From an uncultured Faecalicatena sp. (GTDB lineage: Bacteria > Bacillota > Clostridia > Lachnospirales > Lachnospiraceae): DNA of 64,000 nt. The notes beneath the pieces are model-generated. The model was not told the DNA's origin, did no database searches, and worked only from the letters and a program-made list of their open reading frames with translations. Positions within the stretch are counted from its first letter, which is position 1, and each line of letters begins with the position of its first letter. The stretch is from assembly GCA_948468385.1 (NCBI GenBank), contig CAOKHZ010000006.1:1-64000 (forward strand), given 5' to 3'. This document shows positions 1 to 64,000 of the stretch, piece after piece. The translations under genes were made by a program, and so were the position numbers.

Positions 1-160
1 TCCGCTCATGGAATCGAAATTTACCATAAAATTATGAAATTTTCAAGGTGCTATAAATAATGGGGCAATCCAAATCGGACTTCTGACCCCAACATCAATA
101 GAAATATAGTCTATTCTCTCATATTTCTCCATATCAGTCGAGGTACACATTATCTACCGT

Positions 161-551
161 TTACTTTACAAGGGTCTTTTTCCCTTCCAGCATACTTTTT
201 ATCTGCTTGTCGGTAAGCACTGCCCCATTGCCCGTGATACGTTCATGCCGCACTTGGGCATTTTCCAGGAGATAGCTATATACCGCCTCCAAACATGGAT
301 TTCCGTTCATCGCTGATGCTGTGATAGGTCTGCACAAATTCTTTTACCAGATTCCCTATGCAACCCCTTAAATCCTGCATGGAATGCTCCCCCTTTGACA
401 CAAGGGTGAGGGCATTTTCCCAATCAGCGGTAAGTTTTGGCGATTTTATCACATCAGGAAGTACGGCAATGAGCTTCACTCCGTCCTCCGTAGGGATCAT
501 CTGCTTTTTCTCACGCTTTACAAAGCCATCCTTTACTAACTTCTCAATCAC
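161..551 (-). pseudogene. Topoisomerase III (TopB) C-terminal remnant
   Basis: The reading frame at 551-276 encodes EKLVKDGFVKREKKQMIPTE followed by a GVKLIAVLPD stretch. This matches the conserved region after the catalytic core in TopB proteins of integrative conjugative elements. The frame then stops at 276. A second frame (about 275-161) continues with a TDKQIKSMLEGKKTLVK segment typical of the TopB C-terminal tail and ends with TAA at 161-163, so a one-base frameshift separates the two pieces. The N-terminal TOPRIM and the active-site tyrosine region are missing upstream of 551. I read this as the stump of a lost or degraded conjugative element. TopB assignment is by recognition only. 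Positions 1-160 and 552-709 hold no gene I can support. Confidence 0.7.
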
Positions 552-709
552 CAGAGCGCATAGACTAATTTCTACACGCTCTAACGCTATACTGTTATTT
601 TGTTATGATCGTGGTGATGATTTGCTATCAATTTAAAGGCATCTTAAACTCATTTTATACATCAATATGAAATGCTTTTGCACAAACAACATTCCTCTCT
701 GCTATAATG

Positions 710-3229
710 TCAGTTAATACTATTAAAATAGCTAACTAATGATTTGCTTAATAAGTCCCGTCTCTCGTTGTACTGTTTAAAAATAACATCATATTTTAAT
801 GTATATGCTCTTTTCTTAGCTTCATCTTCTGAGTGGGTCATCAAAAATCTATACGGTAAAGTTAAATGGTAACTAGATTCACCATATACTTTATTTATAT
901 CTTTAATCACTTCTTCAAAGATATCATCAGATGGCTGATATCTCAGTCCTCCACCATTTTTCTTAATTTTACATACAATTGCACCTAACAGCATCTTACT
1001 TTTAATAATTTGCATTATGTTCTGCACCTCATCACGATATAAATCATTCAACGATTTATTAACATAATTTAACGCTGATGAATAGTTTTTTTCTTGATAA
1101 AAATAGTACGCACATACATACCATGTATTTCCCATGATAAGGGAAAAACCCTCTGGCAAATCCTGTTTGCTTTTAACTATATTTACTATTTTCTCTGCTT
1201 CATAGTTTTTACCCAAAGCTAAATTGATTTCTGCTCTAACATTAAGGGTATTACAATAGTCCTTATTACAAATATCAACTGTCTGAAACCGCAATGAACT
1301 GGCATGATCAATAAACCCACTTGCAATATCATAAAGTCCAATGTCACGTGCCAAAAGTCCAATATTGAATAATACGGTTGCCCAAGACGCAATCATATCT
1401 CTGGCTATTTGCTTATCCTCATATCTGTTTTTTGCAAATTGTTCTTTAATTTTAGCCGACTCCAAATAAATTTTACCAGCTTCAAATGGGTCTATCTCTT
1501 TGCATATTAAAGCATATAAATCACATGAACGAGCATAGAGCTGAGGGCTTTCATAGTATTTCCTTTTTAACTTCATATCTTTCGATATGGCGGCCAATGC
1601 GTTTTCTGTATTGCCGTTGTACGCAAATACCAATGCAAGATTATAATAACACTTTGCTAAAAACAACCATTCATTAGCATCGTTGGCATTACTGCTTTCT
1701 ATTAATTGTATGACTCTTTGTAAATGCAAAATCCCATTCTGTAAGTCTTTAAAATAATGAGAAAATGCTCCTATTGAATTTAATAGACGCGTTCTTATTT
1801 TATACTCGAGCATAGATCCAGCATTTTCCTCTAGTTGTTTTGCCAATATATATGCTGGGTAAATATCTGCAAAACTCATACCATTCTTATACTGAAGTTT
1901 TGAAAGCAAATCAACAGCAAAATCATTTAGTTCTTCTTTTGGCAATTGAAAAACCCAATCACTATTAAATTCACTCAAATTACTCAAATTGTTTTTTAAA
2001 GACCATCTTTTTCTAAGCAATTCAATTATTGACTCTTCTTCCAGTGCCTTCTTTGAAAATAGCTCCTCAAATCGTTCCTTGATATGTTCCTTATTTTGGA
2101 ATATTCCGGTATCTAGATAAAGATTAAATAACTTTATCAAAGCACTATAATAGGTATCATTTGCAATAATTTGAAAATTCCTACGAATACCTTCTGCAAA
2201 TTCTACATCTGTAGGAGCAAATGTATCATCCAATAAATCTGGTATTTCAACAGCAGTATCATAATAGCTTTGCTTGAGTATTCCAAAAAGAGTGTCAGTA
2301 ATTAAGTTTTGCACATCAAACTCTACTATCTTATCCAAAATTATCCCTTTTGCCACTTCCAAAAAAGTATTATTTACAGCTAAATAACTAAGCAATTTCC
2401 CTACTGCTTCAAAATCTCCTTCTGGATAATAAATAGGTTCAATTCCCATTTTAATCAATTGCCGCGACCGTACAATCTGTATTTTTTTGTCCTTACTCCA
2501 AGGTAAAATTGCATAATGAGATATACGCTCATATTTCTTTACACAATTGCACAAGATTTCCAAAGTTCTATCGATTTCCAAGCTACACCCAACAAACAGT
2601 ATCTTTTTCCCAGAAAACAATTTTTCCAAGTATTCCGGTAAAGGTTTTTTCTCTTTACAACCCTTCTTTCCATAATAATCATCATATTGTTCTGTCGTAA
2701 GTATAAAAGATGTTGTTTCTTCAATTGATCCATGAAGCTTTAATAAACACTTTGCGTTAATCTGTATCGCCTCATCTATTTGCCCTTTAAGGCACGGGAG
2801 CAATGGTTTCAACTGACGAGTATTTGCATTCTGTTTTGCAACTGTTTCTAAAATAGTATCATAATTTGTTGTCACAATAAGATCTGAAAATGATGAAAGT
2901 AAAATATATGGCAACTTTGTTAACCTAATTGGAGTCTCATTAAATATATCACGTATTTTTTTCATGACTAAATGTAGGTTTTCCGTTACTTCTATGATTC
3001 TATCCGCATATTTAAAATAATCCCTCTTCTCGTGATATAATTTAATTTCATCCTCCGTCAAAAATTCTTTTGCAATTTCATCCAATAATCCACTCCAAGA
3101 AAAAAGCCCACAATCAATGGAAATACCAGCTCCTATAAAGGGTACAATTTCTTTTCTGTTATCTTGAATATATCTCAGCTTATTATTGTTGCCTTGAAAA
3201 GTAATCAGTTCATGTAAACTCATTCCCAT
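710..3229 (-). CDS. SIR2-domain protein with TPR-like C-terminus (putative anti-phage NADase)
   Basis: The N-terminus carries a SIR2-like fold: an FIGAGIS glycine motif about 30 residues in, then TTNYDT near residue 125 and LLKLHGSIEE near 167. Asn and His of those last two motifs are the usual NAD-hydrolysis residues. An ILFVGCSLE segment follows. The remaining ~500 residues are helical with repeated Tyr/Ala/Leu patterns typical of TPR arrays. No Walker A motif is visible, so this is not the STAND-type Avs5 layout. SIR2 effectors of defence systems deplete NAD+ on infection, and that role here is inference. The DNA is clearly more AT-rich than the carbohydrate genes, and the gene lies between a TopB stump and an IS, which suggests horizontal origin. 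An AAGGGG motif favours the ATG at 3229 over in-frame ATGs at 3250 and 3223. Confidence 0.8.
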   Translation of the reverse strand: MGMSLHELITFQGNNNKLRYIQDNRKEIVPFIGAGISIDCGLFSWSGLLDEIAKEFLTEDEIKLYHEKRDYFKYADRIIEVTENLHLVMKKIRDIFNETPIRLTKLPYILLSSFSDLIVTTNYDTILETVAKQNANTRQLKPLLPCLKGQIDEAIQINAKCLLKLHGSIEETTSFILTTEQYDDYYGKKGCKEKKPLPEYLEKLFSGKKILFVGCSLEIDRTLEILCNCVKKYERISHYAILPWSKDKKIQIVRSRQLIKMGIEPIYYPEGDFEAVGKLLSYLAVNNTFLEVAKGIILDKIVEFDVQNLITDTLFGILKQSYYDTAVEIPDLLDDTFAPTDVEFAEGIRRNFQIIANDTYYSALIKLFNLYLDTGIFQNKEHIKERFEELFSKKALEEESIIELLRKRWSLKNNLSNLSEFNSDWVFQLPKEELNDFAVDLLSKLQYKNGMSFADIYPAYILAKQLEENAGSMLEYKIRTRLLNSIGAFSHYFKDLQNGILHLQRVIQLIESSNANDANEWLFLAKCYYNLALVFAYNGNTENALAAISKDMKLKRKYYESPQLYARSCDLYALICKEIDPFEAGKIYLESAKIKEQFAKNRYEDKQIARDMIASWATVLFNIGLLARDIGLYDIASGFIDHASSLRFQTVDICNKDYCNTLNVRAEINLALGKNYEAEKIVNIVKSKQDLPEGFSLIMGNTWYVCAYYFYQEKNYSSALNYVNKSLNDLYRDEVQNIMQIIKSKMLLGAIVCKIKKNGGGLRYQPSDDIFEEVIKDINKVYGESSYHLTLPYRFLMTHSEDEAKKRAYTLKYDVIFKQYNERRDLLSKSLVSYFNSIN

Positions 3230-3365
3230 AAATAGAATCATCCCCTTCATATTAATTTAAAAATAATTATACTTAGCAACTATAATGCAATTTGTAGAAT
3301 TTAGAATTATACAACTAATATAATAGCACAATCACTCCCATATTTCTATCAAATTCGTTGAAATA
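3230..3365. other. AT-rich spacer between SIR2 gene and IS
   Basis: This stretch is very AT-rich and must contain the promoter of the SIR2 gene. I see no -35/-10 pair good enough to name and no open frame of note. Including the non-coding left end of the IS, the gap to the transposase is about 300 bp. Confidence 0.5.
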
Positions 3366-3382
3366 CAGCTCTGACGAGTAAA
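3366..3382 (+). repeat. IS terminal inverted repeat, left
   Basis: CAGCTCTGACGAGTAAA, identical in inverted orientation to 5006-5022. It is followed by a T-run on both ends. Confidence 0.9.
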
Positions 3383-3534
3383 TTTTTTATAGTTGTCTAA
3401 GCGGGAATTCCTCTTCTTTTTTCAAACGCCGCTTCCTCTGTCATTTAAAAAAGCCCATACTTTTCCCGCCTATCCGTATCATTCGCTCTCTTGTTGTCCT
3501 TGCTTTTACCATCTTCACCACCTTTCCACCTATC

Positions 3535-4969
3535 TTACCACTCGAATCTGATCTGAATCTTCTCTTCCGTCATGCACTCTTTCAGCCGTTCCTGCTTCCA
3601 CGCTTCCAAAAGCCTCCGGTGTTTCTGCTCCCTGCTCTGCTTCACCTTTTTCCACAGCTTTTCCCATGCCTCCACGATTTGGGAGATCATGTGCCCTATC
3701 TGGATCAAGTAATAATGGTTTTTCCACGCCTGGTAATCATGGCTGTATCGGTGTTCCAGATTATAGCCATGCTTTTTCTGGGTGTTGAACCCCTTGTTTT
3801 CAATCGCCCACCTTCTCCTCCCGGCCGCCGCCAATTCCTTCAGGCTCTTTTTCGTTACGGGCAGGTCCGTCAGGAAATAGAACGGGTGTTTCTCCGGCTC
3901 GCTTTCCCCGTTTTCTATGAAGTTCACATGATGTCCCCCATACGCTATCTCCGTCACATAGTCATACCAGACTATCTTCTCCCTTCCCTTTCCGCCCGCA
4001 TTTTCCCCTTCCCGTATCAAGTGTCTTTCTTCCTGCCGGTTTCCCTCCCGTTTCCGCAATTCTTGATATTCCCCATAAATACTGGGGATGCTGCCTTCCT
4101 TAAAGCGCAGCAAATACCTGCAGCCCGCCGCTTGGCATTCCGTGAAAAAGTTATCACAGGCGTACAGGCTGTCCCCGCAAATGCATATCGGCAGCATTGG
4201 GAATTCGTCCCGTAGCCGCTTTATCAGCCGGTAGAAGGTCTTCAACTCACAGTCCTGTTTTTCCGCTTCCCCCTGGTTCTCCACGAATTCTGTCATGATG
4301 CTTACACAAATGTCCGGATGCAGCATTATTTTTTGCTTCCAACACGTAATAATAGTATTCCGTGTATTCTTTTTCCGTCCCCTTGTTGTGAACCCGGCAC
4401 AAGCATTTCCCATCCGGTTTTTTCCGGCTACTGTACAGCCGCGTCCCGTCTATGATGACCTGCCAGCAGCCCCCGCACAGCCTGGCTTTTTCAAACGCCC
4501 TGCTGCGTATCAGTCTTTTTACAAGTTCGCAAACCGTATGCTGCAGTTCGTCCGGGTCGACCCCCTTCAGGTAATCGTTGATGGTTTCCCAATAAGGCAA
4601 CTCGGTAAGGCTCTGGTCGCCCAGGTACCCTATGTTTTCTATCATTGTCTCAGAATTGAATTCCTCACTTGTTTTCCTCATGCTGCTGATGTAAAATATA
4701 GAGGAAAGAATTCTGGTCACCAGCAGGATCTGGCCCTGGTAAGTAATGTACCTTTGATCCCGCGGATCCCAGACCCGCTTCAGCAGGGACAACGGCCCGG
4801 GGAAAAAACGGTGGATCACCTTTAACAGTTCACACGAAAGATGAAACTGGGCCAGGTGTTTCCTTGTTTCTGCTCTGGTGATTTTTTCTTTCGTCTTCTT
4901 GATAAAAACCTCCCTTCTTTCTGGGACTTGCGAAAAAATAGTTTTTGTGATAACTCTATTATCTCGCAT
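3535..4969 (-). pseudogene. IS4-like DDE transposase, frameshifted
   Basis: The product reads in two overlapping frames, 4969-4247 and an open stretch ending at 3535. Together they give a full-length transposase of about 475 residues. The first Asp is in WQVIIDGTRLY, the second in CICGDSLYACD, and the Glu in RRRWAIENKGFN, which resembles the Y-R-E-K signature of the IS4 group. The frames join at a six-A run near 4328-4333 (GCAAAAAATAATGC on the coding strand). Passing from one to the other needs a +1 or -2 shift. That is not the usual -1 programmed slip on A AAA AAG, so a single-base indel is the simpler reading. If the shift is programmed the element could still be active. Confidence 0.8.
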
Positions 4970-5005
4970 TTCCCTGAAAAATGGGAGGTTTTTATTTAAA
5001 ATTTT

Positions 5006-5022
5006 TTTACTCGTCAGAGCTG
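5006..5022 (-). repeat. IS terminal inverted repeat, right
   Basis: TTTACTCGTCAGAGCTG is the exact complement of the left repeat at 3366-3382. Confidence 0.9.
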
Positions 5023-5066
5023 CGTCTCGTCTCCAGCGACAAAGGTGCCAGCACGACCGTTATCAT
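5023..5066 (-). pseudogene. Fragment of unknown gene cut by the IS
   Basis: On the minus strand this encodes MITVVLAPLSLE directly up to the IS end. The remnant at 8597-8755 contains MITVVLALLSLDE, and the two DNA stretches agree over about 34 bp with a few differences. The rest of the gene is not visible on either side. I do not recognise the family. Confidence 0.4.
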
Positions 5067-5097
5067 TTTCTTATTTTTAATGACAAAAAAACAAACA

Positions 5098-5147
5098 AGT
5101 TCCGGCAATCCCCCGCATTGGAGGTATCGCCGGAACCTATTTTTTTC
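5098..5147 (-). terminator. Terminator hairpin after sugar-binding lipoprotein
   Basis: AGTTCCGGC at 5098-5106 pairs with GCCGGAACCT at 5129-5138. T-rich tracts flank both sides, so it may work in both directions. It lies just past the stop at 5167 of the minus-strand lipoprotein gene. Confidence 0.7.
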
Positions 5148-5166
5148 TTAAAGGTCAATAATCCCT

Positions 5167-7170
5167 CTATTCAAGATGCCCCTGCATGATCTCACAAACC
5201 TCGTCAATGGAATCCTGAAATTGACCCAGGCCGTCCTTATACTCATCCCATGTCATATCGCCTTTCACTACCTTCGGCAAATTTACGTCAATGTACTCAT
5301 TCAGCCTCGTATCCAGTTTGCTCTTCGTTTCGCTTTCCTCCGATGTAAACAAGGTAGGCAGCGTCAACAAAGAACCCTTGTCCGGATAGAATGACCAATA
5401 TTCATAAGCCAGCGCCACAACACCGGTATTCGGCCTCTGCACGGTGTAGTCCGTGTCACCGCCGCCCACGATACGGCATCCCACGGCCATTCCTTCTCCC
5501 TGCACATAAGATGCCCAGTCCATGGAATCATCATAATTCATCACATATACCGTATTGCCTTCCTCGTCCGTGGTCGTGGTATAAGCTCCCTCCGTCAGGC
5601 CTACCGCCTCATACATGTCATAAGTAAAATCAACCGACTCATATTGCTCCTTCGTAAGGCCGAGCTGTGTCACCAGACCGCCCTCCCTTGAATAAGTCCA
5701 ATCAAAATAGGTAAACAGCGTCGCCAATTCTTCCTCTGAGTGATCCTGACATTTCGTGGTGCACACGACGGGCGAACTAATCAGTGAATCCTGATAGGAT
5801 ACGATCGGTTCTACAAACTGAGCGTCCTCTGAGCCATATTTGTCATTCAAAGGAAGCGGCGCCGGCATCGCGTAAAAGCTCTCCTTCTCCGCCTCGTCCG
5901 TAATCGCGGAGGAACCGCCTTTTCCAAGACCGCTGACAAAGCTGTTCCACATACCGACCTTCCCTTGTGCCTCACTGTTCGGATTAATCATGAAAAATGC
6001 CGGCGCGTCCGTCCGTTGTTCAAAATTCTGATCCAGCCACCCCTTATCGTACCATTCCCGCACGCACTCAATATATGTCTCCATATACTCGGAATTACCG
6101 TCATAGAGGACTTTGCCGTCTTTCACATAAAAACTCCCGTTGCCTCCGCCAAATGAAGAATTAAAGTTTCCCAGCGGCGTATAGCCCTCATAAAAAATCG
6201 AATAACAATACGCATCGGAACTGTCCGCCACATTATTGGCCGCAAACGCTTTTTCAAATCCGCCAAACATCCATTCCCAGTCGCTGATCGTGTAAGGATA
6301 CTCCCGGCCGCTCGGGAAAATCACGTCATCCGTGTAATCCTTGTCCGGATCCGTGCCATAATCCGCCGTGAATTTCTGTCCGTACTGGGGATTTTCCTTC
6401 CAACCGTTAAGATTACCGGATGACACGGCATCCTCCATGGGCGTGACGTCCGGATGTCCGTTCTTCACGACCTCATCGCTCTCCCAATCCCAAATATACC
6501 TGGTAGGCTCGCAATACCTTACAACCCAGTCACGCCTATACATGGAACCCGCCCAAGGCGCCCTGACCCCGTCATAAATTGAATAAATTCCATAATAATG
6601 GAGCTTGCCATCCTCGTCTTTCACCCTCGTATAACTGGAAATATCAGGATTTGCATCCAAATACGCCACATAAGTCGGCATATATTTTTCCACATATTCC
6701 GTGATTTCAATTGCTTGTCCATTTTCCACCATGGCCTGCGGCGTGTCGGACGCAAACGCCGTGGTCAAGAGCTCCGGGTATTCCCCCGTGGCCATCATGG
6801 TACTGAAATTGTCCGCTTCTGAACCGCCCACGGGAACAATAAACTCTAAATCAAGCTTGTTCCCCGTACCGTCCGCAGAGATGCCGCCATTCTCCACATC
6901 CCAGCTCTGTGCCTCGACGTACTGGACAATCGGGTTCTCGCCATAATCGTCATAATACATCCCGGCAGCCTGGTTTCCGGAAATCCAGAACGTAAACTGG
7001 GCCGTAATGCCGGATGACGTGACCCCGGAATCCGAACCAGACTCCGCATCTGAGCCGGACTTCGAATCAGAACCACAAGCCACCGCCAGAACCACTAGCC
7101 CCACCGTCAACAAAAGCGAAACCACTTTTTTGGCAACATTTTTCGTGCCGCCGCTTCTTTTGAACTTCAT
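5167..7170 (-). CDS. Large extracellular sugar-binding lipoprotein (ABC transporter)
   Basis: This is a 667-residue lipoprotein of the extracellular solute-binding class, much longer than the usual 400-450 residues and like the LplA/YtcQ-type binding proteins of Lachnospiraceae. The N-terminus has basic residues, a hydrophobic stretch and the lipobox VLAVAC followed by a Ser/Gly/Asp-rich linker. Inner motifs such as DWEWMFGGF, SFGGGNGSFYVKDG and EWYDKGWLD recur in the protein at 60870-62855, so the two are close paralogues. The ATG at 7170 sits 6 nt after AGGAGG, while the ATG at 7176 touches it and is rejected. No permease or ATPase gene is next to it. It diverges from the AraC gene at 7313, a likely regulator. 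Confidence 0.92.
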   Translation of the reverse strand: MKFKRSGGTKNVAKKVVSLLLTVGLVVLAVACGSDSKSGSDAESGSDSGVTSSGITAQFTFWISGNQAAGMYYDDYGENPIVQYVEAQSWDVENGGISADGTGNKLDLEFIVPVGGSEADNFSTMMATGEYPELLTTAFASDTPQAMVENGQAIEITEYVEKYMPTYVAYLDANPDISSYTRVKDEDGKLHYYGIYSIYDGVRAPWAGSMYRRDWVVRYCEPTRYIWDWESDEVVKNGHPDVTPMEDAVSSGNLNGWKENPQYGQKFTADYGTDPDKDYTDDVIFPSGREYPYTISDWEWMFGGFEKAFAANNVADSSDAYCYSIFYEGYTPLGNFNSSFGGGNGSFYVKDGKVLYDGNSEYMETYIECVREWYDKGWLDQNFEQRTDAPAFFMINPNSEAQGKVGMWNSFVSGLGKGGSSAITDEAEKESFYAMPAPLPLNDKYGSEDAQFVEPIVSYQDSLISSPVVCTTKCQDHSEEELATLFTYFDWTYSREGGLVTQLGLTKEQYESVDFTYDMYEAVGLTEGAYTTTTDEEGNTVYVMNYDDSMDWASYVQGEGMAVGCRIVGGGDTDYTVQRPNTGVVALAYEYWSFYPDKGSLLTLPTLFTSEESETKSKLDTRLNEYIDVNLPKVVKGDMTWDEYKDGLGQFQDSIDEVCEIMQGHLE

Positions 7171-7312
7171 AAACATCCTCCTTTATTAAATGTATTAAAT
7201 GATATTTTCTATTTTAATCTTTCGGCAAATATGTTATTATCAATTTACCAGTTAAATTATCATTTTTTCACATTACGATAGATTTTTATTTTACAGATGG
7301 GAGGCGATTATT

Positions 7313-8488
7313 CTGTCCAAATTAGAGAACCACTACAAGCTCGTCGAACAGTTTTCCCTTGCCACCGGCATTCCGGTCAATGTGTGGCAGGACCAGTCCG
7401 TCCTCTATTCGAAATCCGCCATATACTTTCCTTACAATATCGCACTGGGCTATCTACAAGAGTACCTGAATCCAGAAACGCCTATTTTCATTCTGGTATC
7501 ATCGGACAATATTGCAACGGGATATGTCTACATGAAAGATGAGCACGCTTACCTGCTCGTCGGCCCCGTTTCCCACTTCGAGATTTCCACCTCGATAGCC
7601 GCCAGAATCTGCCAGGAACTGGACATCCCCGCCACTGCCATGCCAGACCTGCGCACCTATTTTTACCAAATTCCCCCAACACCCATATCCCGTTTCAGGG
7701 ATACTCTGAACTTGGCCTATTCCATATTAAATCCCGGGGAAACAACTCCCGACATCTGCCTGCACCACTTAAAACCGCGTACATCGCGCTCCATGCCCCA
7801 TCCGCTGGAATATGTGTCGAATAGGGACACGCAGCTTTCCCTGCTTATCGAGTCCGCAGTGAAATACGGAAAGCCCTACCTGCTGCAAAAATACTACAGA
7901 CAACAAACAAGCATAGGAACCGCTTCCCTTCCAAATCTCAGCCGTTCCCCGCTCCGCTCCATAAAAAATGTTTTTATCGGTGCCTGCAGCAGGCTCGGCC
8001 AGATTGCCGTAAGCGGCGGCCTGGACTTCGAAACCTCCCTGTTCATATCGGACAGCTACATTCCCAGGGTGGACGCGTCAAACTCATACAACGAGGTTTT
8101 TGAAATGATGTGGGAAATGATGATTGATTATGCCAAAAGAGTGGAGGCCTGCTGTATGCCAAGCTGCCGCTCTCCCGTCGTGCGCCGAATCTGCACCTAC
8201 ATCTCCGCAAACATTGAATCTCCGTTGTCCGTGGCCTCCATCGCCGACGCGATCGACATGAACGCTAACTACATGGGAACGCTTTTCAAAAAAGAGACCG
8301 GGAAAAACCTGGTTTCCTATATCCATGAGCGAAAAGCAAGGGAAGCCTGCTATCTTCTGGAAACGACGGACATCGCGCTCATCGAGCTGGCGGAAAAACT
8401 GGCTTTCCCCAGCCAGCAGCAGTTTCAGCGCATATTTAAAGAAGTCATCGGGTGTCCCCCGGGCAGGTATAGGCAGGAAAACACCTGA
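7313..8488 (+). CDS. AraC-family transcriptional regulator, non-ATG start
   Basis: The C-terminal ~100 residues form a double helix-turn-helix AraC domain (ICTYISANIESPLSVASIAD followed by MNANYMGTLFKKETG and FPSQQQFQRIFKEVIGCPP). The N-terminal ~280 residues are a sensor domain without recognised motifs. The first in-frame GTG is at 7382, but the frame is open further upstream and encodes LSKLENHYKLVEQFSLATG, a typical start for this type. A GGGAGG at 7299-7304 stands 8 nt before CTG at 7313, so I place the start there. ATT at 7310 is an alternative. The ATG at 7297 is out of frame. Divergent from the sugar-binding protein gene, which it probably controls in response to an oligosaccharide. 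Confidence 0.85.
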   Translation: MSKLENHYKLVEQFSLATGIPVNVWQDQSVLYSKSAIYFPYNIALGYLQEYLNPETPIFILVSSDNIATGYVYMKDEHAYLLVGPVSHFEISTSIAARICQELDIPATAMPDLRTYFYQIPPTPISRFRDTLNLAYSILNPGETTPDICLHHLKPRTSRSMPHPLEYVSNRDTQLSLLIESAVKYGKPYLLQKYYRQQTSIGTASLPNLSRSPLRSIKNVFIGACSRLGQIAVSGGLDFETSLFISDSYIPRVDASNSYNEVFEMMWEMMIDYAKRVEACCMPSCRSPVVRRICTYISANIESPLSVASIADAIDMNANYMGTLFKKETGKNLVSYIHERKAREACYLLETTDIALIELAEKLAFPSQQQFQRIFKEVIGCPPGRYRQENT

Positions 8489-8508
8489 CCGCCGTTAGGA
8501 ACCGGCGG
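8489..8508 (+). terminator. Hairpin directly after AraC stop
   Basis: CCGCCG at 8489-8494 pairs with CGGCGG at 8503-8508, immediately after the TGA. There is no T-run, so termination is uncertain. Confidence 0.35.
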
Positions 8509-8596
8509 AAAATAACTTGTGCAGATGACACCAGTTCCTTACTATCGCTACGGGCTTATCGCCCCATGACGGCCTTTCTAATCCCTTCGCAGTTCC

Positions 8597-8755
8597 TTAC
8601 CGCAAATGGTTTACCTTGTCAAACAAAAAACGGCTCGCCTCCTCGTCCTCATCCAGCGACAGCAAGGCCAGCACGACCGTAATCATCACTTCATTATAAT
8701 AGTGCCGCATGTCCACCTGCTCCAATTCCCGTATCATCCGGTTCAGCCGCACAGC
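8597..8755 (-). pseudogene. C-terminal remnant of unknown protein
   Basis: An open stretch of 52 codons plus stop reads RLNRMIRELEQVDMRHYYNE then MITVVLALLSLDEDEEASRF and ends KVNHLR. A stop codon lies immediately upstream and no start is available, so only the tail of a gene survives. The MITVVLA segment is also present at 5023-5066. I do not know the family. The rest of the 400-bp gap between the AraC gene and the rhamnosidase shows nothing else I can support. Confidence 0.45.
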
Positions 8756-8887
8756 TTACATTTTTCTAAAACTTGTTCTTTAAGTGTACAATATGTACAC
8801 CCAAAAAACAAGGCTTAATATTCTGATTCTTTTCATTCCTTATAAAAAAAGTTACAATATATTCAAAGCACATGGTACGAGGAGGAA

Positions 8888-11587
8888 ATGAAAAACATGA
8901 AAGCGATTGAATTAAAATGCGAGTATCTCGACACCCCTATCGGAATCGACGTGACGGCTCCGCGCTTTTTCTGGAAATGTAACGGCGGAAAAACGCAAAG
9001 TGCATACCAGATTATTTGTGAACGGGACGGCAAAACCATATGGGACACGGGGAAGGTCGCCTCGTGCGAAATGACGCACATTCCATATAGGGGAAAATCC
9101 CTGCAAAGCCGCGACCGCGTAAACTGGAAGGTTCTTCTCTGGGATGAAGAGGACGCGCCCGGAGAATGGGCCGAAGCTTATTTCGAGATGGGACTTTTAG
9201 AAGAAACGGACTGGACGGCCAAATGGATTCGCGGGGATTACAAGATCAAGAAACATGAACGCTATCCCGTCGACTGCTTCCGCAAACAAATCCGGCCGGC
9301 ACAAGACCCGGCACAAAACGTAATCCGTGCGCGTCTTTACATTACCGCCTGCGGACTTTACGAGGCACGCATTGACGGACGGCGCGTCGGCGACTTCTGC
9401 CTGGCTCCGGGAAGCACGGATTATCGCAAGAGAATCCAGTACCAGACCTATGACGTGACGGACATGTTTACCGCCGGAGTGAGCGAAAAGAGCCTGGACG
9501 GTGCCGTCTCTGGCAATTCCGGCAGCTCCACCGACACCCATACGCAAAAGCACACGTTGGAAATCCAACTGGCGGACGGATGGTACCGCGGCAGCGTGGC
9601 GGCACACGGATTTACCAAGGCCTACGGCAGCCAGACCGAGCTCTTATTCCAATTGGAACTCACATATGCCGATCACTCCTCGCAGTATTTTGTCAGTGAT
9701 TCTGACACGGAATGGTCAAATGACGGCCCGATTCGCTTCGCGGATTTGAAAGACGGGGAAATCTATGACGCGAACAAACACGCGTCTTATTCCGGAAAAG
9801 CCGTTGCGTGCGAAGGGCCAAAGGGAAAGCTGGTCGCCTCAAACAATGTCATTCCGAAAAAGATGGAAACATTTACGGCGACCGAGATTGTCACCCCGAG
9901 CGGAAAACACGTGCTGGACTTCGGTCAAAACATTGCCGGGTTCATTTCCTTCAAGGTGAATGGCAAAAAAGGGCAGAAAGTCAAGCTTTTGATGGGAGAA
10001 ATTCTCGACAAGAACGGGGAATTCACGCAAGACAATTTTCAAATCGTGATTCCCAAGGGCGACATAAGCAGCATGCAGGAAATATTACTCATCAGTGGAA
10101 AGCCCATGGAGCCTTCGGAAAAGACGAAGCTCACGCCCATGCAGCAGGTCGAATTTACTTGTAGCGGCAAGGAGGATGAATATTGCAACACTTTCGCCGT
10201 GTTCGGCTTCCGCTACGCGCTCATTGAAACCGACATCTCCTACAAGCCGGAAGATTTCTGCTCCATCGCCGTATATTCTGCGATGGAAGCGACGGGCAAT
10301 TTCTCTTGCTCCAACGGAAAGGTAAATCAATTTTATAAAAACACGCTCTGGAGCATGAAGGGCAATTACCTCGACGTGCCGACGGACTGCCCCACGAGGG
10401 AACGCCTGGGCTGGACCGGGGACGCGCAAGTATTTTTCAACACCGGGGCTTACATGATGAACACGGCCTCTTTCTTCCAGAAATGGATGAAGGACGTACT
10501 TGACGCTCAGGATAACAAGGGCAAAATCCCCGCCATCATGCCATTTTCCCGGGGCAATGCAATGTATAACGCCACGGGTACGTCAGTCGGTTGGGCGGAC
10601 GTGATTTACCTGCTGCCCTACCGCTATTACAAAATGTACGGTGATAAAAATATATTGGCCGATAATTATCCGGCCATGAAAAAATATGCCGATTTTTGCC
10701 TGAAGAACACCGGCCACAAAGACAAAAAAGCCGCCAAGGAAGACCCTTACGACAAGTATGTCTATGAAAAAGGCTTCCATCTGGGAGAATGGCTGGAACC
10801 TGCGGAATTCGTGGAGGACATCTCCGCCCAGAGCGCGCCGAAACTCGTTCATACCGAAGAATGCACCGCCTATTTCCATTTGACGATGGCCACGATGGAA
10901 GAAATCGCGCGGCTTCTGGGAAAAACCGATGACGCGGCACTTTTCCATGAATATGCGGAGGGTTCGAAAAAAGCCTATGACAACTTGTTCTTGCAGACGG
11001 TGCCGGACACCGACCGGCAGGCAAAACTGGTTCGCCCCTTGGCCCTCGGGTGCGTTCCGGATGAGAAGATTGACGCGGTGGCGAACCGCCTCTTCACCGC
11101 CGTTACAAACCGGGGCTACCGCATTGGCACCGGCTTCTTGTCCACGCCGTTCGTGCTAAAGACATTGACGGAAAACGGACGCGCCGACCTCGCCTACAAA
11201 ATGCTGGAAAATGAGGAGGCGCCGAGCTGGCTGGCCGAGGTAAACGCCGGAGCCACCACGGTCTGGGAGGACTGGCAGGGTGACGCGAGCCACAACCATT
11301 ACTCGCCGGGCGCGGTGTGCGAGTGGATGTTTGACACGATTCTCGGCATCAATGTTACCGGGGAACGGCACTTCACCGTGAAGCCCGTTCCCGGCGGAAC
11401 ACTTGACCATGCCGAGGGAAATTATAACAGCATCTACGGAAATGTCACTTCCGGTTGGGAACGAAAAGACGGCAAGGTGACTTATGAAATCACCATCCCG
11501 GAAAACACGACCGCGACCATCGTCATTGACGGAAAAGCCACGGAAGTAGAAGCCGGGACGTACCAATTCGAGACAGTGGAACCGTAA
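8888..11587 (+). CDS. Alpha-L-rhamnosidase, GH78
   Basis: This predicted cytoplasmic enzyme releases terminal L-rhamnose from glycosides. It opens with the GH78 signature LKCEYLDTPIGIDVTAPRFF. It then follows the family order: an N-terminal beta domain (RARLYITACGLYEARIDG), a rhamnosidase beta domain (GKHVLDFGQNIAGFISF), the six-hairpin catalytic barrel with DCPTRERLGWTGDAQ near residue 500, and a C-terminal beta domain (PVPGGTLDHAEG). At 899 residues it has normal family length. No signal peptide is present. A short Gly/Ser/Thr-rich insert (GAVSGNSGSSTDTHTQ) lies near residue 205. GAGG at 8879-8882 is 5 nt before the ATG at 8888, and an in-frame ATG at 8897 is also possible. It probably shares its substrate supply with the neighbouring binding protein. 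Confidence 0.93.
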   Translation: MKNMKAIELKCEYLDTPIGIDVTAPRFFWKCNGGKTQSAYQIICERDGKTIWDTGKVASCEMTHIPYRGKSLQSRDRVNWKVLLWDEEDAPGEWAEAYFEMGLLEETDWTAKWIRGDYKIKKHERYPVDCFRKQIRPAQDPAQNVIRARLYITACGLYEARIDGRRVGDFCLAPGSTDYRKRIQYQTYDVTDMFTAGVSEKSLDGAVSGNSGSSTDTHTQKHTLEIQLADGWYRGSVAAHGFTKAYGSQTELLFQLELTYADHSSQYFVSDSDTEWSNDGPIRFADLKDGEIYDANKHASYSGKAVACEGPKGKLVASNNVIPKKMETFTATEIVTPSGKHVLDFGQNIAGFISFKVNGKKGQKVKLLMGEILDKNGEFTQDNFQIVIPKGDISSMQEILLISGKPMEPSEKTKLTPMQQVEFTCSGKEDEYCNTFAVFGFRYALIETDISYKPEDFCSIAVYSAMEATGNFSCSNGKVNQFYKNTLWSMKGNYLDVPTDCPTRERLGWTGDAQVFFNTGAYMMNTASFFQKWMKDVLDAQDNKGKIPAIMPFSRGNAMYNATGTSVGWADVIYLLPYRYYKMYGDKNILADNYPAMKKYADFCLKNTGHKDKKAAKEDPYDKYVYEKGFHLGEWLEPAEFVEDISAQSAPKLVHTEECTAYFHLTMATMEEIARLLGKTDDAALFHEYAEGSKKAYDNLFLQTVPDTDRQAKLVRPLALGCVPDEKIDAVANRLFTAVTNRGYRIGTGFLSTPFVLKTLTENGRADLAYKMLENEEAPSWLAEVNAGATTVWEDWQGDASHNHYSPGAVCEWMFDTILGINVTGERHFTVKPVPGGTLDHAEGNYNSIYGNVTSGWERKDGKVTYEITIPENTTATIVIDGKATEVEAGTYQFETVEP

Positions 11588-11625
11588 CACGAATCAGATT
11601 CCTATTGACACCATCACTTTAACGG

Positions 11626-11659
11626 ACGGGGGCTGTGTGGCAGAGCGCACAGCCCCCGT
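11626..11659 (+). terminator. Strong 12-bp hairpin after rhamnosidase
   Basis: ACGGGGGCTGTG at 11626-11637 pairs perfectly with CACAGCCCCCGT at 11648-11659. There is no T-run after it, so it may be a processing or stability element rather than an intrinsic terminator. Confidence 0.6.
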
Positions 11660-11769
11660 AAACAGTAACAGATTCCTTTCGCGCTCGTGCGCATCCTCAT
11701 TTTGTCCTTGTAATAGCGAAAAGATAAAGTTATAATAAGAATTAACACGATGAATTGCGAGGTATAAAT

Positions 11770-13461
11770 ATGGCGAGGACGGTTGCTATTGGCAAACAAG
11801 ATTTCGAAAAAATCCGATTGGGAAACTATTTTTATGTGGACAAAACATCCTTCATCAAGGAATGGTGGGACGGCGGAGACGACGTGACGCTGATTACCCG
11901 TCCCAGGCGATTTGGCAAGACCCTGAACCTTAGCATGGTGGAGCAATTTTTCTCCGTCAAATACGCGGGGCGAAAGGACTTGTTTGAAAACTTGTCCATC
12001 TGGAACGAAGAAGAATACCGCGAGCTACAGGGAACTTACCCGGTGATTTTTCTAAGCTTCGCGGACGTGAAAAATACATCCTTTTCTGACACGCGGGAAA
12101 CAATGTGCCGATTGATAAAGGCATTATATAACACATACGACTTCCTGCTGGAAGGAAACTGCCTGAACGAAGACGAGAAGAAAGAATATCAGGAGATTTC
12201 CCCTGACATGAGCCTTTCCTTGGCGGCGAATTCCCTAAAGGCGTTGTCCGGTTACCTGGCACGCTATTACGGCAAAAAAGTCATCATCTTGTTGGACGAA
12301 TACGACACGCCCATGCAGGAAGCCTACGTGGACGGTTATTGGAAAGAACTGATTTCATTCATGAGGGGCTTGTTCAATGCCACGTTCAAGACGAACCCTT
12401 ATCTGGAAAGGGCACTGATGACCGGCATCACGAGGGTGAGCAGGGAATCCATTTTTTCAGATTTTAACAATCCCGAGGTGGTGACCACGACCTCGGAAAA
12501 ATATGAGGATTCTTTTGGCTTTACGCAGGATGAGGTCTGGGAAGCGTTAAAGGAATATGGCTTATATGAGGAACGTGAAAATGTAAGGACATGGTATGAC
12601 GGGTTCACCTTTGGCAGGAAACGGGACATTTATAACCCGTGGTCCATCATTAATTTTTTGAAGAAAGGCAAATTTACCTCTTACTGGGCAAACACGAGCA
12701 GCAACAGCCTGGCTGGGAAGCTAATTCGCGAAGGTAGCGCGGACGTGAAAGTCACCATGGAGGACTTGCTGGCGGGCGGAACGCTCCATACGAAGATTGA
12801 CGAGCAAATCGTGTACAACCAGTTGGACAACGGTGACAGTGCTGTCTGGAGCCTGCTTTTGGCAAGCGGATATTTGCGCGTGGAAAACTACGAAATCAAT
12901 GAGGACGGGGAGGAAAACTACGAACTAAAACTCACCAACAAGGAAGTCGTCCTTATGTTCAAAAAAATGATAAACGGCTGGTTTCAAACGCCCGCGTCGG
13001 CGTATAACGCATTTATCAGAGCCTTGCTTTCTGGAGACGTGGAGGCCATGAACGCCTATATGAACCGAATTACTTCCACGACATTTAGTTTCTTTGACAC
13101 TGGAAACGGTTCAACGGAGGAATCAGAACCGGAACGCTTCTACCACGGCTTCGTGCTGGGGCTGATGGTCGATTTGTCAAAGCGGTACAAGATTACTTCA
13201 AACCGGGAGAGCGGTTACGGGCGGTACGACGTGATGCTGGAACCGCGGAACAAGGAGGACGATGCCATCATCATCGAGTTCAAGGTCTGCCGGAAGGCGA
13301 AGAACCAGACGCTTGAAGCGGCCGTTAAAGAGGCAGTGCAGCAGATTGAAGAGAAGAATTACGCGGCAAACCTGGTGGATACCGGCATAAGCCTGGAGAG
13401 AATTAGGAAATACGGGTTCGCCTTTGAAGGGAAAAAAGTGCTAATCGGCTCCGCACTTTGA
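11770..13461 (+). CDS. AAA-ATPase-like protein with PD-(D/E)XK nuclease domain
   Basis: The N-terminus has the predicted AAA-ATPase (PF09820-type) opening FYVDKTSFIKEWW with a variant Walker A, RPRRFGKT, near residue 40, and a Walker B-like ILLDEYDTPMQEAY near 180. The C-terminal ~120 residues match the PD-(D/E)XK nuclease-like domain often fused to it: YGRYDVMLEP followed by AIIIEFKVCR. Such genes are abundant in Lachnospiraceae and Bacteroidetes, often in many copies. Their role is unknown, with mobile or defence functions suggested. The ATG at 11770 follows a GAGG by 8 nt, and the upstream TTG at 11755 lacks one. It stands alone, with hairpins on both sides. Confidence 0.9.
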   Translation: MARTVAIGKQDFEKIRLGNYFYVDKTSFIKEWWDGGDDVTLITRPRRFGKTLNLSMVEQFFSVKYAGRKDLFENLSIWNEEEYRELQGTYPVIFLSFADVKNTSFSDTRETMCRLIKALYNTYDFLLEGNCLNEDEKKEYQEISPDMSLSLAANSLKALSGYLARYYGKKVIILLDEYDTPMQEAYVDGYWKELISFMRGLFNATFKTNPYLERALMTGITRVSRESIFSDFNNPEVVTTTSEKYEDSFGFTQDEVWEALKEYGLYEERENVRTWYDGFTFGRKRDIYNPWSIINFLKKGKFTSYWANTSSNSLAGKLIREGSADVKVTMEDLLAGGTLHTKIDEQIVYNQLDNGDSAVWSLLLASGYLRVENYEINEDGEENYELKLTNKEVVLMFKKMINGWFQTPASAYNAFIRALLSGDVEAMNAYMNRITSTTFSFFDTGNGSTEESEPERFYHGFVLGLMVDLSKRYKITSNRESGYGRYDVMLEPRNKEDDAIIIEFKVCRKAKNQTLEAAVKEAVQQIEEKNYAANLVDTGISLERIRKYGFAFEGKKVLIGSAL

Positions 13462-13474
13462 AAATGAGTCGAGT

Positions 13475-13499
13475 AGGAGGCGGCTATTAGCCCCCTCCT
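13475..13499. terminator. Shared terminator between convergent genes
   Basis: AGGAGG plus GGCTA at 13475-13485 pairs with TAGCC and CCTCCT up to 13499. It lies between the ends of the convergent genes at 13461 and 13517. Confidence 0.55.
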
Positions 13500-13516
13500 G
13501 AACAAACTCCAATATC

Positions 13517-14527
13517 TCATCCTCTTCTCTCCCGCCGGGCACTCTCAAGTGCCTGCACGATTCCATACAGTGCCACGAACAGCACGCCGGCCACCGGCCA
13601 GATAATCCAGGTCTCTTCCCATGCGTTGGTGTAAAAGCTAATCCCCAAGTAAATGGCCACCACGACGCACCAGTAAATCGTCGGAAAGTACGACGTGCGT
13701 CTTCCAAGCTCTTTTTTCTCTACCGTATAATCACCTATCTGGAGCAGTTTTTCATGGCTTTCGTGAACCATGCCGGAAGGAATCAAAATAAAAACGCCAA
13801 TCGCAACAATGACCAGAAGCAAACTCAGGCAAGTAATCAGCCCATAGTCTTCAACTCCAATCATAGTTCCTACAAACAGCGGGATAACCGATATGATGCA
13901 GAGACACGCTCCTATCGTTACATGTCTGCGAAAGCAATCCTCATGGGCTTCTTTTCTGCGCTCCACCATGCCTTTCACGCCATATTGCAACGAAAATATT
14001 TCTTTTTCCATATATTCGTATCTCGAAAGTCCCATTCCGTTTGAAATAAGTATGGCCACGGCAATTGCCACCATCCCTATAAGGATAATCATTCCCAGTC
14101 CTCCCGCCGCGTTCTCGGACAAAGTCTGCTTATATTCTGACAGTCCTCCCAATTGAATCAGGCAAACCGGTGACAAGATGCATAGGGAAACGCCAAACGC
14201 AATCTTTCTCGATACCTTTTCGGTCAGCTCCATGTATGTTTCCGCCTCCTTCATGGAAATGCTGCGCATCGGCTCCGCCTCTTCCCCAAACGCATCCCCG
14301 GAAACGACCGCCGTCGGCTCCGCTTCCTCCAATTCATCCTTCAATAAGTAGTCCGTGCTGACCTCGAACAATTCGCCCAGCTTCAATATTTTATCCAACT
14401 CAGGAATCGACATCCCCGATTCCCATTTGGAAACCGATTGACGGGAAATTCCCAATTTATCCGCAAGCTCCTCTTGTGACCAACCCTTTTGTTTTCTCAA
14501 CTGCATAATCTTGTCTGCCAAAATCAT
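13517..14527 (-). CDS. XRE-family regulator with membrane domain
   Basis: The N-terminal ~60 residues are a Cro/C1 helix-turn-helix ([20 protein letters not shown] then [20 protein letters not shown]). An acidic linker follows, then about four to five hydrophobic segments (for example [30 protein letters not shown] and [16 protein letters not shown]). Membrane-anchored XRE regulators of this layout are common in Firmicutes and are thought to answer envelope or small-molecule signals. The ATG at 14527 follows GGGAGG by 8 nt, so the longer frame to 14584 is rejected. No obvious operon partner is present, and the 125-bp repeat lies just upstream. Confidence 0.85.
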
Positions 14528-14595
14528 CTTTGTATCCTCCCTTTTGTTTTTGGTTTTACGATTCATCCGACCGTAAATCTGCAACCTATTTCGAC

Positions 14596-14720
14596 ACTCA
14601 CGGCCGATAAAATCTGCCGTGAGTATCGCGCCATCCGCAGCCGCAAAGCGGCATATTTCCTTGTGCGGCCGTGCGCATCATATTATACTGAGCGGCAGAT
14701 GAATCTGACGCTTAGTATAA
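14596..14720 (+). repeat. Dispersed 125-bp three-hairpin element, copy 1
   Basis: Three stem-loops stand in a row. The first pairs ACTCACGGC (14596-14604) with GCCGTGAGT (14616-14624). The second is a CGCAGCCGC/GCGGC...TGCGGCCGTGCG unit. The third is TTATACTGAG...CTTAGTATAA. An inverted copy of the same 125-bp length lies at 54464-54588, about 80 percent or more identical by eye and with paired changes in the stems. No coding potential. It resembles REP/MITE-type intergenic repeats. It also falls where the transcripts of the XRE regulator (start 14527) and the GGDEF gene (stop 14809) meet. Confidence 0.8.
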
Positions 14721-14808
14721 CAAAAAAGCCGGTTGACAACTACCAAGTGCGCTTGGAAATTTGTCAACCAGCGGTTGCATTCTTATGTTTCGCTACTATT
14801 CACAGTAA

Positions 14809-15732
14809 CTATTTCTCCAAATGTTGTTTCATATTTTCATCCACCCAGACCACCCTGTTTCGGCCGAACTTCTTCGCGTCATACAACATGGTGTCCGCCA
14901 CCTTCAAATAGAAACCGTAATCATTTCCCGCCTGGGGAATCACCGTCACACCCCCGATACTGACCGTGACCCACTCGGACACGGACGGGTCATGGGGAAT
15001 GTGCAAATCCTCCACTACCTGGCGGATTTTCTTCAAATGTTGGAACGCCTTGTCCGAATCGTCGCCCACGAGAAACGCCACGAACTCCTCGCCCCCATAA
15101 CGGGCAAAAAAGTCCGTACTGCGTTGCAAATGAGAAGACACCTCCTGCGCCACGGCAACCAGCACCTTGTCACCGGCCGGATGCCCGAACGTGTCGTTAT
15201 ATACCTTGAAACGGTCAACGTCGAAAAGGCAAATGGAAAACGGGATGCGCTGGCGCATGGCCTCGTTCCATCTCATTTTACTAAGCTCGTCATACCGGCG
15301 CCTGTTGGCAACCCCGGTCAGCTGGTCAGTCATGGACTGCCTCTCCGCCTGCTTGCGATAATTATATAGCTTGATATGCGTGTTGACCCTCGCTTTCACG
15401 ATTAACGGGTTGAACGGCTTGGTAATGTAATCAACCGCACCCAAGACAAGACCCTGGTACTCATTATGTACGTCGGAAAGGCTGGTCAGCAAAATGACCG
15501 GCACGCTTTGAGTGACAATCTCCTCCTGAAGCTTCTTAAGCAACGTAAAGCCGTCCATCCCCGGCATGACCACGTCCAGCAAAATCAAGGAATACTCTTC
15601 GCTACTTGCACGGCAAAGCCCTTCTTCTGCCGTCTGTGCGATGGTAACGTCATACACGTCCTCCAAAATGGTCTTTAAACTGGCCGCCTGCAAGGCGCTA
15701 TCATCAACAACCAATATCTTCTCCATAGTCAT
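14809..15732 (-). CDS. Response regulator with GGDEF domain (diguanylate cyclase)
   Basis: The N-terminal receiver domain carries ILVVDDSALQAA, the phospho-acceptor Asp in LILLDVVMPGMDG near residue 55, and the Lys of DYITKPFNP. The C-terminal GGDEF domain begins DQLTGVANRRRYDE and has the active-site motif GGEEF in FFARYGGEEFVAF. It should make c-di-GMP when phosphorylated, like PleD/WspR. An RxxD inhibitory site is not obvious before the GGEEF motif. The cognate kinase is not adjacent, and the hybrid kinase at 49301 is one possible partner. The start is weakly supported: ATG at 15732 and ATG at 15726 are both possible, with only GAGAAG upstream. Confidence 0.92.
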   Translation of the reverse strand: MTMEKILVVDDSALQAASLKTILEDVYDVTIAQTAEEGLCRASSEEYSLILLDVVMPGMDGFTLLKKLQEEIVTQSVPVILLTSLSDVHNEYQGLVLGAVDYITKPFNPLIVKARVNTHIKLYNYRKQAERQSMTDQLTGVANRRRYDELSKMRWNEAMRQRIPFSICLFDVDRFKVYNDTFGHPAGDKVLVAVAQEVSSHLQRSTDFFARYGGEEFVAFLVGDDSDKAFQHLKKIRQVVEDLHIPHDPSVSEWVTVSIGGVTVIPQAGNDYGFYLKVADTMLYDAKKFGRNRVVWVDENMKQHLEK

Positions 15733-15862
15733 ACTTCTCGCTTTCTCGACTCTTAAACAATTTCAAGTCAATAGTCAATAATGGTATAAGAGTTAGTTTA
15801 ACGATGTAATGAAGCCATGTCAATACTTTAATATGAAAAAGTTGGAATAATATTCCCCTTCG

Positions 15863-17887
15863 CTATTCTTCCACTTCAAACAGCATTCCCGAAAACGCCG
15901 GCAACGCCGCCCAAAACACGCCGCCCTCGACCATGAAGCGTTCTTCGCCTTCCCTCACCGTCCCGCCAAAGCGTTCCCAGTCTGAGTGCAGGATAATCTT
16001 CAACCCGCCAACCCACTCCTTTGGCAGCCGCAGTTCGTACTCCTGCACGTTTCCGCTAAAATTAAAGACCGCCATCAGGCTCTTCCCCCCTCCGTTCCTG
16101 CGGATGGCATAAATGCATTTTTCTTCTTGATGGCAATCCAGCCACTCAAAACCCGACTCCGCCATTTCCTCGGCATATAATTCCGGGTGCCTTAGATACA
16201 AGCGGTTCAACTCCTTTATATAATGATGAAACGCGTCGTGAATCGGAAAACGCAGCATTTCCCAATCCTGCTGGCGACCCTCGTCCCATTCCCGTAATTG
16301 GGCAAATTCATTTCCCATAAAGTTTAACTTTTTGCCCGGATGCACGTACATGTACATGTAAAATGCCCTTGCCTGCGGAAATTTCTGGCCGTACAAGCCA
16401 AACATCTTCTGCAAAATGGTAGCCTTGCCGTGCACCACCTCGTCATGCGAAAGCGGCAAAATGTAATTTTCCTGATAAAAATACATCATGGAAAAAGTCA
16501 GACCGTTATAGTTGCCGCCGCGAAACAGCGGATCGCCACGAAAATAATCAAGCGTGTCGTTCATCCAACCCATGTCCCACTTATAGTCAAACCCCAGCCC
16601 GTCATACTGCACCGGTGCCGTCACCTTCAAGTACGACGTGGAATCCTCCGCCGCCAAAATGCAGCTTGGATGCCGTTCCTTCAGCCCTTGGTTCATATTT
16701 TTAATGAAGTCCACCGCGCTCTTGTTGACCCCGCGCGACACATCCCCTTGCCAATAAATCATGTTGCTGATGGCATCCATGCGTAGTCCGTCAAAATGAT
16801 ATTCCTCCAGCCAATAATTGGCAGCCGACTGCAAAAATGACCCCACCTCGCCGCGCCCATGGCAGAAATTCTTGCTTCCCCACTCATTATAGCCCACGTC
16901 ATTTGACGGGTATTCATAGAGGGACGTTCCGTCGTAATTGGCCAGCGCGTAGCCGTCCACTGCAAAATGCACCGGCACAAAATCCAGCAACACTCCGATT
17001 TTCTCCGCATGGAACATGTCCACCATCTGCCGCAAGTCCCCCGCCGTCCCATATCTGGCCGTCGGCGCGAAAAATCCGGTTCCCTGGTATCCCCACGACT
17101 CGTCGCACGGATGTTCCATGAGCGGCATGAACTCCACGTAATTGTACCCCATTTCTTTCAAATACGGAATCAACAATTCCGCCAATTCCACATAAGTGTA
17201 CCACTCGCCATGACAAGGCTCTCCCGCTCCGCCATAGCTCCTACCATCGTCCGCACCATTCACTTGTCCATTTTCCTGCCTCACCTCATTCGGCTGACCG
17301 CCCTTAAGTTGCTCGTCCTCCATCGACGGCGCGTTCTTGCGCCTCCATGAACCTGCGTGCACCTCGTAAATGTTAAGCGGCAAATTCATGCACGTCGAAC
17401 GCTGGCGCATCCAGCTTGCGTCCGTAAAGCCACGTTGCTCAAGGCTCCTCACGATGGAGGCCGTTCCCGGACGCAGCTCCATTCCAAACCCATAAGGGTC
17501 ACAATGATCCACGTACGGACACCCGCCATCAGGTTCCCCCGCATTCGAACCCCCGCCATACGAGCCACCGCCATACAAGCCACCCACATCCGCTGACTCC
17601 CCGTTCGGCCACTTGCCATACGATGCTTCCCCGTGCAACCGTTTCCCATAAATCCGATACTTGTACATCATGCCCTCGTACCCATCAGACAGCCTGCATT
17701 CATAAAAATTACCATCGTGTATCTTGTACATCGGCATTTCCCGCCAATCGGCGCACTCCGCAATCAGCGAAACCCGCTCCGCTCCCGGCGCGAACGTGCG
17801 AAAGACCAGCTCGCCGTCCTCCCAATGCGCCCCCAAATACTTATACGCCTCGAACTCTTTTCCCGTGTAAAATTCATACAGATTCAT
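15863..17887 (-). CDS. glgB: 1,4-alpha-glucan branching enzyme, GH13_9
   Basis: It transfers alpha-1,4 glucan segments to alpha-1,6 branch points in glycogen synthesis. A CBM48-like N-terminal domain (AYKYLGAHWEDGELVFRTFA) precedes the GH13 barrel. The nucleophile Asp is in DGLRMDAIS, the acid Glu in AAEDSTS, and the third Asp in LSHDEVVHGKAT. The C-terminus has the usual beta domain. Two hydrophilic low-complexity inserts are unusual: a Gly/Tyr/Ser-rich tract (VGGLYGGGSYGGGS, about 17518-17612) and a Gln/Asn/Gly-rich tract (about 17215-17335). Both fall before the catalytic core. The ATG at 17887 has GGAG 8 nt upstream, so the extension to 17962 is rejected. The debranching enzyme is nearby at 19436 on the other strand, and no glgA/glgC/glgP is in the window. 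Confidence 0.93.
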   Translation of the reverse strand: MNLYEFYTGKEFEAYKYLGAHWEDGELVFRTFAPGAERVSLIAECADWREMPMYKIHDGNFYECRLSDGYEGMMYKYRIYGKRLHGEASYGKWPNGESADVGGLYGGGSYGGGSNAGEPDGGCPYVDHCDPYGFGMELRPGTASIVRSLEQRGFTDASWMRQRSTCMNLPLNIYEVHAGSWRRKNAPSMEDEQLKGGQPNEVRQENGQVNGADDGRSYGGAGEPCHGEWYTYVELAELLIPYLKEMGYNYVEFMPLMEHPCDESWGYQGTGFFAPTARYGTAGDLRQMVDMFHAEKIGVLLDFVPVHFAVDGYALANYDGTSLYEYPSNDVGYNEWGSKNFCHGRGEVGSFLQSAANYWLEEYHFDGLRMDAISNMIYWQGDVSRGVNKSAVDFIKNMNQGLKERHPSCILAAEDSTSYLKVTAPVQYDGLGFDYKWDMGWMNDTLDYFRGDPLFRGGNYNGLTFSMMYFYQENYILPLSHDEVVHGKATILQKMFGLYGQKFPQARAFYMYMYVHPGKKLNFMGNEFAQLREWDEGRQQDWEMLRFPIHDAFHHYIKELNRLYLRHPELYAEEMAESGFEWLDCHQEEKCIYAIRRNGGGKSLMAVFNFSGNVQEYELRLPKEWVGGLKIILHSDWERFGGTVREGEERFMVEGGVFWAALPAFSGMLFEVEE

Positions 17888-18029
17888 AATTCCGCTCCAT
17901 ATTTGTAAAAATAATAAAAATAATAGTGGAAAAATCATTCTCCAGCCACTATAATGATACATGAGTTAAAAATTTACCATAGTCATTTTATAACCACAGT
18001 AAAATAATTTACCTTTTTCTGTAATTGTA

Positions 18030-18231
18030 AAGGAGGTTGCGCTGCCACTAAGCTCGAAAGAACCTCGCCAAGTGGCCCGCAACTACATTCGCACATGCAT
18101 GAACAAGCGGAAACTCCGCGTAACTAAGTTCGAAAGAACCTTACCAAGGTACGCGGAGTGCATTCACACTAAGCTCGTGTGAAACCTCGCCAAGTGTTCA
18201 TTGCAAATGCTCATAGTAAGGAGGTTGCGCT
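18030..18231 (+). repeat. Leader repeat element, full copy
   Basis: A 14-bp direct repeat AAGGAGGTTGCGCT bounds the element at 18030-18043 and 18218-18231. Inside are three related stem-loops: CCACTAAGCTCGAAAGAACC...AAGTGG at 18045-18075, a second at 18113-18159 with an outer ACTCCGCG/CGCGGAGT stem, and a third at 18167-18196 ending CCTCGCCAAGTG. The right-hand direct repeat is the Shine-Dalgarno of the TetR gene at 18233. Related copies precede the genes at 38855 (shortened) and 37667 (right end only). The rest of the 17888-18232 gap holds the glgB promoter area without a clear promoter match. Confidence 0.75.
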
Positions 18232-18232
18232 T

Positions 18233-18769
18233 ATGGATTTACGTGTACAAAAAACAAAGAACAGCATCTTGGACGCCTTTATCGAACTACGCTCCGAAAA
18301 ACCACTGGAAAAAATCACGGTCAAGGAGCTATCCGAACGAGCCCAAATCAGTAAACAGACTTTTTATCTTCATTATAAGGACATCTATGACCTATCCGAG
18401 CAATTAGAACAAGAATTGGTAAAGAGCCTCGTGGACAGCCTCACGCACCAGGAGCACTTGCTGGAGCACTCCAAGGAGGCGACGCTGGAATTATTCCACG
18501 CCGCTGCCACTCAGAGTTCCCTTTTCCGCACCGTCTTCTCCGGTTCCCGTACCGCCGCTCTGACAGAAGGTCTCGAACGCGAGATTAAGAAAATCATCCT
18601 CGCCAACAATCCGGAGGTGGAACACGACCTGAAAGCCAATATCTGCCTGACCATCCTGATACACGGCTGTTACCTCGCCTATCAAAAATATTCCGCGGAC
18701 GCGCCGGAAGAAGTTGCACAGATACTCAGCGAGATTTCGGGGGAAATTACCGCCCGGTGCCGGTCGTAA
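18233..18769 (+). CDS. TetR-family transcriptional regulator
   Basis: The first ~50 residues form a TetR DNA-binding domain: LEKITVKELSERAQISKQTF followed by YLHYKDIYDL. The rest is an all-helical ligand/dimer domain of the kind in TetR/AcrR C-terminal families (DhaS-like length, 178 residues). The ATG at 18233 follows AAGGAGG (18218-18224) by 8 nt. That RBS belongs to a duplicated repeat element, which makes the whole leader unusual. The target is unknown. Downstream lies a decayed gene and then the glycogen/xyloside enzymes. Confidence 0.88.
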   Translation: MDLRVQKTKNSILDAFIELRSEKPLEKITVKELSERAQISKQTFYLHYKDIYDLSEQLEQELVKSLVDSLTHQEHLLEHSKEATLELFHAAATQSSLFRTVFSGSRTAALTEGLEREIKKIILANNPEVEHDLKANICLTILIHGCYLAYQKYSADAPEEVAQILSEISGEITARCRS

Positions 18770-18805
18770 ATGAAGATTATCAAATGATGCACATATCCCT
18801 TTAAA

Positions 18806-19419
18806 ATGGAGGAAGGTGACATTAGGGATTTGTCAGATAGAATGTCAGTAAAAAATAACGCTAACATTATTTTTAATGCGGACTGCGAAATTCACACGAA
18901 AGACAACTATACAATCCTTGAATTAGAAAAAGAAAAGCAATTACCATTTTTATCTACACATTGAAGAAAATAATTTTGAAACGCTAAAAATCAAACTTTT
19001 AATCATCTTAGTGGACAAGCCACGCATGATAAAAAGGAGATTGGAGCAACAAGAGAAAACGGTATGGGATGAATCGTTTATAGAACATCTCCAAAAGAAA
19101 GAACTTGAATATGCCATGCGATTGGGTCAAAATCTTGGATTAGATTATAAGATTGTAACAAACAGCATCGAGAACGGGACTTATTTGGGAAAGAGCATCC
19201 TCCTTCCCATTAAGCCATTCTGGCATTTCCGCTGATTTTTTTGATCAATATTTTCAAGCGCATGGCAGGGCCAGCGCTTACAAACTAGGGGAGAGCACGC
19301 GTTACGCCTCTCCATTTACCTTGAGGGAATTAGGATTGAACTATACGCCACAATCATATGCATATATCAATACAGACATCATGAACCGTAGTATGCAATT
19401 ATTACAAACAAATAATTAA
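18806..19419 (+). pseudogene. Decayed gene in three frames, family uncertain
   Basis: Three consecutive open pieces lie on the same strand in different frames. The first is 18806-18964 (MEEGDIRDLSDRMS...). The second is about 18965-19235, with VDKPRMIKRRLEQQ and AMRLGQNLGLDYKIVTNS. The third ends at 19419 (ADFFDQYFQAHGRASAYKLG ... INTDIMNRSMQLLQTNN). The middle piece loosely resembles the C-terminal half of a small P-loop kinase, but no P-loop is visible upstream. I treat the whole as a broken gene. The TAA at the end is followed directly by the AAGGAG of the next gene. Confidence 0.5.
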
Positions 19420-19435
19420 GGAGTAACAAAATATC

Positions 19436-21604
19436 ATGCGAATCTATAACGAAACCACGGAACCCACCGCAATCATTAACGGTTTTCACGTCCGTCCCGG
19501 GATGTTTGACGTATACGGCGCGACGGCCGTCTCGCGGGGAGTCAATTTCACGGTGCACACCCATTACGGAACCTCGTGCGAACTGCTATTATTTCATAAG
19601 AAGGAAGAAACGCCTTACGCCGTGATTCCGTTTCCGAAAGCATACAAAATCGGTGACGTGTTCTCGATGATCGTCTTCGGGCTCAACATCGAAGAATTTG
19701 AATACGCGTACCGGGTGGACGGTCCCTACGACCCGAAGGCCGGGCATTTGTTCGACCGCGACGCCATTCTTTTGGATCCTTATGCCAAGGCGGTCACGGG
19801 ACAAAGCGTCTGGGGCGAAAAAAAGATTACCAATTATCATGCGAGGGTCGTGAGGGACACGTTTGACTGGGGCGACATGCCGCAGTCAAACACGGAACTG
19901 AGTGACCTTGTCATTTACGAACTCCATGTGAGGGGATACACCAAACATGAATCCTCCGGCGTGGAACACAAAGGGACGTTTGCCGGCCTGATGGAAAAGA
20001 TTCCTTATTTGAAAGAGCTTGGCGTCACGGCGGTGGAATTGATGCCGATTTTTGAATTTGACGAGGCCATGGACGTGCGGGAGGTCGACGGTAAGAAGCT
20101 TTTGGATTACTGGGGATACAATTCGGTGTGTTTCTTCGCCCCCAACACCAGTTATACCGCGTCCTCCGAGTACAACCGCGAAGGCACGGAGCTGAAAAAG
20201 CTAATACGCGAACTCCATGCGAACGGAATCGAGATTATCCTGGACGTGGTGTTCAACCATACGGCAGAAGGGAACGTGGATGGACAAACCTTTTCATTCA
20301 AGGGATTTGACAACAAGATTTATTACATGCTGACACCGAACGGGGATTATTACAATTTCAGCGGTTGTGGAAACACGCTCAACTGCAACCACCCCATCGT
20401 CCGCCAGCTCATTTTGGAATGCCTGCGGTATTGGACGGTGAATTACCGGGTGGACGGCTTCCGTTTTGACCTTGCCAGCATCCTGGGGCGAAACGCCGAC
20501 GGCTCGCCAATGAACAAGGCGCCCCTACTTGAAAGCCTTGCCCATGACCCCATTCTCAATAATGTGAAATTAATCGCGGAGGCATGGGACGCGGGCGGCA
20601 TGTACCAGGTTGGAAAGTTTCAGGCGCATAGGCGCTGGGCGGAATGGAACGGCCGGTACCGCGACGCTTTGAGGGGATTTCTCAAGGGCGATAACTGGGA
20701 GGCGTCTGCCGCCGCCTGGAGCATTTCCGGTTCCGGCGACATGTACGGCGGACCGTACACGGACGGCAACGAAATTTATTCCGGATATGACGCTTGTATC
20801 AATTTCCTCACTTGCCACGACGGATTTACCTTGTACGACCTTTACTCTTACAACGAAAAACATAACGAGGGTAACGGCTGGCATAACACGGACGGCTCCA
20901 ATGACAACCGGAGCTGGAACTGCGGCGTGGAGGGGGATACCGACAATCCGGAAATCTTAAGCTTGCGCTTTCGCATGATTCGAAATGCCTGCGCGGTGCT
21001 GATGTGCAGCCGGGGAACGCCGATGTTCCTCGCCGGGGACGAATTCGCCAACACCCAGCATGGCAACAATAACGCATATTGCCAGGACAACGAGATTTCC
21101 TGGCTCGACTGGGGCATGTTGGAAAAAAACAAAGAATTGTTTGAATTTTTCAAGTTCATGATTGCCTACCGTTACGACCACGCCATCATTCGCAAGCGGC
21201 TTCCCGACGCGAAATGTGGCATGGCGCCGATACACACCCATGACGTGATGGCAGAACGAACCCACATTGCGAAAGATGCCAAGACTTTTTCCGTTTCCTT
21301 CGCCGGATATGACAAGGGCAAGAAGCGGGACGACATGGTCTATGTCTCGGTAAATTCATTTTGGGAAAACGTGACGATTACGTTTCCACGACTCCCCGAC
21401 TCATTGTCATGGCATTTGAGCGTGGACACCTATGGGGACGAAAATGGACGCTACACCTTCCCGAAAGGGAAAGAAATACAGATGGGCGAAAGCTATGTGC
21501 TGCGCCCGCGCACCGTGGCGATTTTCACGGTGAGGGAGAACGTGGCACCAGAAGAAGAGAAAGCAATGGGACACGAAAACAAGGCAACACTATACCCCAC
21601 CTAA
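19436..21604 (+). CDS. glgX: Glycogen debranching enzyme / isoamylase-type, GH13_11
   Basis: It hydrolyses alpha-1,6 branch links of glycogen or starch dextrins. The N-terminal domain (FEYAYRVDGPYDPKAGHLFD then LLDPYAKAVTG) is typical of GlgX/TreX. The GH13 barrel shows DVVFNHTAEGN, the nucleophile Asp in VDGFRFDLAS, the acid Glu in LIAEAWDAGG and the third Asp in FLTCHDGFTL. Length (722) is normal and no signal peptide is present, so it acts in the cytoplasm. The start ATG follows AAGGAG by 12 nt. The GH31 gene begins 27 bp after its stop, so the two are probably one transcript. Confidence 0.93.
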   Translation: MRIYNETTEPTAIINGFHVRPGMFDVYGATAVSRGVNFTVHTHYGTSCELLLFHKKEETPYAVIPFPKAYKIGDVFSMIVFGLNIEEFEYAYRVDGPYDPKAGHLFDRDAILLDPYAKAVTGQSVWGEKKITNYHARVVRDTFDWGDMPQSNTELSDLVIYELHVRGYTKHESSGVEHKGTFAGLMEKIPYLKELGVTAVELMPIFEFDEAMDVREVDGKKLLDYWGYNSVCFFAPNTSYTASSEYNREGTELKKLIRELHANGIEIILDVVFNHTAEGNVDGQTFSFKGFDNKIYYMLTPNGDYYNFSGCGNTLNCNHPIVRQLILECLRYWTVNYRVDGFRFDLASILGRNADGSPMNKAPLLESLAHDPILNNVKLIAEAWDAGGMYQVGKFQAHRRWAEWNGRYRDALRGFLKGDNWEASAAAWSISGSGDMYGGPYTDGNEIYSGYDACINFLTCHDGFTLYDLYSYNEKHNEGNGWHNTDGSNDNRSWNCGVEGDTDNPEILSLRFRMIRNACAVLMCSRGTPMFLAGDEFANTQHGNNNAYCQDNEISWLDWGMLEKNKELFEFFKFMIAYRYDHAIIRKRLPDAKCGMAPIHTHDVMAERTHIAKDAKTFSVSFAGYDKGKKRDDMVYVSVNSFWENVTITFPRLPDSLSWHLSVDTYGDENGRYTFPKGKEIQMGESYVLRPRTVAIFTVRENVAPEEEKAMGHENKATLYPT

Positions 21605-21631
21605 TAACAAACAACAGAGAGGAACTTCATT

Positions 21632-23947
21632 ATGAAATTTCAAAACGGCCAATGGCTGCCCAAAGAAGGGCACGGCATTTTTTACCCGACAAGAATCATG
21701 GAAATTGAGAAAACACAGACCAGCGTCACCCTGGTGACGCCATCCACGAAGATAATGGACGGGGTCGCGTTGACCATGGTTATCACGACCCCGATGCCGG
21801 AAATGATTCGGGTACAAGTATGTCATTATATGGGAATGAATGATGAAAACGACCCGTCATTCGACTTGAACCTGCCGGAAACCTTGCCGCCCATACAAAC
21901 AGAAGAAACCGAGGACGCGCTCACCATATATAGCGGGCATTTAAGCATGGTCATTGACAAGAAAACATGCTGTGCGCGCTATGAGCGGGACAAAAAGCCC
22001 ATTACCTCCTATCGAAACACCGACCTTTCCTACGTCAAAACGGACTGGCGGGGCGAATACTATACATATGATTCTAACGGCGCGTATATGCGCCAGCAAT
22101 TGGGCTTGTCTGTCGGTGAGCTGATTTACGGACTCGGGGAACGCTTCACGCCATTCGTACGCAACGGCCAGACCGTGGAAATCTGGAACGAGGACGGAGG
22201 CACGAGTTCGGAAGTTTCTTACAAAAACATTCCGTTTTACGTGTCAAACAAAGGTTACGGTGTTTTTGTAAACCAAACGGAAAACGTTTCTTTTGAAATC
22301 GGATCCGGTTCCGTGGCGAAGACCCAGTTTTCCGTGGCGGGAGAAAGCCTGGATTATTTTGTAATCAACGGCCCCACCATGAAAGACGTACTGACACGCT
22401 ACACGGATTTGACCGGGAAACCCGGGCTTCCCGCAGATTGGACGTTTGGCTTGTGGCTGTCCACGTCCTTTCTCACCAGCTATGACGAAAAAACCGTCAT
22501 GAGCTTTATCGACGGCATGGCCGAACGGGGAATTCCGCTAAAGGTATTCCATTTTGACTGCCTCTGGATGAAAATGTACCACTGGACGGATTTCACATGG
22601 AACAGCGCGACATTTCCAGACCCGGCGGGGATGCTTGGACGAATCCACGAAAAAGGCGTCAAGGTCTGCGTCTGGATTAACCCTTATGTCGGGCAACGTT
22701 CCTCCCTTTTTGAAGAAGGGAAGAAAAACGGCTATTTCCTGAAACGCCAAAACGGCGACATATGGCAGTGGGACATGTGGCAACCCGGCTTGGCAATCGT
22801 AGACTTCACGAATCCGGGAGCCTGCCGTTGGTACAAGGACAAGCTCAAAATGATGATGGACATGGGCGTGGATTGCTTCAAGACGGACTTCGGCGAGCGA
22901 ATTCCGACGGACGCGGTATACTTTAACGGAGCGGACGCGACCAAGATGCACAATTATTATTCCTACATCTATAACAAACTTGTCTACGACACGATTGCGG
23001 AAGTGAAAGGAACGGAAGAGGCGGTACTGTTCGCCCGCTCGGCGACGGTCGGGGGACAAAAATACCCGGTTCACTGGGGCGGCGACTGCTCGGCAAATTA
23101 CGAATCGATGGCCGAAAGCCTGCGCGGCGGATTGTCACTGACAAGCAGCGGCTTCGGATTCTGGAGCCATGATATCGGCGGTTTCGAGGACACCGCCACG
23201 CCGGACGTATACATGCGCTGGGCGGCGTTTGGACTGCTTTCCTCCCACAGCCGCCTGCATGGTAGCACGTCCTACCGCGTGCCGTGGAATTTCGGGGACG
23301 AGGCCGTGGAGGTGTTGCGATTCTTCACGCGTCTGAAGATGTCGCTGATGCCATACATTTATGGCAGCGCCGTCGAAACGTCCGTCACCGGCGTTCCGCT
23401 TATGCGCAGCATGGTGCTGGAATTTACGGAAGACTTAAATTGCCACTATCTGGATCGCCAGTATATGTTTGGCCCCAATTTGCTTGTCGCGCCAATTTTC
23501 AACGCGGATGGTATCGGAACCTATTACTTGCCAAAGGGCGTATGGACCGACTATCTGACGGGAGAAAAAGTTTCCGGCGAACGGTGGTATGAAAAAGAAT
23601 ACGACCATATGGGCATTCCGATTTTCGCCCGGGAAAACTCCATCATCGCCAAGGGCGCGCATGACGATCGTCCTGATTATGATTTTGCCGACGGCGTGGA
23701 ATTCAGGGTCTACGAGCTAAAGGACGAGGCCGAAAGCACCATATATAAAAACGGGGTTCGGGAAGCGTCCATTCACGGGACACGGACAAAAGACGGCCTT
23801 GTCTTTGACGTGGACACGGACAAGCCTTACACGATTCGTCTCATAAATGCGACGGTGGAATCCGTTCAGGGGGCACAGATGCACACGGATGGCAATGACT
23901 GCGTGCTTGTGCCGGGTGACGGGGCCGGCCAAATCATCTGCCGATAA
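21632..23947 (+). CDS. yicI: Alpha-xylosidase YicI-type, GH31
   Basis: It releases alpha-linked xylose from non-reducing ends such as isoprimeverose and xyloglucan fragments. The whole chain tracks E. coli YicI, also ~770 residues: GLGERFTPFVRNGQTVEIWN near residue 170, VFHFDCLWMK, KVCVWINPYVGQ, the nucleophile Asp of CFKTDFGERIPTD near 418, and the acid Asp of HWGGDCSANYES near 485. GFGFWSHDIGGFE follows. No signal peptide. GAGAGG precedes the ATG by about 8 nt. It lies downstream of the debranching enzyme, with a hairpin at 24000 closing the unit. Activity on alpha-xyloside rather than alpha-glucoside is inferred from this close resemblance. Confidence 0.93.
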   Translation: MKFQNGQWLPKEGHGIFYPTRIMEIEKTQTSVTLVTPSTKIMDGVALTMVITTPMPEMIRVQVCHYMGMNDENDPSFDLNLPETLPPIQTEETEDALTIYSGHLSMVIDKKTCCARYERDKKPITSYRNTDLSYVKTDWRGEYYTYDSNGAYMRQQLGLSVGELIYGLGERFTPFVRNGQTVEIWNEDGGTSSEVSYKNIPFYVSNKGYGVFVNQTENVSFEIGSGSVAKTQFSVAGESLDYFVINGPTMKDVLTRYTDLTGKPGLPADWTFGLWLSTSFLTSYDEKTVMSFIDGMAERGIPLKVFHFDCLWMKMYHWTDFTWNSATFPDPAGMLGRIHEKGVKVCVWINPYVGQRSSLFEEGKKNGYFLKRQNGDIWQWDMWQPGLAIVDFTNPGACRWYKDKLKMMMDMGVDCFKTDFGERIPTDAVYFNGADATKMHNYYSYIYNKLVYDTIAEVKGTEEAVLFARSATVGGQKYPVHWGGDCSANYESMAESLRGGLSLTSSGFGFWSHDIGGFEDTATPDVYMRWAAFGLLSSHSRLHGSTSYRVPWNFGDEAVEVLRFFTRLKMSLMPYIYGSAVETSVTGVPLMRSMVLEFTEDLNCHYLDRQYMFGPNLLVAPIFNADGIGTYYLPKGVWTDYLTGEKVSGERWYEKEYDHMGIPIFARENSIIAKGAHDDRPDYDFADGVEFRVYELKDEAESTIYKNGVREASIHGTRTKDGLVFDVDTDKPYTIRLINATVESVQGAQMHTDGNDCVLVPGDGAGQIICR

Positions 23948-23999
23948 CGGAACGTGAGGAACCCACGGCTTGCCGAGAGGTTCTTCACTCATTCGCGTC

Positions 24000-24031
24000 G
24001 GTACACGGATGGCGTATTGCCTCCGTGTACC
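24000..24031. terminator. Hairpin between convergent yicI and ptsP
   Basis: GGTACACGGA at 24000-24009 pairs perfectly with TCCGTGTACC at 24022-24031, between the stops at 23947 and 24046. A weaker hairpin (GAGGAACC/GGTTCTTC) lies just before it. Confidence 0.65.
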
Positions 24032-24045
24032 GTCACCATGTCAGC

Positions 24046-25668
24046 TTATTCACATTCACGGATTTTTTTACGCAACGGCAATACCATTGCCGGAGAGACG
24101 GACAATTCATCCAATCCCATCCGCAAAAACTCTTCCGTCAATTCCAAATCCGCTCCCAGTTCCCCACAAATTCCAATCCACTTCCCTTCGGCATGCGCAT
24201 TCTCCGCCGCCATCCGAATCATGGCCAAAACCGCCGGATGATGAGCGTCATAGAATGTACCCAACTGATTGTTCTGCCTGTCAATCGCCAACGTATATTG
24301 CGTCAAGTCATTTGTACCCACACTGAAAAAATCCACTTCCTTTGCCAGCTCGCGGCTAATCATGACGGAGGCAGGCGTCTCTATCATCACGCCCAATTCC
24401 ACGTCATCCTTATATGGAACCCCTTGCTTTTTCAACTCTCCCTTAACTTCCTCGATAATTTCCTTGATGCGCTTGATTTCCCAAAGCGAGATAATCATCG
24501 GAAACATGATGGAAATATTTCCAAATGCCGCCGCACGGTATAACGCCCTCAACTGTGTCTTAAAAACGTCCGTTCTTGTCAGGCAAATACGAATTGCCCG
24601 GTATCCAAGCGCCGGATTTTCCTCTTTTTTCAAGTTAAAATAATCCACCTGCTTGTCAGCCCCGATGTCCAACGTACGGATAATCACCTTTTTTCCCGCC
24701 ATGTTCTGGACGACTTGCTTATAAACCGCGAACTGTTGCTCCTCCGTCGGGTAATCATCGTTTTCCAGATAGAGGAACTCACTTCGGAACAAACCGATTC
24801 CGCCCGCGTCATTTTTCAAAACCGCCCCCACGTCGGCCGCGTTTCCTATATTCGCGTAGACGTTGATTTTTTGTCCGCTTTTCGTCACATTTTCTTTTCC
24901 TCGAAGTGTCTCTAGCAATTCCCTCTCCTCTTGGCACTTCTGCTGCTTTTCTTTCATTTCGGAAAGCGTTTGCTCGTCTGGATCAATATACATGATTCCC
25001 GTAAACCCATCCACCACTGCCAGTTTTCCGTCATATTCTTCTTTCAAGCCTTCTTTCAAACTGACAATCGCCGGAATGTTCATCGTCCGTGCAAGAATCG
25101 CCGTATGAGAATTCGCGGAACCCTCCCGGGTGGCAAAGGCCAACACCTTTGTCTTGTCCAGTTGCACGGTTTCACTCGGCGCAAGATCCTTCGCGGCGAC
25201 AATGCCGGGCTCCTTCATCTCAAAGACGGCTTCCTCCCCGCCTCCCAAAACCGTCAAAACGCGTTCGGAGATATCTTTCACGTCTGCCGCGCGTCCCTGC
25301 ATATACGCGTCATCCATGGCTGCAAACATGGCCGCAAAATTATCCGCCGTCTCCGCCACGGCAAATTCCGCGTTCACATTCTGCAGCCTGATAATATTTT
25401 CAATAGATTCTATGTAATCCAGATCATCCAGCATCATTTGATGGATTTCAAAAATCATGGCATTTTCCTCTCCCACGTCCGCAAGAGATTTTTCATACAA
25501 ATCTTTTAACTGCCTGATTGCCGTCTCCTTTGCCGCTTGAAAACGGCCGCATTCTGCCTCGGCGTCCGCGACATGTGTACGCTTGACCAATTGTTCTTTC
25601 TTTTGATAAAAGACAATATTTCCAATCGCGACCCCGCCAAATACACTTTTTCCTTTAATGACCTCCAT
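24046..25668 (-). CDS. ptsP: PTS Enzyme I (phosphoenolpyruvate-protein phosphotransferase)
   Basis: It takes phosphate from PEP and passes it to HPr for sugar uptake. From the ATG at 25668 it starts MEVIKGKSVFGGVAIGNIVF, the normal Enzyme I N-terminus. The phospho-His is in GSANSHTAILARTMNIPAIV. The PEP-binding barrel has GGIGLFRSEFLYL, VIIRTLDIGADKQ and FFSVGTNDLTQYT. Length from here is 540 residues, normal for Enzyme I. AAGGAG stands 7 nt before this ATG. The same frame is open upstream to 25989 through HPr and thiolase fragments (separate entry), so a 647-residue fusion could also be made. It is convergent with yicI, and no complete HPr or EII gene is in the window. Confidence 0.9.
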   Translation of the reverse strand: MEVIKGKSVFGGVAIGNIVFYQKKEQLVKRTHVADAEAECGRFQAAKETAIRQLKDLYEKSLADVGEENAMIFEIHQMMLDDLDYIESIENIIRLQNVNAEFAVAETADNFAAMFAAMDDAYMQGRAADVKDISERVLTVLGGGEEAVFEMKEPGIVAAKDLAPSETVQLDKTKVLAFATREGSANSHTAILARTMNIPAIVSLKEGLKEEYDGKLAVVDGFTGIMYIDPDEQTLSEMKEKQQKCQEERELLETLRGKENVTKSGQKINVYANIGNAADVGAVLKNDAGGIGLFRSEFLYLENDDYPTEEQQFAVYKQVVQNMAGKKVIIRTLDIGADKQVDYFNLKKEENPALGYRAIRICLTRTDVFKTQLRALYRAAAFGNISIMFPMIISLWEIKRIKEIIEEVKGELKKQGVPYKDDVELGVMIETPASVMISRELAKEVDFFSVGTNDLTQYTLAIDRQNNQLGTFYDAHHPAVLAMIRMAAENAHAEGKWIGICGELGADLELTEEFLRMGLDELSVSPAMVLPLRKKIRECE

Positions 25669-25989
25669 CCACGTTCTCCTTCCCTTTATCCTCACAACGG
25701 CCGATTTGGCAAAAGCGGACAACCCCATCACTCCGAAAATCCTTTTGGCGTCTACCACGTTTCCGTTTTTAATCAACTTGATTTCCGACTGAAATCCTCC
25801 CGCCTTTTTCACAAGGATTCCCGCCGGTCTGGCATGAAGCCCTTCCGCGTCCGTCGCTCCAATTGGATGGCCGTCTCTTGATCCCTCGTCCGTATCAAAT
25901 ATTGTCACATTTCCCTTCCTATCTTTTAATTCGACCGGAAGTATCTCTTCCTTAAACTTTTCGGCCTCAATTGCGCCAACCAGCGCCAT
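25669..25989 (-). pseudogene. Thiolase-HPr chimeric segment fused in frame to Enzyme I
   Basis: This 107-codon stretch is in frame with Enzyme I. Codons 1-40 (EKFKEEILPVELKDRKGN then IFDTDEGSRDG) match an internal piece of acetyl-CoA acetyltransferase (thiolase). Codons 43-103 match HPr, with the phospho-His motif GLHARPAG and AKRIFGVMGL. HPr is cut off after VVRIKG and lacks its last helix. Codons 104-107 (RRTW) are the Enzyme I ribosome binding site read through. Its own ATG at 25989 lacks a well-placed Shine-Dalgarno (AGGAGG is 18 nt away). I interpret this as scars of deletions joining three genes. A functional fusion is less likely because HPr is incomplete. Confidence 0.7.
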
Positions 25990-26059
25990 CCCAAATTTGA
26001 CACAAATCCTCCTACGTCATTTTTAGTTCAAGAGCATCCGGCGTTCTCACGGCGATGCG

Positions 26060-26087
26060 AGAGCCGAATCTGCTGACGGCTCTCCCC
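26060..26087. other. Hairpin upstream of the chimera
   Basis: GAGAGCCG pairs with CGGCTCTC around a short loop in the 170-bp gap before the chimeric frame. No T-run, role unknown. Confidence 0.4.
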
Positions 26088-26115
26088 TTCTAACCATCAT
26101 CCATACATCATATTT

Positions 26116-26142
26116 AAAAAAAGTGCCAAAGGCACTTTTTTT
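26116..26142 (-). terminator. Intrinsic terminator of the HMA gene
   Basis: AAAAAAAGTGCC, loop AAA, GGCACTTTTTTT: a near-perfect bidirectional intrinsic terminator just after the stop at 26160 of the minus-strand gene. Confidence 0.9.
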
Positions 26143-26159
26143 ATCATTTTTATAGATTA

Positions 26160-26378
26160 TTACAAATAAATCTCACAGTCATCCTCGACCTTCTTGCAAT
26201 TTTTAAGTACCTCCTGCATCACGTCCGCAGGAACCGTTCCCTCCTCGAACTCCACCGTCATCTTCAACGCCATGAAGTTCACCACCGCGTCCTTGACACC
26301 CGCCGTTTGCTTGGCCGCGTCCTCCATCTTGTTCGCGCAATTCGCACAGTCCACGTCGATTTTATAGGTCTTTTTCAT
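26160..26378 (-). CDS. Heavy-metal-associated (HMA) domain protein, orphan
   Basis: A 72-residue single HMA domain: MKKTYKIDVDCANCANKMED, with the metal-binding C-x-x-C in CANC and the typical GVKDAVVNFMALKMTVEF strand-loop. Such proteins carry or present soft metals (Cu, Zn, Cd) to P1B ATPases. In many Lachnospiraceae the gene is next to an ArsR regulator and a metal ATPase. Neither is present here. It has its own strong promoter, an ArsR-like palindrome in the leader and its own terminator, so it is a single-gene unit. GGAGA precedes the ATG by about 9 nt. Confidence 0.9.
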   Translation of the reverse strand: MKKTYKIDVDCANCANKMEDAAKQTAGVKDAVVNFMALKMTVEFEEGTVPADVMQEVLKNCKKVEDDCEIYL

Positions 26379-26408
26379 CTTCCACGTTCTCCTTTCATCT
26401 CGTCATTT

Positions 26409-26430
26409 CATATGAACATTTATTCATATG
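26409..26430 (-). promoter_or_regulatory. ArsR/SmtB-like operator palindrome
   Basis: CATATGAA and TTCATATG form a perfect 8-bp inverted repeat separated by 6 bp. This is close to the known ATATGAAC-N-TTCATAT type of ArsR/SmtB (CzrA, CadC) operators. It sits just downstream of the -10 box, where binding would block transcription of the HMA gene. Confidence 0.7.
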
Positions 26431-26439
26431 TTTGTTTCC

Positions 26440-26467
26440 ATTATAGCACGATGCGAGAAAATGTCAA
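26440..26467 (-). promoter_or_regulatory. Sigma-A promoter of the HMA gene
   Basis: On the minus strand: TTGACA (26467-26462), 16-bp spacer, TATAAT (26445-26440) with a TG extended -10 (TGCTATAAT). Consensus in both boxes. Confidence 0.85.
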
Positions 26468-26515
26468 CGGTAAAATGCTCAAAATTAGCCTTACAAGCTT
26501 TACATCGTTGTACCC

Positions 26516-26632
26516 ATGGGCACACTTCAAGCATTAGATATTACAATTCAGCCCCCGGCAGACACGAAACAAATTATAGCAAACTTCTTACATCAAAGAC
26601 TTGAATCTTCACAAGGAAATCAAAAAATTTAA
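26516..26632 (+). other. 38-codon open fragment, unknown
   Basis: ATG at 26516 opens MGTLQALDITIQPPADTKQI and ends NQKI with TAA at 26630-26632. The frame also extends about 9 codons upstream (PYKLYIVVP). No Shine-Dalgarno is seen. It may be the tail of a lost gene. Apart from this and the HMA promoter, the 26379-26727 gap shows no gene. Confidence 0.25.
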
Positions 26633-26727
26633 TATTAATTGAATAGATTTTGTGTTATCATAATATCAGGATTGTTATGCGCCAGCGTGTTCTTACAATC
26701 CAAAGCATTCAAGGATGGGAGGTTCTT

Positions 26728-27441
26728 ATGGAATACAAGATTGCCATCGTCGAAGACGACCACGCCGCAAGGGATGAAATGCGGCGCATGATGAAAACAT
26801 ATTCCGTGAAACGAAAAATCGGATTAAGCGTTTCCTGCTTTTATGATGCCCTCTCTTTCCTGAATGACGGACATTCCGACTTCGACGCCATCTTTCTCGA
26901 CATCCAAATGCCTGGAATCAACGGCATGGAAGCCGCTCGCCGCATCCGACGCAAAGATAAAAACGTGCTCCTCGTCTTCGTCACCAATCTGGCGCAATAC
27001 GCCGTTGAAGGGTACGAGGTACACGCTTACGATTTCATATTAAAGCCGCTAAATTTTGAAAGTTTTTCCATGAAGCTCGACCGCATTTGCAACGAATTAA
27101 GCCACTCCTTAAACGACGCTTACCTGATGCTCTCCACCAAGGGCTACGAACGGCGCGTACGGATTGCGGACATTCTTTACGTCGAAGTGCTGAACCATGA
27201 CCTTGTTTTTCATTTTACGGAAGAGACACTGCGCATTCGGGGGACGATGCGGAAGATGGAGGAACAACTGGCCATACATCATTTTGTCCGCTGCAATTCC
27301 TGCTATTTGGTCAACCTTAAATACGTGCGGCAATTTAAAGGGAATACCGTCCTTGTCGGCACCCACGAACTGCGCGTCAGCCAGACAAAAAAGCAATCTT
27401 TCCTCGTCGCCTTCGCCAAATACGCCGGTGGCAGCGTATAG
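26728..27441 (+). CDS. LytTR-family response regulator (AgrA/VirR type)
   Basis: The receiver domain (KIAIVEDDHAARDEM) has its phospho-Asp in IFLDIQMPGINGME near residue 58 and the Lys of YDFILKPLN. The C-terminal LytTR DNA-binding domain runs from about residue 135, with HHFVRCNSCYLVNLKYVRQF. The ATG at 26728 follows GGGAGG by 5 nt. It is convergent with the GHKL kinase at 27503-28840, 61 bp apart, and the two are the obvious pair. Usually such pairs are co-directional in one operon. No AgrB/AgrD-type peptide genes are nearby. Confidence 0.93.
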   Translation: MEYKIAIVEDDHAARDEMRRMMKTYSVKRKIGLSVSCFYDALSFLNDGHSDFDAIFLDIQMPGINGMEAARRIRRKDKNVLLVFVTNLAQYAVEGYEVHAYDFILKPLNFESFSMKLDRICNELSHSLNDAYLMLSTKGYERRVRIADILYVEVLNHDLVFHFTEETLRIRGTMRKMEEQLAIHHFVRCNSCYLVNLKYVRQFKGNTVLVGTHELRVSQTKKQSFLVAFAKYAGGSV

Positions 27442-27502
27442 GCCGCATTTCGCCCTCCGCATTGCCTTGTTGCTCCAGACGTCATGTGGAAAGCAAGACA
27501 TA

Positions 27503-28840
27503 CTACCTTTGCCCGACCGGAATGGCAAAATCCAGATAAAACTTGCCGTCCGACACGAACGCACTCATTGCGCCGTCATATTTTTGGGCAATATACTCCA
27601 TGCTCTTCATGCCAAATCCATGATAATTTTGATCCTTTTTCGTCTTCGGAAGTCCATCTCTAAACTCCGGCGCTTTCGGGCAAAAATTTTCCACATGGAT
27701 GGACAAAATCCGATTAATCGTTTGCACGTTGACCGAGATGCACCGTTTCTCTTCTTCCTCGATCTCGCTTACGCATTCTATCGCGTTGGACAAGGCATTT
27801 CCAAACAATGAATATAAATCCATCTTGTCTATGAAGGCCAGGTTTTCCGCATGAACCATGCACGTCAGGGTAATGTGATTTTTCTCGCACAAAAGGCTCT
27901 TTTCTGTCAAAATCACGTCCAGCACGTCATTTCCCGTCTTGACGTTGACCACAGAATTATAAATCATGATTGCGTCCCCGATTTCTCGGATATGCTCCTC
28001 GGAAACATCGTGACGCAAAGAATGAATCTGGTGTTTCAAGTCATGGCATTTCCTATTGATGATGTCAATGTTCTCCTTGGCCAGCTTATATTGCTCCCGG
28101 TCACGGTGCAAAAGCTCGGCCATGACGTCGACCTCATATTTCATCTTGTCGCTCTCCGACAAGTCGTAGAGCATGTTGAGCACCAGCATGCAGCAGACGA
28201 TTGCGTACACGGTTTCCGCCACCACGGCCATCGAGCCCCGCGTCATGTCGTCAGTCGTAATACGGGACAGCCCAATGCAAATAAATACCACGAAAAAGGA
28301 TATCAACACCTTCCTCCTGATGTTTTTTTCCAGACCATAGAGCGGATTCTGCCGACGAAGAAACAAAATCCACACAAAAGAATACACCAGACAATACACA
28401 ATCGCCCGAAACACGGACCACGTAAAAAAGCTATCATTGAATTTTTCCAGAAATGAAATTTGTAAAAGCAGGGCGGCAATATTATTTGCCATATGCTGTG
28501 TCACGTAGCCTCCCGAGCAATACAAAAGAACCATCCACGGCTTTGCCTCGTAACTGAAGCCGACGCATTCAATCGTCATCAAGAAGATGAGCAGATAATA
28601 GACAAATTTGAATATGGAATCCGTAAAATCCATCGTTGCCGAGTACATAAACAGTTTTTGCGAAACCAGCATGTAAATGACTTCGATCCAGATGGTAGCC
28701 ACGACGCACACGATGCCGGAACACAAAAAACGAACGGGAAAATAATCCTTCCGCTTTTGCCGAAACGCAAACATATATTCCGCGAGCAAAATTTCGCAGG
28801 CCATCAGCGGCGTAAAAAGCAGCCCTTCCAGTACCGACAT
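27503..28840 (-). CDS. GHKL sensor histidine kinase (AgrC type)
   Basis: The N-terminal ~215 residues contain about six hydrophobic segments (LLFTPLMACEILLAEYMF, FLCSGIVCVVATIWIEVIYM, VLISFFVVFICIGLS and others). A helix with the phospho-acceptor His in NRKCHDLKHQIHSLRHD follows. The ATPase domain has the N box LFGNALSNAIECVSE and the glycine box YHGFGMKSMEYIAQKYDG. This layout belongs to the AgrC/NatK class that senses peptides or small ligands at the membrane. The ATG at 28840 has GGAGG 9 nt upstream, so the longer frame is rejected. Partner: the convergent LytTR regulator. Confidence 0.92.
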   Translation of the reverse strand: MSVLEGLLFTPLMACEILLAEYMFAFRQKRKDYFPVRFLCSGIVCVVATIWIEVIYMLVSQKLFMYSATMDFTDSIFKFVYYLLIFLMTIECVGFSYEAKPWMVLLYCSGGYVTQHMANNIAALLLQISFLEKFNDSFFTWSVFRAIVYCLVYSFVWILFLRRQNPLYGLEKNIRRKVLISFFVVFICIGLSRITTDDMTRGSMAVVAETVYAIVCCMLVLNMLYDLSESDKMKYEVDVMAELLHRDREQYKLAKENIDIINRKCHDLKHQIHSLRHDVSEEHIREIGDAIMIYNSVVNVKTGNDVLDVILTEKSLLCEKNHITLTCMVHAENLAFIDKMDLYSLFGNALSNAIECVSEIEEEEKRCISVNVQTINRILSIHVENFCPKAPEFRDGLPKTKKDQNYHGFGMKSMEYIAQKYDGAMSAFVSDGKFYLDFAIPVGQR

Positions 28841-28951
28841 CTTCCATCCCCTCCAAAATACATTTTTATGCATTCTTCATTTTGCCAAATATGGCGCGCA
28901 TTCCTCACCCGTCTGAAAACATGCGCCGTCAGAATTACCATATCAAAAGCA

Positions 28952-28974
28952 GGGGGCAAAAACATCTTGCCCCC
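28952..28974 (-). terminator. Hairpin after the membrane GH3 gene
   Basis: GGGGGCAA (28952-28959) pairs with TTGCCCCC (28967-28974), downstream of the minus-strand stop at 29035 and upstream of the kinase start. Confidence 0.7.
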
Positions 28975-29034
28975 ATCACTTCCATAAATCATCTAGCAAC
29001 TTGCGCCTTCGTGATTTGTCCCTTTACTTTTTCC

Positions 29035-32000
29035 CTACTTTTTCTCTTTCCTTCCTCCAGAGCGCGCCAACATTACCACGCATAACGCCACCAGCACGGC
29101 GAGCACGGCGTCGACCGCATACAACGCCGTCTGCCACCAGGATGTAAGCCGCGCGACCTCAAAATCACTGGCCAGACCGTTCATCGCGGAGCTGTTCACC
29201 TGCACATAGCAAATCCTTTTTGTAGATTCCCGCAATGCCTGACAAAATGTCGGTGAATTTTTTAACGCCTTATCATTATACGCCCCCTCCGGCGTACCGT
29301 CAAGCGTGTCACCACCCGCGAGCACGGCTCCGGCCGCATTGCCGAAATAATTCCCCGAATTCGCGCTCTCGCCGATGTCCGTCCAGCAATCGGTGATAGT
29401 AAATCCGTCAAATCCCCATTCGCCCCGTAACACGTTCGTCAAAAGCCCCTCATGCGCGCCGGCCCACACGACACCGATTCGGTTGAAAGACGTCATTGCC
29501 GCATGGCCGTTGCCTCTGTCTGCCGCGAGTACGTACTCGAACGCCTTCAAATAATTCTCACGAATCGTCTGTTCACTGGCAAACGTGCAAATGCCGTGCC
29601 GCAAGGTTTCCTGATCGTTCAGTGCAAAATGCTTTGCATAAACATACATTCCCTTACTTTGAATACCCAACGTCTCCGCCTGGCAAATCAGGCCGGAAAG
29701 CATGGAATCCTCGCTGAAATATTCAAAATTGCGCCCGCAATACGGCGTCCGATGAATGTTCACGCCTGGCCCATACAAACCCTGAAAATTTGCATGCAGC
29801 GCGTCCAACCCTATCTGCTGCCCCATGCGATTGATTAATTCCGTGTTCATCGTCGCTCCCATGACCGGACAAGACGGATACGCCATGCACCTCGTCTCGC
29901 TTCCCATAAACGTCCTTGTCAATCCTACCGGGCCATTCTCGTCCTTGGTTGCCGGTTTGGCGATACTCTCCACCGCCACGGTCTGATGATACCCTTGTGA
30001 ACAAAGCTCTGCCTGTTCCTCATAGGTCATCTGGTCCAGCAGCAAATCCCACTTAGGATCGTCGTAATCCAAACCGCGCATCCCTGCCAGCGTCAGCCCA
30101 TTCTTTGCCCCATAGGCGGGCATCGTCGCGTCCACGTCCTCGTCCACCGTGAAAGCATCTCCCCTACTGACGTCCTCCTCCATTTTCTGCGTGAATCTCA
30201 ACGTCCCCGCCGCGTGATTCTCCGCCTGCGGATACGTGCCTTTCCAATCTCTTCGAGACAATAACTGAATTCCTTCCGCCTGCGCGCCATCCTCGTAAAT
30301 CCGTAAATCGGCATCGTCAAACTGATTTGTGACCGCGTAACCGTCCGCGTTCTCGCCATATGTCGTATCATCAAATTTGTCTTGATGGTAAACGCTCACC
30401 AACTCCGCATCGCCCTCGCCGTCCATTCCGTCGGTCGTCTTCTTGCCCTCGTACGCCAACAAGTTGTTTGCCGCCTTATGAGCATTGCGCGCCGCGACAA
30501 AACAATAATCGCCATCATCTACGATATAGGTTTTGGCTCCAAAAGCATCATATGCCTTCATGACTTCTTTTTCCACGCGCACGGTCACCGTCTCCGACGC
30601 GCCCGGTTGCAAAATTTGCGTTTTCCCAAATCCTACCAGTTCCACGGCGGATTTTTCAATCTGATTCGCCTTGTCATACTCCGTGTAAGGCGAGCTCATG
30701 TAAATCTGCACTACCTCTTTTCCCTTTACGTCGCCGGTATTGGTCACCTTGACGGAAATCTCGAAGCCGTCGTCCCTCTCTTTCATCTCCATGTCGCCGT
30801 ACTCGAACGACGTGTAGGACTCCCCATGTCCGAACGGGAACGCGACCAAACTGTCATAGTTGTAATTTCCCGCATTGTTCTGTCCCATCACCAAGTCAAA
30901 ATAACGCGACTCGGTATATTTGTAGCCCGTGTAAATGCCTTCCTCGTATACGGTATAGCAATCGGCTCCCAGCTTGTCCATTTCCTCCGTCCAGTTCGCG
31001 AACTTCGTCTTGCCGAAATTAACCATCGCCGGGGTCTCCATATTATCCTTATAAAACGTGTCCGGCAAGGAACCGGACGGGGTCACGTCGCCCACCAAAA
31101 TGTCTGCCACCGCGTAAATTCCCGTATAACCTACGGAACCAATCCACAAGGCGGCGTCAACGTCTATCGCAGAATCCTGCAAAAAGTCAAACTGCAGCGC
31201 GTTGCTTGAATTTATCAGCACGACTACCTTTTTAAACACGCCCTGGTTTTTGTAATTTGTCAACTGCCGCAACAACTCCCGCTCGTCCTCGGACAAGGAA
31301 AGGTAATTGCCGTCCTTGCCGTCATTCGAGGTATCGCTGTTGAACGGATTCTTCGCGCTCTCGAATATATTGGCACTCGCCTCGCGGCTTGCCTCAAAAT
31401 CAGAATTGGTCCGCGGCAAGTCATTGTCCTCACCGCCCTCGCGCGTGATTACCATGATGGCCGCGTCGCCATACGATGCAAAACTGTTTTTTACATCGTC
31501 CGTATAAATAGACCACGGCGCTTCGTTGATTCCATATTCGCCCGTCTGAAAAAATGACTTCGTGGAACGCTTATAGTCCTTGGCCGCCCCATTCTCATAG
31601 AAATCCGCCAACGTCGGATTGACCTCCAGCCCGGACTCCGCAAGAGCCGTCTTCAGCTTGGGAGCCGTGGACGCGTCCACGCCGCCGGAACCAAAACCCG
31701 CATAGGACAAATTGTTTGAGGAAATGCCAAATGCGCTGACCTTGTTCCCCTTATCCAACGGAAGGGCGTTTTCATAGTTAAACAACAGAACCGCGCCCTC
31801 CCCTTCCACCTCTTCGCCCATCGCGTAATCGCTTTCCCGCAGGGCGTCATTATCGTAATACGCCTCTTCCCCATTCTTCGATTTCAGGCCGTTCCATGAC
31901 GCGTCCTCCATCACGTAAGGACTCTTAAAATACTCCGTTTCCGACACGTCCGCCCCGTCCACGCTTACAATCTTATACGTGGAAATGTCAAAAAACGTGT

Positions 32001-32109
32001 CGATGACCGCCCGATACGAATTTGCCACGAACGTCCCAACCACAAATATGATGAGCAGCACCGCAAAAATGGGCGTTAAGATTTTCCACAGCCCAGACTT
32101 CTTTTTCAT
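29035..32109 (-). CDS. Membrane-anchored, domain-permuted GH3 glycosidase
   Basis: A 1024-residue GH3 enzyme in which the usual domain order is reversed. The alpha/beta-sandwich domain (GAVLLFNYENALPLDKGNKV, then GSVGYTGIYAVADILVGDVT) and the Fn3-like domain (VTNTGDVKGKEVVQIYMSSP) come first. The TIM barrel comes last, with GLYGPGVNIHRTPYCGRNFE, KHFALNDQETLRHG and the nucleophile Asp in GFTITDCWTD. A hydrophobic segment near the N-terminus (ILTPIFAVLLIIFVVGTFVA) and another near the C-terminus (AVDAVLAVLVALCVVMLA) suggest both ends are in the membrane with the enzyme outside. Permuted GH3 enzymes are known from rumen Firmicutes. The ATG at 32109 follows AAGGAG, while the GTG at 32118 is too close to it. 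Substrate (beta-glucoside or beta-xyloside) cannot be fixed. Confidence 0.9.
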   Translation of the reverse strand: MKKKSGLWKILTPIFAVLLIIFVVGTFVANSYRAVIDTFFDISTYKIVSVDGADVSETEYFKSPYVMEDASWNGLKSKNGEEAYYDNDALRESDYAMGEEVEGEGAVLLFNYENALPLDKGNKVSAFGISSNNLSYAGFGSGGVDASTAPKLKTALAESGLEVNPTLADFYENGAAKDYKRSTKSFFQTGEYGINEAPWSIYTDDVKNSFASYGDAAIMVITREGGEDNDLPRTNSDFEASREASANIFESAKNPFNSDTSNDGKDGNYLSLSEDERELLRQLTNYKNQGVFKKVVVLINSSNALQFDFLQDSAIDVDAALWIGSVGYTGIYAVADILVGDVTPSGSLPDTFYKDNMETPAMVNFGKTKFANWTEEMDKLGADCYTVYEEGIYTGYKYTESRYFDLVMGQNNAGNYNYDSLVAFPFGHGESYTSFEYGDMEMKERDDGFEISVKVTNTGDVKGKEVVQIYMSSPYTEYDKANQIEKSAVELVGFGKTQILQPGASETVTVRVEKEVMKAYDAFGAKTYIVDDGDYCFVAARNAHKAANNLLAYEGKKTTDGMDGEGDAELVSVYHQDKFDDTTYGENADGYAVTNQFDDADLRIYEDGAQAEGIQLLSRRDWKGTYPQAENHAAGTLRFTQKMEEDVSRGDAFTVDEDVDATMPAYGAKNGLTLAGMRGLDYDDPKWDLLLDQMTYEEQAELCSQGYHQTVAVESIAKPATKDENGPVGLTRTFMGSETRCMAYPSCPVMGATMNTELINRMGQQIGLDALHANFQGLYGPGVNIHRTPYCGRNFEYFSEDSMLSGLICQAETLGIQSKGMYVYAKHFALNDQETLRHGICTFASEQTIRENYLKAFEYVLAADRGNGHAAMTSFNRIGVVWAGAHEGLLTNVLRGEWGFDGFTITDCWTDIGESANSGNYFGNAAGAVLAGGDTLDGTPEGAYNDKALKNSPTFCQALRESTKRICYVQVNSSAMNGLASDFEVARLTSWWQTALYAVDAVLAVLVALCVVMLARSGGRKEKK

Positions 32110-32199
32110 TAACCACACTCTCCTTTTCTTGAAACTATAACAATACTTGTACTTATTTCATCGTTTTAACCGGTAACGGCCGTTTCCGCATGCAAGTTC

Positions 32200-32228
32200 A
32201 TTTTATAGAAAAGGGCGGGCAAGGTCAA
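32200..32228 (-). promoter_or_regulatory. Promoter of the membrane GH3 gene
   Basis: Minus strand: TTGACC (32228-32223), 17-bp spacer, TAAAAT (32205-32200), about 90 bp before the start codon. Confidence 0.6.
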
Positions 32229-32373
32229 CATGACTGGCGTAACTGTGATGGATAACGACGTAAGTCATAAACGTCGTGAATCAAATCCTCTTCCTCTCAC
32301 CCGGGGAATCCCAATAATGTTCTCCAGCGCAAGCCGGCTGCCCAAAGGCGGCTCAAATGGTTATGCAAACTTT

Positions 32374-33600
32374 TTACCAACGCCCCGCCTTAAAGTTGTA
32401 CACCGGGCAAATGCGTTTCTTAATTTCCACGCTGTCCCCGATACGCTCCTTAATCTCATCCAATCCCCGATAGGCGAACGGTGCCTCGTCCAGCGTCCCT
32501 TTCCCGATACAAGAAGTGTAAATCCCTTTCATTTCCGACTTGAACTGGCATACCGTGAACTTTGACGCCACCGCGTCGCGCCTTATTTTCCGTCCTGCCC
32601 CGTGGGGTGCCGATTGGTTCCAGTCAGCATTTCCTTTACCCGTGCCGAGCAAAATCCCGTCGCGCATGTTGATTGGAATCACCACTGGCTCGCCCGCCTT
32701 AGCCGAAATCGCACCCTTGCGCAAGACGATTTCCCCTTTGAAACGCTCCGCATCTTCGCCCTTTGGGCACTCGGCGTTTTCCCCCTCGGAGTACTCAATA
32801 TAATTGTGCGCGACGCAAAGCGACTCTTCCACCTTCCACTTCATTCCTCTGGCCAATTCATCCAAGATGGCGTTGCGATTCCACTTCGCGAACCTCTGCA
32901 CCACTTCCGCGTCGTGCAAATATGCCTCCAAAAGTGCGCCATCCAGATAGGTCAACTCATAGGGAACCGAAATCCCTTTCTTTTTTAACGCCTTATGCCC
33001 CTCAGACAGATAATATTCCGTCACTTCGCTTCCCAACCTGCGGCTTCCCGAGTGGACTGCCGCATAAAGATTCCCTTCCTCGTCCTTGTCCAGTTCGATG
33101 AAATGATTCCCGCCGCCGAGCGTTCCGACGCTTAGCTTTGCTTTCTCCAGATTTATGTGCTCGACACAATACAACTCCAAAAGGTTGACTCCATCCTCCT
33201 TATCGCCCGCAAGGGAATCAAAATTTTGGACAAACCGATGCGGCTTCTTTCGAATCTGCGCCCCCGAAGGAACACATTCCCGAATCACTTTGTCCAGTTT
33301 TTGGAATTCCACCTTTTTCTGCTTAATCTTGGCCAACGTCACGCCACAACCGATGTCAATGCCGACCACGTTCGGGAGAATCCGTACCGACCTTTTCGTC
33401 GTGCCCTCTCCATAACACGGTATCCTCGCGGTAAACCCGATCGTTCCCACCTTGCCCGGGTGCACGTCGGGCATAATCCTGATTTTTCCATACTCAAATG
33501 CCGCGTTGTCGCAAAGCATCTGAATCTGCGCCAGCGCGTAATCCTCCACGTTGTCCGTGAATATTTTTGCCGAAGTATAGGCCCCATCTACAATTTTCAT
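32374..33600 (-). CDS. rtcB: RtcB-family RNA-splicing ligase
   Basis: RtcB joins RNA ends (2',3'-cyclic phosphate or 3'-phosphate with 5'-OH) using GTP and Mn2+. Visible motifs are MPDVHPGKVGTIGFTA, VVGIDIGCGVTLAKIK with the metal Cys, GTLGGGNHFIELD, VHSGSRRLG and the guanylylated His in APHGAGRKIRR. At 408 residues it belongs to the shorter bacterial branch. A hydrophilic two-unit repeat (GENAECPKGEDAERFKGE) is inserted after VAHNYIEYSE. No archease, RtcA or regulator RtcR is nearby, so it stands alone, probably in RNA repair. The promoter was not identified. Confidence 0.93.
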   Translation of the reverse strand: MKIVDGAYTSAKIFTDNVEDYALAQIQMLCDNAAFEYGKIRIMPDVHPGKVGTIGFTARIPCYGEGTTKRSVRILPNVVGIDIGCGVTLAKIKQKKVEFQKLDKVIRECVPSGAQIRKKPHRFVQNFDSLAGDKEDGVNLLELYCVEHINLEKAKLSVGTLGGGNHFIELDKDEEGNLYAAVHSGSRRLGSEVTEYYLSEGHKALKKKGISVPYELTYLDGALLEAYLHDAEVVQRFAKWNRNAILDELARGMKWKVEESLCVAHNYIEYSEGENAECPKGEDAERFKGEIVLRKGAISAKAGEPVVIPINMRDGILLGTGKGNADWNQSAPHGAGRKIRRDAVASKFTVCQFKSEMKGIYTSCIGKGTLDEAPFAYRGLDEIKERIGDSVEIKKRICPVYNFKAGRW

Positions 33601-33677
33601 ATAAAATCCTTTCTCTCTTCTACGGTGTTTCTAAACAAAGAGTCCGGCTTGCCGGACTCTCGCGCCGGAGCGCGGCT

Positions 33678-33772
33678 GCGTCAGCATCCATTTTCTTTAT
33701 GCGCGAAATGCGCATCCCCCAGGAGGGTTTTGCTTTATAAGGAACGAAGTTTCCCATAAAGTGAAAAATGAG
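33678..33772 (+). repeat. Dispersed ~92-bp element, copy 1
   Basis: It begins GCGTCAGCATCCATTTTC, continues through a palindromic ATGCGCG/CGCAT hairpin and the run CCCCCAGGAGGGTTTTGC, and ends ATAAAGTGAAAAATGAG. A second copy in the same orientation is at 36531-36621. A perfect hairpin AGTCCGGC-TT-GCCGGACT (33641-33658) lies just before this copy and may be the rtcB leader hairpin. Confidence 0.75.
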
Positions 33773-33829
33773 CGCAAAAAAAAACACCCCTGAAACAAAA
33801 CCAGAGATGTCGGATTGTCAGAAATTCCT

Positions 33830-33930
33830 CGTAACGGCCCGCCCCTAACCGAACCGTTACGTTCTTTCTATATTCTGATGATGCCACGGGTTACTTCACA
33901 CTACGTGCTCTCGTAATTCTGGTATCATCA
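33830..33930 (-). terminator. Two hairpins after the 28-codon ORF
   Basis: TGATGATGCCA (33876-33886) pairs with TGGTATCATCA (33920-33930), one mismatch. CGTAACGG (33830-33837) pairs with CCGTTACG (33854-33861). They follow the small ORF on the minus strand and could end its transcript, though neither has a good U-run. Confidence 0.45.
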
Positions 33931-33935
33931 AGTTC

Positions 33936-34022
33936 CTACATTGCCGCGAAGAAGAATTCGGACAATCCGCACTCTGTGATATTCGTCATAAGGTTACTTG
34001 AAATCTGATTTTCGTACAACAT
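33936..34022 (-). CDS. Small ORF, 28 residues, unknown
   Basis: The ATG at 34022 opens MLYENQISSNLMTN, and the peptide ends LSEFFFAAM before TAG at 33936. It contains one Cys and an aromatic/hydrophobic C-terminus. It is preceded by AAAGGATG about 8 nt upstream and, 54 bp from the start, by a consensus sigma-A promoter inside a palindrome. No maturation enzyme or transporter is adjacent. It may be a signalling or leader peptide, or the transcript may be a small RNA and the ORF chance. I have no family match. The flanking hairpins at 33830 and 34114 share the arm GTAACGG...GAACCGTTAC. Confidence 0.45.
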   Translation of the reverse strand: MLYENQISSNLMTNITECGLSEFFFAAM

Positions 34023-34075
34023 ATTGTCCACATCCTTTCTCTAATGAATACACTTGACATTCGACTACAAGACTA

Positions 34076-34104
34076 AGTATATCGGCCCACGGTCGAAATG
34101 TCAA
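34076..34104 (-). promoter_or_regulatory. Consensus promoter within an inverted repeat
   Basis: Minus strand: TTGACA (34104-34099), exactly 17 bp, TATACT (34081-34076). The -35 lies in an inverted repeat (TTGACATTCGAC near 34054-34065 and GTCGAAATGTCAA at 34092-34104). As a result the plus strand also shows a TTGACA with TATATC 18 bp away. It drives the small ORF at 34022. Confidence 0.75.
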
Positions 34105-34113
34105 CTCCTAATT

Positions 34114-34166
34114 ATGGTAACGGCTCCGTTTTGGTCACCCCGTGAAAAATAACGAACCGTTACCAT
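34114..34166 (-). terminator. Hairpin after the GH39 gene
   Basis: ATGGTAACGG (34114-34123) pairs with CCGTTACCAT (34157-34166), 35 bp after the minus-strand GH39 stop. The loop contains a second minor pairing (CACCCCGTG). Confidence 0.65.
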
Positions 34167-34200
34167 GATCATACCCTATTTTCCAATCTTTGTGCACCGA

Positions 34201-35706
34201 TTATTTCTCAATCCTGAAAATGGTAACGCTCTCCGGCTCCGCCGTGACAAAAAATGTCTGCTTGTCCCCCGTCGGCTCAACGTCCTCCCAAACAAGCCTG
34301 GACGCGTTTCGCATTTCCATCAACTGGCTTCCCGTGGGGTATTCCGGTTTCCCTAACGCCTCCCAAACGGCCAACGGATTGGTGTGCGCGGAATCTATGA
34401 CTGCCTTTTGGATTCTTTTTGCCGAACCACAAACGGTAATCTCCACCTCCTCCGTCTTGATGTCACGCTCCTCAATGTCATGGTTGTATGCGAAAACCAT
34501 CACCTCGTCGTCATCCGCAAAAGCCGCCACTTCCGCCGTCCGATGCGCGTCTCCCGTCACGTTCAGCCTGCGCTCTCCCGCCATATGTAATGCCTGAAAA
34601 AGTCGGTATACCGGTTTCGGCGTTCCATATACGTTTACAAGCCCAAATTCATTATTGAACGGCAAGCCATGCAATCCCATTTCCTCGAAAATATCGGAGA
34701 TACACCAATAAGAATATCCCTCCACCAGGTTTTCGTTGTAGGCGAGCGTCGCCATCACTCCGGCGGCGGCATAGCTGGTGTCGTAATGCCCGACGTTCCA
34801 CTCCGTATAATACACCGGCGTGTCCCCGGCTTCCTCCTTCACCTTCTTGGCAAGCTGGTACAGCACGTCGCGCGGATTGTTATTCTCACGGTTGAACATC
34901 TGCGCAAAAGTTTCCTGAATCTTCTCCGGGGTCAATGTTTTCATTAGTTCCGGGTCAAACATATGCCCAATCTCGTCCTCCCCGTTCATCCCCGCCCTGC
35001 TCAAAGGATCGTCCGACGGATAATGATGCGTCGTGATAAAGTCGTACGGAACCTGATTTTTCTCACAGAATTCTTTAAACTCGGGAATCCACATGTTGTT
35101 GGAAGTGGCCGGGCCACCCACCTTGATTTTTTCATCCACGCCCTTTAACGCCTCGGCCGTAACCTTGTACAATTTGAAATACTCATTTCTCGAACCATAC
35201 CAGAAGAAAGTCAGGTTCGGCTCATTCCAAACCTCGAAAAACCATGTGCGTACCTCCCTCGCGCCATAACGTGCCTCCAGATGCTTGGCCAATTTCGTCA
35301 TCAAATCCGCCCATTCTTCATATTTTGCCGGGGGAGTGATATTATTCTTGTAATGAAATCCCGTCTTGTCCCCGCTCGCCAACGCCTCCGGCATAAACCC
35401 CAGCTCGACGAACGGCTTCATCCCGATACTAAGGAGGAAATCAAAAACACGGTCGATATTGAAAAAAAAAATCTGCCTCGACATCATTCCCGGAATCATC
35501 CCGTCCATGACGACGCTCATGTCGTCATCCAACAACCCGTGGAATCTTAGGTACTTAAATCCAATGTCCCTACGCGCCTTGCGAAGCTGCTCCTGCACGT
35601 CCGCCCGCAAAATCGTCGCCGCGTGGCAGCTCCCGACGGACACCTCCCAGTAATGCGGGTAAGGACGCCCCTGCTCCTCCATGTTTACCTGATACTTGAT
35701 AGCCAT
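34201..35706 (-). CDS. Beta-xylosidase, GH39
   Basis: A cytoplasmic enzyme releasing xylose from xylo-oligosaccharides. Clan GH-A features are visible: FKYLRFHGLLDDDM near the N-terminus, the acid/base Glu in FFEVWNEPNLTFFW near residue 165, the nucleophile Glu in VYYTEWN near 280, and SYWCISDIFEE afterwards. The C-terminal beta domain contains VTGDAHRTAEVAAFADDDEV. At 501 residues it has normal GH39 length. The ATG at 35706 follows AAAGGGG by about 9 nt, so the 5' extension to 35769 is not needed. A single gene with a hairpin downstream. Together with the alpha-xylosidase at 21632 it points to xylan/xyloglucan use. Confidence 0.92.
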   Translation of the reverse strand: MAIKYQVNMEEQGRPYPHYWEVSVGSCHAATILRADVQEQLRKARRDIGFKYLRFHGLLDDDMSVVMDGMIPGMMSRQIFFFNIDRVFDFLLSIGMKPFVELGFMPEALASGDKTGFHYKNNITPPAKYEEWADLMTKLAKHLEARYGAREVRTWFFEVWNEPNLTFFWYGSRNEYFKLYKVTAEALKGVDEKIKVGGPATSNNMWIPEFKEFCEKNQVPYDFITTHHYPSDDPLSRAGMNGEDEIGHMFDPELMKTLTPEKIQETFAQMFNRENNNPRDVLYQLAKKVKEEAGDTPVYYTEWNVGHYDTSYAAAGVMATLAYNENLVEGYSYWCISDIFEEMGLHGLPFNNEFGLVNVYGTPKPVYRLFQALHMAGERRLNVTGDAHRTAEVAAFADDDEVMVFAYNHDIEERDIKTEEVEITVCGSAKRIQKAVIDSAHTNPLAVWEALGKPEYPTGSQLMEMRNASRLVWEDVEPTGDKQTFFVTAEPESVTIFRIEK

Positions 35707-35839
35707 AACGTGATGCCCCTTTCCTAGTATAATCCATATAGATGAGTATACACTTAAAATCGGAATCACGCTATCATTATTTTGCGTATTTATATCAAAA
35801 TGTTAAACTGCCATTACTCTTTATTTTTTCCAATGCCTC

Positions 35840-35868
35840 TTGACGCGTCCATGACCTCCTTTTATAAT
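35840..35868 (+). promoter_or_regulatory. Promoter of the Uma2 gene
   Basis: TTGACG (35840-35845), 17-bp spacer, TATAAT (35863-35868), 75 bp before the ATG at 35943. Confidence 0.8.
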
Positions 35869-35942
35869 AGACATGACATCAACGCATCTTTTATCATAAA
35901 CAAAACGCCATTTTGTAATTAACATAGAAGGAAGTGTATCTC

Positions 35943-36500
35943 ATGGCATTTGCGCAAACACGAACCGGTACTTATACAGAAGACGACTATTACAATATCC
36001 CGGAGGACATCCGGGCAGAACTGATTGACGGCCAGATTTATTATATGGCCGCTCCCAGTCGAACACATCAAGCCATATTATCCGAACTGCATCTCGTCAT
36101 CGGCAATTATATCAAAAAAAGAGGCGGTTCATGCCACATTTACCCCGCCCCGTTTGCCGTCAAATTGTTTGACGACAAGAAAACCATCGTCGAACCGGAC
36201 TTGAGCGTCATATGTTCTTCGTCCAAGCTCACGGACAAGGGATGCACCGGTGCGCCGGATTGGATTATTGAAATCACTTCCCCGAGCACCTCAAGCCATG
36301 ACCATGTACGCAAGCTGAACCTTTATGCAAATGCCGGGGTAAGAGAATACTGGATTGTCGATTCAAGCAATCAAAAAGTATTCGTATACCACTTGGAGGA
36401 GACCTCTTTCAGGGCGGATTGCTATACCTTCCAAGACGAAATCAATGCTAATATTTTTGAGGACTTATCAATTACCTTGGCAGACTTGGACATTTCATGA
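35943..36500 (+). CDS. Uma2-family (DUF820) endonuclease-like protein
   Basis: The sequence follows the Uma2 pattern: YTEDDYYNIPEDIRAELIDG, MAAPSRTHQAILSELH, AVKLFDDKKTIVEPDLSVIC, GAPDWIIEITSPST, KLNLYANAGVREYWIVD. The Asp of VEPDLSV and Glu of IIEITSPS are in the positions of the restriction-endonuclease-like (PD-(D/E)XK) core. The cellular role of Uma2 proteins is unknown, and many genomes hold multiple copies, with links to mobile DNA suspected. The ATG at 35943 follows GAAGGAAG, and the GTG at 35934 overlaps that RBS. Monocistronic with a consensus promoter. Confidence 0.9.
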   Translation: MAFAQTRTGTYTEDDYYNIPEDIRAELIDGQIYYMAAPSRTHQAILSELHLVIGNYIKKRGGSCHIYPAPFAVKLFDDKKTIVEPDLSVICSSSKLTDKGCTGAPDWIIEITSPSTSSHDHVRKLNLYANAGVREYWIVDSSNQKVFVYHLEETSFRADCYTFQDEINANIFEDLSITLADLDIS

Positions 36501-36530
36501 TGATTCATTTACCAAGCGCACATGTTCTTT

Positions 36531-36621
36531 GCGTCAGCAGCCATTTTCTCTATGCGCGAAGCGCGCATCCCCCGGAGGGTTTTGCTTTATAGGGAACGAA
36601 GTCCGCTATAAAGTAAAAGAG
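36531..36621 (+). repeat. Dispersed ~92-bp element, copy 2
   Basis: Starts GCGTCAGCAGCCATTTTC, passes TATGCGCGAAGCGCGCAT and CCCCCGGAGGGTTTTGC, ends ATAAAGTAAAAGAG. Clearly the same element as 33678-33772, with scattered substitutions and a one-base gap. It lies between the convergent ends of the Uma2 gene (36500) and the TIM-barrel gene (36678). Confidence 0.75.
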
Positions 36622-36653
36622 TTTCGCAAGCGGAACTCTTTTGCTTGCGAAAC
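36618..36653. terminator. Alternative hairpins before the TIM-barrel gene end
   Basis: The stretch can fold as AGAGTT...AACTCT or as GTTTCGCAAGC...GCTTGCGAAAC. The two stems share bases, so they exclude each other. Probably a terminator for the minus-strand operon ending at 36678. It directly follows repeat copy 2. Confidence 0.5.
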
Positions 36654-36677
36654 CCTCATGCCAAACGCGGCTGTTTC

Positions 36678-37667
36678 TTATTCGCTCTTCAGCGCGTCGT
36701 CAAACGCGATATTTGACGCCTGGAAGTTAATGCTCTTCACGAACTCGCATGCTTCGGTCGCGCCGTACACGCGATCCATGCCGCTGTCCTCCCACTCGAC
36801 GGACAACGGCCCCTGATAATCGGCGGCGTTGAGCACGCGAATAATCTTGTCAAAGTCCACGTCCCCATGTCCCGGGGAAGCAAAGTTCCAACCGCGCTTC
36901 ATGTCCCCGAACGTCAAATGAGAGCCCAGAATGCCATTTCTCCCGTCCAGGTTCACGAACGCATCCTTGATGTGCACGTGGTACACCCGGTCAATGAAGT
37001 CCTGCAAGAACAGCGTCGGGTTCACGCCCTGCCAAATCAGATGGCTCGGGTCGAAATTAATTCCCAGCGTCGGACGATAGTTAAAAGCCTCCAGAAGCCG
37101 CTTCGTCGTCCAGTAGTCAAACGCGATTTCCGTCGGGTGTACTTCAAGCGCGAATTTAATACCGCATTCATCAAACACGTCAAAAATCGGCGTCCACAAA
37201 TCCACCTGCTCCTTGTACGCGGCCTCAATCATTTCCTCGCTGGTCTGCGGGAACGAATACCAATATTTCCATACTGCCGAACCCATAAAGCCGGTCACGA
37301 CCTTGCATCCCATCGCCTTGGCGGCCCGTGCCGTGTCCTTCAATTCTTCGATAGCCCACTCGCGAATCTTTTCCGGCTGCCCCGCCAGCTTCGACGGCGC
37401 GAACCCGTCCAGACGCGGATCCCACAAATCGCCCACGCACTGCCCCGCAAGATGCGCTCCAAGCGCGGTACATTTCAAATTATATTTTGCCAGAGTCGCT
37501 TTCATTTCCTCGACGTAGGCCGGATTCATCGCCGCCTCGTGGCAATTTATCTGCCCCCAGGTCGCAATTTCCAAACCCTCATATCCCATCTCGCTCGCCG
37601 TCTTACAAATTTCCTCCAATGACATGTCCGCCCATTGTCCCGTAAATATCGTTACTGGTCTTGTCAT
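36678..37667 (-). CDS. Sugar phosphate isomerase/epimerase-type TIM barrel protein
   Basis: A 329-residue xylose-isomerase-like TIM barrel (AP endonuclease 2 fold). Likely metal ligands are the Glu of KFALEVHPTE, the Asp/His of NFDPSHLIWQ, the His of YHVHIKDAF and the Glu of LSVEWEDSGM. Such proteins act with Gfo/Idh/MocA dehydrogenases on keto-sugars or inositols, for example as dehydratase, isomerase or 3-keto-glycoside processing enzymes. The gene lies 48 bp after a Gfo/Idh gene and at the end of the sugar ABC operon, which supports that partnership. Its AAGGAGG RBS is part of the leader repeat family (37673-37704). The exact reaction cannot be told from sequence. Confidence 0.9.
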   Translation of the reverse strand: MTRPVTIFTGQWADMSLEEICKTASEMGYEGLEIATWGQINCHEAAMNPAYVEEMKATLAKYNLKCTALGAHLAGQCVGDLWDPRLDGFAPSKLAGQPEKIREWAIEELKDTARAAKAMGCKVVTGFMGSAVWKYWYSFPQTSEEMIEAAYKEQVDLWTPIFDVFDECGIKFALEVHPTEIAFDYWTTKRLLEAFNYRPTLGINFDPSHLIWQGVNPTLFLQDFIDRVYHVHIKDAFVNLDGRNGILGSHLTFGDMKRGWNFASPGHGDVDFDKIIRVLNAADYQGPLSVEWEDSGMDRVYGATEACEFVKSINFQASNIAFDDALKSE

Positions 37668-37672
37668 AATTT

Positions 37673-37704
37673 AACTTCCTCCTTACTATGAGCACTTAGC
37701 ACCC
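37673..37704 (-). repeat. Leader repeat element, right end only
   Basis: On the minus strand GGGTGCTAAGTGCTCATAG then TAAGGAGGAAGTT. This equals the right end of the element at 18030-18231 (AATGCTCATAGTAAGGAGGTT) and of 38878-38992 (AAGTGCTCACAGTAAGGAAGTT). It provides the Shine-Dalgarno of the TIM-barrel gene starting at 37667. Confidence 0.65.
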
Positions 37705-37715
37705 GTCTTTTTATA

Positions 37716-38855
37716 TCACATCTCCACCCATGTGTTCCCCGCCGCCTGGCTCTTCAAGCAAGCCGCGACATACTGCACCCCGTCCACGCCGTCGGCCACC
37801 GTCGGGTAGTCCACCATGTCCTTGGTAAACGTCCCCGCCGCCTGCGCGTTCAGGCAATCTATAAAGCTGGAATACAAATTTGCCATCGCCTCCAGCCAGC
37901 CTTCCGTGTGGCCGCTTGGCAGCCTCTGGTATTTCGCCACCTGCGGCCGAATCGCACCATACCCACGGTGGATTTCCGTGATGCTTCCATCATCTTTGTA
38001 CACCTGATAAACTTCCGGGTTCTCCTGGAACCACAAAATGCTTCCCTTGCTGCCGTAAATACGAACCCGCAAGCCATTATCATGGCCGATGGCAACCTGC
38101 GAGGCCCAGTAGCATCCTGACGCGCCGTTTTCATATTCCACGAGCACCGTGGCATTGTCATCCAGTTTCCGGTTCGGCACAATTTTCTCCATCTTCGCCA
38201 AAACCTTTTTGATTTTCAAACCAGTCATGCGGTACACCGTATTTTCAATATGCGTCCCGATGTCGCCCAGACAGTTCGTGTCACCGGAAAGCTCTGGATT
38301 GATTCTCCATTCCCCTTGCTTGTTTCCGGTAATGTCTTCCGCCGCCAGCCAGCCTTGCGGATACTCGCCCATGATAGTGCGAATCTCGCCAATCTCGCCG
38401 TCCTCTATCATGGCGCGAATGTTTTTGGCCGTCACATGCCCCGAATACGTGTACGTCACCATGAACTGCAAATTTTTTTCCCGCGCGAGCGCCTCCAATT
38501 CCTCGGCCTCCTCCAGCCTTACGCACAACGGCTTGTCGCAGGACACGGCGATTCCGGCACTCAAAAATGCCTTGCATGCGTCATAATGCGCATAATTCGG
38601 TGTCACGATCACGACGAAATCAATACCGTCCTCACGCGCCGCCTCCTTCTCGGCCATCTCCGCAAAATCGTGGTACAAGCGTTCCTCGTCCACGTGCAAG
38701 GCCTCTCCGGCCGCAAGCGTCTTTTCCCAGGTTCTGGAAAAGCATCCCGCCACGAGCCTTGCCTTGCCGTCAATGTTGATGGCCTTGCGGTGGGCGTCTC
38801 CGATGAACGCGTCCAGCGCGCCCCCCACCATTCCGTAATTCAAAACTTTGCCCAT
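37716..38855 (-). CDS. Gfo/Idh/MocA-family oxidoreductase
   Basis: An NAD(P)-dependent sugar dehydrogenase of 379 residues. The N-terminal Rossmann fold begins KVLNYGMVGGALDAFIGDAH (GxxGG variant of the dinucleotide loop). The EKP-type motif appears as VSCDKPLCVRLEEAEEL, with Lys as the usual catalytic residue. The C-terminal alpha/beta domain includes GDTNCLGDIGTHIENTVYRM, with the His of that helix also conserved. Part of the ABC sugar operon, between the permease (139 bp upstream) and the TIM-barrel gene. The family oxidises hexoses, inositols or glycosides at C3 and similar positions, and the substrate is unknown here. RBS GGAGG lies 9 nt upstream. Confidence 0.92.
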   Translation of the reverse strand: MGKVLNYGMVGGALDAFIGDAHRKAINIDGKARLVAGCFSRTWEKTLAAGEALHVDEERLYHDFAEMAEKEAAREDGIDFVVIVTPNYAHYDACKAFLSAGIAVSCDKPLCVRLEEAEELEALAREKNLQFMVTYTYSGHVTAKNIRAMIEDGEIGEIRTIMGEYPQGWLAAEDITGNKQGEWRINPELSGDTNCLGDIGTHIENTVYRMTGLKIKKVLAKMEKIVPNRKLDDNATVLVEYENGASGCYWASQVAIGHDNGLRVRIYGSKGSILWFQENPEVYQVYKDDGSITEIHRGYGAIRPQVAKYQRLPSGHTEGWLEAMANLYSSFIDCLNAQAAGTFTKDMVDYPTVADGVDGVQYVAACLKSQAAGNTWVEM

Positions 38856-38877
38856 ACGTCATAACCTCCTTCTTTCG

Positions 38878-38992
38878 AGCGTAACTTCCTTACTGTGAGC
38901 ACTTGGCGTCCGTATCCTGGACGCTTACGTGCGAACGTAGTTACCTGCAACTTGGCAAGGTTCTTTCGAGCCTAGTGCAGCGTAACTTCCTC
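38878..38992 (-). repeat. Leader repeat element, shortened copy
   Basis: Bounded on the minus strand by GAGGAAGTTACGCT (38992-38979) and AAGGAAGTTACGCT (38891-38878). Inside are CACTAGGCTCGAAAGAACC with TTGCCAAGT, then a GCGTCC/GGACGC hairpin, then CCAAGTGCTCACAG. The architecture equals the 18030-18231 copy with an 87-bp instead of a 174-bp interior. It starts right after the permease stop (38994) and ends just before the AAGGAGG of the Gfo/Idh gene. Confidence 0.75.
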
Positions 38993-38993
38993 A

Positions 38994-39974
38994 TTATTTC
39001 GATTTCTTCCGAATCATCTGGATTCCCACGGCAATCAGCAGGATCATGCCTTTCACCGTGTCATTTAACAATGCGTTCATTCCCAACGCCGTGATAATCT
39101 TGTCTATCAACGTAAATGCCATCGTTCCGAAAATGATTCCCATGATCTTGCCTTTGCCTCCTGACAAAGACAAACCACCAATCACGACCGCCGAGATGGC
39201 ATATAGCTCAAAACTTTTTCCTGAGGTCGCCGGGTCAAAGGACGTGTCCTTGGCAATCTTTAGAAATGCCGCCATCCCCGTCAGCGCGCCGCACATGACG
39301 AACATCTTGATCCTGGTCGCCACCACGCCCACTCCGGCAAGCATCGCCGCCTTCTCATTGCTTCCCAGGGCATAAATGCTCTTCCCGAACTTGGTACTCG
39401 TCGTCATGTAAATGATGGCCGCCGCGAGAAGCAAAAACACGATTGCCAAATTCGGAATCGTCAGCACGTTGCCGTTTCCAAACATGAACAAGCTCTTATA
39501 GCTTCCCAAGGAGGCATCCACGCGATAGCGCGTCTCGCCCATCTCGTTCATCATGTATTGGGAAATCGAACGAAAAATCAACATCGTCGCCAACGTCACG
39601 ATGAACGACGGCATCTTAAACCGCCCGACCAAGATTCCGTTAATCAGGCCGCAAGCCGCCCCCGCCGCGACGGCGAACAACAATGCCACGAAAATACTGC
39701 CCACGTTGTTGTAGACGATGATGGTAAGGCCGCCGACGAACACGAAAGAAGACCCCACCGACAAATCGAAATCCCCGGTCAGGACCACGAGTCCCATCCC
39801 CAAGGCAATCGTTCCCAAAATCGCGCTGTGCAGGAAAATGTTCGTGATGCTGGTCCACGACGTGGAGCTGCCGTTCACGATTAAAAACGCGAGGAATATG
39901 ATTAAAAATATAATGATGAAATTATAATCATGCCATAAATTTTTCAAGATCTCACTTTTCTTCTGCTTCGTCAT
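38994..39974 (-). CDS. Sugar ABC transporter permease (RbsC/XylH/YtfT type)
   Basis: A 326-residue permease of the ribose/xylose/galactose class with about eight to ten hydrophobic segments (FIIIFLIIFLAFLIVNG at the start, ILLIAVGIQMI at the end). The conserved motif GDFDLSVGSSFVFVGGLT and the EAA-like loop GSNEKAAMLAGVGVVATRIK are present. GGLSLSGGKGKIMGIIFGTM near the end is also typical. It overlaps the ATPase gene by 4 bp (ATGA), so translation is coupled. It forms the membrane channel with the ATPase at 39971 and the binding protein at 41683. Confidence 0.94.
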   Translation of the reverse strand: MTKQKKSEILKNLWHDYNFIIIFLIIFLAFLIVNGSSTSWTSITNIFLHSAILGTIALGMGLVVLTGDFDLSVGSSFVFVGGLTIIVYNNVGSIFVALLFAVAAGAACGLINGILVGRFKMPSFIVTLATMLIFRSISQYMMNEMGETRYRVDASLGSYKSLFMFGNGNVLTIPNLAIVFLLLAAAIIYMTTSTKFGKSIYALGSNEKAAMLAGVGVVATRIKMFVMCGALTGMAAFLKIAKDTSFDPATSGKSFELYAISAVVIGGLSLSGGKGKIMGIIFGTMAFTLIDKIITALGMNALLNDTVKGMILLIAVGIQMIRKKSK

Positions 39975-41605
39975 CCCGCACCTCCGCTTGCCGTGTCCTT
40001 TTCCGTCTCCCTTGCCACGCCGCCCGTTTCCTTGTTCGTGCCGACCGTCTCCCCGGCCGCGTCCTTGCCCGTTTCCCTTTCCGCGCCGGCCGCGTCCTTG
40101 GTATAGACTGCGTTCGTCGCATAAAGCATCACGGTCTCCTCGTTAATGTCCTGCCGTTTTAGAATGGCCTGAATTTTTCCGTGGTAAAACACGACGCACC
40201 GGTCGGCGATTTTCTGGATTTCCGGAATCTCCAACGTGTTGACAATGATGGTTTTCCCTTCCTTGGAAAGTTCCAGAATCAGTTTATAGATTTCATCCTT
40301 CGCCCCGACGTCGATTCCTTGCGTCGGATTGTCAAAAAGGATGACATCCGCCTGCGTGTTCAGCCACCTTGCCAGAATGATCTTCTGTTGGTTTCCTCCT
40401 GAAAGGCTGGTAATCTTGTCATTGTGACTGCCCGCCTTGATATTGAGCATACGCTTCAAATCCTCGTACTTCTTGATTTCCTTTTTCTTCACGATGTGCT
40501 GGCTGCGGTAATGAATGGCGTGTTCCGAGATATACATGTTTTCTAACAAGCTCATGTCCGGAAGGATGGAATTTTCCTTCCGGTTTGCCGCCACCATCGC
40601 GACCTTCCTTTGCATTGCCTTTTGAATCTTGTTGTTTCGCATCTCCTCCCCATGGATGAACTCGCTTCCCCCATGCGACCTTCTCGCGCCAAATATCGTC
40701 TGCATCAATTCCGAGCACCCCGCGCCCTGGAGCCCGGTGAACCCTACGATTTCTCCCTTTCGCACGGACAAGTCCACGTCCGAAAATCCCTCGCCGCTAA
40801 AATTTTTCAATTCCAGCACCGTTTCCCCAAGCTGACGCTCCTCGTACATGTTGCCCCGGGACATGTAGCTTTCGCCCACCATGTGGCGGGTCACTTCCTC
40901 CGGCGTCGTTTCCCGGATGAATCCGCTGTGGATGAAGCATCCGTTGCGCAACACGGTATAACGGTCCGCGATTTCAAAAATCTCCGGCATTTTGTGTGAG
41001 ATGAAGATGAACGACTTTCCCTCCTCCTTCAGCCTGCGGATGATGCCAAATAACTTGTCAATCTCCTCATTGTTCAAGGCCGTCGTCGGTTCGTCCAAAA
41101 TGAAAAGCCGTGCGTTGGCGTAAATGGTCTTGGCGATTTCCAAAAGCTGTTTTTTGCTCGTGTCCAGATTTCCCGCCAATTCCTGCGGATTCATGTCCAC
41201 GCCGAGATTTTTCATCAGCTTCCTCGTCTCTTCAATCATTTCCTTTTTCTTAAGCTTCCCAAAGCGGTTTACCAACTCCCGGCCAAGAAAAAGGTTCTCA
41301 TACACCCGCAAATCATTAAATATATTCAGTTCCTGATGCACGAAGGCGATTCCCGCCTTTTCCGCGTCCTTTATCGTGACATTGTCCATCGTCCTGCCAT
41401 CGAAGGAAATCGTCCCGCCGTCCTTCTCCAGCACGCCGCCCAGGATGTTCATCAGCGTGGACTTCCCCGCCCCGTTTTCCCCGAGCAACGCGTGCACCTC
41501 GCCCTTTTCAATATCCAGGCCGACCGAGTCCAACACCTTCACGCCAAAAAACGATTTGGAAATGTCCGACATTTTCAGTAATTCCATAGAATTCTCCTTT
41601 TCCAC
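39971..41605 (-). CDS. Sugar ABC transporter ATPase (RbsA/MglA type, two NBDs)
   Basis: A double-nucleotide-domain ATPase. NBD1 has Walker A GENGAGKST, Q loop FVHQELNIF and Walker B LFILDEPTTAL. NBD2 has a degenerate Walker A (GLQGAGCSELMQ), the signature SLSGGNQQKIILARWL and Walker B VILFDNPTQGIDVGAK, as usual in the RbsA/MglA class. The C-terminal ~40 residues form an odd Ala/Gly/Glu/Thr repeat tail (KDAAGAERETGKDAAGETVG and on), beyond the normal end. It overlaps the permease by 4 bp. A GC hairpin at 41633 separates it from the binding-protein gene. Confidence 0.94.
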   Translation of the reverse strand: MEKENSMELLKMSDISKSFFGVKVLDSVGLDIEKGEVHALLGENGAGKSTLMNILGGVLEKDGGTISFDGRTMDNVTIKDAEKAGIAFVHQELNIFNDLRVYENLFLGRELVNRFGKLKKKEMIEETRKLMKNLGVDMNPQELAGNLDTSKKQLLEIAKTIYANARLFILDEPTTALNNEEIDKLFGIIRRLKEEGKSFIFISHKMPEIFEIADRYTVLRNGCFIHSGFIRETTPEEVTRHMVGESYMSRGNMYEERQLGETVLELKNFSGEGFSDVDLSVRKGEIVGFTGLQGAGCSELMQTIFGARRSHGGSEFIHGEEMRNNKIQKAMQRKVAMVAANRKENSILPDMSLLENMYISEHAIHYRSQHIVKKKEIKKYEDLKRMLNIKAGSHNDKITSLSGGNQQKIILARWLNTQADVILFDNPTQGIDVGAKDEIYKLILELSKEGKTIIVNTLEIPEIQKIADRCVVFYHGKIQAILKRQDINEETVMLYATNAVYTKDAAGAERETGKDAAGETVGTNKETGGVARETEKDTASGGAG

Positions 41606-41632
41606 TGCCGGTTCGAAACCAGGAGACCGCCC

Positions 41633-41657
41633 CCCGGCGCGTTGCTCCCGCGCCGGG
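41633..41657 (-). terminator. Intercistronic GC hairpin
   Basis: CCCGGCGCG (41633-41641) pairs with CGCGCCGGG (41649-41657), between the binding-protein gene and the ATPase. Typical of partial termination or mRNA stabilisation giving more binding protein than transporter. Confidence 0.65.
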
Positions 41658-41682
41658 TAAAGACGGACTCATACATTCCAAA

Positions 41683-42786
41683 TTATTCGTACGTTCCAAA
41701 CGGTTTAAACTCTTCGACGTTTTCAGAATCCACGACGCTTACCGGGATAATGTAATTCTGCTCAATGCCCGTCTTTCCGCCCAGATAGTCCACCATGACT
41801 TCCGTTGCTTCCTGAATCATGGCCGGGTCATAGGTCACGGAGAAAATGTCAAACGCCTCCGGAGTCTCGATGGTCTTATGCTTTCCGTCCAGTACCGCGT
41901 AAATTTCCGCCAGTCCTGACGAAGCGCCCACTGCCTGAAGGGACTCCATAAATTCCGCCTTTTTGCCCGCGTCCAACGCGGAACCGTTTAACGATTCCAA
42001 AATGCCCATCGCGATTTCGTCATCATGCGTGAAAATCCAAATCTTCTTCGACGTGTCGCACTGTGAACTGGAGAACCACGACTCGAACAATTCCTTTCCC
42101 GTGTCACGGCTCCAACCGGTTGCCGCCGACTTCACGACCACCTTCTCGATTTCCTCGTCCGTCCAGCCCTGCTCCGACAAATACGTACGGAATCCCTTGG
42201 AGCGAAGCTCCGGAACGGAAGAATTGTCACCGATCATTTCATAAACATAATCGTCCTTTGTCAGGCCGTTTGCGATAAACCGCTTGGCCGTCTCGTAACC
42301 GATTCCCTCGTTGTCGCCCTTCACGTTCGCGATTACCTTTTCATCAATGATGTCGCTCTCAATCGCCCGGTCGAACTGTACGAACGGGATGTCCGCCATC
42401 GCAATCTTTTCAATCGTGGACTGTAATCCATTGTCATATGGAAGAATTACGATTCCCGCCAGATTGTCCGGGCTTGACAATAGGTCGTCCACCTGCTGAA
42501 TCTGGTTTTCCACGTCCGTCGCCGCATATACCGTTACCTTGTAGTTTCCTTCCTTGTTCAATTTCTCGGCCTCTTCCTGGGCGTAAGTCAAAACCGCGCC
42601 CGTCCAGCCATGGTCGGCACTTGGAACCATCAGAGCGATTTCTTTTACGTCGCCCTTTGCGTCCGTCTTTTTATCGGCATCGTCGCCTCCTCCTTTTTGG
42701 TCGTCGCCCGCATTCGTGCCACACCCCACCAGTGCGCCAACTACCAACGCCGTCGCCAACAATGCTGCAAAAATTCGTTTTTTCAT
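41683..42786 (-). CDS. Sugar-binding lipoprotein (periplasmic-binding protein-like, RbsB type)
   Basis: The 367-residue product starts MKKRIFAALLATALVVGALV with lipobox LVGC and an Asp/Lys-rich linker. The mature part is the type I periplasmic binding fold: IALMVPSADHGWTGAVLTYA, GIVILPYDNG, PFVQFDRAIESD, VKGDNEGIGYETAKRF, and FTHDDEIAMGILE at the hinge. It binds a monosaccharide (galactose/ribose/xylose class) for the ATPase and permease downstream. The ATG at 42786 follows AAAGGAG, so the 5' extension to 43014 is rejected. A terminator-like hairpin upstream (42976) suggests it starts its own transcript. Confidence 0.93.
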   Translation of the reverse strand: MKKRIFAALLATALVVGALVGCGTNAGDDQKGGGDDADKKTDAKGDVKEIALMVPSADHGWTGAVLTYAQEEAEKLNKEGNYKVTVYAATDVENQIQQVDDLLSSPDNLAGIVILPYDNGLQSTIEKIAMADIPFVQFDRAIESDIIDEKVIANVKGDNEGIGYETAKRFIANGLTKDDYVYEMIGDNSSVPELRSKGFRTYLSEQGWTDEEIEKVVVKSAATGWSRDTGKELFESWFSSSQCDTSKKIWIFTHDDEIAMGILESLNGSALDAGKKAEFMESLQAVGASSGLAEIYAVLDGKHKTIETPEAFDIFSVTYDPAMIQEATEVMVDYLGGKTGIEQNYIIPVSVVDSENVEEFKPFGTYE

Positions 42787-42975
42787 AATACCTTTTCTCC
42801 TTTCTTTTTCCGATTTCAGTCCGATTTCATCATCTGAAATCTTATTATAAAATTTTTGCCTCCGGTGACTTCCCCGCCCGCAAAAATCCCTCGCCGCCGG
42901 GGCATGCCTCCCTGATATGTCCATTGTATCACCCCGGCTTCCAAAAAAAGGTATTTTATGCTTACAAAACGATGC

Positions 42976-42997
42976 CTCCGGCAACTTGTTGCCAGAG
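42976..42997 (-). terminator. Terminator after the solute-binding protein gene
   Basis: CTCCGGCAAC (42976-42985) pairs with GTTGCCAGAG (42988-42997), one mismatch, with a TTTT run after it on the minus strand. It lies just past the stop at 43011. The remaining 190 bp to the next gene should contain its promoter, with only a TACAAT -10 candidate near 42936 recognised. Confidence 0.6.
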
Positions 42998-43010
42998 ACA
43001 CCCGGTATCC

Positions 43011-44555
43011 TCATTTTGAATTCGTATCTTTTTCCTCGCCAAACGCCTGAATCTGTTTCTGCATCTCGACAATCACCTTGTCCGCCCCCGCCTCCTTCAT
43101 CTTGGCAATCATCTCGTCATAGGTCCTCTCCCAATCCCTGGCGGTTCCCCGCTCCAACGCATCCAGATACTCCGCCACGACCAGGTCGACCTTGGCCATC
43201 TCCACCACGATCATGCGGGTGTCCAGCTCAAATCCCATAAGGGGGGACTCCACCGCCTCGTCGTTATATTTTCTCAATTGTTCAAATTCATTTTTGGTGC
43301 TTTCATAATTGAAAAACGTGTTCCCTATCGCGTACGGCGAAAGCGAATAAATCGCCTTCCCGGTCTTGTCCGTGACCCGGTTCACCCTGCCGTTCTCCCC
43401 TTTCACGTAGTGCCGCCCTTCCGAACCGTTGCATAGGAAACGAAGCAATTCCTTTCCCTCGTCCGTGTTCAAAAGCCGCAAAAGTTCCATCGCCCGCTTG
43501 GGATTCTTCGTGGTCCTCGGCACCGCGACGGCGTTCCGACAGCACTCATAAGAAATGTACCTATATGTTTGCAAAGGAATTCTCACCGCCTCATATTCCG
43601 TGGCAATCGGATTTTGTACCACGCCCGACTCCCCATATTCATCAAGGAACAAGCTGTTTCCCGCCTTTGTCCCATTGTCCTTTTCCGGCGCGAGAACCTC
43701 CTCAATGTCCGACCGGACATATCCTTTTTGATACCATTCGGACATGACCTTGAAATAGTCCCGGTAAGAATCCAGTTCATACTTATTGTATACTTTCAGT
43801 TCTTCGTCAAATATCCGTATTACGAAGGGCGAATCCGGCCCGTAAATTCCTTCATACCCTTTCTGGGCGATTTCCGAAAACGTTTCGCAGGAAACCCCGG
43901 TTCCCAGAACCCGCGCATCCTTCAAATTTTCCAAATATTCCTCTATCACGCGATAGCATTCTTCGTCGGAATACAATTTCCCCTGAATCGTCAAGGCAAT
44001 TTTTTCCTTGTCCCCATATTCCGCCATCCGCCTTTTGGGGGTCACGATGGCATAGTCCTTCCGATAAGACGCGCCGACCAGGGGGACGCTGTAAATTTTT
44101 CCGTCCCGTTTCTGCTTTTCCCACATTTCCGCCGGAATCTCTTCCAGCAGCCCCTTTCCATTCGTACTTAGCAGATAATCCAAAGCCATGAAGTTTCCCG
44201 CCTTGACTTCCTCCGTATAATTGAAAATGTCATTGCCAATCCAAACAAGGTCCACCTCCTCGTTCGTCGCCATCTTCATGTCCCACTTTTCCTTGTAATC
44301 CTCAAGCGGCACGATTTCGAACTCCACTCTGGTGCCGGGAAGTTTTTCCTCCAACCTTTTGTTAAACTCCGCGATCACGTCGTCCGAGCTTATGAACTTT
44401 TCCCCGAATATCATCCATTTTATCGTAACCTCTCCCGCTTCCGTCCCCCCCTCGTTCGCGACGCCGACCTCCTTTTGGCATCCCGCCACGCAAGCCGCGC
44501 ACAAGCTCGCCGCCAGGACGATGCACACAAAACGCCAAACCATCTTCCTCATCAT
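43011..44555 (-). CDS. Extracellular solute-binding lipoprotein (family 1)
   Basis: A 514-residue lipoprotein. The signal peptide MMRKMVWRFVCIVLAASLCA ends in the lipobox VAGC. The mature part begins with ITIKW-type strand VTIKWMIFGEKFISSDDVIA, then DLVWIGNDIF and YSVPLVGASYRKDYAIV, and near the end KNPKRAMELLRLLNTDEGKE, all usual in carbohydrate ABC binding proteins. It directly follows the YesM/YesN genes (41 bp). No cognate permease of the matching (MalF/MalG-like) class is in the operon, so it may serve the sensor or an unlinked transporter. Two ATGs at the start are both usable. Confidence 0.92.
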   Translation of the reverse strand: MMRKMVWRFVCIVLAASLCAACVAGCQKEVGVANEGGTEAGEVTIKWMIFGEKFISSDDVIAEFNKRLEEKLPGTRVEFEIVPLEDYKEKWDMKMATNEEVDLVWIGNDIFNYTEEVKAGNFMALDYLLSTNGKGLLEEIPAEMWEKQKRDGKIYSVPLVGASYRKDYAIVTPKRRMAEYGDKEKIALTIQGKLYSDEECYRVIEEYLENLKDARVLGTGVSCETFSEIAQKGYEGIYGPDSPFVIRIFDEELKVYNKYELDSYRDYFKVMSEWYQKGYVRSDIEEVLAPEKDNGTKAGNSLFLDEYGESGVVQNPIATEYEAVRIPLQTYRYISYECCRNAVAVPRTTKNPKRAMELLRLLNTDEGKELLRFLCNGSEGRHYVKGENGRVNRVTDKTGKAIYSLSPYAIGNTFFNYESTKNEFEQLRKYNDEAVESPLMGFELDTRMIVVEMAKVDLVVAEYLDALERGTARDWERTYDEMIAKMKEAGADKVIVEMQKQIQAFGEEKDTNSK

Positions 44556-44595
44556 GATTTTCCTTTCTGCCTTGCTCCTTTATCCTTCCGGCCAA

Positions 44596-46416
44596 TCAGC
44601 CCATGTGTTGGCCGGGATGGGAAAAATAGCAAAGCGTCACTTTCGTTCCCACGTTCTCCTGGCTTTGCACCTCGATTCGCGCCTCGTCCCCCAGCAACAA
44701 GCGAATTCTCTGATTGACGTTGCGAATTCCGATATGCTCTTCTTTCAACACGTACTTTTCATTCAAATCCTCATTCAGGCGGTTTACCGCATCCTGACTC
44801 ATGCCGACACCGTTATCCTCGACCTCCACCATCAGTCTGGAATCCCTTTGAAATGCCCGAATGCTTATGATTCCCTGCCTCCTAAGCGGCTTGATTCCAT
44901 GATAGACTGCATTTTCAATAAGGGGCTGCAAGCTCACCTTCACGATTGGGCAGTCCAGCACGTTTTCCTCAACGTCCCATAGGACTTTTAATTTATCTTC
45001 ATACCGCAGCTGCAGAATTTCAACGTATAACTTCGCATTGTGTACCTCGTCCCTCACGGGAATGATTTGCTCGTCAATGTCAAGGCTGGTACGAAGCATT
45101 TCCGACAAATTCAATATAATGTGCGACACGTCGTTGTCCCCGTGCCCGAGCTCCATCGCCCGCCACCTGATGTTCTCCAGCGTGTTATATAAGAAATGGG
45201 GACTGATTTGCGCTTGAAGCGCCGTGAGCTGCGCCTTGTCAATCACGTCGGTGTAACGCTTCATTTCTTCCTGCATCTGTCGGTTCGAATATAGGTTCCT
45301 GACAATGTTGCGCGTAATCTCCCATGTCTCATCCTCGCGAAATCCGGTGTCCTCCCGGAAATTGGCATGGTACATGTCTGGATTCTTCACCAGTTCCAGG
45401 ATTTTTTGCACGGGCTTATAACAATAAACGGAAATACAAAACGCCCCTATCACCGACAGCACGACACCCAGAATACAAAGCGTGATATAAAAATACCAAA
45501 TGCTTTCCCGATATTCTTCGTAAGAACTCATCGGAATCGCCGAGATGTAGTACCAGTCAAATTTGTCAGATGCCGATACCGCGATCAAGATGTCCTGTTC
45601 CCCGTCATTGACGACCATGTATCCCCCGACGGACTTGAAATCTATATCCTTGTAAAATTCAACCTTGTTCCATTTCTTTCGCAGGTACATCTGCTGGGAG
45701 CTGAAAAGGATGTTGTTCCGATTGTCCACGATCATCAGGTTTTCGCTGGAATCCTTGATGTTGGAAACAACCAAGTCCCCCATTTTGTCAATGTCGATAT
45801 TCACGATGATGCCACCCAAAAACTGCATCTGGGTAAGCCGAAGCGGCTGAATATAGCTGATTAGCTTGGGATACCCGTTATTTTTCGTCCGGCTGATCAT
45901 CCGCGCCGGTTCGTATTCCCTCTCGGTCAGGTTTTCCAGCCAGTTCGTGTCCTCGAATTCTTCAATTTTGCCCCCGCCGTCATTCGTCACGATGTATTTG
46001 CTTTTATTCGAATATATGTAAATGGAATCAATATAGTCAAACACGCCCGAATACATTTCTATTTTTTTCTTTACGTTGACCGTCTGGGTATGCTCGAACA
46101 GCTCGTTCGTGTCCGGCAGCATGAATCTCTGGATGTCCTCGTCCAATGAAAGCTGCCCGGAAATCTTTACCACCTCTTCCATGACGACGTCCACGCGCTC
46201 CTTCGTCTTGGTCAGCGAATTGGTACTCGCGTTGCCGACTTCTTCCGTGATGATGCCGTCCATCTCCCGATACACCGCCAACATCACGACCGTGAATATC
46301 CCTATCAGGAATGCCAGAATGATGACGAAACTTTTGACGAGGATGCTGTTAAACCTATAATCCTGAAGATATTTCAAAATCTTTGTTTTCTTTATCGAAT
46401 TTCTATCCTTGTTCAC
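44596..46416 (-). CDS. Sensor histidine kinase, YesM type
   Basis: A 606-residue membrane kinase. Transmembrane segments near residues 25-45 (ILVKSFVIILAFLIGIFTVV) and 290-310 (YFYITLCILGVVLSVIGAFC) enclose an extracellular dCache-like sensor domain. A HAMP-like linker follows. The His_kinase domain has the phospho-His in QISPHFLYNTLENIRW, and the ATPase part has PLIENAVYHGIKPLRRQG and VEDNGVGMSQDAVNRL. It overlaps the regulator gene upstream by 14 bp and is the obvious partner. With the binding protein at 48002 it should sense a sugar outside the cell. Confidence 0.94.
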   Translation of the reverse strand: MNKDRNSIKKTKILKYLQDYRFNSILVKSFVIILAFLIGIFTVVMLAVYREMDGIITEEVGNASTNSLTKTKERVDVVMEEVVKISGQLSLDEDIQRFMLPDTNELFEHTQTVNVKKKIEMYSGVFDYIDSIYIYSNKSKYIVTNDGGGKIEEFEDTNWLENLTEREYEPARMISRTKNNGYPKLISYIQPLRLTQMQFLGGIIVNIDIDKMGDLVVSNIKDSSENLMIVDNRNNILFSSQQMYLRKKWNKVEFYKDIDFKSVGGYMVVNDGEQDILIAVSASDKFDWYYISAIPMSSYEEYRESIWYFYITLCILGVVLSVIGAFCISVYCYKPVQKILELVKNPDMYHANFREDTGFREDETWEITRNIVRNLYSNRQMQEEMKRYTDVIDKAQLTALQAQISPHFLYNTLENIRWRAMELGHGDNDVSHIILNLSEMLRTSLDIDEQIIPVRDEVHNAKLYVEILQLRYEDKLKVLWDVEENVLDCPIVKVSLQPLIENAVYHGIKPLRRQGIISIRAFQRDSRLMVEVEDNGVGMSQDAVNRLNEDLNEKYVLKEEHIGIRNVNQRIRLLLGDEARIEVQSQENVGTKVTLCYFSHPGQHMG

Positions 46417-47989
46417 GCTTGTTTACTCCCCTATAATATTCCGTCGGCGAACACCCGGCATATTGCTTAAAAATACGGAAGAAATATTTTTCGCTTCGGT
46501 ATCCGATCATCTGGCTTACCTCGTAAACCTTGTACTTTCCCTGACACAATAATTCTTTTGCCTTTTCCATCCGCAGCTCGATCAGGTAGTCCGTGAACGT
46601 GCTGCCCGTATACTGCTTGAACAGCCGGCTGAAATACGTCTGGTTCAGGAAAAAGCGGTTCGCGACCTTTTCCAGCGAAATTTCTTCCGCATAGTGCATC
46701 TTCATGTATTGAATGGACTCTTCCACGAACCTTTTCGAATCCACGTTTTGCTTTTCCCTCACGGATTTTACCACGTCCTTAAGCATTTCCTTCGTTTTTC
46801 CTTTTAATCCCCTCAGGTCGCCAATCCGCATCAGTTCCTGATAACTGACCTTTTCATTTTGTACTTTCCACATGTCGATTCCCATGAACACCATCTTCCG
46901 TGACAACATGGAAAACATGTCGACGCACAATTGTTGTGCCTGATGAATCGGAATATTTCGGAATTCATGAAAAATGTTGTCAATCAGGCTGTCCAACGCC
47001 TCGTAATCCCCATCGTTGATTACTCCTGCCAGCATCTTGTATTTCTGCGTCAGCCGTTCAACTTCCTCCCCTGACAGTTGGTTCTCCTCCGCCCGTACAT
47101 CGCCCGCGCCCGACAAGACATACTGGTACTTCGTAATCTCCATGACATCGGAAAATACCTTTTCCAACACGGCCTTAAACTGGATTTTCAAAAGTGACTC
47201 CGCCGTCTTTAGTTGTTCCTCCACCTGCCGCCATGCTTTTTCCGCAAAGGCCTCCACGTCGTCATCACTCTTGGAAACCACCACCACTTTCGTGACCTCG
47301 CCGGACAAGCCGACCGGAAAGCTATACAATTCCTCGGAATCACTTCCGAATATGTTGCGGAGCAGCCGCATGTAGTTCTCCCCCTCGTACCGCTCCGACA
47401 ATTCCTCCTTTGCCTTCACCAGCCTAACGTCAATCAAGGCACACGATTTCTCAACGTCTATTTCCATTCCGAGGAGATTTTTTCTTTTCATAATGCTTTC
47501 TTTACCTTTTAATGCCCCGACCAAAATGCTTAGCCAAAACTGTTCCATCAGTTCCGGAAGCATGTCCGCAAAATCCTGCCGCCTGCTTAATCTTTGTTCC
47601 TCTTCTTTCCTGGCGACATCCAAGTCTTTTGATATCTTCAAAAACACCCTCTGGACTTCCTCAATTTGCAAAGGCTTTAAAAGATAATGCTCCACCCCGT
47701 ATTCCACGGCCTTCCGCGCATACTCAAATTCCTTGTAACCACTCAGGATCACGACCCTCTGGGGCATGCCGTCTTCCTTGATGCGCCTTGCCATCTCAAG
47801 TCCTGATACCTCCGCCATCTCGATATCGGCCAAAACCACGTCCACCTCGTGGGACGAAAGGTATTCCATCGCCTCCTTGCCGTCCTCGAAAATGTCCGCC
47901 ACCTCAAATCCCACTCCCGCCCAGTCAATATAATCGCGTATCCCCCGGCGGATTACCTTTTCATCATCCACGATAATTAATTTGTACAT
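46403..47989 (-). CDS. Response regulator with AraC output, YesN type
   Basis: The receiver domain (LIIVDDEKVIRRGI) has its phospho-Asp in VVLADIEMAEVSGLE near residue 54 and the Lys of HYLLKPLQIEE. A ~270-residue helical linker follows. The C-terminal AraC domain shows EEISLEKVANRFFLNQTYFS, RLFKQYTGSTF and VYEVSQMIGYRSEKYFFRIF. AAGGGG precedes the ATG. It is translated between the sensor-like binding protein (12 bp upstream) and YesM (14-bp overlap). It most likely activates the binding-protein and ABC genes downstream. Confidence 0.94.
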   Translation of the reverse strand: MYKLIIVDDEKVIRRGIRDYIDWAGVGFEVADIFEDGKEAMEYLSSHEVDVVLADIEMAEVSGLEMARRIKEDGMPQRVVILSGYKEFEYARKAVEYGVEHYLLKPLQIEEVQRVFLKISKDLDVARKEEEQRLSRRQDFADMLPELMEQFWLSILVGALKGKESIMKRKNLLGMEIDVEKSCALIDVRLVKAKEELSERYEGENYMRLLRNIFGSDSEELYSFPVGLSGEVTKVVVVSKSDDDVEAFAEKAWRQVEEQLKTAESLLKIQFKAVLEKVFSDVMEITKYQYVLSGAGDVRAEENQLSGEEVERLTQKYKMLAGVINDGDYEALDSLIDNIFHEFRNIPIHQAQQLCVDMFSMLSRKMVFMGIDMWKVQNEKVSYQELMRIGDLRGLKGKTKEMLKDVVKSVREKQNVDSKRFVEESIQYMKMHYAEEISLEKVANRFFLNQTYFSRLFKQYTGSTFTDYLIELRMEKAKELLCQGKYKVYEVSQMIGYRSEKYFFRIFKQYAGCSPTEYYRGVNKREQG

Positions 47990-48001
47990 TTTCTCACCCC
48001 T

Positions 48002-48997
48002 TTAATACGGCGCGTCCTCGTCATAATAATCCGCCACGTTGGCCTTGTTTACCTCGACCGTCCGTATTATCGTCATTTCTTCGTAATCTTCTTCCTTAAT
48101 AATGCACTCGCCGACACGAATGGCCTTCTCTATCATCGCCGCCGAGTACGTGAGCGAAAACAGCGTGTACCGCTTCTCCGTCATGATGCGCTCGTACATT
48201 TCCTTCGCCCCCGCCGAACCCGCGATGACCTTCAAATTATCAAACGACTTATGCGCGCCCGGCATTTCCTCATAGGCATCCAGCGCGTCCAGCACACCCA
48301 AGGCAATTTCATCGTCATGGGTAAAGATTGCCCCGACCTCGTCAATTTCCTCCTGCGTATGCTCCGCCACCCATTCCTCGAATATTCTTCTGGCATTTTC
48401 CCGCTGCCAACCGGTAAATCCCAACTGCTCTTTCTCAAAATTTTCCCGAAGCACTTCGTTAAACCCGTCCGTCCTCTGCTGCGGCACCGTGGACGTGTCC
48501 CCCATGATTTCCAACACTTTCGTACCGTCTGGAAACATCCCGTTAAAAATGTCCGCCGTCATCTTTCCAATCCCGGTGTTGTCCCCCTTCACGGTCGCCG
48601 TTGGCGCAAAGTCAGGAATCTCCCGGTCAAAGATTACCAACGGGATGCCCGCATCCTGCACGCTCATTGCCGCCGTCTTTAGCGAAGCTCCGTCCATCGG
48701 AAGCATGACGATGCAGTCCACCCCTTTCTCAATCAGCTGGATAATCTGATCCGACTGCTCGTTTGCCGTATTTCCGACCACGAACTCGTAATCCCAGCCA
48801 TTCTCCTCCGCAACCCGCTTGACCTCTTGTTCCGCATAGTAACGCACGCCGACGGGCCACTTGTGCGTTTCTCCTATCATGCTCACCGCGATGACCGGCC
48901 GGTCAGGTTCTTCTTGCTCCCCCTTCTGGCTCATGACGATCCACGCGCCCCATGCCATTGTCAATATCAGGACTATCAACGCCCGCCTTTTCCTCAT
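48002..48997 (-). CDS. Membrane-anchored sugar-binding sensor protein
   Basis: A type I periplasmic binding protein of 331 residues with an uncleaved-looking N-terminal anchor (RALIVLILTMAWGAWIVM) and no lipobox Cys. Its fold motifs parallel the protein at 41683: AVSMIGETHKWPVGVRYYAE, CIVMLPMDGA, PLVIFDREIPDF, VKGDNTGIGKMTADIFNGMF, IFTHDDEIALGVLDALD. As first gene before YesN and YesM it resembles the XylFII/LytS-type three-component systems, in which an anchored binding protein reports sugar to the kinase. GGAGGGGG before the ATG at 48997 decides the start. Confidence 0.9.
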   Translation of the reverse strand: MRKRRALIVLILTMAWGAWIVMSQKGEQEEPDRPVIAVSMIGETHKWPVGVRYYAEQEVKRVAEENGWDYEFVVGNTANEQSDQIIQLIEKGVDCIVMLPMDGASLKTAAMSVQDAGIPLVIFDREIPDFAPTATVKGDNTGIGKMTADIFNGMFPDGTKVLEIMGDTSTVPQQRTDGFNEVLRENFEKEQLGFTGWQRENARRIFEEWVAEHTQEEIDEVGAIFTHDDEIALGVLDALDAYEEMPGAHKSFDNLKVIAGSAGAKEMYERIMTEKRYTLFSLTYSAAMIEKAIRVGECIIKEEDYEEMTIIRTVEVNKANVADYYDEDAPY

Positions 48998-49211
48998 ATC
49001 GATTTCCCCCTCCAGTGTACCAAATAACCAGCCCATGAAGCCGGTTCAAATATTGTCCGCGCGGACAAACGCCGCCTATATGCGCGACCGCAAGCCGTAC
49101 TTGATAATATTTTACCATAACGAACGCCTTTCATAAATATAATCAAACGTTTTAAAAACAAAATGAAACTAAAAGATACCTTTCAAAAAATAGGGCACGG
49201 ACATTATTTTA

Positions 49212-49240
49212 TTGTGGTTTTGGGACTCTTGTGTTATAGT
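49212..49240 (+). promoter_or_regulatory. Promoter of the hybrid kinase gene
   Basis: TTGTGG (49212-49217), 17-bp spacer, TATAGT (49235-49240). The divergent gap 48998-49300 should also hold a minus-strand promoter for the sensor operon, but I see no clear match. Confidence 0.6.
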
Positions 49241-49300
49241 TAAGTGACAAACAACTGATAATGTCGTTGATTGCAAGCCCATTGACGGAAGGAGAATTCC

Positions 49301-51859
49301 ATGGATAACATTAACAATCAAGAACAACAGCAGAACATGGTACAAAGCGTTCAGAATCTGGAGGCCATCATCAACGAAGGGCTTCGTGTCGCCTTGTTGG
49401 AGAAAAGTCCGGACCGATCACTGGAAGTGCTGCTGGGACACCTTGGAAGGGCTTTGAACGGGGAGCGAACCTACATATTTGAACGAAACGAATCCGGCTG
49501 CGACGACAACACCTACGAATGGGTCGCCGACGGGATACAGCCCGAAAAAGAGAATCTCCAAAACGTGCCGCCGGAAGTATGCGCGAACTGGTACAGAAAT
49601 TTCAACGTCGGCAAGCATATCGTCATTAAAAACCTGGAGGACATCCGCCAAAGCGACCCGCTTCAATACGATAACCTGAACAAACAAGACATCCATTCCC
49701 TTGTTGTGGTCCCGCTCTATGACGAAGGCCGGATTATCGGCTTTTACGGCGTAGACAACCCTCCCGTAAAATCATTGGAATACACGTCAAACATGCTCCA
49801 AATCACGGCGCATTTTATCGTCTCCTCCCTGAGACGGCGCAATCTGGTTCGTGAACTTGAAAAGCGAAGCCACAACGTCCTCTATGCCCTCAACGTGGAC
49901 TATCTGGGCATCTACAAGGTTGACTTCGACACGGACAAATGTGAAATTTACCGGGAAAATGAACGTCCGCAAAATAGCCGGACCATCAATTTTGCGGATG
50001 GCTATCAACAAGCCATGGAAGACTACATCTCCTTGTACGTGGCACCCCGGTATCAGGAATATCTCCGCACGATAACAAAAAAGGACTATGTTCTCACCCA
50101 GCTTAGAACGAAAAAGAAATTTTATGTCCGGTATCAGGCGGTTGACAACCCCTACGGTATCAAAAACCTGGAAATCCATTTTTCCACTACCGGGAAGGAA
50201 CCGGAAGAAAACAGCGCGATTTTCGCGTTCCGGGATGTAAATAGCGTAGTTGAACAAGAAGAAAGATACAGACTGGAGGCAAGACAAAGCCTCGAAGACA
50301 TATTGGCGGGTGCCAGAACCGGCATCTGGACAATCGAGCTGGAGGAAGCCTGCGAGCCGCGGATGTATGCGGACAAAACCATGCGGATGCTTCTGGGAGT
50401 GTCTGAGGATGTCGAACCGGAGGAGTGCTATCGGCATTGGTTTAAAAACATCGATCCGGATTATGTCGAGATGGTGCAGGAAGCGGTACAAGAGATGCTG
50501 GAATCCGGGCGTTCCGAAGTCGTTTATCCCTGGAATCACCCGATACTTGGAAAAATCTATGTCCGTTGCGGCGGAGTGACGGACAATAAGTTCAAAAAAC
50601 CAGGCGCTTGCCTGAACGGATATCATCAGGACATCACGGAGACGATGGTGACACGGAAAAAGCAAGAGCAAGCCATCATGGAATTGCTTGAGAAGGTAAG
50701 GCGGGCGAATTCGGCAAAAAGTGAATTTCTCTCCCATATGTCGCACGATCTTCGGACTCCGATTAACGGGATTCTGGGCATGCTCGCCATCATGGAAACT
50801 TGCCGGGATGATTTTGAAAGGCAGAAAAAATGCCAAAAGACGATTCGTGTCTCCACGGAACACCTGCTTTCTCTTGTCAACGACGTTTTGGAAGTCAGCA
50901 AGCTTGAGAGCGGCAGACCGACGATCGTCGAAGAATCGTTTGACCTTCATGATACACTGGAAAACTGTATCACGGTTTCGTCTCCCCAGGCGGAAGCGGC
51001 CAACGTACATCTGGTATTGGAGGAGGTTGATTTGCGCCACGGCAGATTGATTGGCAGCCAGCTGCACCTGAAACAGATTTTGATGAACATCATCGACAAC
51101 GCGATAAAATTCAACCGGCCAAACGGATTCGTCTTCGTTCAGGCAAAAGAAACTTCCTGCAAAGATGAAACCGCACAGTATCAGTTTGTAATCGAAGATA
51201 CGGGGATTGGAATCGGAGAAGATTTCAAAAAATATATTTTTGAACCATTTACCCAGGAAAGTCAAGGTGCAAGGACACACTATGGCGGTGTCGGGCTTGG
51301 CATGTCAATTGCCAAGAAAATGGCAGATCAGATGGGAGGCACCATCAATGTGGAAAGCCAGATTGGAAAGGGAAGCACATTTTCAGTCACCCTGCCCATC
51401 AAAATTGACACAAAGCAAGATGCACAGCCCATGGACAAGGAAAGAAACGTACATGCCAACATGGACGGAATACATGTCCTTTTAGTAGAGGACAACGAAA
51501 TCAATTGCGAGATCGTGGAGTTTATCCTCGAACAAGCGGGCGCGCTGGTCGTCACCGCACATGACGGAAAAGCGGCCGTGGATGCCTTCATGTCATCCGC
51601 GCCCAAAACCTTCGACTGTATCCTCATGGATTTGATGATGCCGGTTATGAGTGGGTTTGAAGCCACCCGTGTCATTCGCGGCATGGATAGGCCTGACGCA
51701 AAAAACGTGCCAATCATAGCCTTGTCCGCAAACGCGTTCGAGGAAGATGTCGCGATGGCAAAGGGCGCCGGCATGAACGAACATTTGGCGAAACCGATAG
51801 ACATCGACAAAATGTTCAAAGTCATGCGGCGGTTGATAAAACAACAAACGATTTCATGA
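49301..51859 (+). CDS. Hybrid sensor histidine kinase / response regulator
   Basis: An 852-residue cytoplasmic protein without membrane segments. It starts with a GAF-like domain (NGERTYIFERNESGCDDNTY; VVPLYDEGRIIGFYGVDNPP). One or two PAS-like domains follow. The HisKA helix carries the phospho-His in FLSHMSHDLRTPINGILG near residue 485. The ATPase region has MNIIDNAIKFNRPNG, GIGIGEDFKKYIFEPFTQE and GVGLGMSIAKKMADQMGGT. The C-terminal receiver has LLVEDNEINCEIVEF, its phospho-Asp in CILMDLMMPVMSGFEA and HLAKPIDIDKMF. AAGGAG lies 7 nt before the ATG. The stand-alone GGDEF regulator at 14809 is a possible distant partner, which is inference only. Confidence 0.94.
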   Translation: MDNINNQEQQQNMVQSVQNLEAIINEGLRVALLEKSPDRSLEVLLGHLGRALNGERTYIFERNESGCDDNTYEWVADGIQPEKENLQNVPPEVCANWYRNFNVGKHIVIKNLEDIRQSDPLQYDNLNKQDIHSLVVVPLYDEGRIIGFYGVDNPPVKSLEYTSNMLQITAHFIVSSLRRRNLVRELEKRSHNVLYALNVDYLGIYKVDFDTDKCEIYRENERPQNSRTINFADGYQQAMEDYISLYVAPRYQEYLRTITKKDYVLTQLRTKKKFYVRYQAVDNPYGIKNLEIHFSTTGKEPEENSAIFAFRDVNSVVEQEERYRLEARQSLEDILAGARTGIWTIELEEACEPRMYADKTMRMLLGVSEDVEPEECYRHWFKNIDPDYVEMVQEAVQEMLESGRSEVVYPWNHPILGKIYVRCGGVTDNKFKKPGACLNGYHQDITETMVTRKKQEQAIMELLEKVRRANSAKSEFLSHMSHDLRTPINGILGMLAIMETCRDDFERQKKCQKTIRVSTEHLLSLVNDVLEVSKLESGRPTIVEESFDLHDTLENCITVSSPQAEAANVHLVLEEVDLRHGRLIGSQLHLKQILMNIIDNAIKFNRPNGFVFVQAKETSCKDETAQYQFVIEDTGIGIGEDFKKYIFEPFTQESQGARTHYGGVGLGMSIAKKMADQMGGTINVESQIGKGSTFSVTLPIKIDTKQDAQPMDKERNVHANMDGIHVLLVEDNEINCEIVEFILEQAGALVVTAHDGKAAVDAFMSSAPKTFDCILMDLMMPVMSGFEATRVIRGMDRPDAKNVPIIALSANAFEEDVAMAKGAGMNEHLAKPIDIDKMFKVMRRLIKQQTIS

Positions 51860-51894
51860 CAAGAATTTTTCCAACTGTGCGGTTGCAATTCGAC

Positions 51895-51931
51895 GGTCGT
51901 TTTCATGCAATTTATTGCAATGAAAACGACC
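51895..51931 (+). terminator. Hairpin after the hybrid kinase gene
   Basis: GGTCGTTTTCATGCAA pairs with TTGCAATGAAAACGACC (one bulged base), between the convergent ends at 51859 and 52046. Confidence 0.7.
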
Positions 51932-52045
51932 TATCGGATTAGCAACCCATTTATTAACGAGCAAAATGTGGCTGCGTTAGCAGACGCGGGAGTGCGTCAG
52001 CACAAATTTTCCAATTGGATAAATGGATTGGATGCATCAAAAACT

Positions 52046-52981
52046 CTAAAATATAATATGTATTGCATTGGGTGTCATAATCAAATCCACGAGTTCCTGG
52101 CTGCTTACCGATATTTCATTTGTCCGCAAATCGTAGTTTCGCGTTCCCAATATTACGATATTCCCATCCCTGCCCGTTTCCAACATTATCTTCATGTCTT
52201 CTCGCTTCTTCAATATCCCCTCTGCATACATAAACTGCACCAGTTTCGGCGTACTGAAAATCCTGATTTTATTTCCCTTATGTTGTCTTGACGTTTTTTG
52301 AAACAGCACGTCAATCCTGCTGCCGGCACCTTTGTCATCCGTAATCACGCAAAACTTTCCGTCCGCCTCTCCCGGAATATGTGACAACATGTGCAGACAA
52401 ATCGCCAGTACTTCTTCTCCCAGATTATCTCCAGATTCTTTGCCTCCTCTGGCCGATACAAAAAATTCTTTATATATTCCCCGGCTCTCAAGGTTTTTTC
52501 CTTCTATCAGCGAATGATATAACACTTTATTTTGCATAACCGTTTCTGTAACCGAACTCACCGGCCCTTGCATCATCCTCACGGCCCACATCAGGTAAGC
52601 ATTGATTGCCGCATTCGTGCCAAAGCACACATTCATCACTTCGAACAAGTCTTCTTCATAAACCACGAAAACATCGATTCCATACGCTTTTATTCTTTTC
52701 ATATAAGAAAGATATTCTGGATTCAGAATGCCGTTATGCGATGCCAATTCCATCAATATGCATCGCGTGATGATGACAATTCCATCCTGGCTCCTTATAT
52801 ATTGAAATAGATATTCAGCCACCTTATCCGGCAAATTCGCATGGCTTCTGAACGAACAAGTATCGTAAAAATAGCACCCTTTCTTCCTATAAACCTCCGT
52901 CACAATCGTATCCGTATCAGCCGTCACGAAGGGAACAATTTCTTCAAAATTGTAGAGGGTATCCGTATAAACATTTGCCAT
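52046..52981 (-). CDS. PIN-like nuclease domain protein
   Basis: A 311-residue protein with the spacing of PIN-domain acidic residues: Asp40 in CYFYDTCSF, Glu78 in ITRCILMELAS, Glu189/190 in NLGEEVLAICLHML and Asp215/216 in CVITDDKGAGSRID. PIN domains are Mg2+-dependent ribonucleases, often toxins. At 311 residues it is longer than VapC-type toxins (~130), with extra helical segments between the motifs. It follows the ImmA/IrrE gene by 3 bp and is the last gene of a three-gene operon. I infer a regulated RNase effector, but the family assignment is by motif reading only. Confidence 0.7.
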   Translation of the reverse strand: MANVYTDTLYNFEEIVPFVTADTDTIVTEVYRKKGCYFYDTCSFRSHANLPDKVAEYLFQYIRSQDGIVIITRCILMELASHNGILNPEYLSYMKRIKAYGIDVFVVYEEDLFEVMNVCFGTNAAINAYLMWAVRMMQGPVSSVTETVMQNKVLYHSLIEGKNLESRGIYKEFFVSARGGKESGDNLGEEVLAICLHMLSHIPGEADGKFCVITDDKGAGSRIDVLFQKTSRQHKGNKIRIFSTPKLVQFMYAEGILKKREDMKIMLETGRDGNIVILGTRNYDLRTNEISVSSQELVDLIMTPNAIHIIF

Positions 52982-52984
52982 ATG

Positions 52985-53788
52985 CTACGCCTCCTTTATC
53001 TCGGCATATAGCGCACGCATATTCTGCAACACCCGCTTTAACGTCCTCTCATTCAAGCAGGCATCCCGTATGCCCGCCTCGCCGGCATATCTTACTATCA
53101 TCTCTATATGGGCGTAATCATCCTTTTTTGTCGCTTCCAGAGCGCCATGATCCAGCCAAAGCTCAACGAACTTTTTTTCGACCATTTCCCGATTGACATT
53201 TAAAAATGCTTCTGGAATACGATTCTGCTTGGACAAGCCAAGCTCATGACACCGAATGAGGACTGACATATAAGGCGCACCATAGTAACTCATCAGCCGA
53301 ATCATCGTATCAAATTCATCGCCCTCGGAATCCGCTTTGAATTTTTCATACATAAACCGAAAGCTTGTCTCCGGCATCAGCAACATTCCGGCAAATAGAT
53401 TCGCCGCAAGCTCTTCTTCGTACTCATAGTAATCATCATTTACAAATTCTATTTTTGACCGAAATCCGTCCTTTTGAAAATACACATGATAAATCTCATG
53501 GCACACGGCAAAATTCATGTTCACCTTGGGCAACGACGTATTGAGCACGATATATCCCAATGCATCCCCTTTATAACAGAGGGCACCTATTTCTTCGTCC
53601 GAAAGCGGAAGTTCCAGCACAAGATATCCTCTTTTTGAAAAAGAGGCCCTTACAATTTGTAAAATATTTAGCACCTCTTTGTCTCTGTTCATTCCGGACA
53701 GCAAATAAAACTCTCGTACCTTGGACTCTATCTCTGCTTTATTTAAATCACTGTACTCTATGATTTTTCTAAAACGCTCAATATTCAT
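52985..53788 (-). CDS. ImmA/IrrE-family metallopeptidase
   Basis: A 267-residue protein with the zinc motif HExxH at residues 97-101 (FAVCHEIYHVYFQ) and the following YEEELAANLFAGMLLMPE, whose Glu is the third ligand in this family. The arrangement matches ImmA of ICEBs1 and IrrE/PprI of Deinococcus, which cleave HTH repressors and so switch on target genes. Here the HTH protein is encoded 3 bp upstream and a PIN-like nuclease 3 bp downstream. The natural reading is that this protease cleaves its HTH partner. No prophage or conjugation genes are adjacent. Confidence 0.92.
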   Translation of the reverse strand: MNIERFRKIIEYSDLNKAEIESKVREFYLLSGMNRDKEVLNILQIVRASFSKRGYLVLELPLSDEEIGALCYKGDALGYIVLNTSLPKVNMNFAVCHEIYHVYFQKDGFRSKIEFVNDDYYEYEEELAANLFAGMLLMPETSFRFMYEKFKADSEGDEFDTMIRLMSYYGAPYMSVLIRCHELGLSKQNRIPEAFLNVNREMVEKKFVELWLDHGALEATKKDDYAHIEMIVRYAGEAGIRDACLNERTLKRVLQNMRALYAEIKEA

Positions 53789-53791
53789 ATC

Positions 53792-54157
53792 CTACTCCCT
53801 TGACATACTTAAAAGCCGGCCTTTTGCGCTCATGACCTCATCTATGTTTTCCATCAGCCGAAGTAAATTATCCGCGATTTTTTCTTGCCGCTTTGTCGGC
53901 TCGCCTGCATAAAAAGCAATCTTTTCGGGCATGAATTCATCGATATCGGGCACGGAAAAGGAGTCACTTAAGAAAAACTCCGTTTTCTTTCCCAACGCAT
54001 TTGCAATTTTCTCCATATCCGTACTGCTCACGTCTTGAATTCCTGTCAAAATACGCGACAATTTTTTCGTGTCAATTCCCGTTTTCATGCTGATATAAGT
54101 CTGCTTGATTTTCATCTGTGACAAATATGCATTCACATTGTCAATATACTTTGCCAT
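53792..54157 (-). CDS. XRE-family HTH regulator (probable ImmA target)
   Basis: A 121-residue protein. The N-terminal ~70 residues form a Cro/C1 helix-turn-helix (QMKIKQTYISMKTGIDTKKL then SRILTGIQDVSSTDMEKIAN). A linker (FSVPDIDEFMPEKIAF) and a short helical tail follow. GAAGGAG stands before the ATG. First gene of the HTH-ImmA-PIN operon. The leader carries 11-bp tandem repeats (54173-54227) that may be its binding sites. It probably represses the operon until cleaved. Confidence 0.9.
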   Translation of the reverse strand: MAKYIDNVNAYLSQMKIKQTYISMKTGIDTKKLSRILTGIQDVSSTDMEKIANALGKKTEFFLSDSFSVPDIDEFMPEKIAFYAGEPTKRQEKIADNLLRLMENIDEVMSAKGRLLSMSRE

Positions 54158-54172
54158 GTTGCCAACTCCTTC

Positions 54173-54227
54173 TCTTCTATCTCACACGCATCGCACATGT
54201 ATCTCGCATGCATCTCACATACATCGC
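54173..54227 (-). repeat. 11-bp tandem repeats in the HTH operon leader
   Basis: On the minus strand: GCGATGTATGT, GAGATGCATGC, GAGATACATGT, GCGATGCGTGT and a degenerate fifth unit GAGATAGAAGA. Consensus G(C/A)GAT(G/A)(C/T)(A/G)TG(T/C). The units abut without spacers, so they recur once per helical turn. They lie between the -10 box (54261) and the start codon (54157). Confidence 0.8.
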
Positions 54228-54260
54228 AAACGTCAAAACGCTCTTTCACGCTCTAACCCT

Positions 54261-54288
54261 ATTATACACAAGTTCAAAATTCATGCAA
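54261..54288 (-). promoter_or_regulatory. Promoter of the HTH-ImmA-PIN operon
   Basis: Minus strand: TTGCAT (54288-54283), 16-bp spacer, TATAAT (54266-54261) with an upstream TG. Start of transcription would fall near 54254, so the tandem repeats are transcribed. Confidence 0.75.
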
Positions 54289-54413
54289 CACAGTTTTCTC
54301 ATTTTTTAAGATTTTCTGCCACCTATTTTTGTTTTTATTTCTTCTTTTCTCAAATTTTCGACCTTTTATCTCATTTTTTTCCTCATACCCTCTTGATTTT
54401 TCGAAGCAAAAGA

Positions 54414-54430
54414 GGACTGGTACCCAGTCC
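54414..54430. terminator. Hairpin with flanking A/T runs
   Basis: GGACTGG-TAC-CCAGTCC, preceded by AAAAGA and followed by CCTTTG. On the minus strand the hairpin is followed by TCTTTT. The 54289-54463 stretch otherwise is AT-rich with no gene I can support. Confidence 0.5.
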
Positions 54431-54463
54431 CCTTTGTTTCCATTTGCACTCTCTGCACACATA

Positions 54464-54588
54464 TTATACTGAGAGGCAAAAACATTTGCCCCTCAGTATA
54501 CGAAAATGCGCACAGCCGCATAGGGAAACATGCCGCTTCGCGGCTGCGGCTTTAGCAATACTCACGGCAGAATTCATCGGCCGTGAGT
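54464..54588 (-). repeat. Dispersed 125-bp three-hairpin element, copy 2
   Basis: An inverted copy of 14596-14720. In the order of copy 1 it reads ACTCACGGCCGATGAATTC...GCCGTGAGT, then GCAGCCGCGAAGCGGCATG...TGCGGCTGTGCGCAT, then TATACTGAGGGGC...GCCTCTCAGTATAA. It ends 12 bp from the stop of the GH3 gene at 54600, so it is likely transcribed as that gene's 3' end. Confidence 0.8.
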
Positions 54589-54599
54589 ATAATGACATC

Positions 54600-57071
54600 T
54601 CAAAATTCAATTTTCTCCAACTCGGCGTACATCCCGTCCATGATTTCCTTCGCCTTTACCGAGTCCGGCTGACTCTGGATGATGTGCCTGGAAAACATCG
54701 CGTCAAAATTATTCCCGGCCAATAGCTTGGCATGATCGCCCATCCTACTTATAAATCCCGGAATCACCTTCTCCACGGCCGCCACCGCTTCTGGTACTGC
54801 CAGGATGTCACCCAACGTGGAGTGCCTTCCCAGACAGTAAACATTTTTGCCAATCACCTTTACGTCCGCCTCGTGAAGGATCGTCCTGCAATCCGTGCCG
54901 ACATACACCCGATACTCGCCTACCGGCAGCACCACACCCTTGGCCGGATCGTACATGCGCAAATCCTCCGCGGTAACCGCTATCGCGACTTCCCGCTCCT
55001 CTCCCGGCTCCAAATCCACCTTGACAAATCCTTTCAGTTCCTTCACCGGGCGCAATACCTTCGGCCGTTTTTCGCCCATGTACACCTGAAGCACCTGCGC
55101 GCCTTTTACACTGCCCGTGTTCTTTATTTTTGCGGTAATCGTAAACGCCCCGTCTGCATTTGTATCGTACGTCTGCGGCACGTTCACGTCACTGATTTCA
55201 AACGTCGTATAGGACAGGCCATATCCAAACGGGTAGCGAACCGGAACCTGCTTTTTATCATACCAGCGATATCCGACAAACACGCCCTCTCCATAATAAA
55301 CGTCGTCGTACTCCCCGTCCAGATAGGGATACGTCGGAACGTCTTCCACGCACTCGGGGAACGTCACCGGCAACCTTCCCGCCGGTATCGCCTCGCCGTA
55401 AAGGATGTCGGCCATCGCCTTGCCGCCCATGCAGCCCGGCACGAAAATGGCCAGTATGGCATCCGCATAAGGCTCCCACGCCCGCACGTCGACCGGTCCG
55501 GCCACGTTTAACAGCACCACGGTTTTCTTCCCCGCCTCTTTCGCCTCTTTTAATACGGAGGCAATTTGCCTCTGGTCAACGGCATCTACGTCCATCGCCG
55601 GGCGGTCGGCATTTTCCCCGCCTTCCGCTCCTGCCGCGTAAACTACCACGTCCGCGTCCTCCATACATCCGTCAAATACTTCCACGCCCAATGCCGCGCT
55701 CTCATCGTACACATTGCCATGCAGGCAGGTATTGACCATGGTGGAACCGCTGCCGCACTCCATCGTGTCCTTCGCCCTTGTCCCGTAAAATGCCGTCTTC
55801 GAGGATTTATTCAGTGGCAGCACGCCATTTTCATTCTTCAATAAAACGGCGCCGTCCACCAGCGTGTCGTAAGCTTCTTTTAAAACCTGCTTTTGATCGT
55901 AAGCATCCGCGATTTTCTGGTGGCTGTCGCGAATCCAGATTACCAACTGCAGGAAACGGGTAAGGGCGTCATTCACGCGAGCCTCGTCGAGCTTCCCGCT
56001 TTCCATCGCTTCCGCCAGCTCCTGAAACGCCCTCTCTCCCGGGCCGTTGAGTGTGACATCCAATCCGGCCGCGATGGAATCCTGCGGATGCTTCGAGGCC
56101 GCACCCCAGTCGGAGACGATTACGCCGTCAAACCCCCACTCCTCCTTCAACCAGTCGGTCAAAATCATCTTATTGTAGGAAGAAAATACGCCATTGACCG
56201 CATTGTAGGCCGACATGACGGACTTCACGCCCGCCTCCTTCACGGATGCCTCAAAGCCCTTGGCATAAATTTCCCGCAGGGTTCGTATCGACACATGGGT
56301 GTCCTTCGTCTCTCTTCTGGTTTCCTGATTGTTGGCAATGTAATGCTTCGCGCACGCCGCCGTCCCGGTTGACTGCATACCGGATATAAAGGCCGGGGCA
56401 ATGCGGCGCACCAGTGCCGGATCCTCCCCGTACATCTCATAATTACGGCCGCCAAGGGGATCGCGCATGATGTCCACGTTTGGCCCGAGACACACGTCTA
56501 GGTGGGCGGAACGCATTTCTTGTCCCACCGCCTTGCCGATTCTTTTCGCCTGCTCGGGACGGAAAGTCGCCCCGATGTTAATCCCGGACGGGAAAGAGAC
56601 CGACGCTCCCGCCGCGTTGCGGCGGTTTTTCAAATAAGGTAAAAATGCCATCTTAATCGGATTGCCCTCCGCCAGCCTGGCCGCTTCCTCCTCCGAGACG
56701 TCCACCAGTTCCTGCATTTCCACCCAGATGTTGCCCATGCCGGCAGCCGCATTCGATGAATCGTTTCCCTCTGCAGACGCATTGCCCGATGCATTTCCTT
56801 CCGTGGACGCGCCGCCCGGTGTATTTCCTTCCATGGACGCGCCAGAGGCCGCTCCGGCCTTGGCCATCATTTCCATCAAAAAGTCAAGCATGATGTGGGT
56901 TCCGTTCACGCCGGTCGCCCCGTCGGCAAGCACCACCGAGGGGATGTCCATGTCCGGAATCGCCTGGGAAATACATGGTGTCGGCAAAATCAGGAATTTC
57001 ACCTTTTCTTCTGTCGTCATGTCCGCGATCACTCCGGGAATGGAAGCCGCGTTCGTCAATTTTGTACGCAT
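54600..57071 (-). CDS. GH3 beta-glucosidase family enzyme
   Basis: An 823-residue cytoplasmic GH3 enzyme in normal domain order. The TIM barrel has VCLGPNVDIMRDPLGGRNYE, AKHYIANNQETRR and the nucleophile Asp in GFDGVIVSDWGAAS. The alpha/beta-sandwich has GAVLLKNENGVLPLN and VVLLNVAGPVDVRAWEPYAD. The C-terminal Fn3-like domain has IKNTGSVKGAQVLQVYMGEK. A three-fold 10-residue repeat of type GAS-x-EGN-x-x-G (DNA 56754-56843, 30-bp units) is inserted near the N-terminus. The ATG at 57071 follows AAAGGAG. It has its own promoter at 57174. Likely acts on imported beta-glucosides or xylosides. Confidence 0.92.
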   Translation of the reverse strand: MRTKLTNAASIPGVIADMTTEEKVKFLILPTPCISQAIPDMDIPSVVLADGATGVNGTHIMLDFLMEMMAKAGAASGASMEGNTPGGASTEGNASGNASAEGNDSSNAAAGMGNIWVEMQELVDVSEEEAARLAEGNPIKMAFLPYLKNRRNAAGASVSFPSGINIGATFRPEQAKRIGKAVGQEMRSAHLDVCLGPNVDIMRDPLGGRNYEMYGEDPALVRRIAPAFISGMQSTGTAACAKHYIANNQETRRETKDTHVSIRTLREIYAKGFEASVKEAGVKSVMSAYNAVNGVFSSYNKMILTDWLKEEWGFDGVIVSDWGAASKHPQDSIAAGLDVTLNGPGERAFQELAEAMESGKLDEARVNDALTRFLQLVIWIRDSHQKIADAYDQKQVLKEAYDTLVDGAVLLKNENGVLPLNKSSKTAFYGTRAKDTMECGSGSTMVNTCLHGNVYDESAALGVEVFDGCMEDADVVVYAAGAEGGENADRPAMDVDAVDQRQIASVLKEAKEAGKKTVVLLNVAGPVDVRAWEPYADAILAIFVPGCMGGKAMADILYGEAIPAGRLPVTFPECVEDVPTYPYLDGEYDDVYYGEGVFVGYRWYDKKQVPVRYPFGYGLSYTTFEISDVNVPQTYDTNADGAFTITAKIKNTGSVKGAQVLQVYMGEKRPKVLRPVKELKGFVKVDLEPGEEREVAIAVTAEDLRMYDPAKGVVLPVGEYRVYVGTDCRTILHEADVKVIGKNVYCLGRHSTLGDILAVPEAVAAVEKVIPGFISRMGDHAKLLAGNNFDAMFSRHIIQSQPDSVKAKEIMDGMYAELEKIEF

Positions 57072-57120
57072 GTCTTGCTCCTTTCTTTTATCAGGCCTTT
57101 GCCCTTTTCTCTGCATTTTT

Positions 57121-57156
57121 TAGGCGACCCCGCAAGATTTTTGTACAAGCCGCCTA
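57121..57156 (-). promoter_or_regulatory. Leader hairpin of the GH3 gene
   Basis: TAGGCG (57121) pairs with CGCCTA (57151-57156) around a ~24-nt loop, between promoter and RBS on the minus strand. Possible regulatory or stability structure. Confidence 0.35.
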
Positions 57157-57173
57157 ATCAAACAAGCATTCTC

Positions 57174-57202
57174 ATTATAGAACAAGTTTCAAACAATGTC
57201 TA
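57174..57202 (-). promoter_or_regulatory. Promoter of the GH3 gene
   Basis: Minus strand: TAGACA (57202-57197), 17-bp spacer, TATAAT (57179-57174). Confidence 0.7.
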
Positions 57203-57278
57203 CTCTTCGGATTGTGATTGCTCATTTGCAACCACTCAATGTTACTTTTCATGGGGTAGGGAAAGTGACCTCAATTCC

Positions 57279-57977
57279 TTAACCGAAAATCACTTCATAC
57301 AGCTTATCCGCAAAGATATGATGATGCTCCGCCGCGGGATGATTCATGCCATTCACCAGCATGGCAGTGGTGTCCACGCCTTTCTTTTCCAAAGCTTTCC
57401 ACTCGGCGTAAGCATCCGCAATCGGGACATTCTTTTCCTTCGCAACCTTGCGCATGACATCCACGTACTGATCCATCTTGCCGCCCCTCTGTAGGCTCTC
57501 ATAATACTTATGGACGAACCACCAACCACCTTTGAACCCCTTAACCCCCCGGGAACAGAGCATACCAGGTGTCATCAGAACCACCTCGATGTTTTCTGCC
57601 TGAAGCTTGCCTATGATTTCCTTCATGTTCTGCTCATACTTGTCCAAAGCTTCCTGACCCTTGCGGGAATTGGTCACATCGTTGGTGCCAAACATCACGC
57701 AGCAAAAATCAGGTTTCTTATCCAACACGTCCGCCTGAATCCGAGCCAGGCCATCGTCAGAAAAGTTTCCGCCGATACCAGCATTAATCACGATGACATC
57801 CACACCGAACTCTTTCTTGATTTGCTTTTTCAACAAGCTGTGATACGCTTGTTCGGGACGTGCTGCACTTTCCTTGTAGCCGTTTTGAAATTCAAATTCA
57901 CCGTGGGTAACACTGTCACCAAAAAAACACATCACGGGTGCTTCACCATTCTTAATCCTTTTTCCAACATTCAACAT
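57279..57977 (-). CDS. SGNH/GDSL hydrolase (probable carbohydrate esterase)
   Basis: A 232-residue SGNH hydrolase without signal peptide. Block I is CFFGDSVTHGEF with the catalytic Ser, block II is VINAGIGGNFSDDG with the Gly, block III is MFGTNDVTN with the Asn, and block V is GMNHPAAEHH with Asp/His replaced by NHPAAEHH (the His is present; the usual Asp three residues before it is Asn). Enzymes of this class remove acetyl or acyl groups from sugars. It is the last gene of the minus-strand catabolic cluster, 29 bp after a VOC gene. The ATG at 57977 follows GAGGAAGGG. Confidence 0.88.
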   Translation of the reverse strand: MLNVGKRIKNGEAPVMCFFGDSVTHGEFEFQNGYKESAARPEQAYHSLLKKQIKKEFGVDVIVINAGIGGNFSDDGLARIQADVLDKKPDFCCVMFGTNDVTNSRKGQEALDKYEQNMKEIIGKLQAENIEVVLMTPGMLCSRGVKGFKGGWWFVHKYYESLQRGGKMDQYVDVMRKVAKEKNVPIADAYAEWKALEKKGVDTTAMLVNGMNHPAAEHHHIFADKLYEVIFG

Positions 57978-58005
57978 ATTCCCTTCCTCGCTTTCATTGA
58001 TTGCG

Positions 58006-58557
58006 TTACGGGGCGGTAACACGCGCCGACGCTCTGGATTTTACCTGCCAGGAATCCGCCGTGTACTGCATAATCTCAATCTCATTGCCTTCCGGATCTT
58101 GAATATAGAAAGACAGAGAACCACACTGCCCCTGCTTGCCGGCTTCAATGGGATTTTCGGGATAAGCTTCTGTGAAGGGAGCATTTTGCCATTTCGGGCC
58201 ATTATATAGGGTCACACCCTTGGTTTCCAACTCTCTGGCCGCTTCCACGATATTCTCCACTCTCAGACAAAAGTGATGAAATCCGGCATTCTGAGTCTCA
58301 TTATCACCGTTGTAAGGCAAATTGAACAACTCCACAAACTGTCTGGGTGCCACTTCCAGATACACAATCCAGATGTCCCCCGGCTTCAGCTCCGTGGTAT
58401 CGTACCCTCCTTCCCTAAATCCTTTCAAGGCCGTATCATTGTAGGGCAGGACAAATAATTCCTTCAGTCCCAACGTATCGCGATAAAAAGACCGCATGGC
58501 AAGGAAATCCTTGCATGTAAAGGTCACATGGGTTAACCCTTTCAAATAATTCAGCAT
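58006..58557 (-). CDS. VOC-superfamily protein, first of two
   Basis: A 183-residue vicinal-oxygen-chelate fold protein: GLTHVTFTCKDFLAMRSFYR DTLGL at the N-terminus, FVELFNLPYNG in the middle, HHFCLRVENIVEAARELETK in the second half, and SFYIQDPEGNEIEIMQYT at the end. Metal ligands of the type H...E/H...E are in place (His of LTHVTF, Glu of FVELFN, His of GFHHFCL, Glu of NEIEIMQ). The family covers glyoxalases, dioxygenases and epimerases. It is followed by the SGNH gene and preceded by a second VOC gene 17 bp upstream, so a shared carbohydrate pathway is likely. Reaction unknown. Confidence 0.88.
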   Translation of the reverse strand: MLNYLKGLTHVTFTCKDFLAMRSFYRDTLGLKELFVLPYNDTALKGFREGGYDTTELKPGDIWIVYLEVAPRQFVELFNLPYNGDNETQNAGFHHFCLRVENIVEAARELETKGVTLYNGPKWQNAPFTEAYPENPIEAGKQGQCGSLSFYIQDPEGNEIEIMQYTADSWQVKSRASARVTAP

Positions 58558-58573
58558 CCATTTTCCCTCCTCG

Positions 58574-59047
58574 TTAACCAGTATAGCCCATGTTGTCCAT
58601 CTGATCGGACAACTGACGGCTGATAGGCGAGAACTCCATCAGTTCCCATTCATTGCCCTCTGTATCGGTAATAAAAGAGCACCAGCTTCCGCACATGCCC
58701 ACGGAATCATTTGACGAATAAGTAATATCCACATTTTTCTTGGCCATGTCCCTATAGGCCTCATGCCGGGCATCCACCTCGAAGCAAGCGTGGAAGTGGG
58801 AGCGGTCACACTTACGGTTGTCACCAATGTACTTATCGTCCTTAACAGCACTCCCGGGCAACTCGCCTCCATGGAAAATCTCAATGAACTGGCCGCTTGG
58901 TAGCATAAAATAAGTGCTCCAAACCTTCCCCTTTGGGGTTCGTAGTTCAAATGCCATGGGCAGCTCCAACACATCCGTATAATATTTTTCAAATTCTTCG
59001 CTATTTTTTGAACGCAATGCGATATGGGCAATCTCTACAAATTTCAT
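58574..59047 (-). CDS. VOC-superfamily protein, second of two
   Basis: A 157-residue VOC protein: KFVEIAHIALRSKNSEEFEK, SGQFIEIFHGGELPG, RSHFHACFEVDARHEAYRDM and SFITDTEGNEWELMEFSP. His of IAHIAL, Glu of FIEIFH, His of FHACFE and Glu of WELMEF are the expected metal ligands. The ATG at 59047 follows GGAGG by 9 nt, and the longer frame to 59176 has no RBS. It lies between the TIM-barrel gene (46 bp) and the other VOC gene. The two VOC proteins are distinct in sequence and not a recent duplication. Confidence 0.88.
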   Translation of the reverse strand: MKFVEIAHIALRSKNSEEFEKYYTDVLELPMAFELRTPKGKVWSTYFMLPSGQFIEIFHGGELPGSAVKDDKYIGDNRKCDRSHFHACFEVDARHEAYRDMAKKNVDITYSSNDSVGMCGSWCSFITDTEGNEWELMEFSPISRQLSDQMDNMGYTG

Positions 59048-59093
59048 AATGTCACACCTCCGTTTCTCATACCCGCCGCATTTCAGCGGGCTT

Positions 59094-59927
59094 TTATATC
59101 GTGATATGATTCGACAAGCGCTTCTGCACATATTGCAAACTTTGCAGGTACGCTTCATCGGAATCCAAATGCTCAATGATCATGGGCATCTGCGGGTTTT
59201 CGCGAGATGCCAATTCCGCGTATTTTTCCAGATTCAGCACGCCTTCACCACAAGCAGACTCCTTTAGCTGGAATGTAAAAGGCTTTTGCAGCAGGATATC
59301 TTTCAGATGGCAGCTTACTATCTGTCCATGAAGTTTTTCAAAACATTCCTCCATGAAAGCATCCGCAAATAAATACCGTTGGGGACAATTAATCATATTG
59401 ACCAGATCCATATGTACTCCAAACGCTTCGCGATTTACATCACAAATCAGCTTCAGGTATTCGTCAGGGCCGGAAGGAACCATCCATGGCATGGGTTCAA
59501 TTGCAAATTTCGTATGTCTTGGCGCGGCTTCATCAATCATGTATTGAATGGATTCTACGGCCATATTCCATGTTTCCGAAGAAAAATTGCCTGCATAGGC
59601 GCCATCCCATAACGGCCCATGGGGCGTCCCAACAATGTTGACACAACAGACCGCCCCGATTTTATCAGCCATCCTAAGCTGGCCTACGGCATATTCCACC
59701 GCCCGCTTCCGCTCCGTCTTTTCTGCCGCCAGGACATTTTTCCATATTCCAACTTCGGCAATCACCAATCCTTCCTGACGCGCTGCCCTTTGAAACGCTT
59801 CGATTTCCGCTGCCGATGCCGTGCAGTCAATAGGGAATACCACGGCCTTACAGCCAAGCTCCTTATGTTTTTTTGCCCATTCTTCGGGCGTTCGATACGT
59901 CAGCGACGCAGATAGTCCCAGTATCAT
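59094..59927 (-). CDS. Sugar phosphate isomerase/epimerase-type TIM barrel protein
   Basis: A 277-residue xylose-isomerase-like TIM barrel. Probable metal ligands are the Glu of KFAIEPMPWM, the Asp of VHMDLVNMIN, the His of IVSCHLKDILL and the Glu of PMIIEHLDSDEAY. It is only distantly similar to the TIM-barrel protein at 36678. In the family such enzymes isomerise or epimerise keto-sugars, or act on inositol derivatives. It lies directly after the FMN dehydrogenase gene (30 bp), whose 2-keto product it may process. GGAGGG precedes the ATG. Confidence 0.88.
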   Translation of the reverse strand: MILGLSASLTYRTPEEWAKKHKELGCKAVVFPIDCTASAAEIEAFQRAARQEGLVIAEVGIWKNVLAAEKTERKRAVEYAVGQLRMADKIGAVCCVNIVGTPHGPLWDGAYAGNFSSETWNMAVESIQYMIDEAAPRHTKFAIEPMPWMVPSGPDEYLKLICDVNREAFGVHMDLVNMINCPQRYLFADAFMEECFEKLHGQIVSCHLKDILLQKPFTFQLKESACGEGVLNLEKYAELASRENPQMPMIIEHLDSDEAYLQSLQYVQKRLSNHITI

Positions 59928-59956
59928 CTTGTCCCTCCAAAAAGTTTATCTTAGAT

Positions 59957-60841
59957 TTAGAATGTGCGGAAATGAATCACGGAAGAATCAATCTCGCACA
60001 GTGATTTGGCACCGGTTCTCGCCATGACTCCCATAAGTTCCCGATTCATCTGAAGAATCCTCTTAGTGACGGCCGTTCCGCCGCCCTTCAGCACGTCCAT
60101 AAGATTCCGACCGACGCAAACGGCATCCGCTCCCAAGGCAAGTGCCTTAAATACATCTATCCCGCTTTCGATTCCACAATCGACAAATAGTTTCATTTGA
60201 TTGCCGACAGCCTTTTTAATCTCTGGAAGAACCATCAGCGGAGGCACGGAATATGGCATGATCCCATGATGATGGGAAACAACGATTCCTTTCACGCCGG
60301 CCTCTGCACATTTTTCCGCGTCTTTCACACTTAGAACACCCTTTACAATAAAAGGAACCGCTGATGCATTGACATATTCCCGCAGATTGCCCATGGTCTT
60401 GGCATGCATGGGCAGTCCGCAGACAACATCGTAAGAACCTTCGCCTGAAAAACAGTGATCGATGTCCATTCCGACTGCCAGGGCATGATGTACATTTGCA
60501 TGTTCGATTTTCTGGAAAATCACTCCATCGTCGAGATGGGGCTTCATGATCTTAACCGTTTTTGCGCCCGTGGAAATAATATTCTCAAGCTCATCTTCTT
60601 CACTCATGCCAACCCAATGTACTGCCCCCGCCGCCGCGGCGCCCTCGGCGAACGCAATCATGCCATTATCACATACATCATGCAGATGTGATAATGCGGC
60701 GGTCATGATTGGCGTTTGAAACTCAGATCCAAACAGTTCCATCTGTGTAGACGGCAGGTCAGAATCCCAATATCTGGTTTCTAAAAGCAGGGAATCAAAG
60801 TAATCCCTAGTAATCTGATTTGAATCACCTGGTTTGCTCAT
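59957..60841 (-). CDS. FMN-dependent alpha-hydroxy-acid dehydrogenase/oxidase family protein
   Basis: A 294-residue member of the lactate oxidase/glycolate oxidase family, shorter than the usual ~350-380. FMN-binding and active-site segments are visible: FIVKGVLSVKDAEKCAEAGV (Lys after the beta strand), GIVVSHHHGIMPYSVPP (catalytic His, with HHHG in place of the more common NHGGRQ) and DCGIESGIDVFKALALGADA, then VCVGRNLM. It should oxidise a 2-hydroxy acid to the 2-keto acid, perhaps a sugar acid given the neighbours. The variant active-site loop suggests an unusual substrate. AGGAGG lies 8 nt before the ATG. Confidence 0.85.
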   Translation of the reverse strand: MSKPGDSNQITRDYFDSLLLETRYWDSDLPSTQMELFGSEFQTPIMTAALSHLHDVCDNGMIAFAEGAAAAGAVHWVGMSEEDELENIISTGAKTVKIMKPHLDDGVIFQKIEHANVHHALAVGMDIDHCFSGEGSYDVVCGLPMHAKTMGNLREYVNASAVPFIVKGVLSVKDAEKCAEAGVKGIVVSHHHGIMPYSVPPLMVLPEIKKAVGNQMKLFVDCGIESGIDVFKALALGADAVCVGRNLMDVLKGGGTAVTKRILQMNRELMGVMARTGAKSLCEIDSSVIHFRTF

Positions 60842-60869
60842 CTTACACTCCTCCTACTTTATGTGTCCT

Positions 60870-62855
60870 TTATTCGCGGTTTGCCACATCCACGTACTTT
60901 TGCAGCATGGAAACCGCCTCGTCCGTGTCAATCTTTTCAAACCCCTTTACATAATCCTCCCAGCTCATCGCGCCCTTGATGACATTCGGCACGCTTTGTG
61001 CCTGATAGTCCGTGCCGGTCGTGTTAATCTTACCGTACCGCTCGGCTTCATCCGCATCCAGCAAGTCTCTGTACTCCAGTACATTTCCCGTATTTAAATA
61101 TTTCGTCCACTGCGCTTCTGCCTTTGTTTTAACCATGGGATCTTTGCTTTTAACCGTACCTAGTTTTCCGTTAGGAGTCAGTTTGATACCAGTTCCCATT
61201 CTCTGCCCCATAATTGCAGTACTAATGACATCCGAACCGGTAAAGGTTGGCTCAATGACCGGTGTTCCGTTTTCATCCGTAGATTCTGTATATGCAGTTT
61301 CAATGTCATACTCTGCAAATATGTCCGGCTTCAACTTGACACTGGCATACTGCTCGGCATTTAATCCCGGATTGAGCGTCTTCGCGCCCTCTAACGTATA
61401 CGTCCAGTCAAAATACGTAAACAGCGTTGCTAAATCCTTGTCCTTCGCCTTAACCGTGACACCGGTCGGTATCCCCTTCCGGCTCGCCTGATACAAGGCA
61501 TCCGGATCCACGTACATCTGATCTTTGCCCCCATATACATCATTGATGGGAAGCGCGGCACCCATCACGTAAGCGTCCTTCTGGTCGGATGAATCCTGGC
61601 AGGAAACCCGGATTGCCGTTCCCAGCGTGCTTACCATTCCATACCACATGCCGACCTTGCCCTGGCTCACGCTCGTCGCGTCAATCTGGAAAAAGATATC
61701 GCCGGAACGGGTATTGAAATTCGGATCCAGCCATCCTTTCTCATACCAAGACTGCATACACTCCAGATAGGTCTTAAAATTCTCGGAAATGCCGTCAAAA
61801 GATACCTTTCCGTCTTTCACATAATAGGTTCCGGTTCCGCCGCCAAAAGAAGAGGTGATGTCTCCCATCTGGCTGTACCCATAATACTGAACCGAAACGC
61901 CATAGGAACTGCTGTCGTCTTCCCATCCTCTTTGTTCAATCGCTTTGTCAAACGCCTCGAACATCCACTCCCAGTCACTGATGGTAAGCGGATCTGGCAT
62001 CCCGCTCGGAAAAATCACGTTATCCGTGTAATCCTCGGCTGGATCCGCACCATAATCTGCCTTAAAAGCTGTCACTTCATTTTTCTTCCAACCTTCCAGA
62101 TCTTTCTCCTTTACCGCCTTCTCAAGCGGAGTCACGGCCGGATGCCCGTTCTCCTTCACGTAATCACTTTCCCAATCCCACACGTACTCCGTAGGCTTTG
62201 CGTACTTCACAATCCAGTCACGGCGGTAGCACATTCCAGACCACGGGACGTCCACGCCATCCGTGAAGCTATAAATCGCATAATAATGAATTTTCCCGTT
62301 CTCGTCCTCCACTTGTACCAACGGCTTCAGTTCCGGGTTCGCATCCAAAAACGCCAGATAATTCGGCATGTACTTTTCCACGTACTCCGTAAGATCCATC
62401 AATATCCCGTTCTCAAAAAGCATCTGGGGAGTCTCCGTCGCTCTTGCCAAATCCAATATTTCAGGATACTCGCCGGTTCCAATCATCGTATTAAAATTAT
62501 CCGATTCCGAACCGGTAATCGGCACCAAAAATGAAAAATTCAGTTTTCGTCCGGTTTCCTCCGTACCGATGCCGCCATTTTTACTGTCCCAATATTGTTG
62601 GTTGACATACTGCACGACCGCGGCTTCTTCATAAGTTTCATAATACTCCCCGTTACTGTCAATCTGCTGAATCCACCAAGTAAAGTCCGCATTCTTGCCG
62701 GCAAACTCATCCTCGGCGGCATCATTTCCACCGTCACTGACCTTGCCGCCATCGTCAGAAGGTGTTCCTTTGCCGCCGCATCCCACCACCATGGTGAGTG
62801 CCATCGCCGCTACCAGTACGACTGATAACATTCTCTTTACTGTTTTGTTTTTCAT
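60870..62855 (-). CDS. Large extracellular sugar-binding lipoprotein, paralogue of the 5.2-kb gene
   Basis: A 661-residue lipoprotein. The signal peptide MKNKTVKRMLSVVLVAAMAL leads to the lipobox VVGC and an Asp/Gly-rich linker. Long stretches parallel the protein at 5167-7170: SEWEWMF-type DWEWMFEAFDKAI, SFGGGTGTYYVKDGKVSFDG, WYEKGWLDPNF and VEKYMPNYLAFLDANPEL. No permease or ATPase is next to it. It heads the oxidase/isomerase/VOC cluster (28 bp to the FMN gene), so it presumably captures the substrate of that pathway. The ATG at 62855 follows AGGAGG by 9 nt. Confidence 0.92.
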   Translation of the reverse strand: MKNKTVKRMLSVVLVAAMALTMVVGCGGKGTPSDDGGKVSDGGNDAAEDEFAGKNADFTWWIQQIDSNGEYYETYEEAAVVQYVNQQYWDSKNGGIGTEETGRKLNFSFLVPITGSESDNFNTMIGTGEYPEILDLARATETPQMLFENGILMDLTEYVEKYMPNYLAFLDANPELKPLVQVEDENGKIHYYAIYSFTDGVDVPWSGMCYRRDWIVKYAKPTEYVWDWESDYVKENGHPAVTPLEKAVKEKDLEGWKKNEVTAFKADYGADPAEDYTDNVIFPSGMPDPLTISDWEWMFEAFDKAIEQRGWEDDSSSYGVSVQYYGYSQMGDITSSFGGGTGTYYVKDGKVSFDGISENFKTYLECMQSWYEKGWLDPNFNTRSGDIFFQIDATSVSQGKVGMWYGMVSTLGTAIRVSCQDSSDQKDAYVMGAALPINDVYGGKDQMYVDPDALYQASRKGIPTGVTVKAKDKDLATLFTYFDWTYTLEGAKTLNPGLNAEQYASVKLKPDIFAEYDIETAYTESTDENGTPVIEPTFTGSDVISTAIMGQRMGTGIKLTPNGKLGTVKSKDPMVKTKAEAQWTKYLNTGNVLEYRDLLDADEAERYGKINTTGTDYQAQSVPNVIKGAMSWEDYVKGFEKIDTDEAVSMLQKYVDVANRE

Positions 62856-62904
62856 GCACTGTATCCTCCTATTTTTTTGATAAGCTTTCATCGTATTCTC
62901 AACT

Positions 62905-64000
62905 TTAAAATCCCATAATCTGCGGAATCCTCTGAATCATGCCGCCCACGTTTTTGCGTTGTCCGTCCGCGATGTCATAAATGTCACGGTTCGTCTCCGC
63001 CGCCAGCTCCACAAAATCCTGATATGGTCTCTGGCAGACATCCACAAATCCAATCTGCATATTCTCACCGTCAAATCGTCCCAGTGTCGACTCGTCATTC
63101 AACGTAAAATAGTGCGCCCCCACAAAGTACGGGCTGTCCATGGCATTTTCATAGTAATCGCGATACGCCAGTCCCCTATCTTTTTGTGTTTTCACGCTCT
63201 GGATTCCCGCACAGAGCATTCCCACATCCAACGCCCCAAACTGAAACTCTCCCACCATGATTGGTTTTCCCGTCAATTCTCCCGCCTGCCGAATCATGTC
63301 ATATGGACGGTCGCTATAACAGTTCAAAGAAAATACGTCAAAATTCTCATATCCTTCTAAAAGAATCGGATCAATCAGCATCGCATAACGCATCCCCAGA
63401 TTCATGTGATGTGGATCCACCCGCTTGCACGCCTGACTCGGAATGGATACATACCGCCGAATCATTTCCACGCTAAAATCATAGGCATCCTGCCTTGCCG
63501 CTTCCGAAAAAGTCGACATGCGCTCGACTGGAATGCTCAAATCTGCAAAACTGTCATAATCTTGATTCCATGCCTCGTTTAAGGCCTCTATCGTTTTATA
63601 TTTTTCTGCAAGGCGCGCTAGAAACGCCTCCCTACTCGCCGTATCCTCCGCATTTTCCAGAAGCTTTTCGGCAATCAAAAGATTTTGCACGAACGCCCAC
63701 TCCGGCTCGTTTCGCAAAAAATAGCCTATCATATAAGGGTCTTCTTTGAATTCTTTCAACTGTTCTGCAAACTTTTCTGCATTTTCTTCATATTCTTTAC
63801 TAAACACATCCGGGAAATCGCGGAAAATGTGTACTTCCGTATCTGGGAACGCGTCCAACGGCCATACATACGGCAATTTTGCCTCCTTGATAAACTCTTT
63901 GTCACTCCAGTTTCCAATCGTATTAACATGCCACTCAAGCATCCGGGATTTACTCAACTTCATCCACGCCTTCTTCCAATTCTCCCCGAACGCCCGCATC
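62905..64000 (-). CDS. Clan GH-A glycosidase (GH42/GH50-like), cut by window end
   Basis: 364 codons of the C-terminal part are visible, and the N-terminus lies beyond 64000. EWHVNTIGNWSD and YFLRNEPEWAFV (acid/base Glu) are typical of GH-A barrels of the beta-galactosidase/agarase type. KPIMVGEFQFGALDVG carries the likely nucleophile Glu, and FVGAHYFTLNDESTLGRFDGE is the substrate-side loop. The later segment GFVDVCQRPYQDFVE is also seen in GH50-like proteins. The ATG at 63999 looks internal. It lies 49 bp upstream of the sugar-binding lipoprotein gene, so it belongs to the same catabolic cluster. Exact family is unsure. Confidence 0.65.
   Translation of the reverse strand, partial: MRAFGENWKKAWMKLSKSRMLEWHVNTIGNWSDKEFIKEAKLPYVWPLDAFPDTEVHIFRDFPDVFSKEYEENAEKFAEQLKEFKEDPYMIGYFLRNEPEWAFVQNLLIAEKLLENAEDTASREAFLARLAEKYKTIEALNEAWNQDYDSFADLSIPVERMSTFSEAARQDAYDFSVEMIRRYVSIPSQACKRVDPHHMNLGMRYAMLIDPILLEGYENFDVFSLNCYSDRPYDMIRQAGELTGKPIMVGEFQFGALDVGMLCAGIQSVKTQKDRGLAYRDYYENAMDSPYFVGAHYFTLNDESTLGRFDGENMQIGFVDVCQRPYQDFVELAAETNRDIYDIADGQRKNVGGMIQRIPQIMGF

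Follow-up and report, generated by a model that had tools for sequence, protein, structure and literature searches.

In the 64,000-nt stretch of DNA analysed here (the window), three genes are preceded by related sequences. A preliminary description regarded the genes as unrelated and the sequences as a shared leader bearing a ribosome binding site (RBS), and it offered two readings: a family of leaders that coordinates the translation of a set of genes, or a repeat that targets RBS sites. This raises the question of which of the two the family is, and of how its copies come to lie where they do.

Copies of the element in the window

A search for the tail AAGTGCTCAYAGTAAGGA, tolerating up to three mismatches, gave three matches in the window (18205 on the + strand, 37680 and 38887 on the - strand), each with 0-1 mismatch, against 0.02 expected from shuffled sequences. 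The features at these places are the following.

38887..38991, - strand: complete unit, with the permease gene (38994-39974) upstream and the Gfo/Idh/MocA gene (37716-38855) downstream
38939..38987, - strand: hairpin 1 of the predicted fold, base AGTTAC/GTAACT, tip CTAGGCTCGAAAGAACCTTGCCAAG
38899..38932, - strand: hairpin 2 of the predicted fold, outer stem GCAC/GTGC, variable inner stem CGTCC/GGACG, 7-nt loop
38890..38898, - strand: tail TCACAGTAA, whose end in other copies adjoins an SD, a tRNA or 16S
38871..38889, - strand: remnant GGAAGTTACGCTCGAAAGA of the start of a second, truncated unit
38865..38870, - strand: host SD AGGAGG of the gene starting at 38855
37680..37704, - strand: 5'-truncated copy, made of the right arm of hairpin 2 and the tail, adjoining the GGAGG of the gene starting at 37667
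18031..18222, + strand: composite copy, in which hairpin 2 of a GTTGC-type outer unit contains a nested ACTCC-type unit

The complete unit begins 2 nt past the end of the upstream permease gene and is bounded by the direct repeats AGGAAGTTACGCTGC at its 5' end and AAGGAAGTTACGCTC at its 3' end, as had been described for 38878-38992. It scores 104.1 bits with covariance model R1, of which it is one of the 10 source sequences. The stretch 38880-38995 has a predicted folding energy of -38.6 kcal/mol (z -3.1) and the composite one of -65 kcal/mol (z -2.8); in both predicted folds, the SD lies outside the hairpins. The copy at 37673-37704 does keep only its right end (37680-37697), which precedes a xylose-isomerase-like TIM-barrel gene of the AP_endonuc_2 type. 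A full unit occupies the orthologous junction in G008, which, like G001, is a congener of the window's own genome (G000). The copy before the TetR-type gene (TetR_N domain; start chosen at 18233) is real and adjoins a GGAGG, but instead of a simple copy it consists of two units, one nested in the other. Thus, one family does lie in sense orientation next to the SD of unrelated genes (TetR_N, GFO_IDH_MocA and AP_endonuc_2 types, with no consistent class); the part of the earlier claim that places the RBS within the leader does not stand, as is seen below from relatives.

The window also holds, at 11755-13461 (+), a repeated gene with AAA-ATPase_like and PDDEXK_9 domains (Pfam), 62% identical to a copy at C23:43275-44984 of the same genome. 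Another relative lies at C6:121998-123698, and many further matches are found in G001 and G008. Genes of this type were considered as partners of the unit and set aside: they match in 4 of 100 short own-genome loci, two of which are the same place, with no special association.

Anatomy and fold of the unit

The alignment of copies from G000 (a draft of 4.25 Mb in 62 contigs, 94% complete) gives a repeat unit of about 101-105 bp (about 104 alignment positions) with two hairpins. In the sense of the downstream gene, it reads as follows.

Order of parts: AGGA, hairpin 1, linker ACATTCGCAC, hairpin 2, tail TCATAGYAA
Hairpin 1: stem ACTCCGC/GCGGAGT or AGTTACGCTGCA/TGCAGGTAACT, tip CTARGYTCG-N-ACCTCRCYAAG
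Hairpin 2: outer stem GCAC/GTGC, internal loop GTA/AA, variable 7-bp stem, loop AAARNAC

Compared by eye in the alignments only, the two ends of the unit (AGGAAACTCCGC / AGGAAGTTACGC and TCATAGTAAGGA) do not form an inverted repeat. AAGGA direct repeats border many copies and are common to neighbouring units in tandem arrays.

The variable stem of hairpin 2 (helix 3) changes on both sides at all seven of its pairs in a 10-sequence MAFFT alignment (A2). For the whole structure, which was read from the same A2 sequences, none of 500 shuffles comes up to the real alignment in paired cells, in cells changed on both sides or in covariation score; the count of pairs changed on both sides is reached by 2/500, and that of further pair types by 466/500. 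Hairpin 2 was then parsed in 68 copies: 52 have an alignable ordinary stem, 13 carry the hairpin-1 motif instead and three failed to parse. The 52 ordinary copies use 25 different stem arms, and 350 of their 364 pairs are Watson-Crick. A stem so variable yet almost perfectly paired is unusual for a recently spread repeat.

In hairpin 1, the pair beside the A.A mismatch was compared in 144 unique tips, collected with a fixed-tip pattern so that tip conservation is not a result of this count. It is G-C in 84, A-T in 43, A.C in 12 and G.T in one; the remaining four differ at the next position. The counts of wobble pairs do not distinguish selection on RNA from selection on DNA, with 33 G.T versus 20 A.C in hairpin-1 stems, three versus none in the inner pairs of hairpin 2, and one versus 12 at the conserved tip pair.

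Number and placement in the genome

Over the whole of G000, the tail pattern with up to three mismatches gives 47 matches, against three for the control, the pattern in reverse. Ten own-genome copies went into R1, so their matches are expected; at E<=1 the model yields at least 90 matches in G000 among the 150 of 1597 candidates scored. At E<=0.01, 82 unique matches forming 71 clusters were obtained from the 81 loci fetched out of 100 own-genome loci, a set in which overlapping tandem copies may be under-counted and which lacks the unit at C9:84616.

The preliminary description had proposed tabulating distance to start codons, and had taken copies mostly far from starts, or randomly oriented, as evidence against its proposal. 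Neither is the case. With genes called by our own codon-usage script rather than by a published gene finder, 49 of the 71 clusters end 5-45 nt upstream of a same-strand start codon; 10 are in opposite orientation, 10 lie elsewhere and two have no downstream gene at hand. One of the 10 clusters lying elsewhere, C6:92015, ends at tRNA-Cys. At the level of single units, 40 of the 82 matches end 5-20 nt before a same-strand predicted start, a class that takes 0.75% of random positions (30 of 4000) and 4.6% of random intergenic ones (27 of 584). The spacing from the upstream same-strand gene (54 of 78) varies widely, anywhere from an overlap up to 493 nt, so the fixed end of the element is its 3' end. 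An SD-like core lies within 5 nt of CATAG in 26 of 30 copies, a count partly selected since the search pattern includes TAAGGA; a start codon follows at 10-30 nt in 26 of 30, a distance that was not selected.

Seven of the 10 opposite-orientation matches score below 45 bits, and five share a distinct sequence that starts, in gene sense, with about CCGAAAGCAACTGGCATTGAAC. All five copies seen of this related subfamily antisense to the downstream gene (G000 C50:8819, C3:30489, C21:5913, C1:167784 and C19:64684; loci L073, L074, L078, L083 and L085) lie in gaps between co-directional genes; their gene-sense start is about CCGAAAGCAACTGGCATTGAACRCTT, and four of the five run into GCGAAAAGAACTTCC. 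Separately, a reverse-oriented copy at G000 C2:102731 (L067) ends, after the upstream gene, in ATGAGCACTTACGTGCTCATTTTT, which resembles an intrinsic terminator. Reversed units may act as terminators.

Junctions with tRNA, 16S rRNA and ribosomal protein genes

A tRNA scan of 54 loci from relatives and 59 own-genome loci shows that, in each of the nine same-strand cases examined, the tail stops where the tRNA is predicted to begin. The abutted tRNAs are Met, Asp (in four genomes), Glu, Asn, Thr and Cys. One of the four Asp tRNAs is cut by a contig end and was placed by hand; for tRNA-Thr, ARAGORN places the start one base earlier; and the own-genome tRNA-Cys copy has three extra bases within the tail. 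A tenth case, tRNA-Cys in L249, fits by coordinates, and in L261 and L262 tRNAs lie beside the unit but on the other strand. The first bases of the abutted tRNAs differ (GGC, TCC, GCC), which speaks against a simple DNA target motif.

A unit also stands before 16S rRNA in three of three genomes, belonging to three genera. There the R1 match extends into the Rfam 16S model over its first 11-12 positions, which puts the end of hairpin 2 at 0-1 nt from position 1 of that model. In relatives, the neighbours of the unit include tRNA, 16S, S8, L2, Era and V-ATPase A. The tRNAs and 16S rRNA are untranslated, and the proposal that the family coordinates the translation of a set of genes is not supported. 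In three genera (L244, L251, L255), the unit comes after rpsH (S8), and GCAACTGAAAACAGA follows it each time, with a hairpin-like stretch beyond; this suggests a place in the ribosomal protein operon where insertion is ancient or has recurred. This presence in three genera could also mean a retained function.

The tRNA-Glu/tRNA-Cys pair allows a comparison across the genus, limited to the spacer between the two tRNAs. The unit is full in G000, G008 and G009 and absent from the short spacers of G002-G007 and G010, the last having a short palindrome that might be a remnant; G001 and G011 are remnant-like, neither empty nor full. When G008 C10:130307-131592 is set against L066 of G000, the tRNA-Glu/element/tRNA-Cys segment runs the other way round with respect to the flanking DNA, as would follow from an inversion between the two species.

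The tRNA abutment could reflect placement at the RNA level, a structural feature, or selection for a role in processing. A rival reading is a functional module for RNA processing or 5'-end formation, in which the double hairpin and tail, once transcribed, would direct cleavage, or block a 5' exonuclease, immediately upstream of the SD, tRNA or 16S, and copies would be kept as useful. Such a module would account for the abutment at nine of nine predicted tRNA 5' ends and the 0-1 nt spacing at three of three 16S model starts, and the similarity of sequence across genera, the co-varying stem and the position of the SD outside the predicted hairpins agree with it. However, congeners lack the element at the same junctions with no obvious replacement, the downstream genes are unrelated, and the wobble counts, which could show selection on the sense RNA, are mixed (33 versus 20; 3 versus 0; tip pair 1 versus 12). 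On balance, we consider a processing role unlikely as the main reason for the family.

Presence and absence in relatives

The comparison of G000, G001 and G008 shows that the unit is polymorphic at orthologous sites. At C9:6852, the G000 unit stands between ATAA and AGGAGG; G001 is empty there (ATAAAAGAGGAGG; TTAAATAA-AAGAGGAGG), with flanks 97% and 90% identical. No exact target duplication is present at this clean empty site, and no clear duplication was seen. The site C6:130572 is filled in G000, empty in G001 (TATTAGAGGGAGG) and nearly empty in G008 (TATTAATAAGGAAGGGGAGG). At C6:133811, a possible degenerate copy of G000, recognised by the tail pattern only, faces just AAATAAAAGGAG and AACAAGGAG in G008 and G001, respectively. 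Within the window, the 38887 junction has one unit fewer in G008, which keeps a unit-start remnant, AGGAAGTTACACCGCACTAGGCGAAAG, directly before the SD (GGAGG); at 37680 the relation is reversed, with a full unit in G008 and the tail only in G000. For the 38887 junction and for C6:130572 in G008, loss by recombination between AAGGA direct repeats fits equally well. Other differences in this three-genome comparison looked like coding indels or unrelated sequence and are left uncounted.

An SD is present at the unit-less sites of C9:6852, C6:130572, C6:133811 and the window 38887 junction. The element therefore does not bring the RBS; the GGAGG belongs to the host gene. Of the two readings first offered, a repeat that targets RBS sites is thus the better supported, given the presence and absence between relatives.

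Copies also occur within and beside one another. At C23:45194, a 98-nt ACTCC-type unit of G000 replaces 14 nt of a hairpin-1 loop; the outer unit is intact in G001, and G008 has another arrangement. At C23:40724 the nested unit is in G008 and none is in G000. Head-to-tail tandem arrays with a period of about 100-105 bp are found in G008 and, before era, in Konateibacter, and closely similar ones in G009 and G007; Konateibacter massiliensis has three units upstream of era. Within arrays, the internal copies differ from the last copy, at the junction.

The family is restricted in lineage. In surveys of over 40 genomes, run with stricter filters, R1 found it in 17 of 61 genomes (best 65 candidates per genome scored), including all 12 of the genus, G000 among them, and none of the 24 from other families of the order. 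It was found in at least 34 of 200 genomes of the family, taken one per genus with G000 included, at a requested completeness of >=90% (best 19 candidates per genome scored). In the 61-genome survey, G008 has at least 65 R1 matches. A genome of another genus, G026 (L108, L123, L133), has its own subfamily with 34 matches, in which hairpin 1 is of the type AAAAATAGTAGCGCTCGAAAAAGCCTCGCTGACTATTTTT, hairpin 2 is the same and copies occur in tandem.

These data bear on the reading closest to the first description, that of a classical cis-regulatory leader, of the riboswitch or ribosomal-protein type, common to a regulon. Sense orientation, structure and location before the SD are what would be expected of it, but unrelated genes, tRNAs and rRNA follow the element, its presence varies between close relatives, and it occurs in tandem and nested copies. 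It also has no Rfam match at the thresholds given below. Because of the copy number, the polymorphism and the tRNA and rRNA neighbours, a shared regulatory leader is rejected as the main reading and appears highly improbable.

Comparison with known families

In Rfam, the window gave no match at gathering score, and 38840-39020 gave none at E<=10. For six element loci at E<=1, only two matches were obtained, both below gathering score and neither bacterial. The preliminary description knew of no described family with this layout, and in agreement no description of the element family was found in the open-access literature searched. PMC8040213 lists thousands of candidate RNAs from microbiomes, among which the element could figure as an unnamed one.

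Integron attC sites are folded sites lying between cassette genes, with core sites GTTRRRY/RYYYAAC. The element resembles them in being folded and of similar size; the cores are not evident in it by eye. As for features of MITEs, terminal inverted repeats were not seen by eye, and presence/absence at orthologous sites was found.

In the available parts of the sources cited here, the families nearest in habit to the element are BOX/RUP/SPRITE, REP/RAYT and ERIC. The BOX, RUP and SPRITE repeats of Streptococcus pneumoniae are typically <200 bp, present in 30-125 copies per family per genome and lineage-restricted; BOX is modular, with internal boxB repeats, and the pneumococcal repeats are folded if transcribed and apparently inserted into one another (excerpts of PMC3049150). 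The element is likewise small, folded, lineage-restricted and present in many copies, with mutual insertion. The same excerpts give BOX and RUP terminal inverted repeats and target duplications, and describe the pneumococcal repeats as over-represented between convergent genes (PMC3049150). In contrast, the element has no terminal inverted repeat by eye, lies mostly between co-directional genes and ends at an SD or tRNA.

REP sequences, in the portion of PMC6006769 at hand, are 21-65 nt long, canonically carry a GT[AG]G foot and are accompanied by a RAYT (TnpA-REP) gene, subclasses of atypical structure being noted. REP and BIME share with the element the many-copy extragenic hairpins and their clusters. 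However, the element is about 100 nt long with two hairpins, shows no GT[AG]G foot by eye and has no Y1_Tnp gene in G000; a RAYT/REP system was rejected on the absence of Y1_Tnp from G000 and on the poor fit of unit size and foot. The enterobacterial ERIC/IRU repeats, which are also small, intergenic and structured, are co-transcribed, and their orientation matters for mRNA stability (PMC2229807, in part). They differ from the element in lineage, and the part of PMC2229807 used here gives no abutment of ERIC to an SD or tRNA.

The element family is thus real, abundant and polymorphic. As a small bacterial repeat it is ordinary; its placement at 5' flanks, its nesting and the variability of its stem are unusual.

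Origin and mode of spread

The family combines repetition and structure with sense placement before the SD and abutment to predicted tRNAs, and it shows presence/absence between relatives as well as tandem and nested forms. The explanation that we favour, with a probability of roughly 0.7, is that the copies are non-autonomous mobile elements of about 100 bp with two hairpins, kept or placed immediately 5' of an SD, a tRNA or 16S. A trans-acting enzyme, encoded elsewhere, would recognise the hairpins and deposit a copy so that its tail, TCATAGYAA, immediately adjoins the start of a functional RNA on the 5' side, be that start the SD of the downstream gene or the 5' end of a tRNA or of 16S. As the SD or tRNA is intact behind the tail, insertion would be tolerated in operons and tRNA arrays. 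Insertion beside an existing copy would give tandem arrays, insertion into a copy nested composites, and deletion remnants. Under this explanation, presence/absence would reflect gain by transposition and not only loss, and placement would be targeted and not only selected.

Several observations count against mobility: no mobiliser gene was found in G000 with PF01797 or PF00078, neither terminal inverted repeats (by eye) nor a clear target duplication were seen, ten clusters are in opposite orientation, loss would account equally well for two of the junctions above, the rpsH sites of three genera could mean a retained function, and the Glu/Cys spacers of G001 and G011 are intermediate. Among the 11 genomes searched for the Y1 transposase (PF01797), the 94%-complete draft of G000 has no match. 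In G008 the three matches are partial, and one of them lies about 170 bp from a unit. This is the one clear unit among 24 fetched PF01797 loci; one other gives a weak match (E 0.019) and the rest have no unit at E<=0.001. No match to the element was found in viral contigs (exact pattern) or in plasmids and phages (distant blastn), and the window operon DNA gave none against plasmids.

Reverse transcriptase (PF00078, RVT_1) has no match in the same draft of G000, on which ground a partner encoded by a retroelement (group II intron and the like) was rejected; there are two matches in G001 and five in G008. These numbers also weigh on a route by RNA, in which the 3' end of the element RNA would be attached to the 5' ends of other RNAs (tRNA cleaved by RNase P, 16S, SD-protected mRNA) and the chimeric cDNA recombined into the chromosome. 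Template jumping by reverse transcriptase would be one way of joining them. Insertion of this kind would explain both the sense orientation and why the element abuts RNA 5' ends of three kinds with no obvious DNA target in common. Against it stand the zero count of G000, the counts in G001 and G008 notwithstanding, the ten opposite-orientation clusters and the lack of any sign of an RNA intermediate, and we regard it as quite improbable.

The more general idea is that a new kind of small mobile element would recognise the 5' ends of functional RNAs (tRNA, 16S, SD-protected mRNA) rather than a DNA sequence, through insertion linked to RNA or the ribosome, or through a processing site of its own that forms 5' ends. 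It is offered tentatively, as unlikely.

Significance

The element prefers the spacers between stop codon and SD and those of tRNAs, and lies flush with the start of the next functional RNA; the pneumococcal repeats, in the excerpts of PMC3049150, favour convergent gaps. If the element does recognise RNA 5' ends, it would thereby spread harmlessly, as a spacer, where the genome is most densely packed. A word of caution follows for gut Lachnospiraceae, in which conserved structures adjacent to an RBS should not be read as riboswitches. The family offers a natural, testable system for mobile DNA that enters operons without breaking translation or tRNA maturation, and for the enzyme that recognises such sites.
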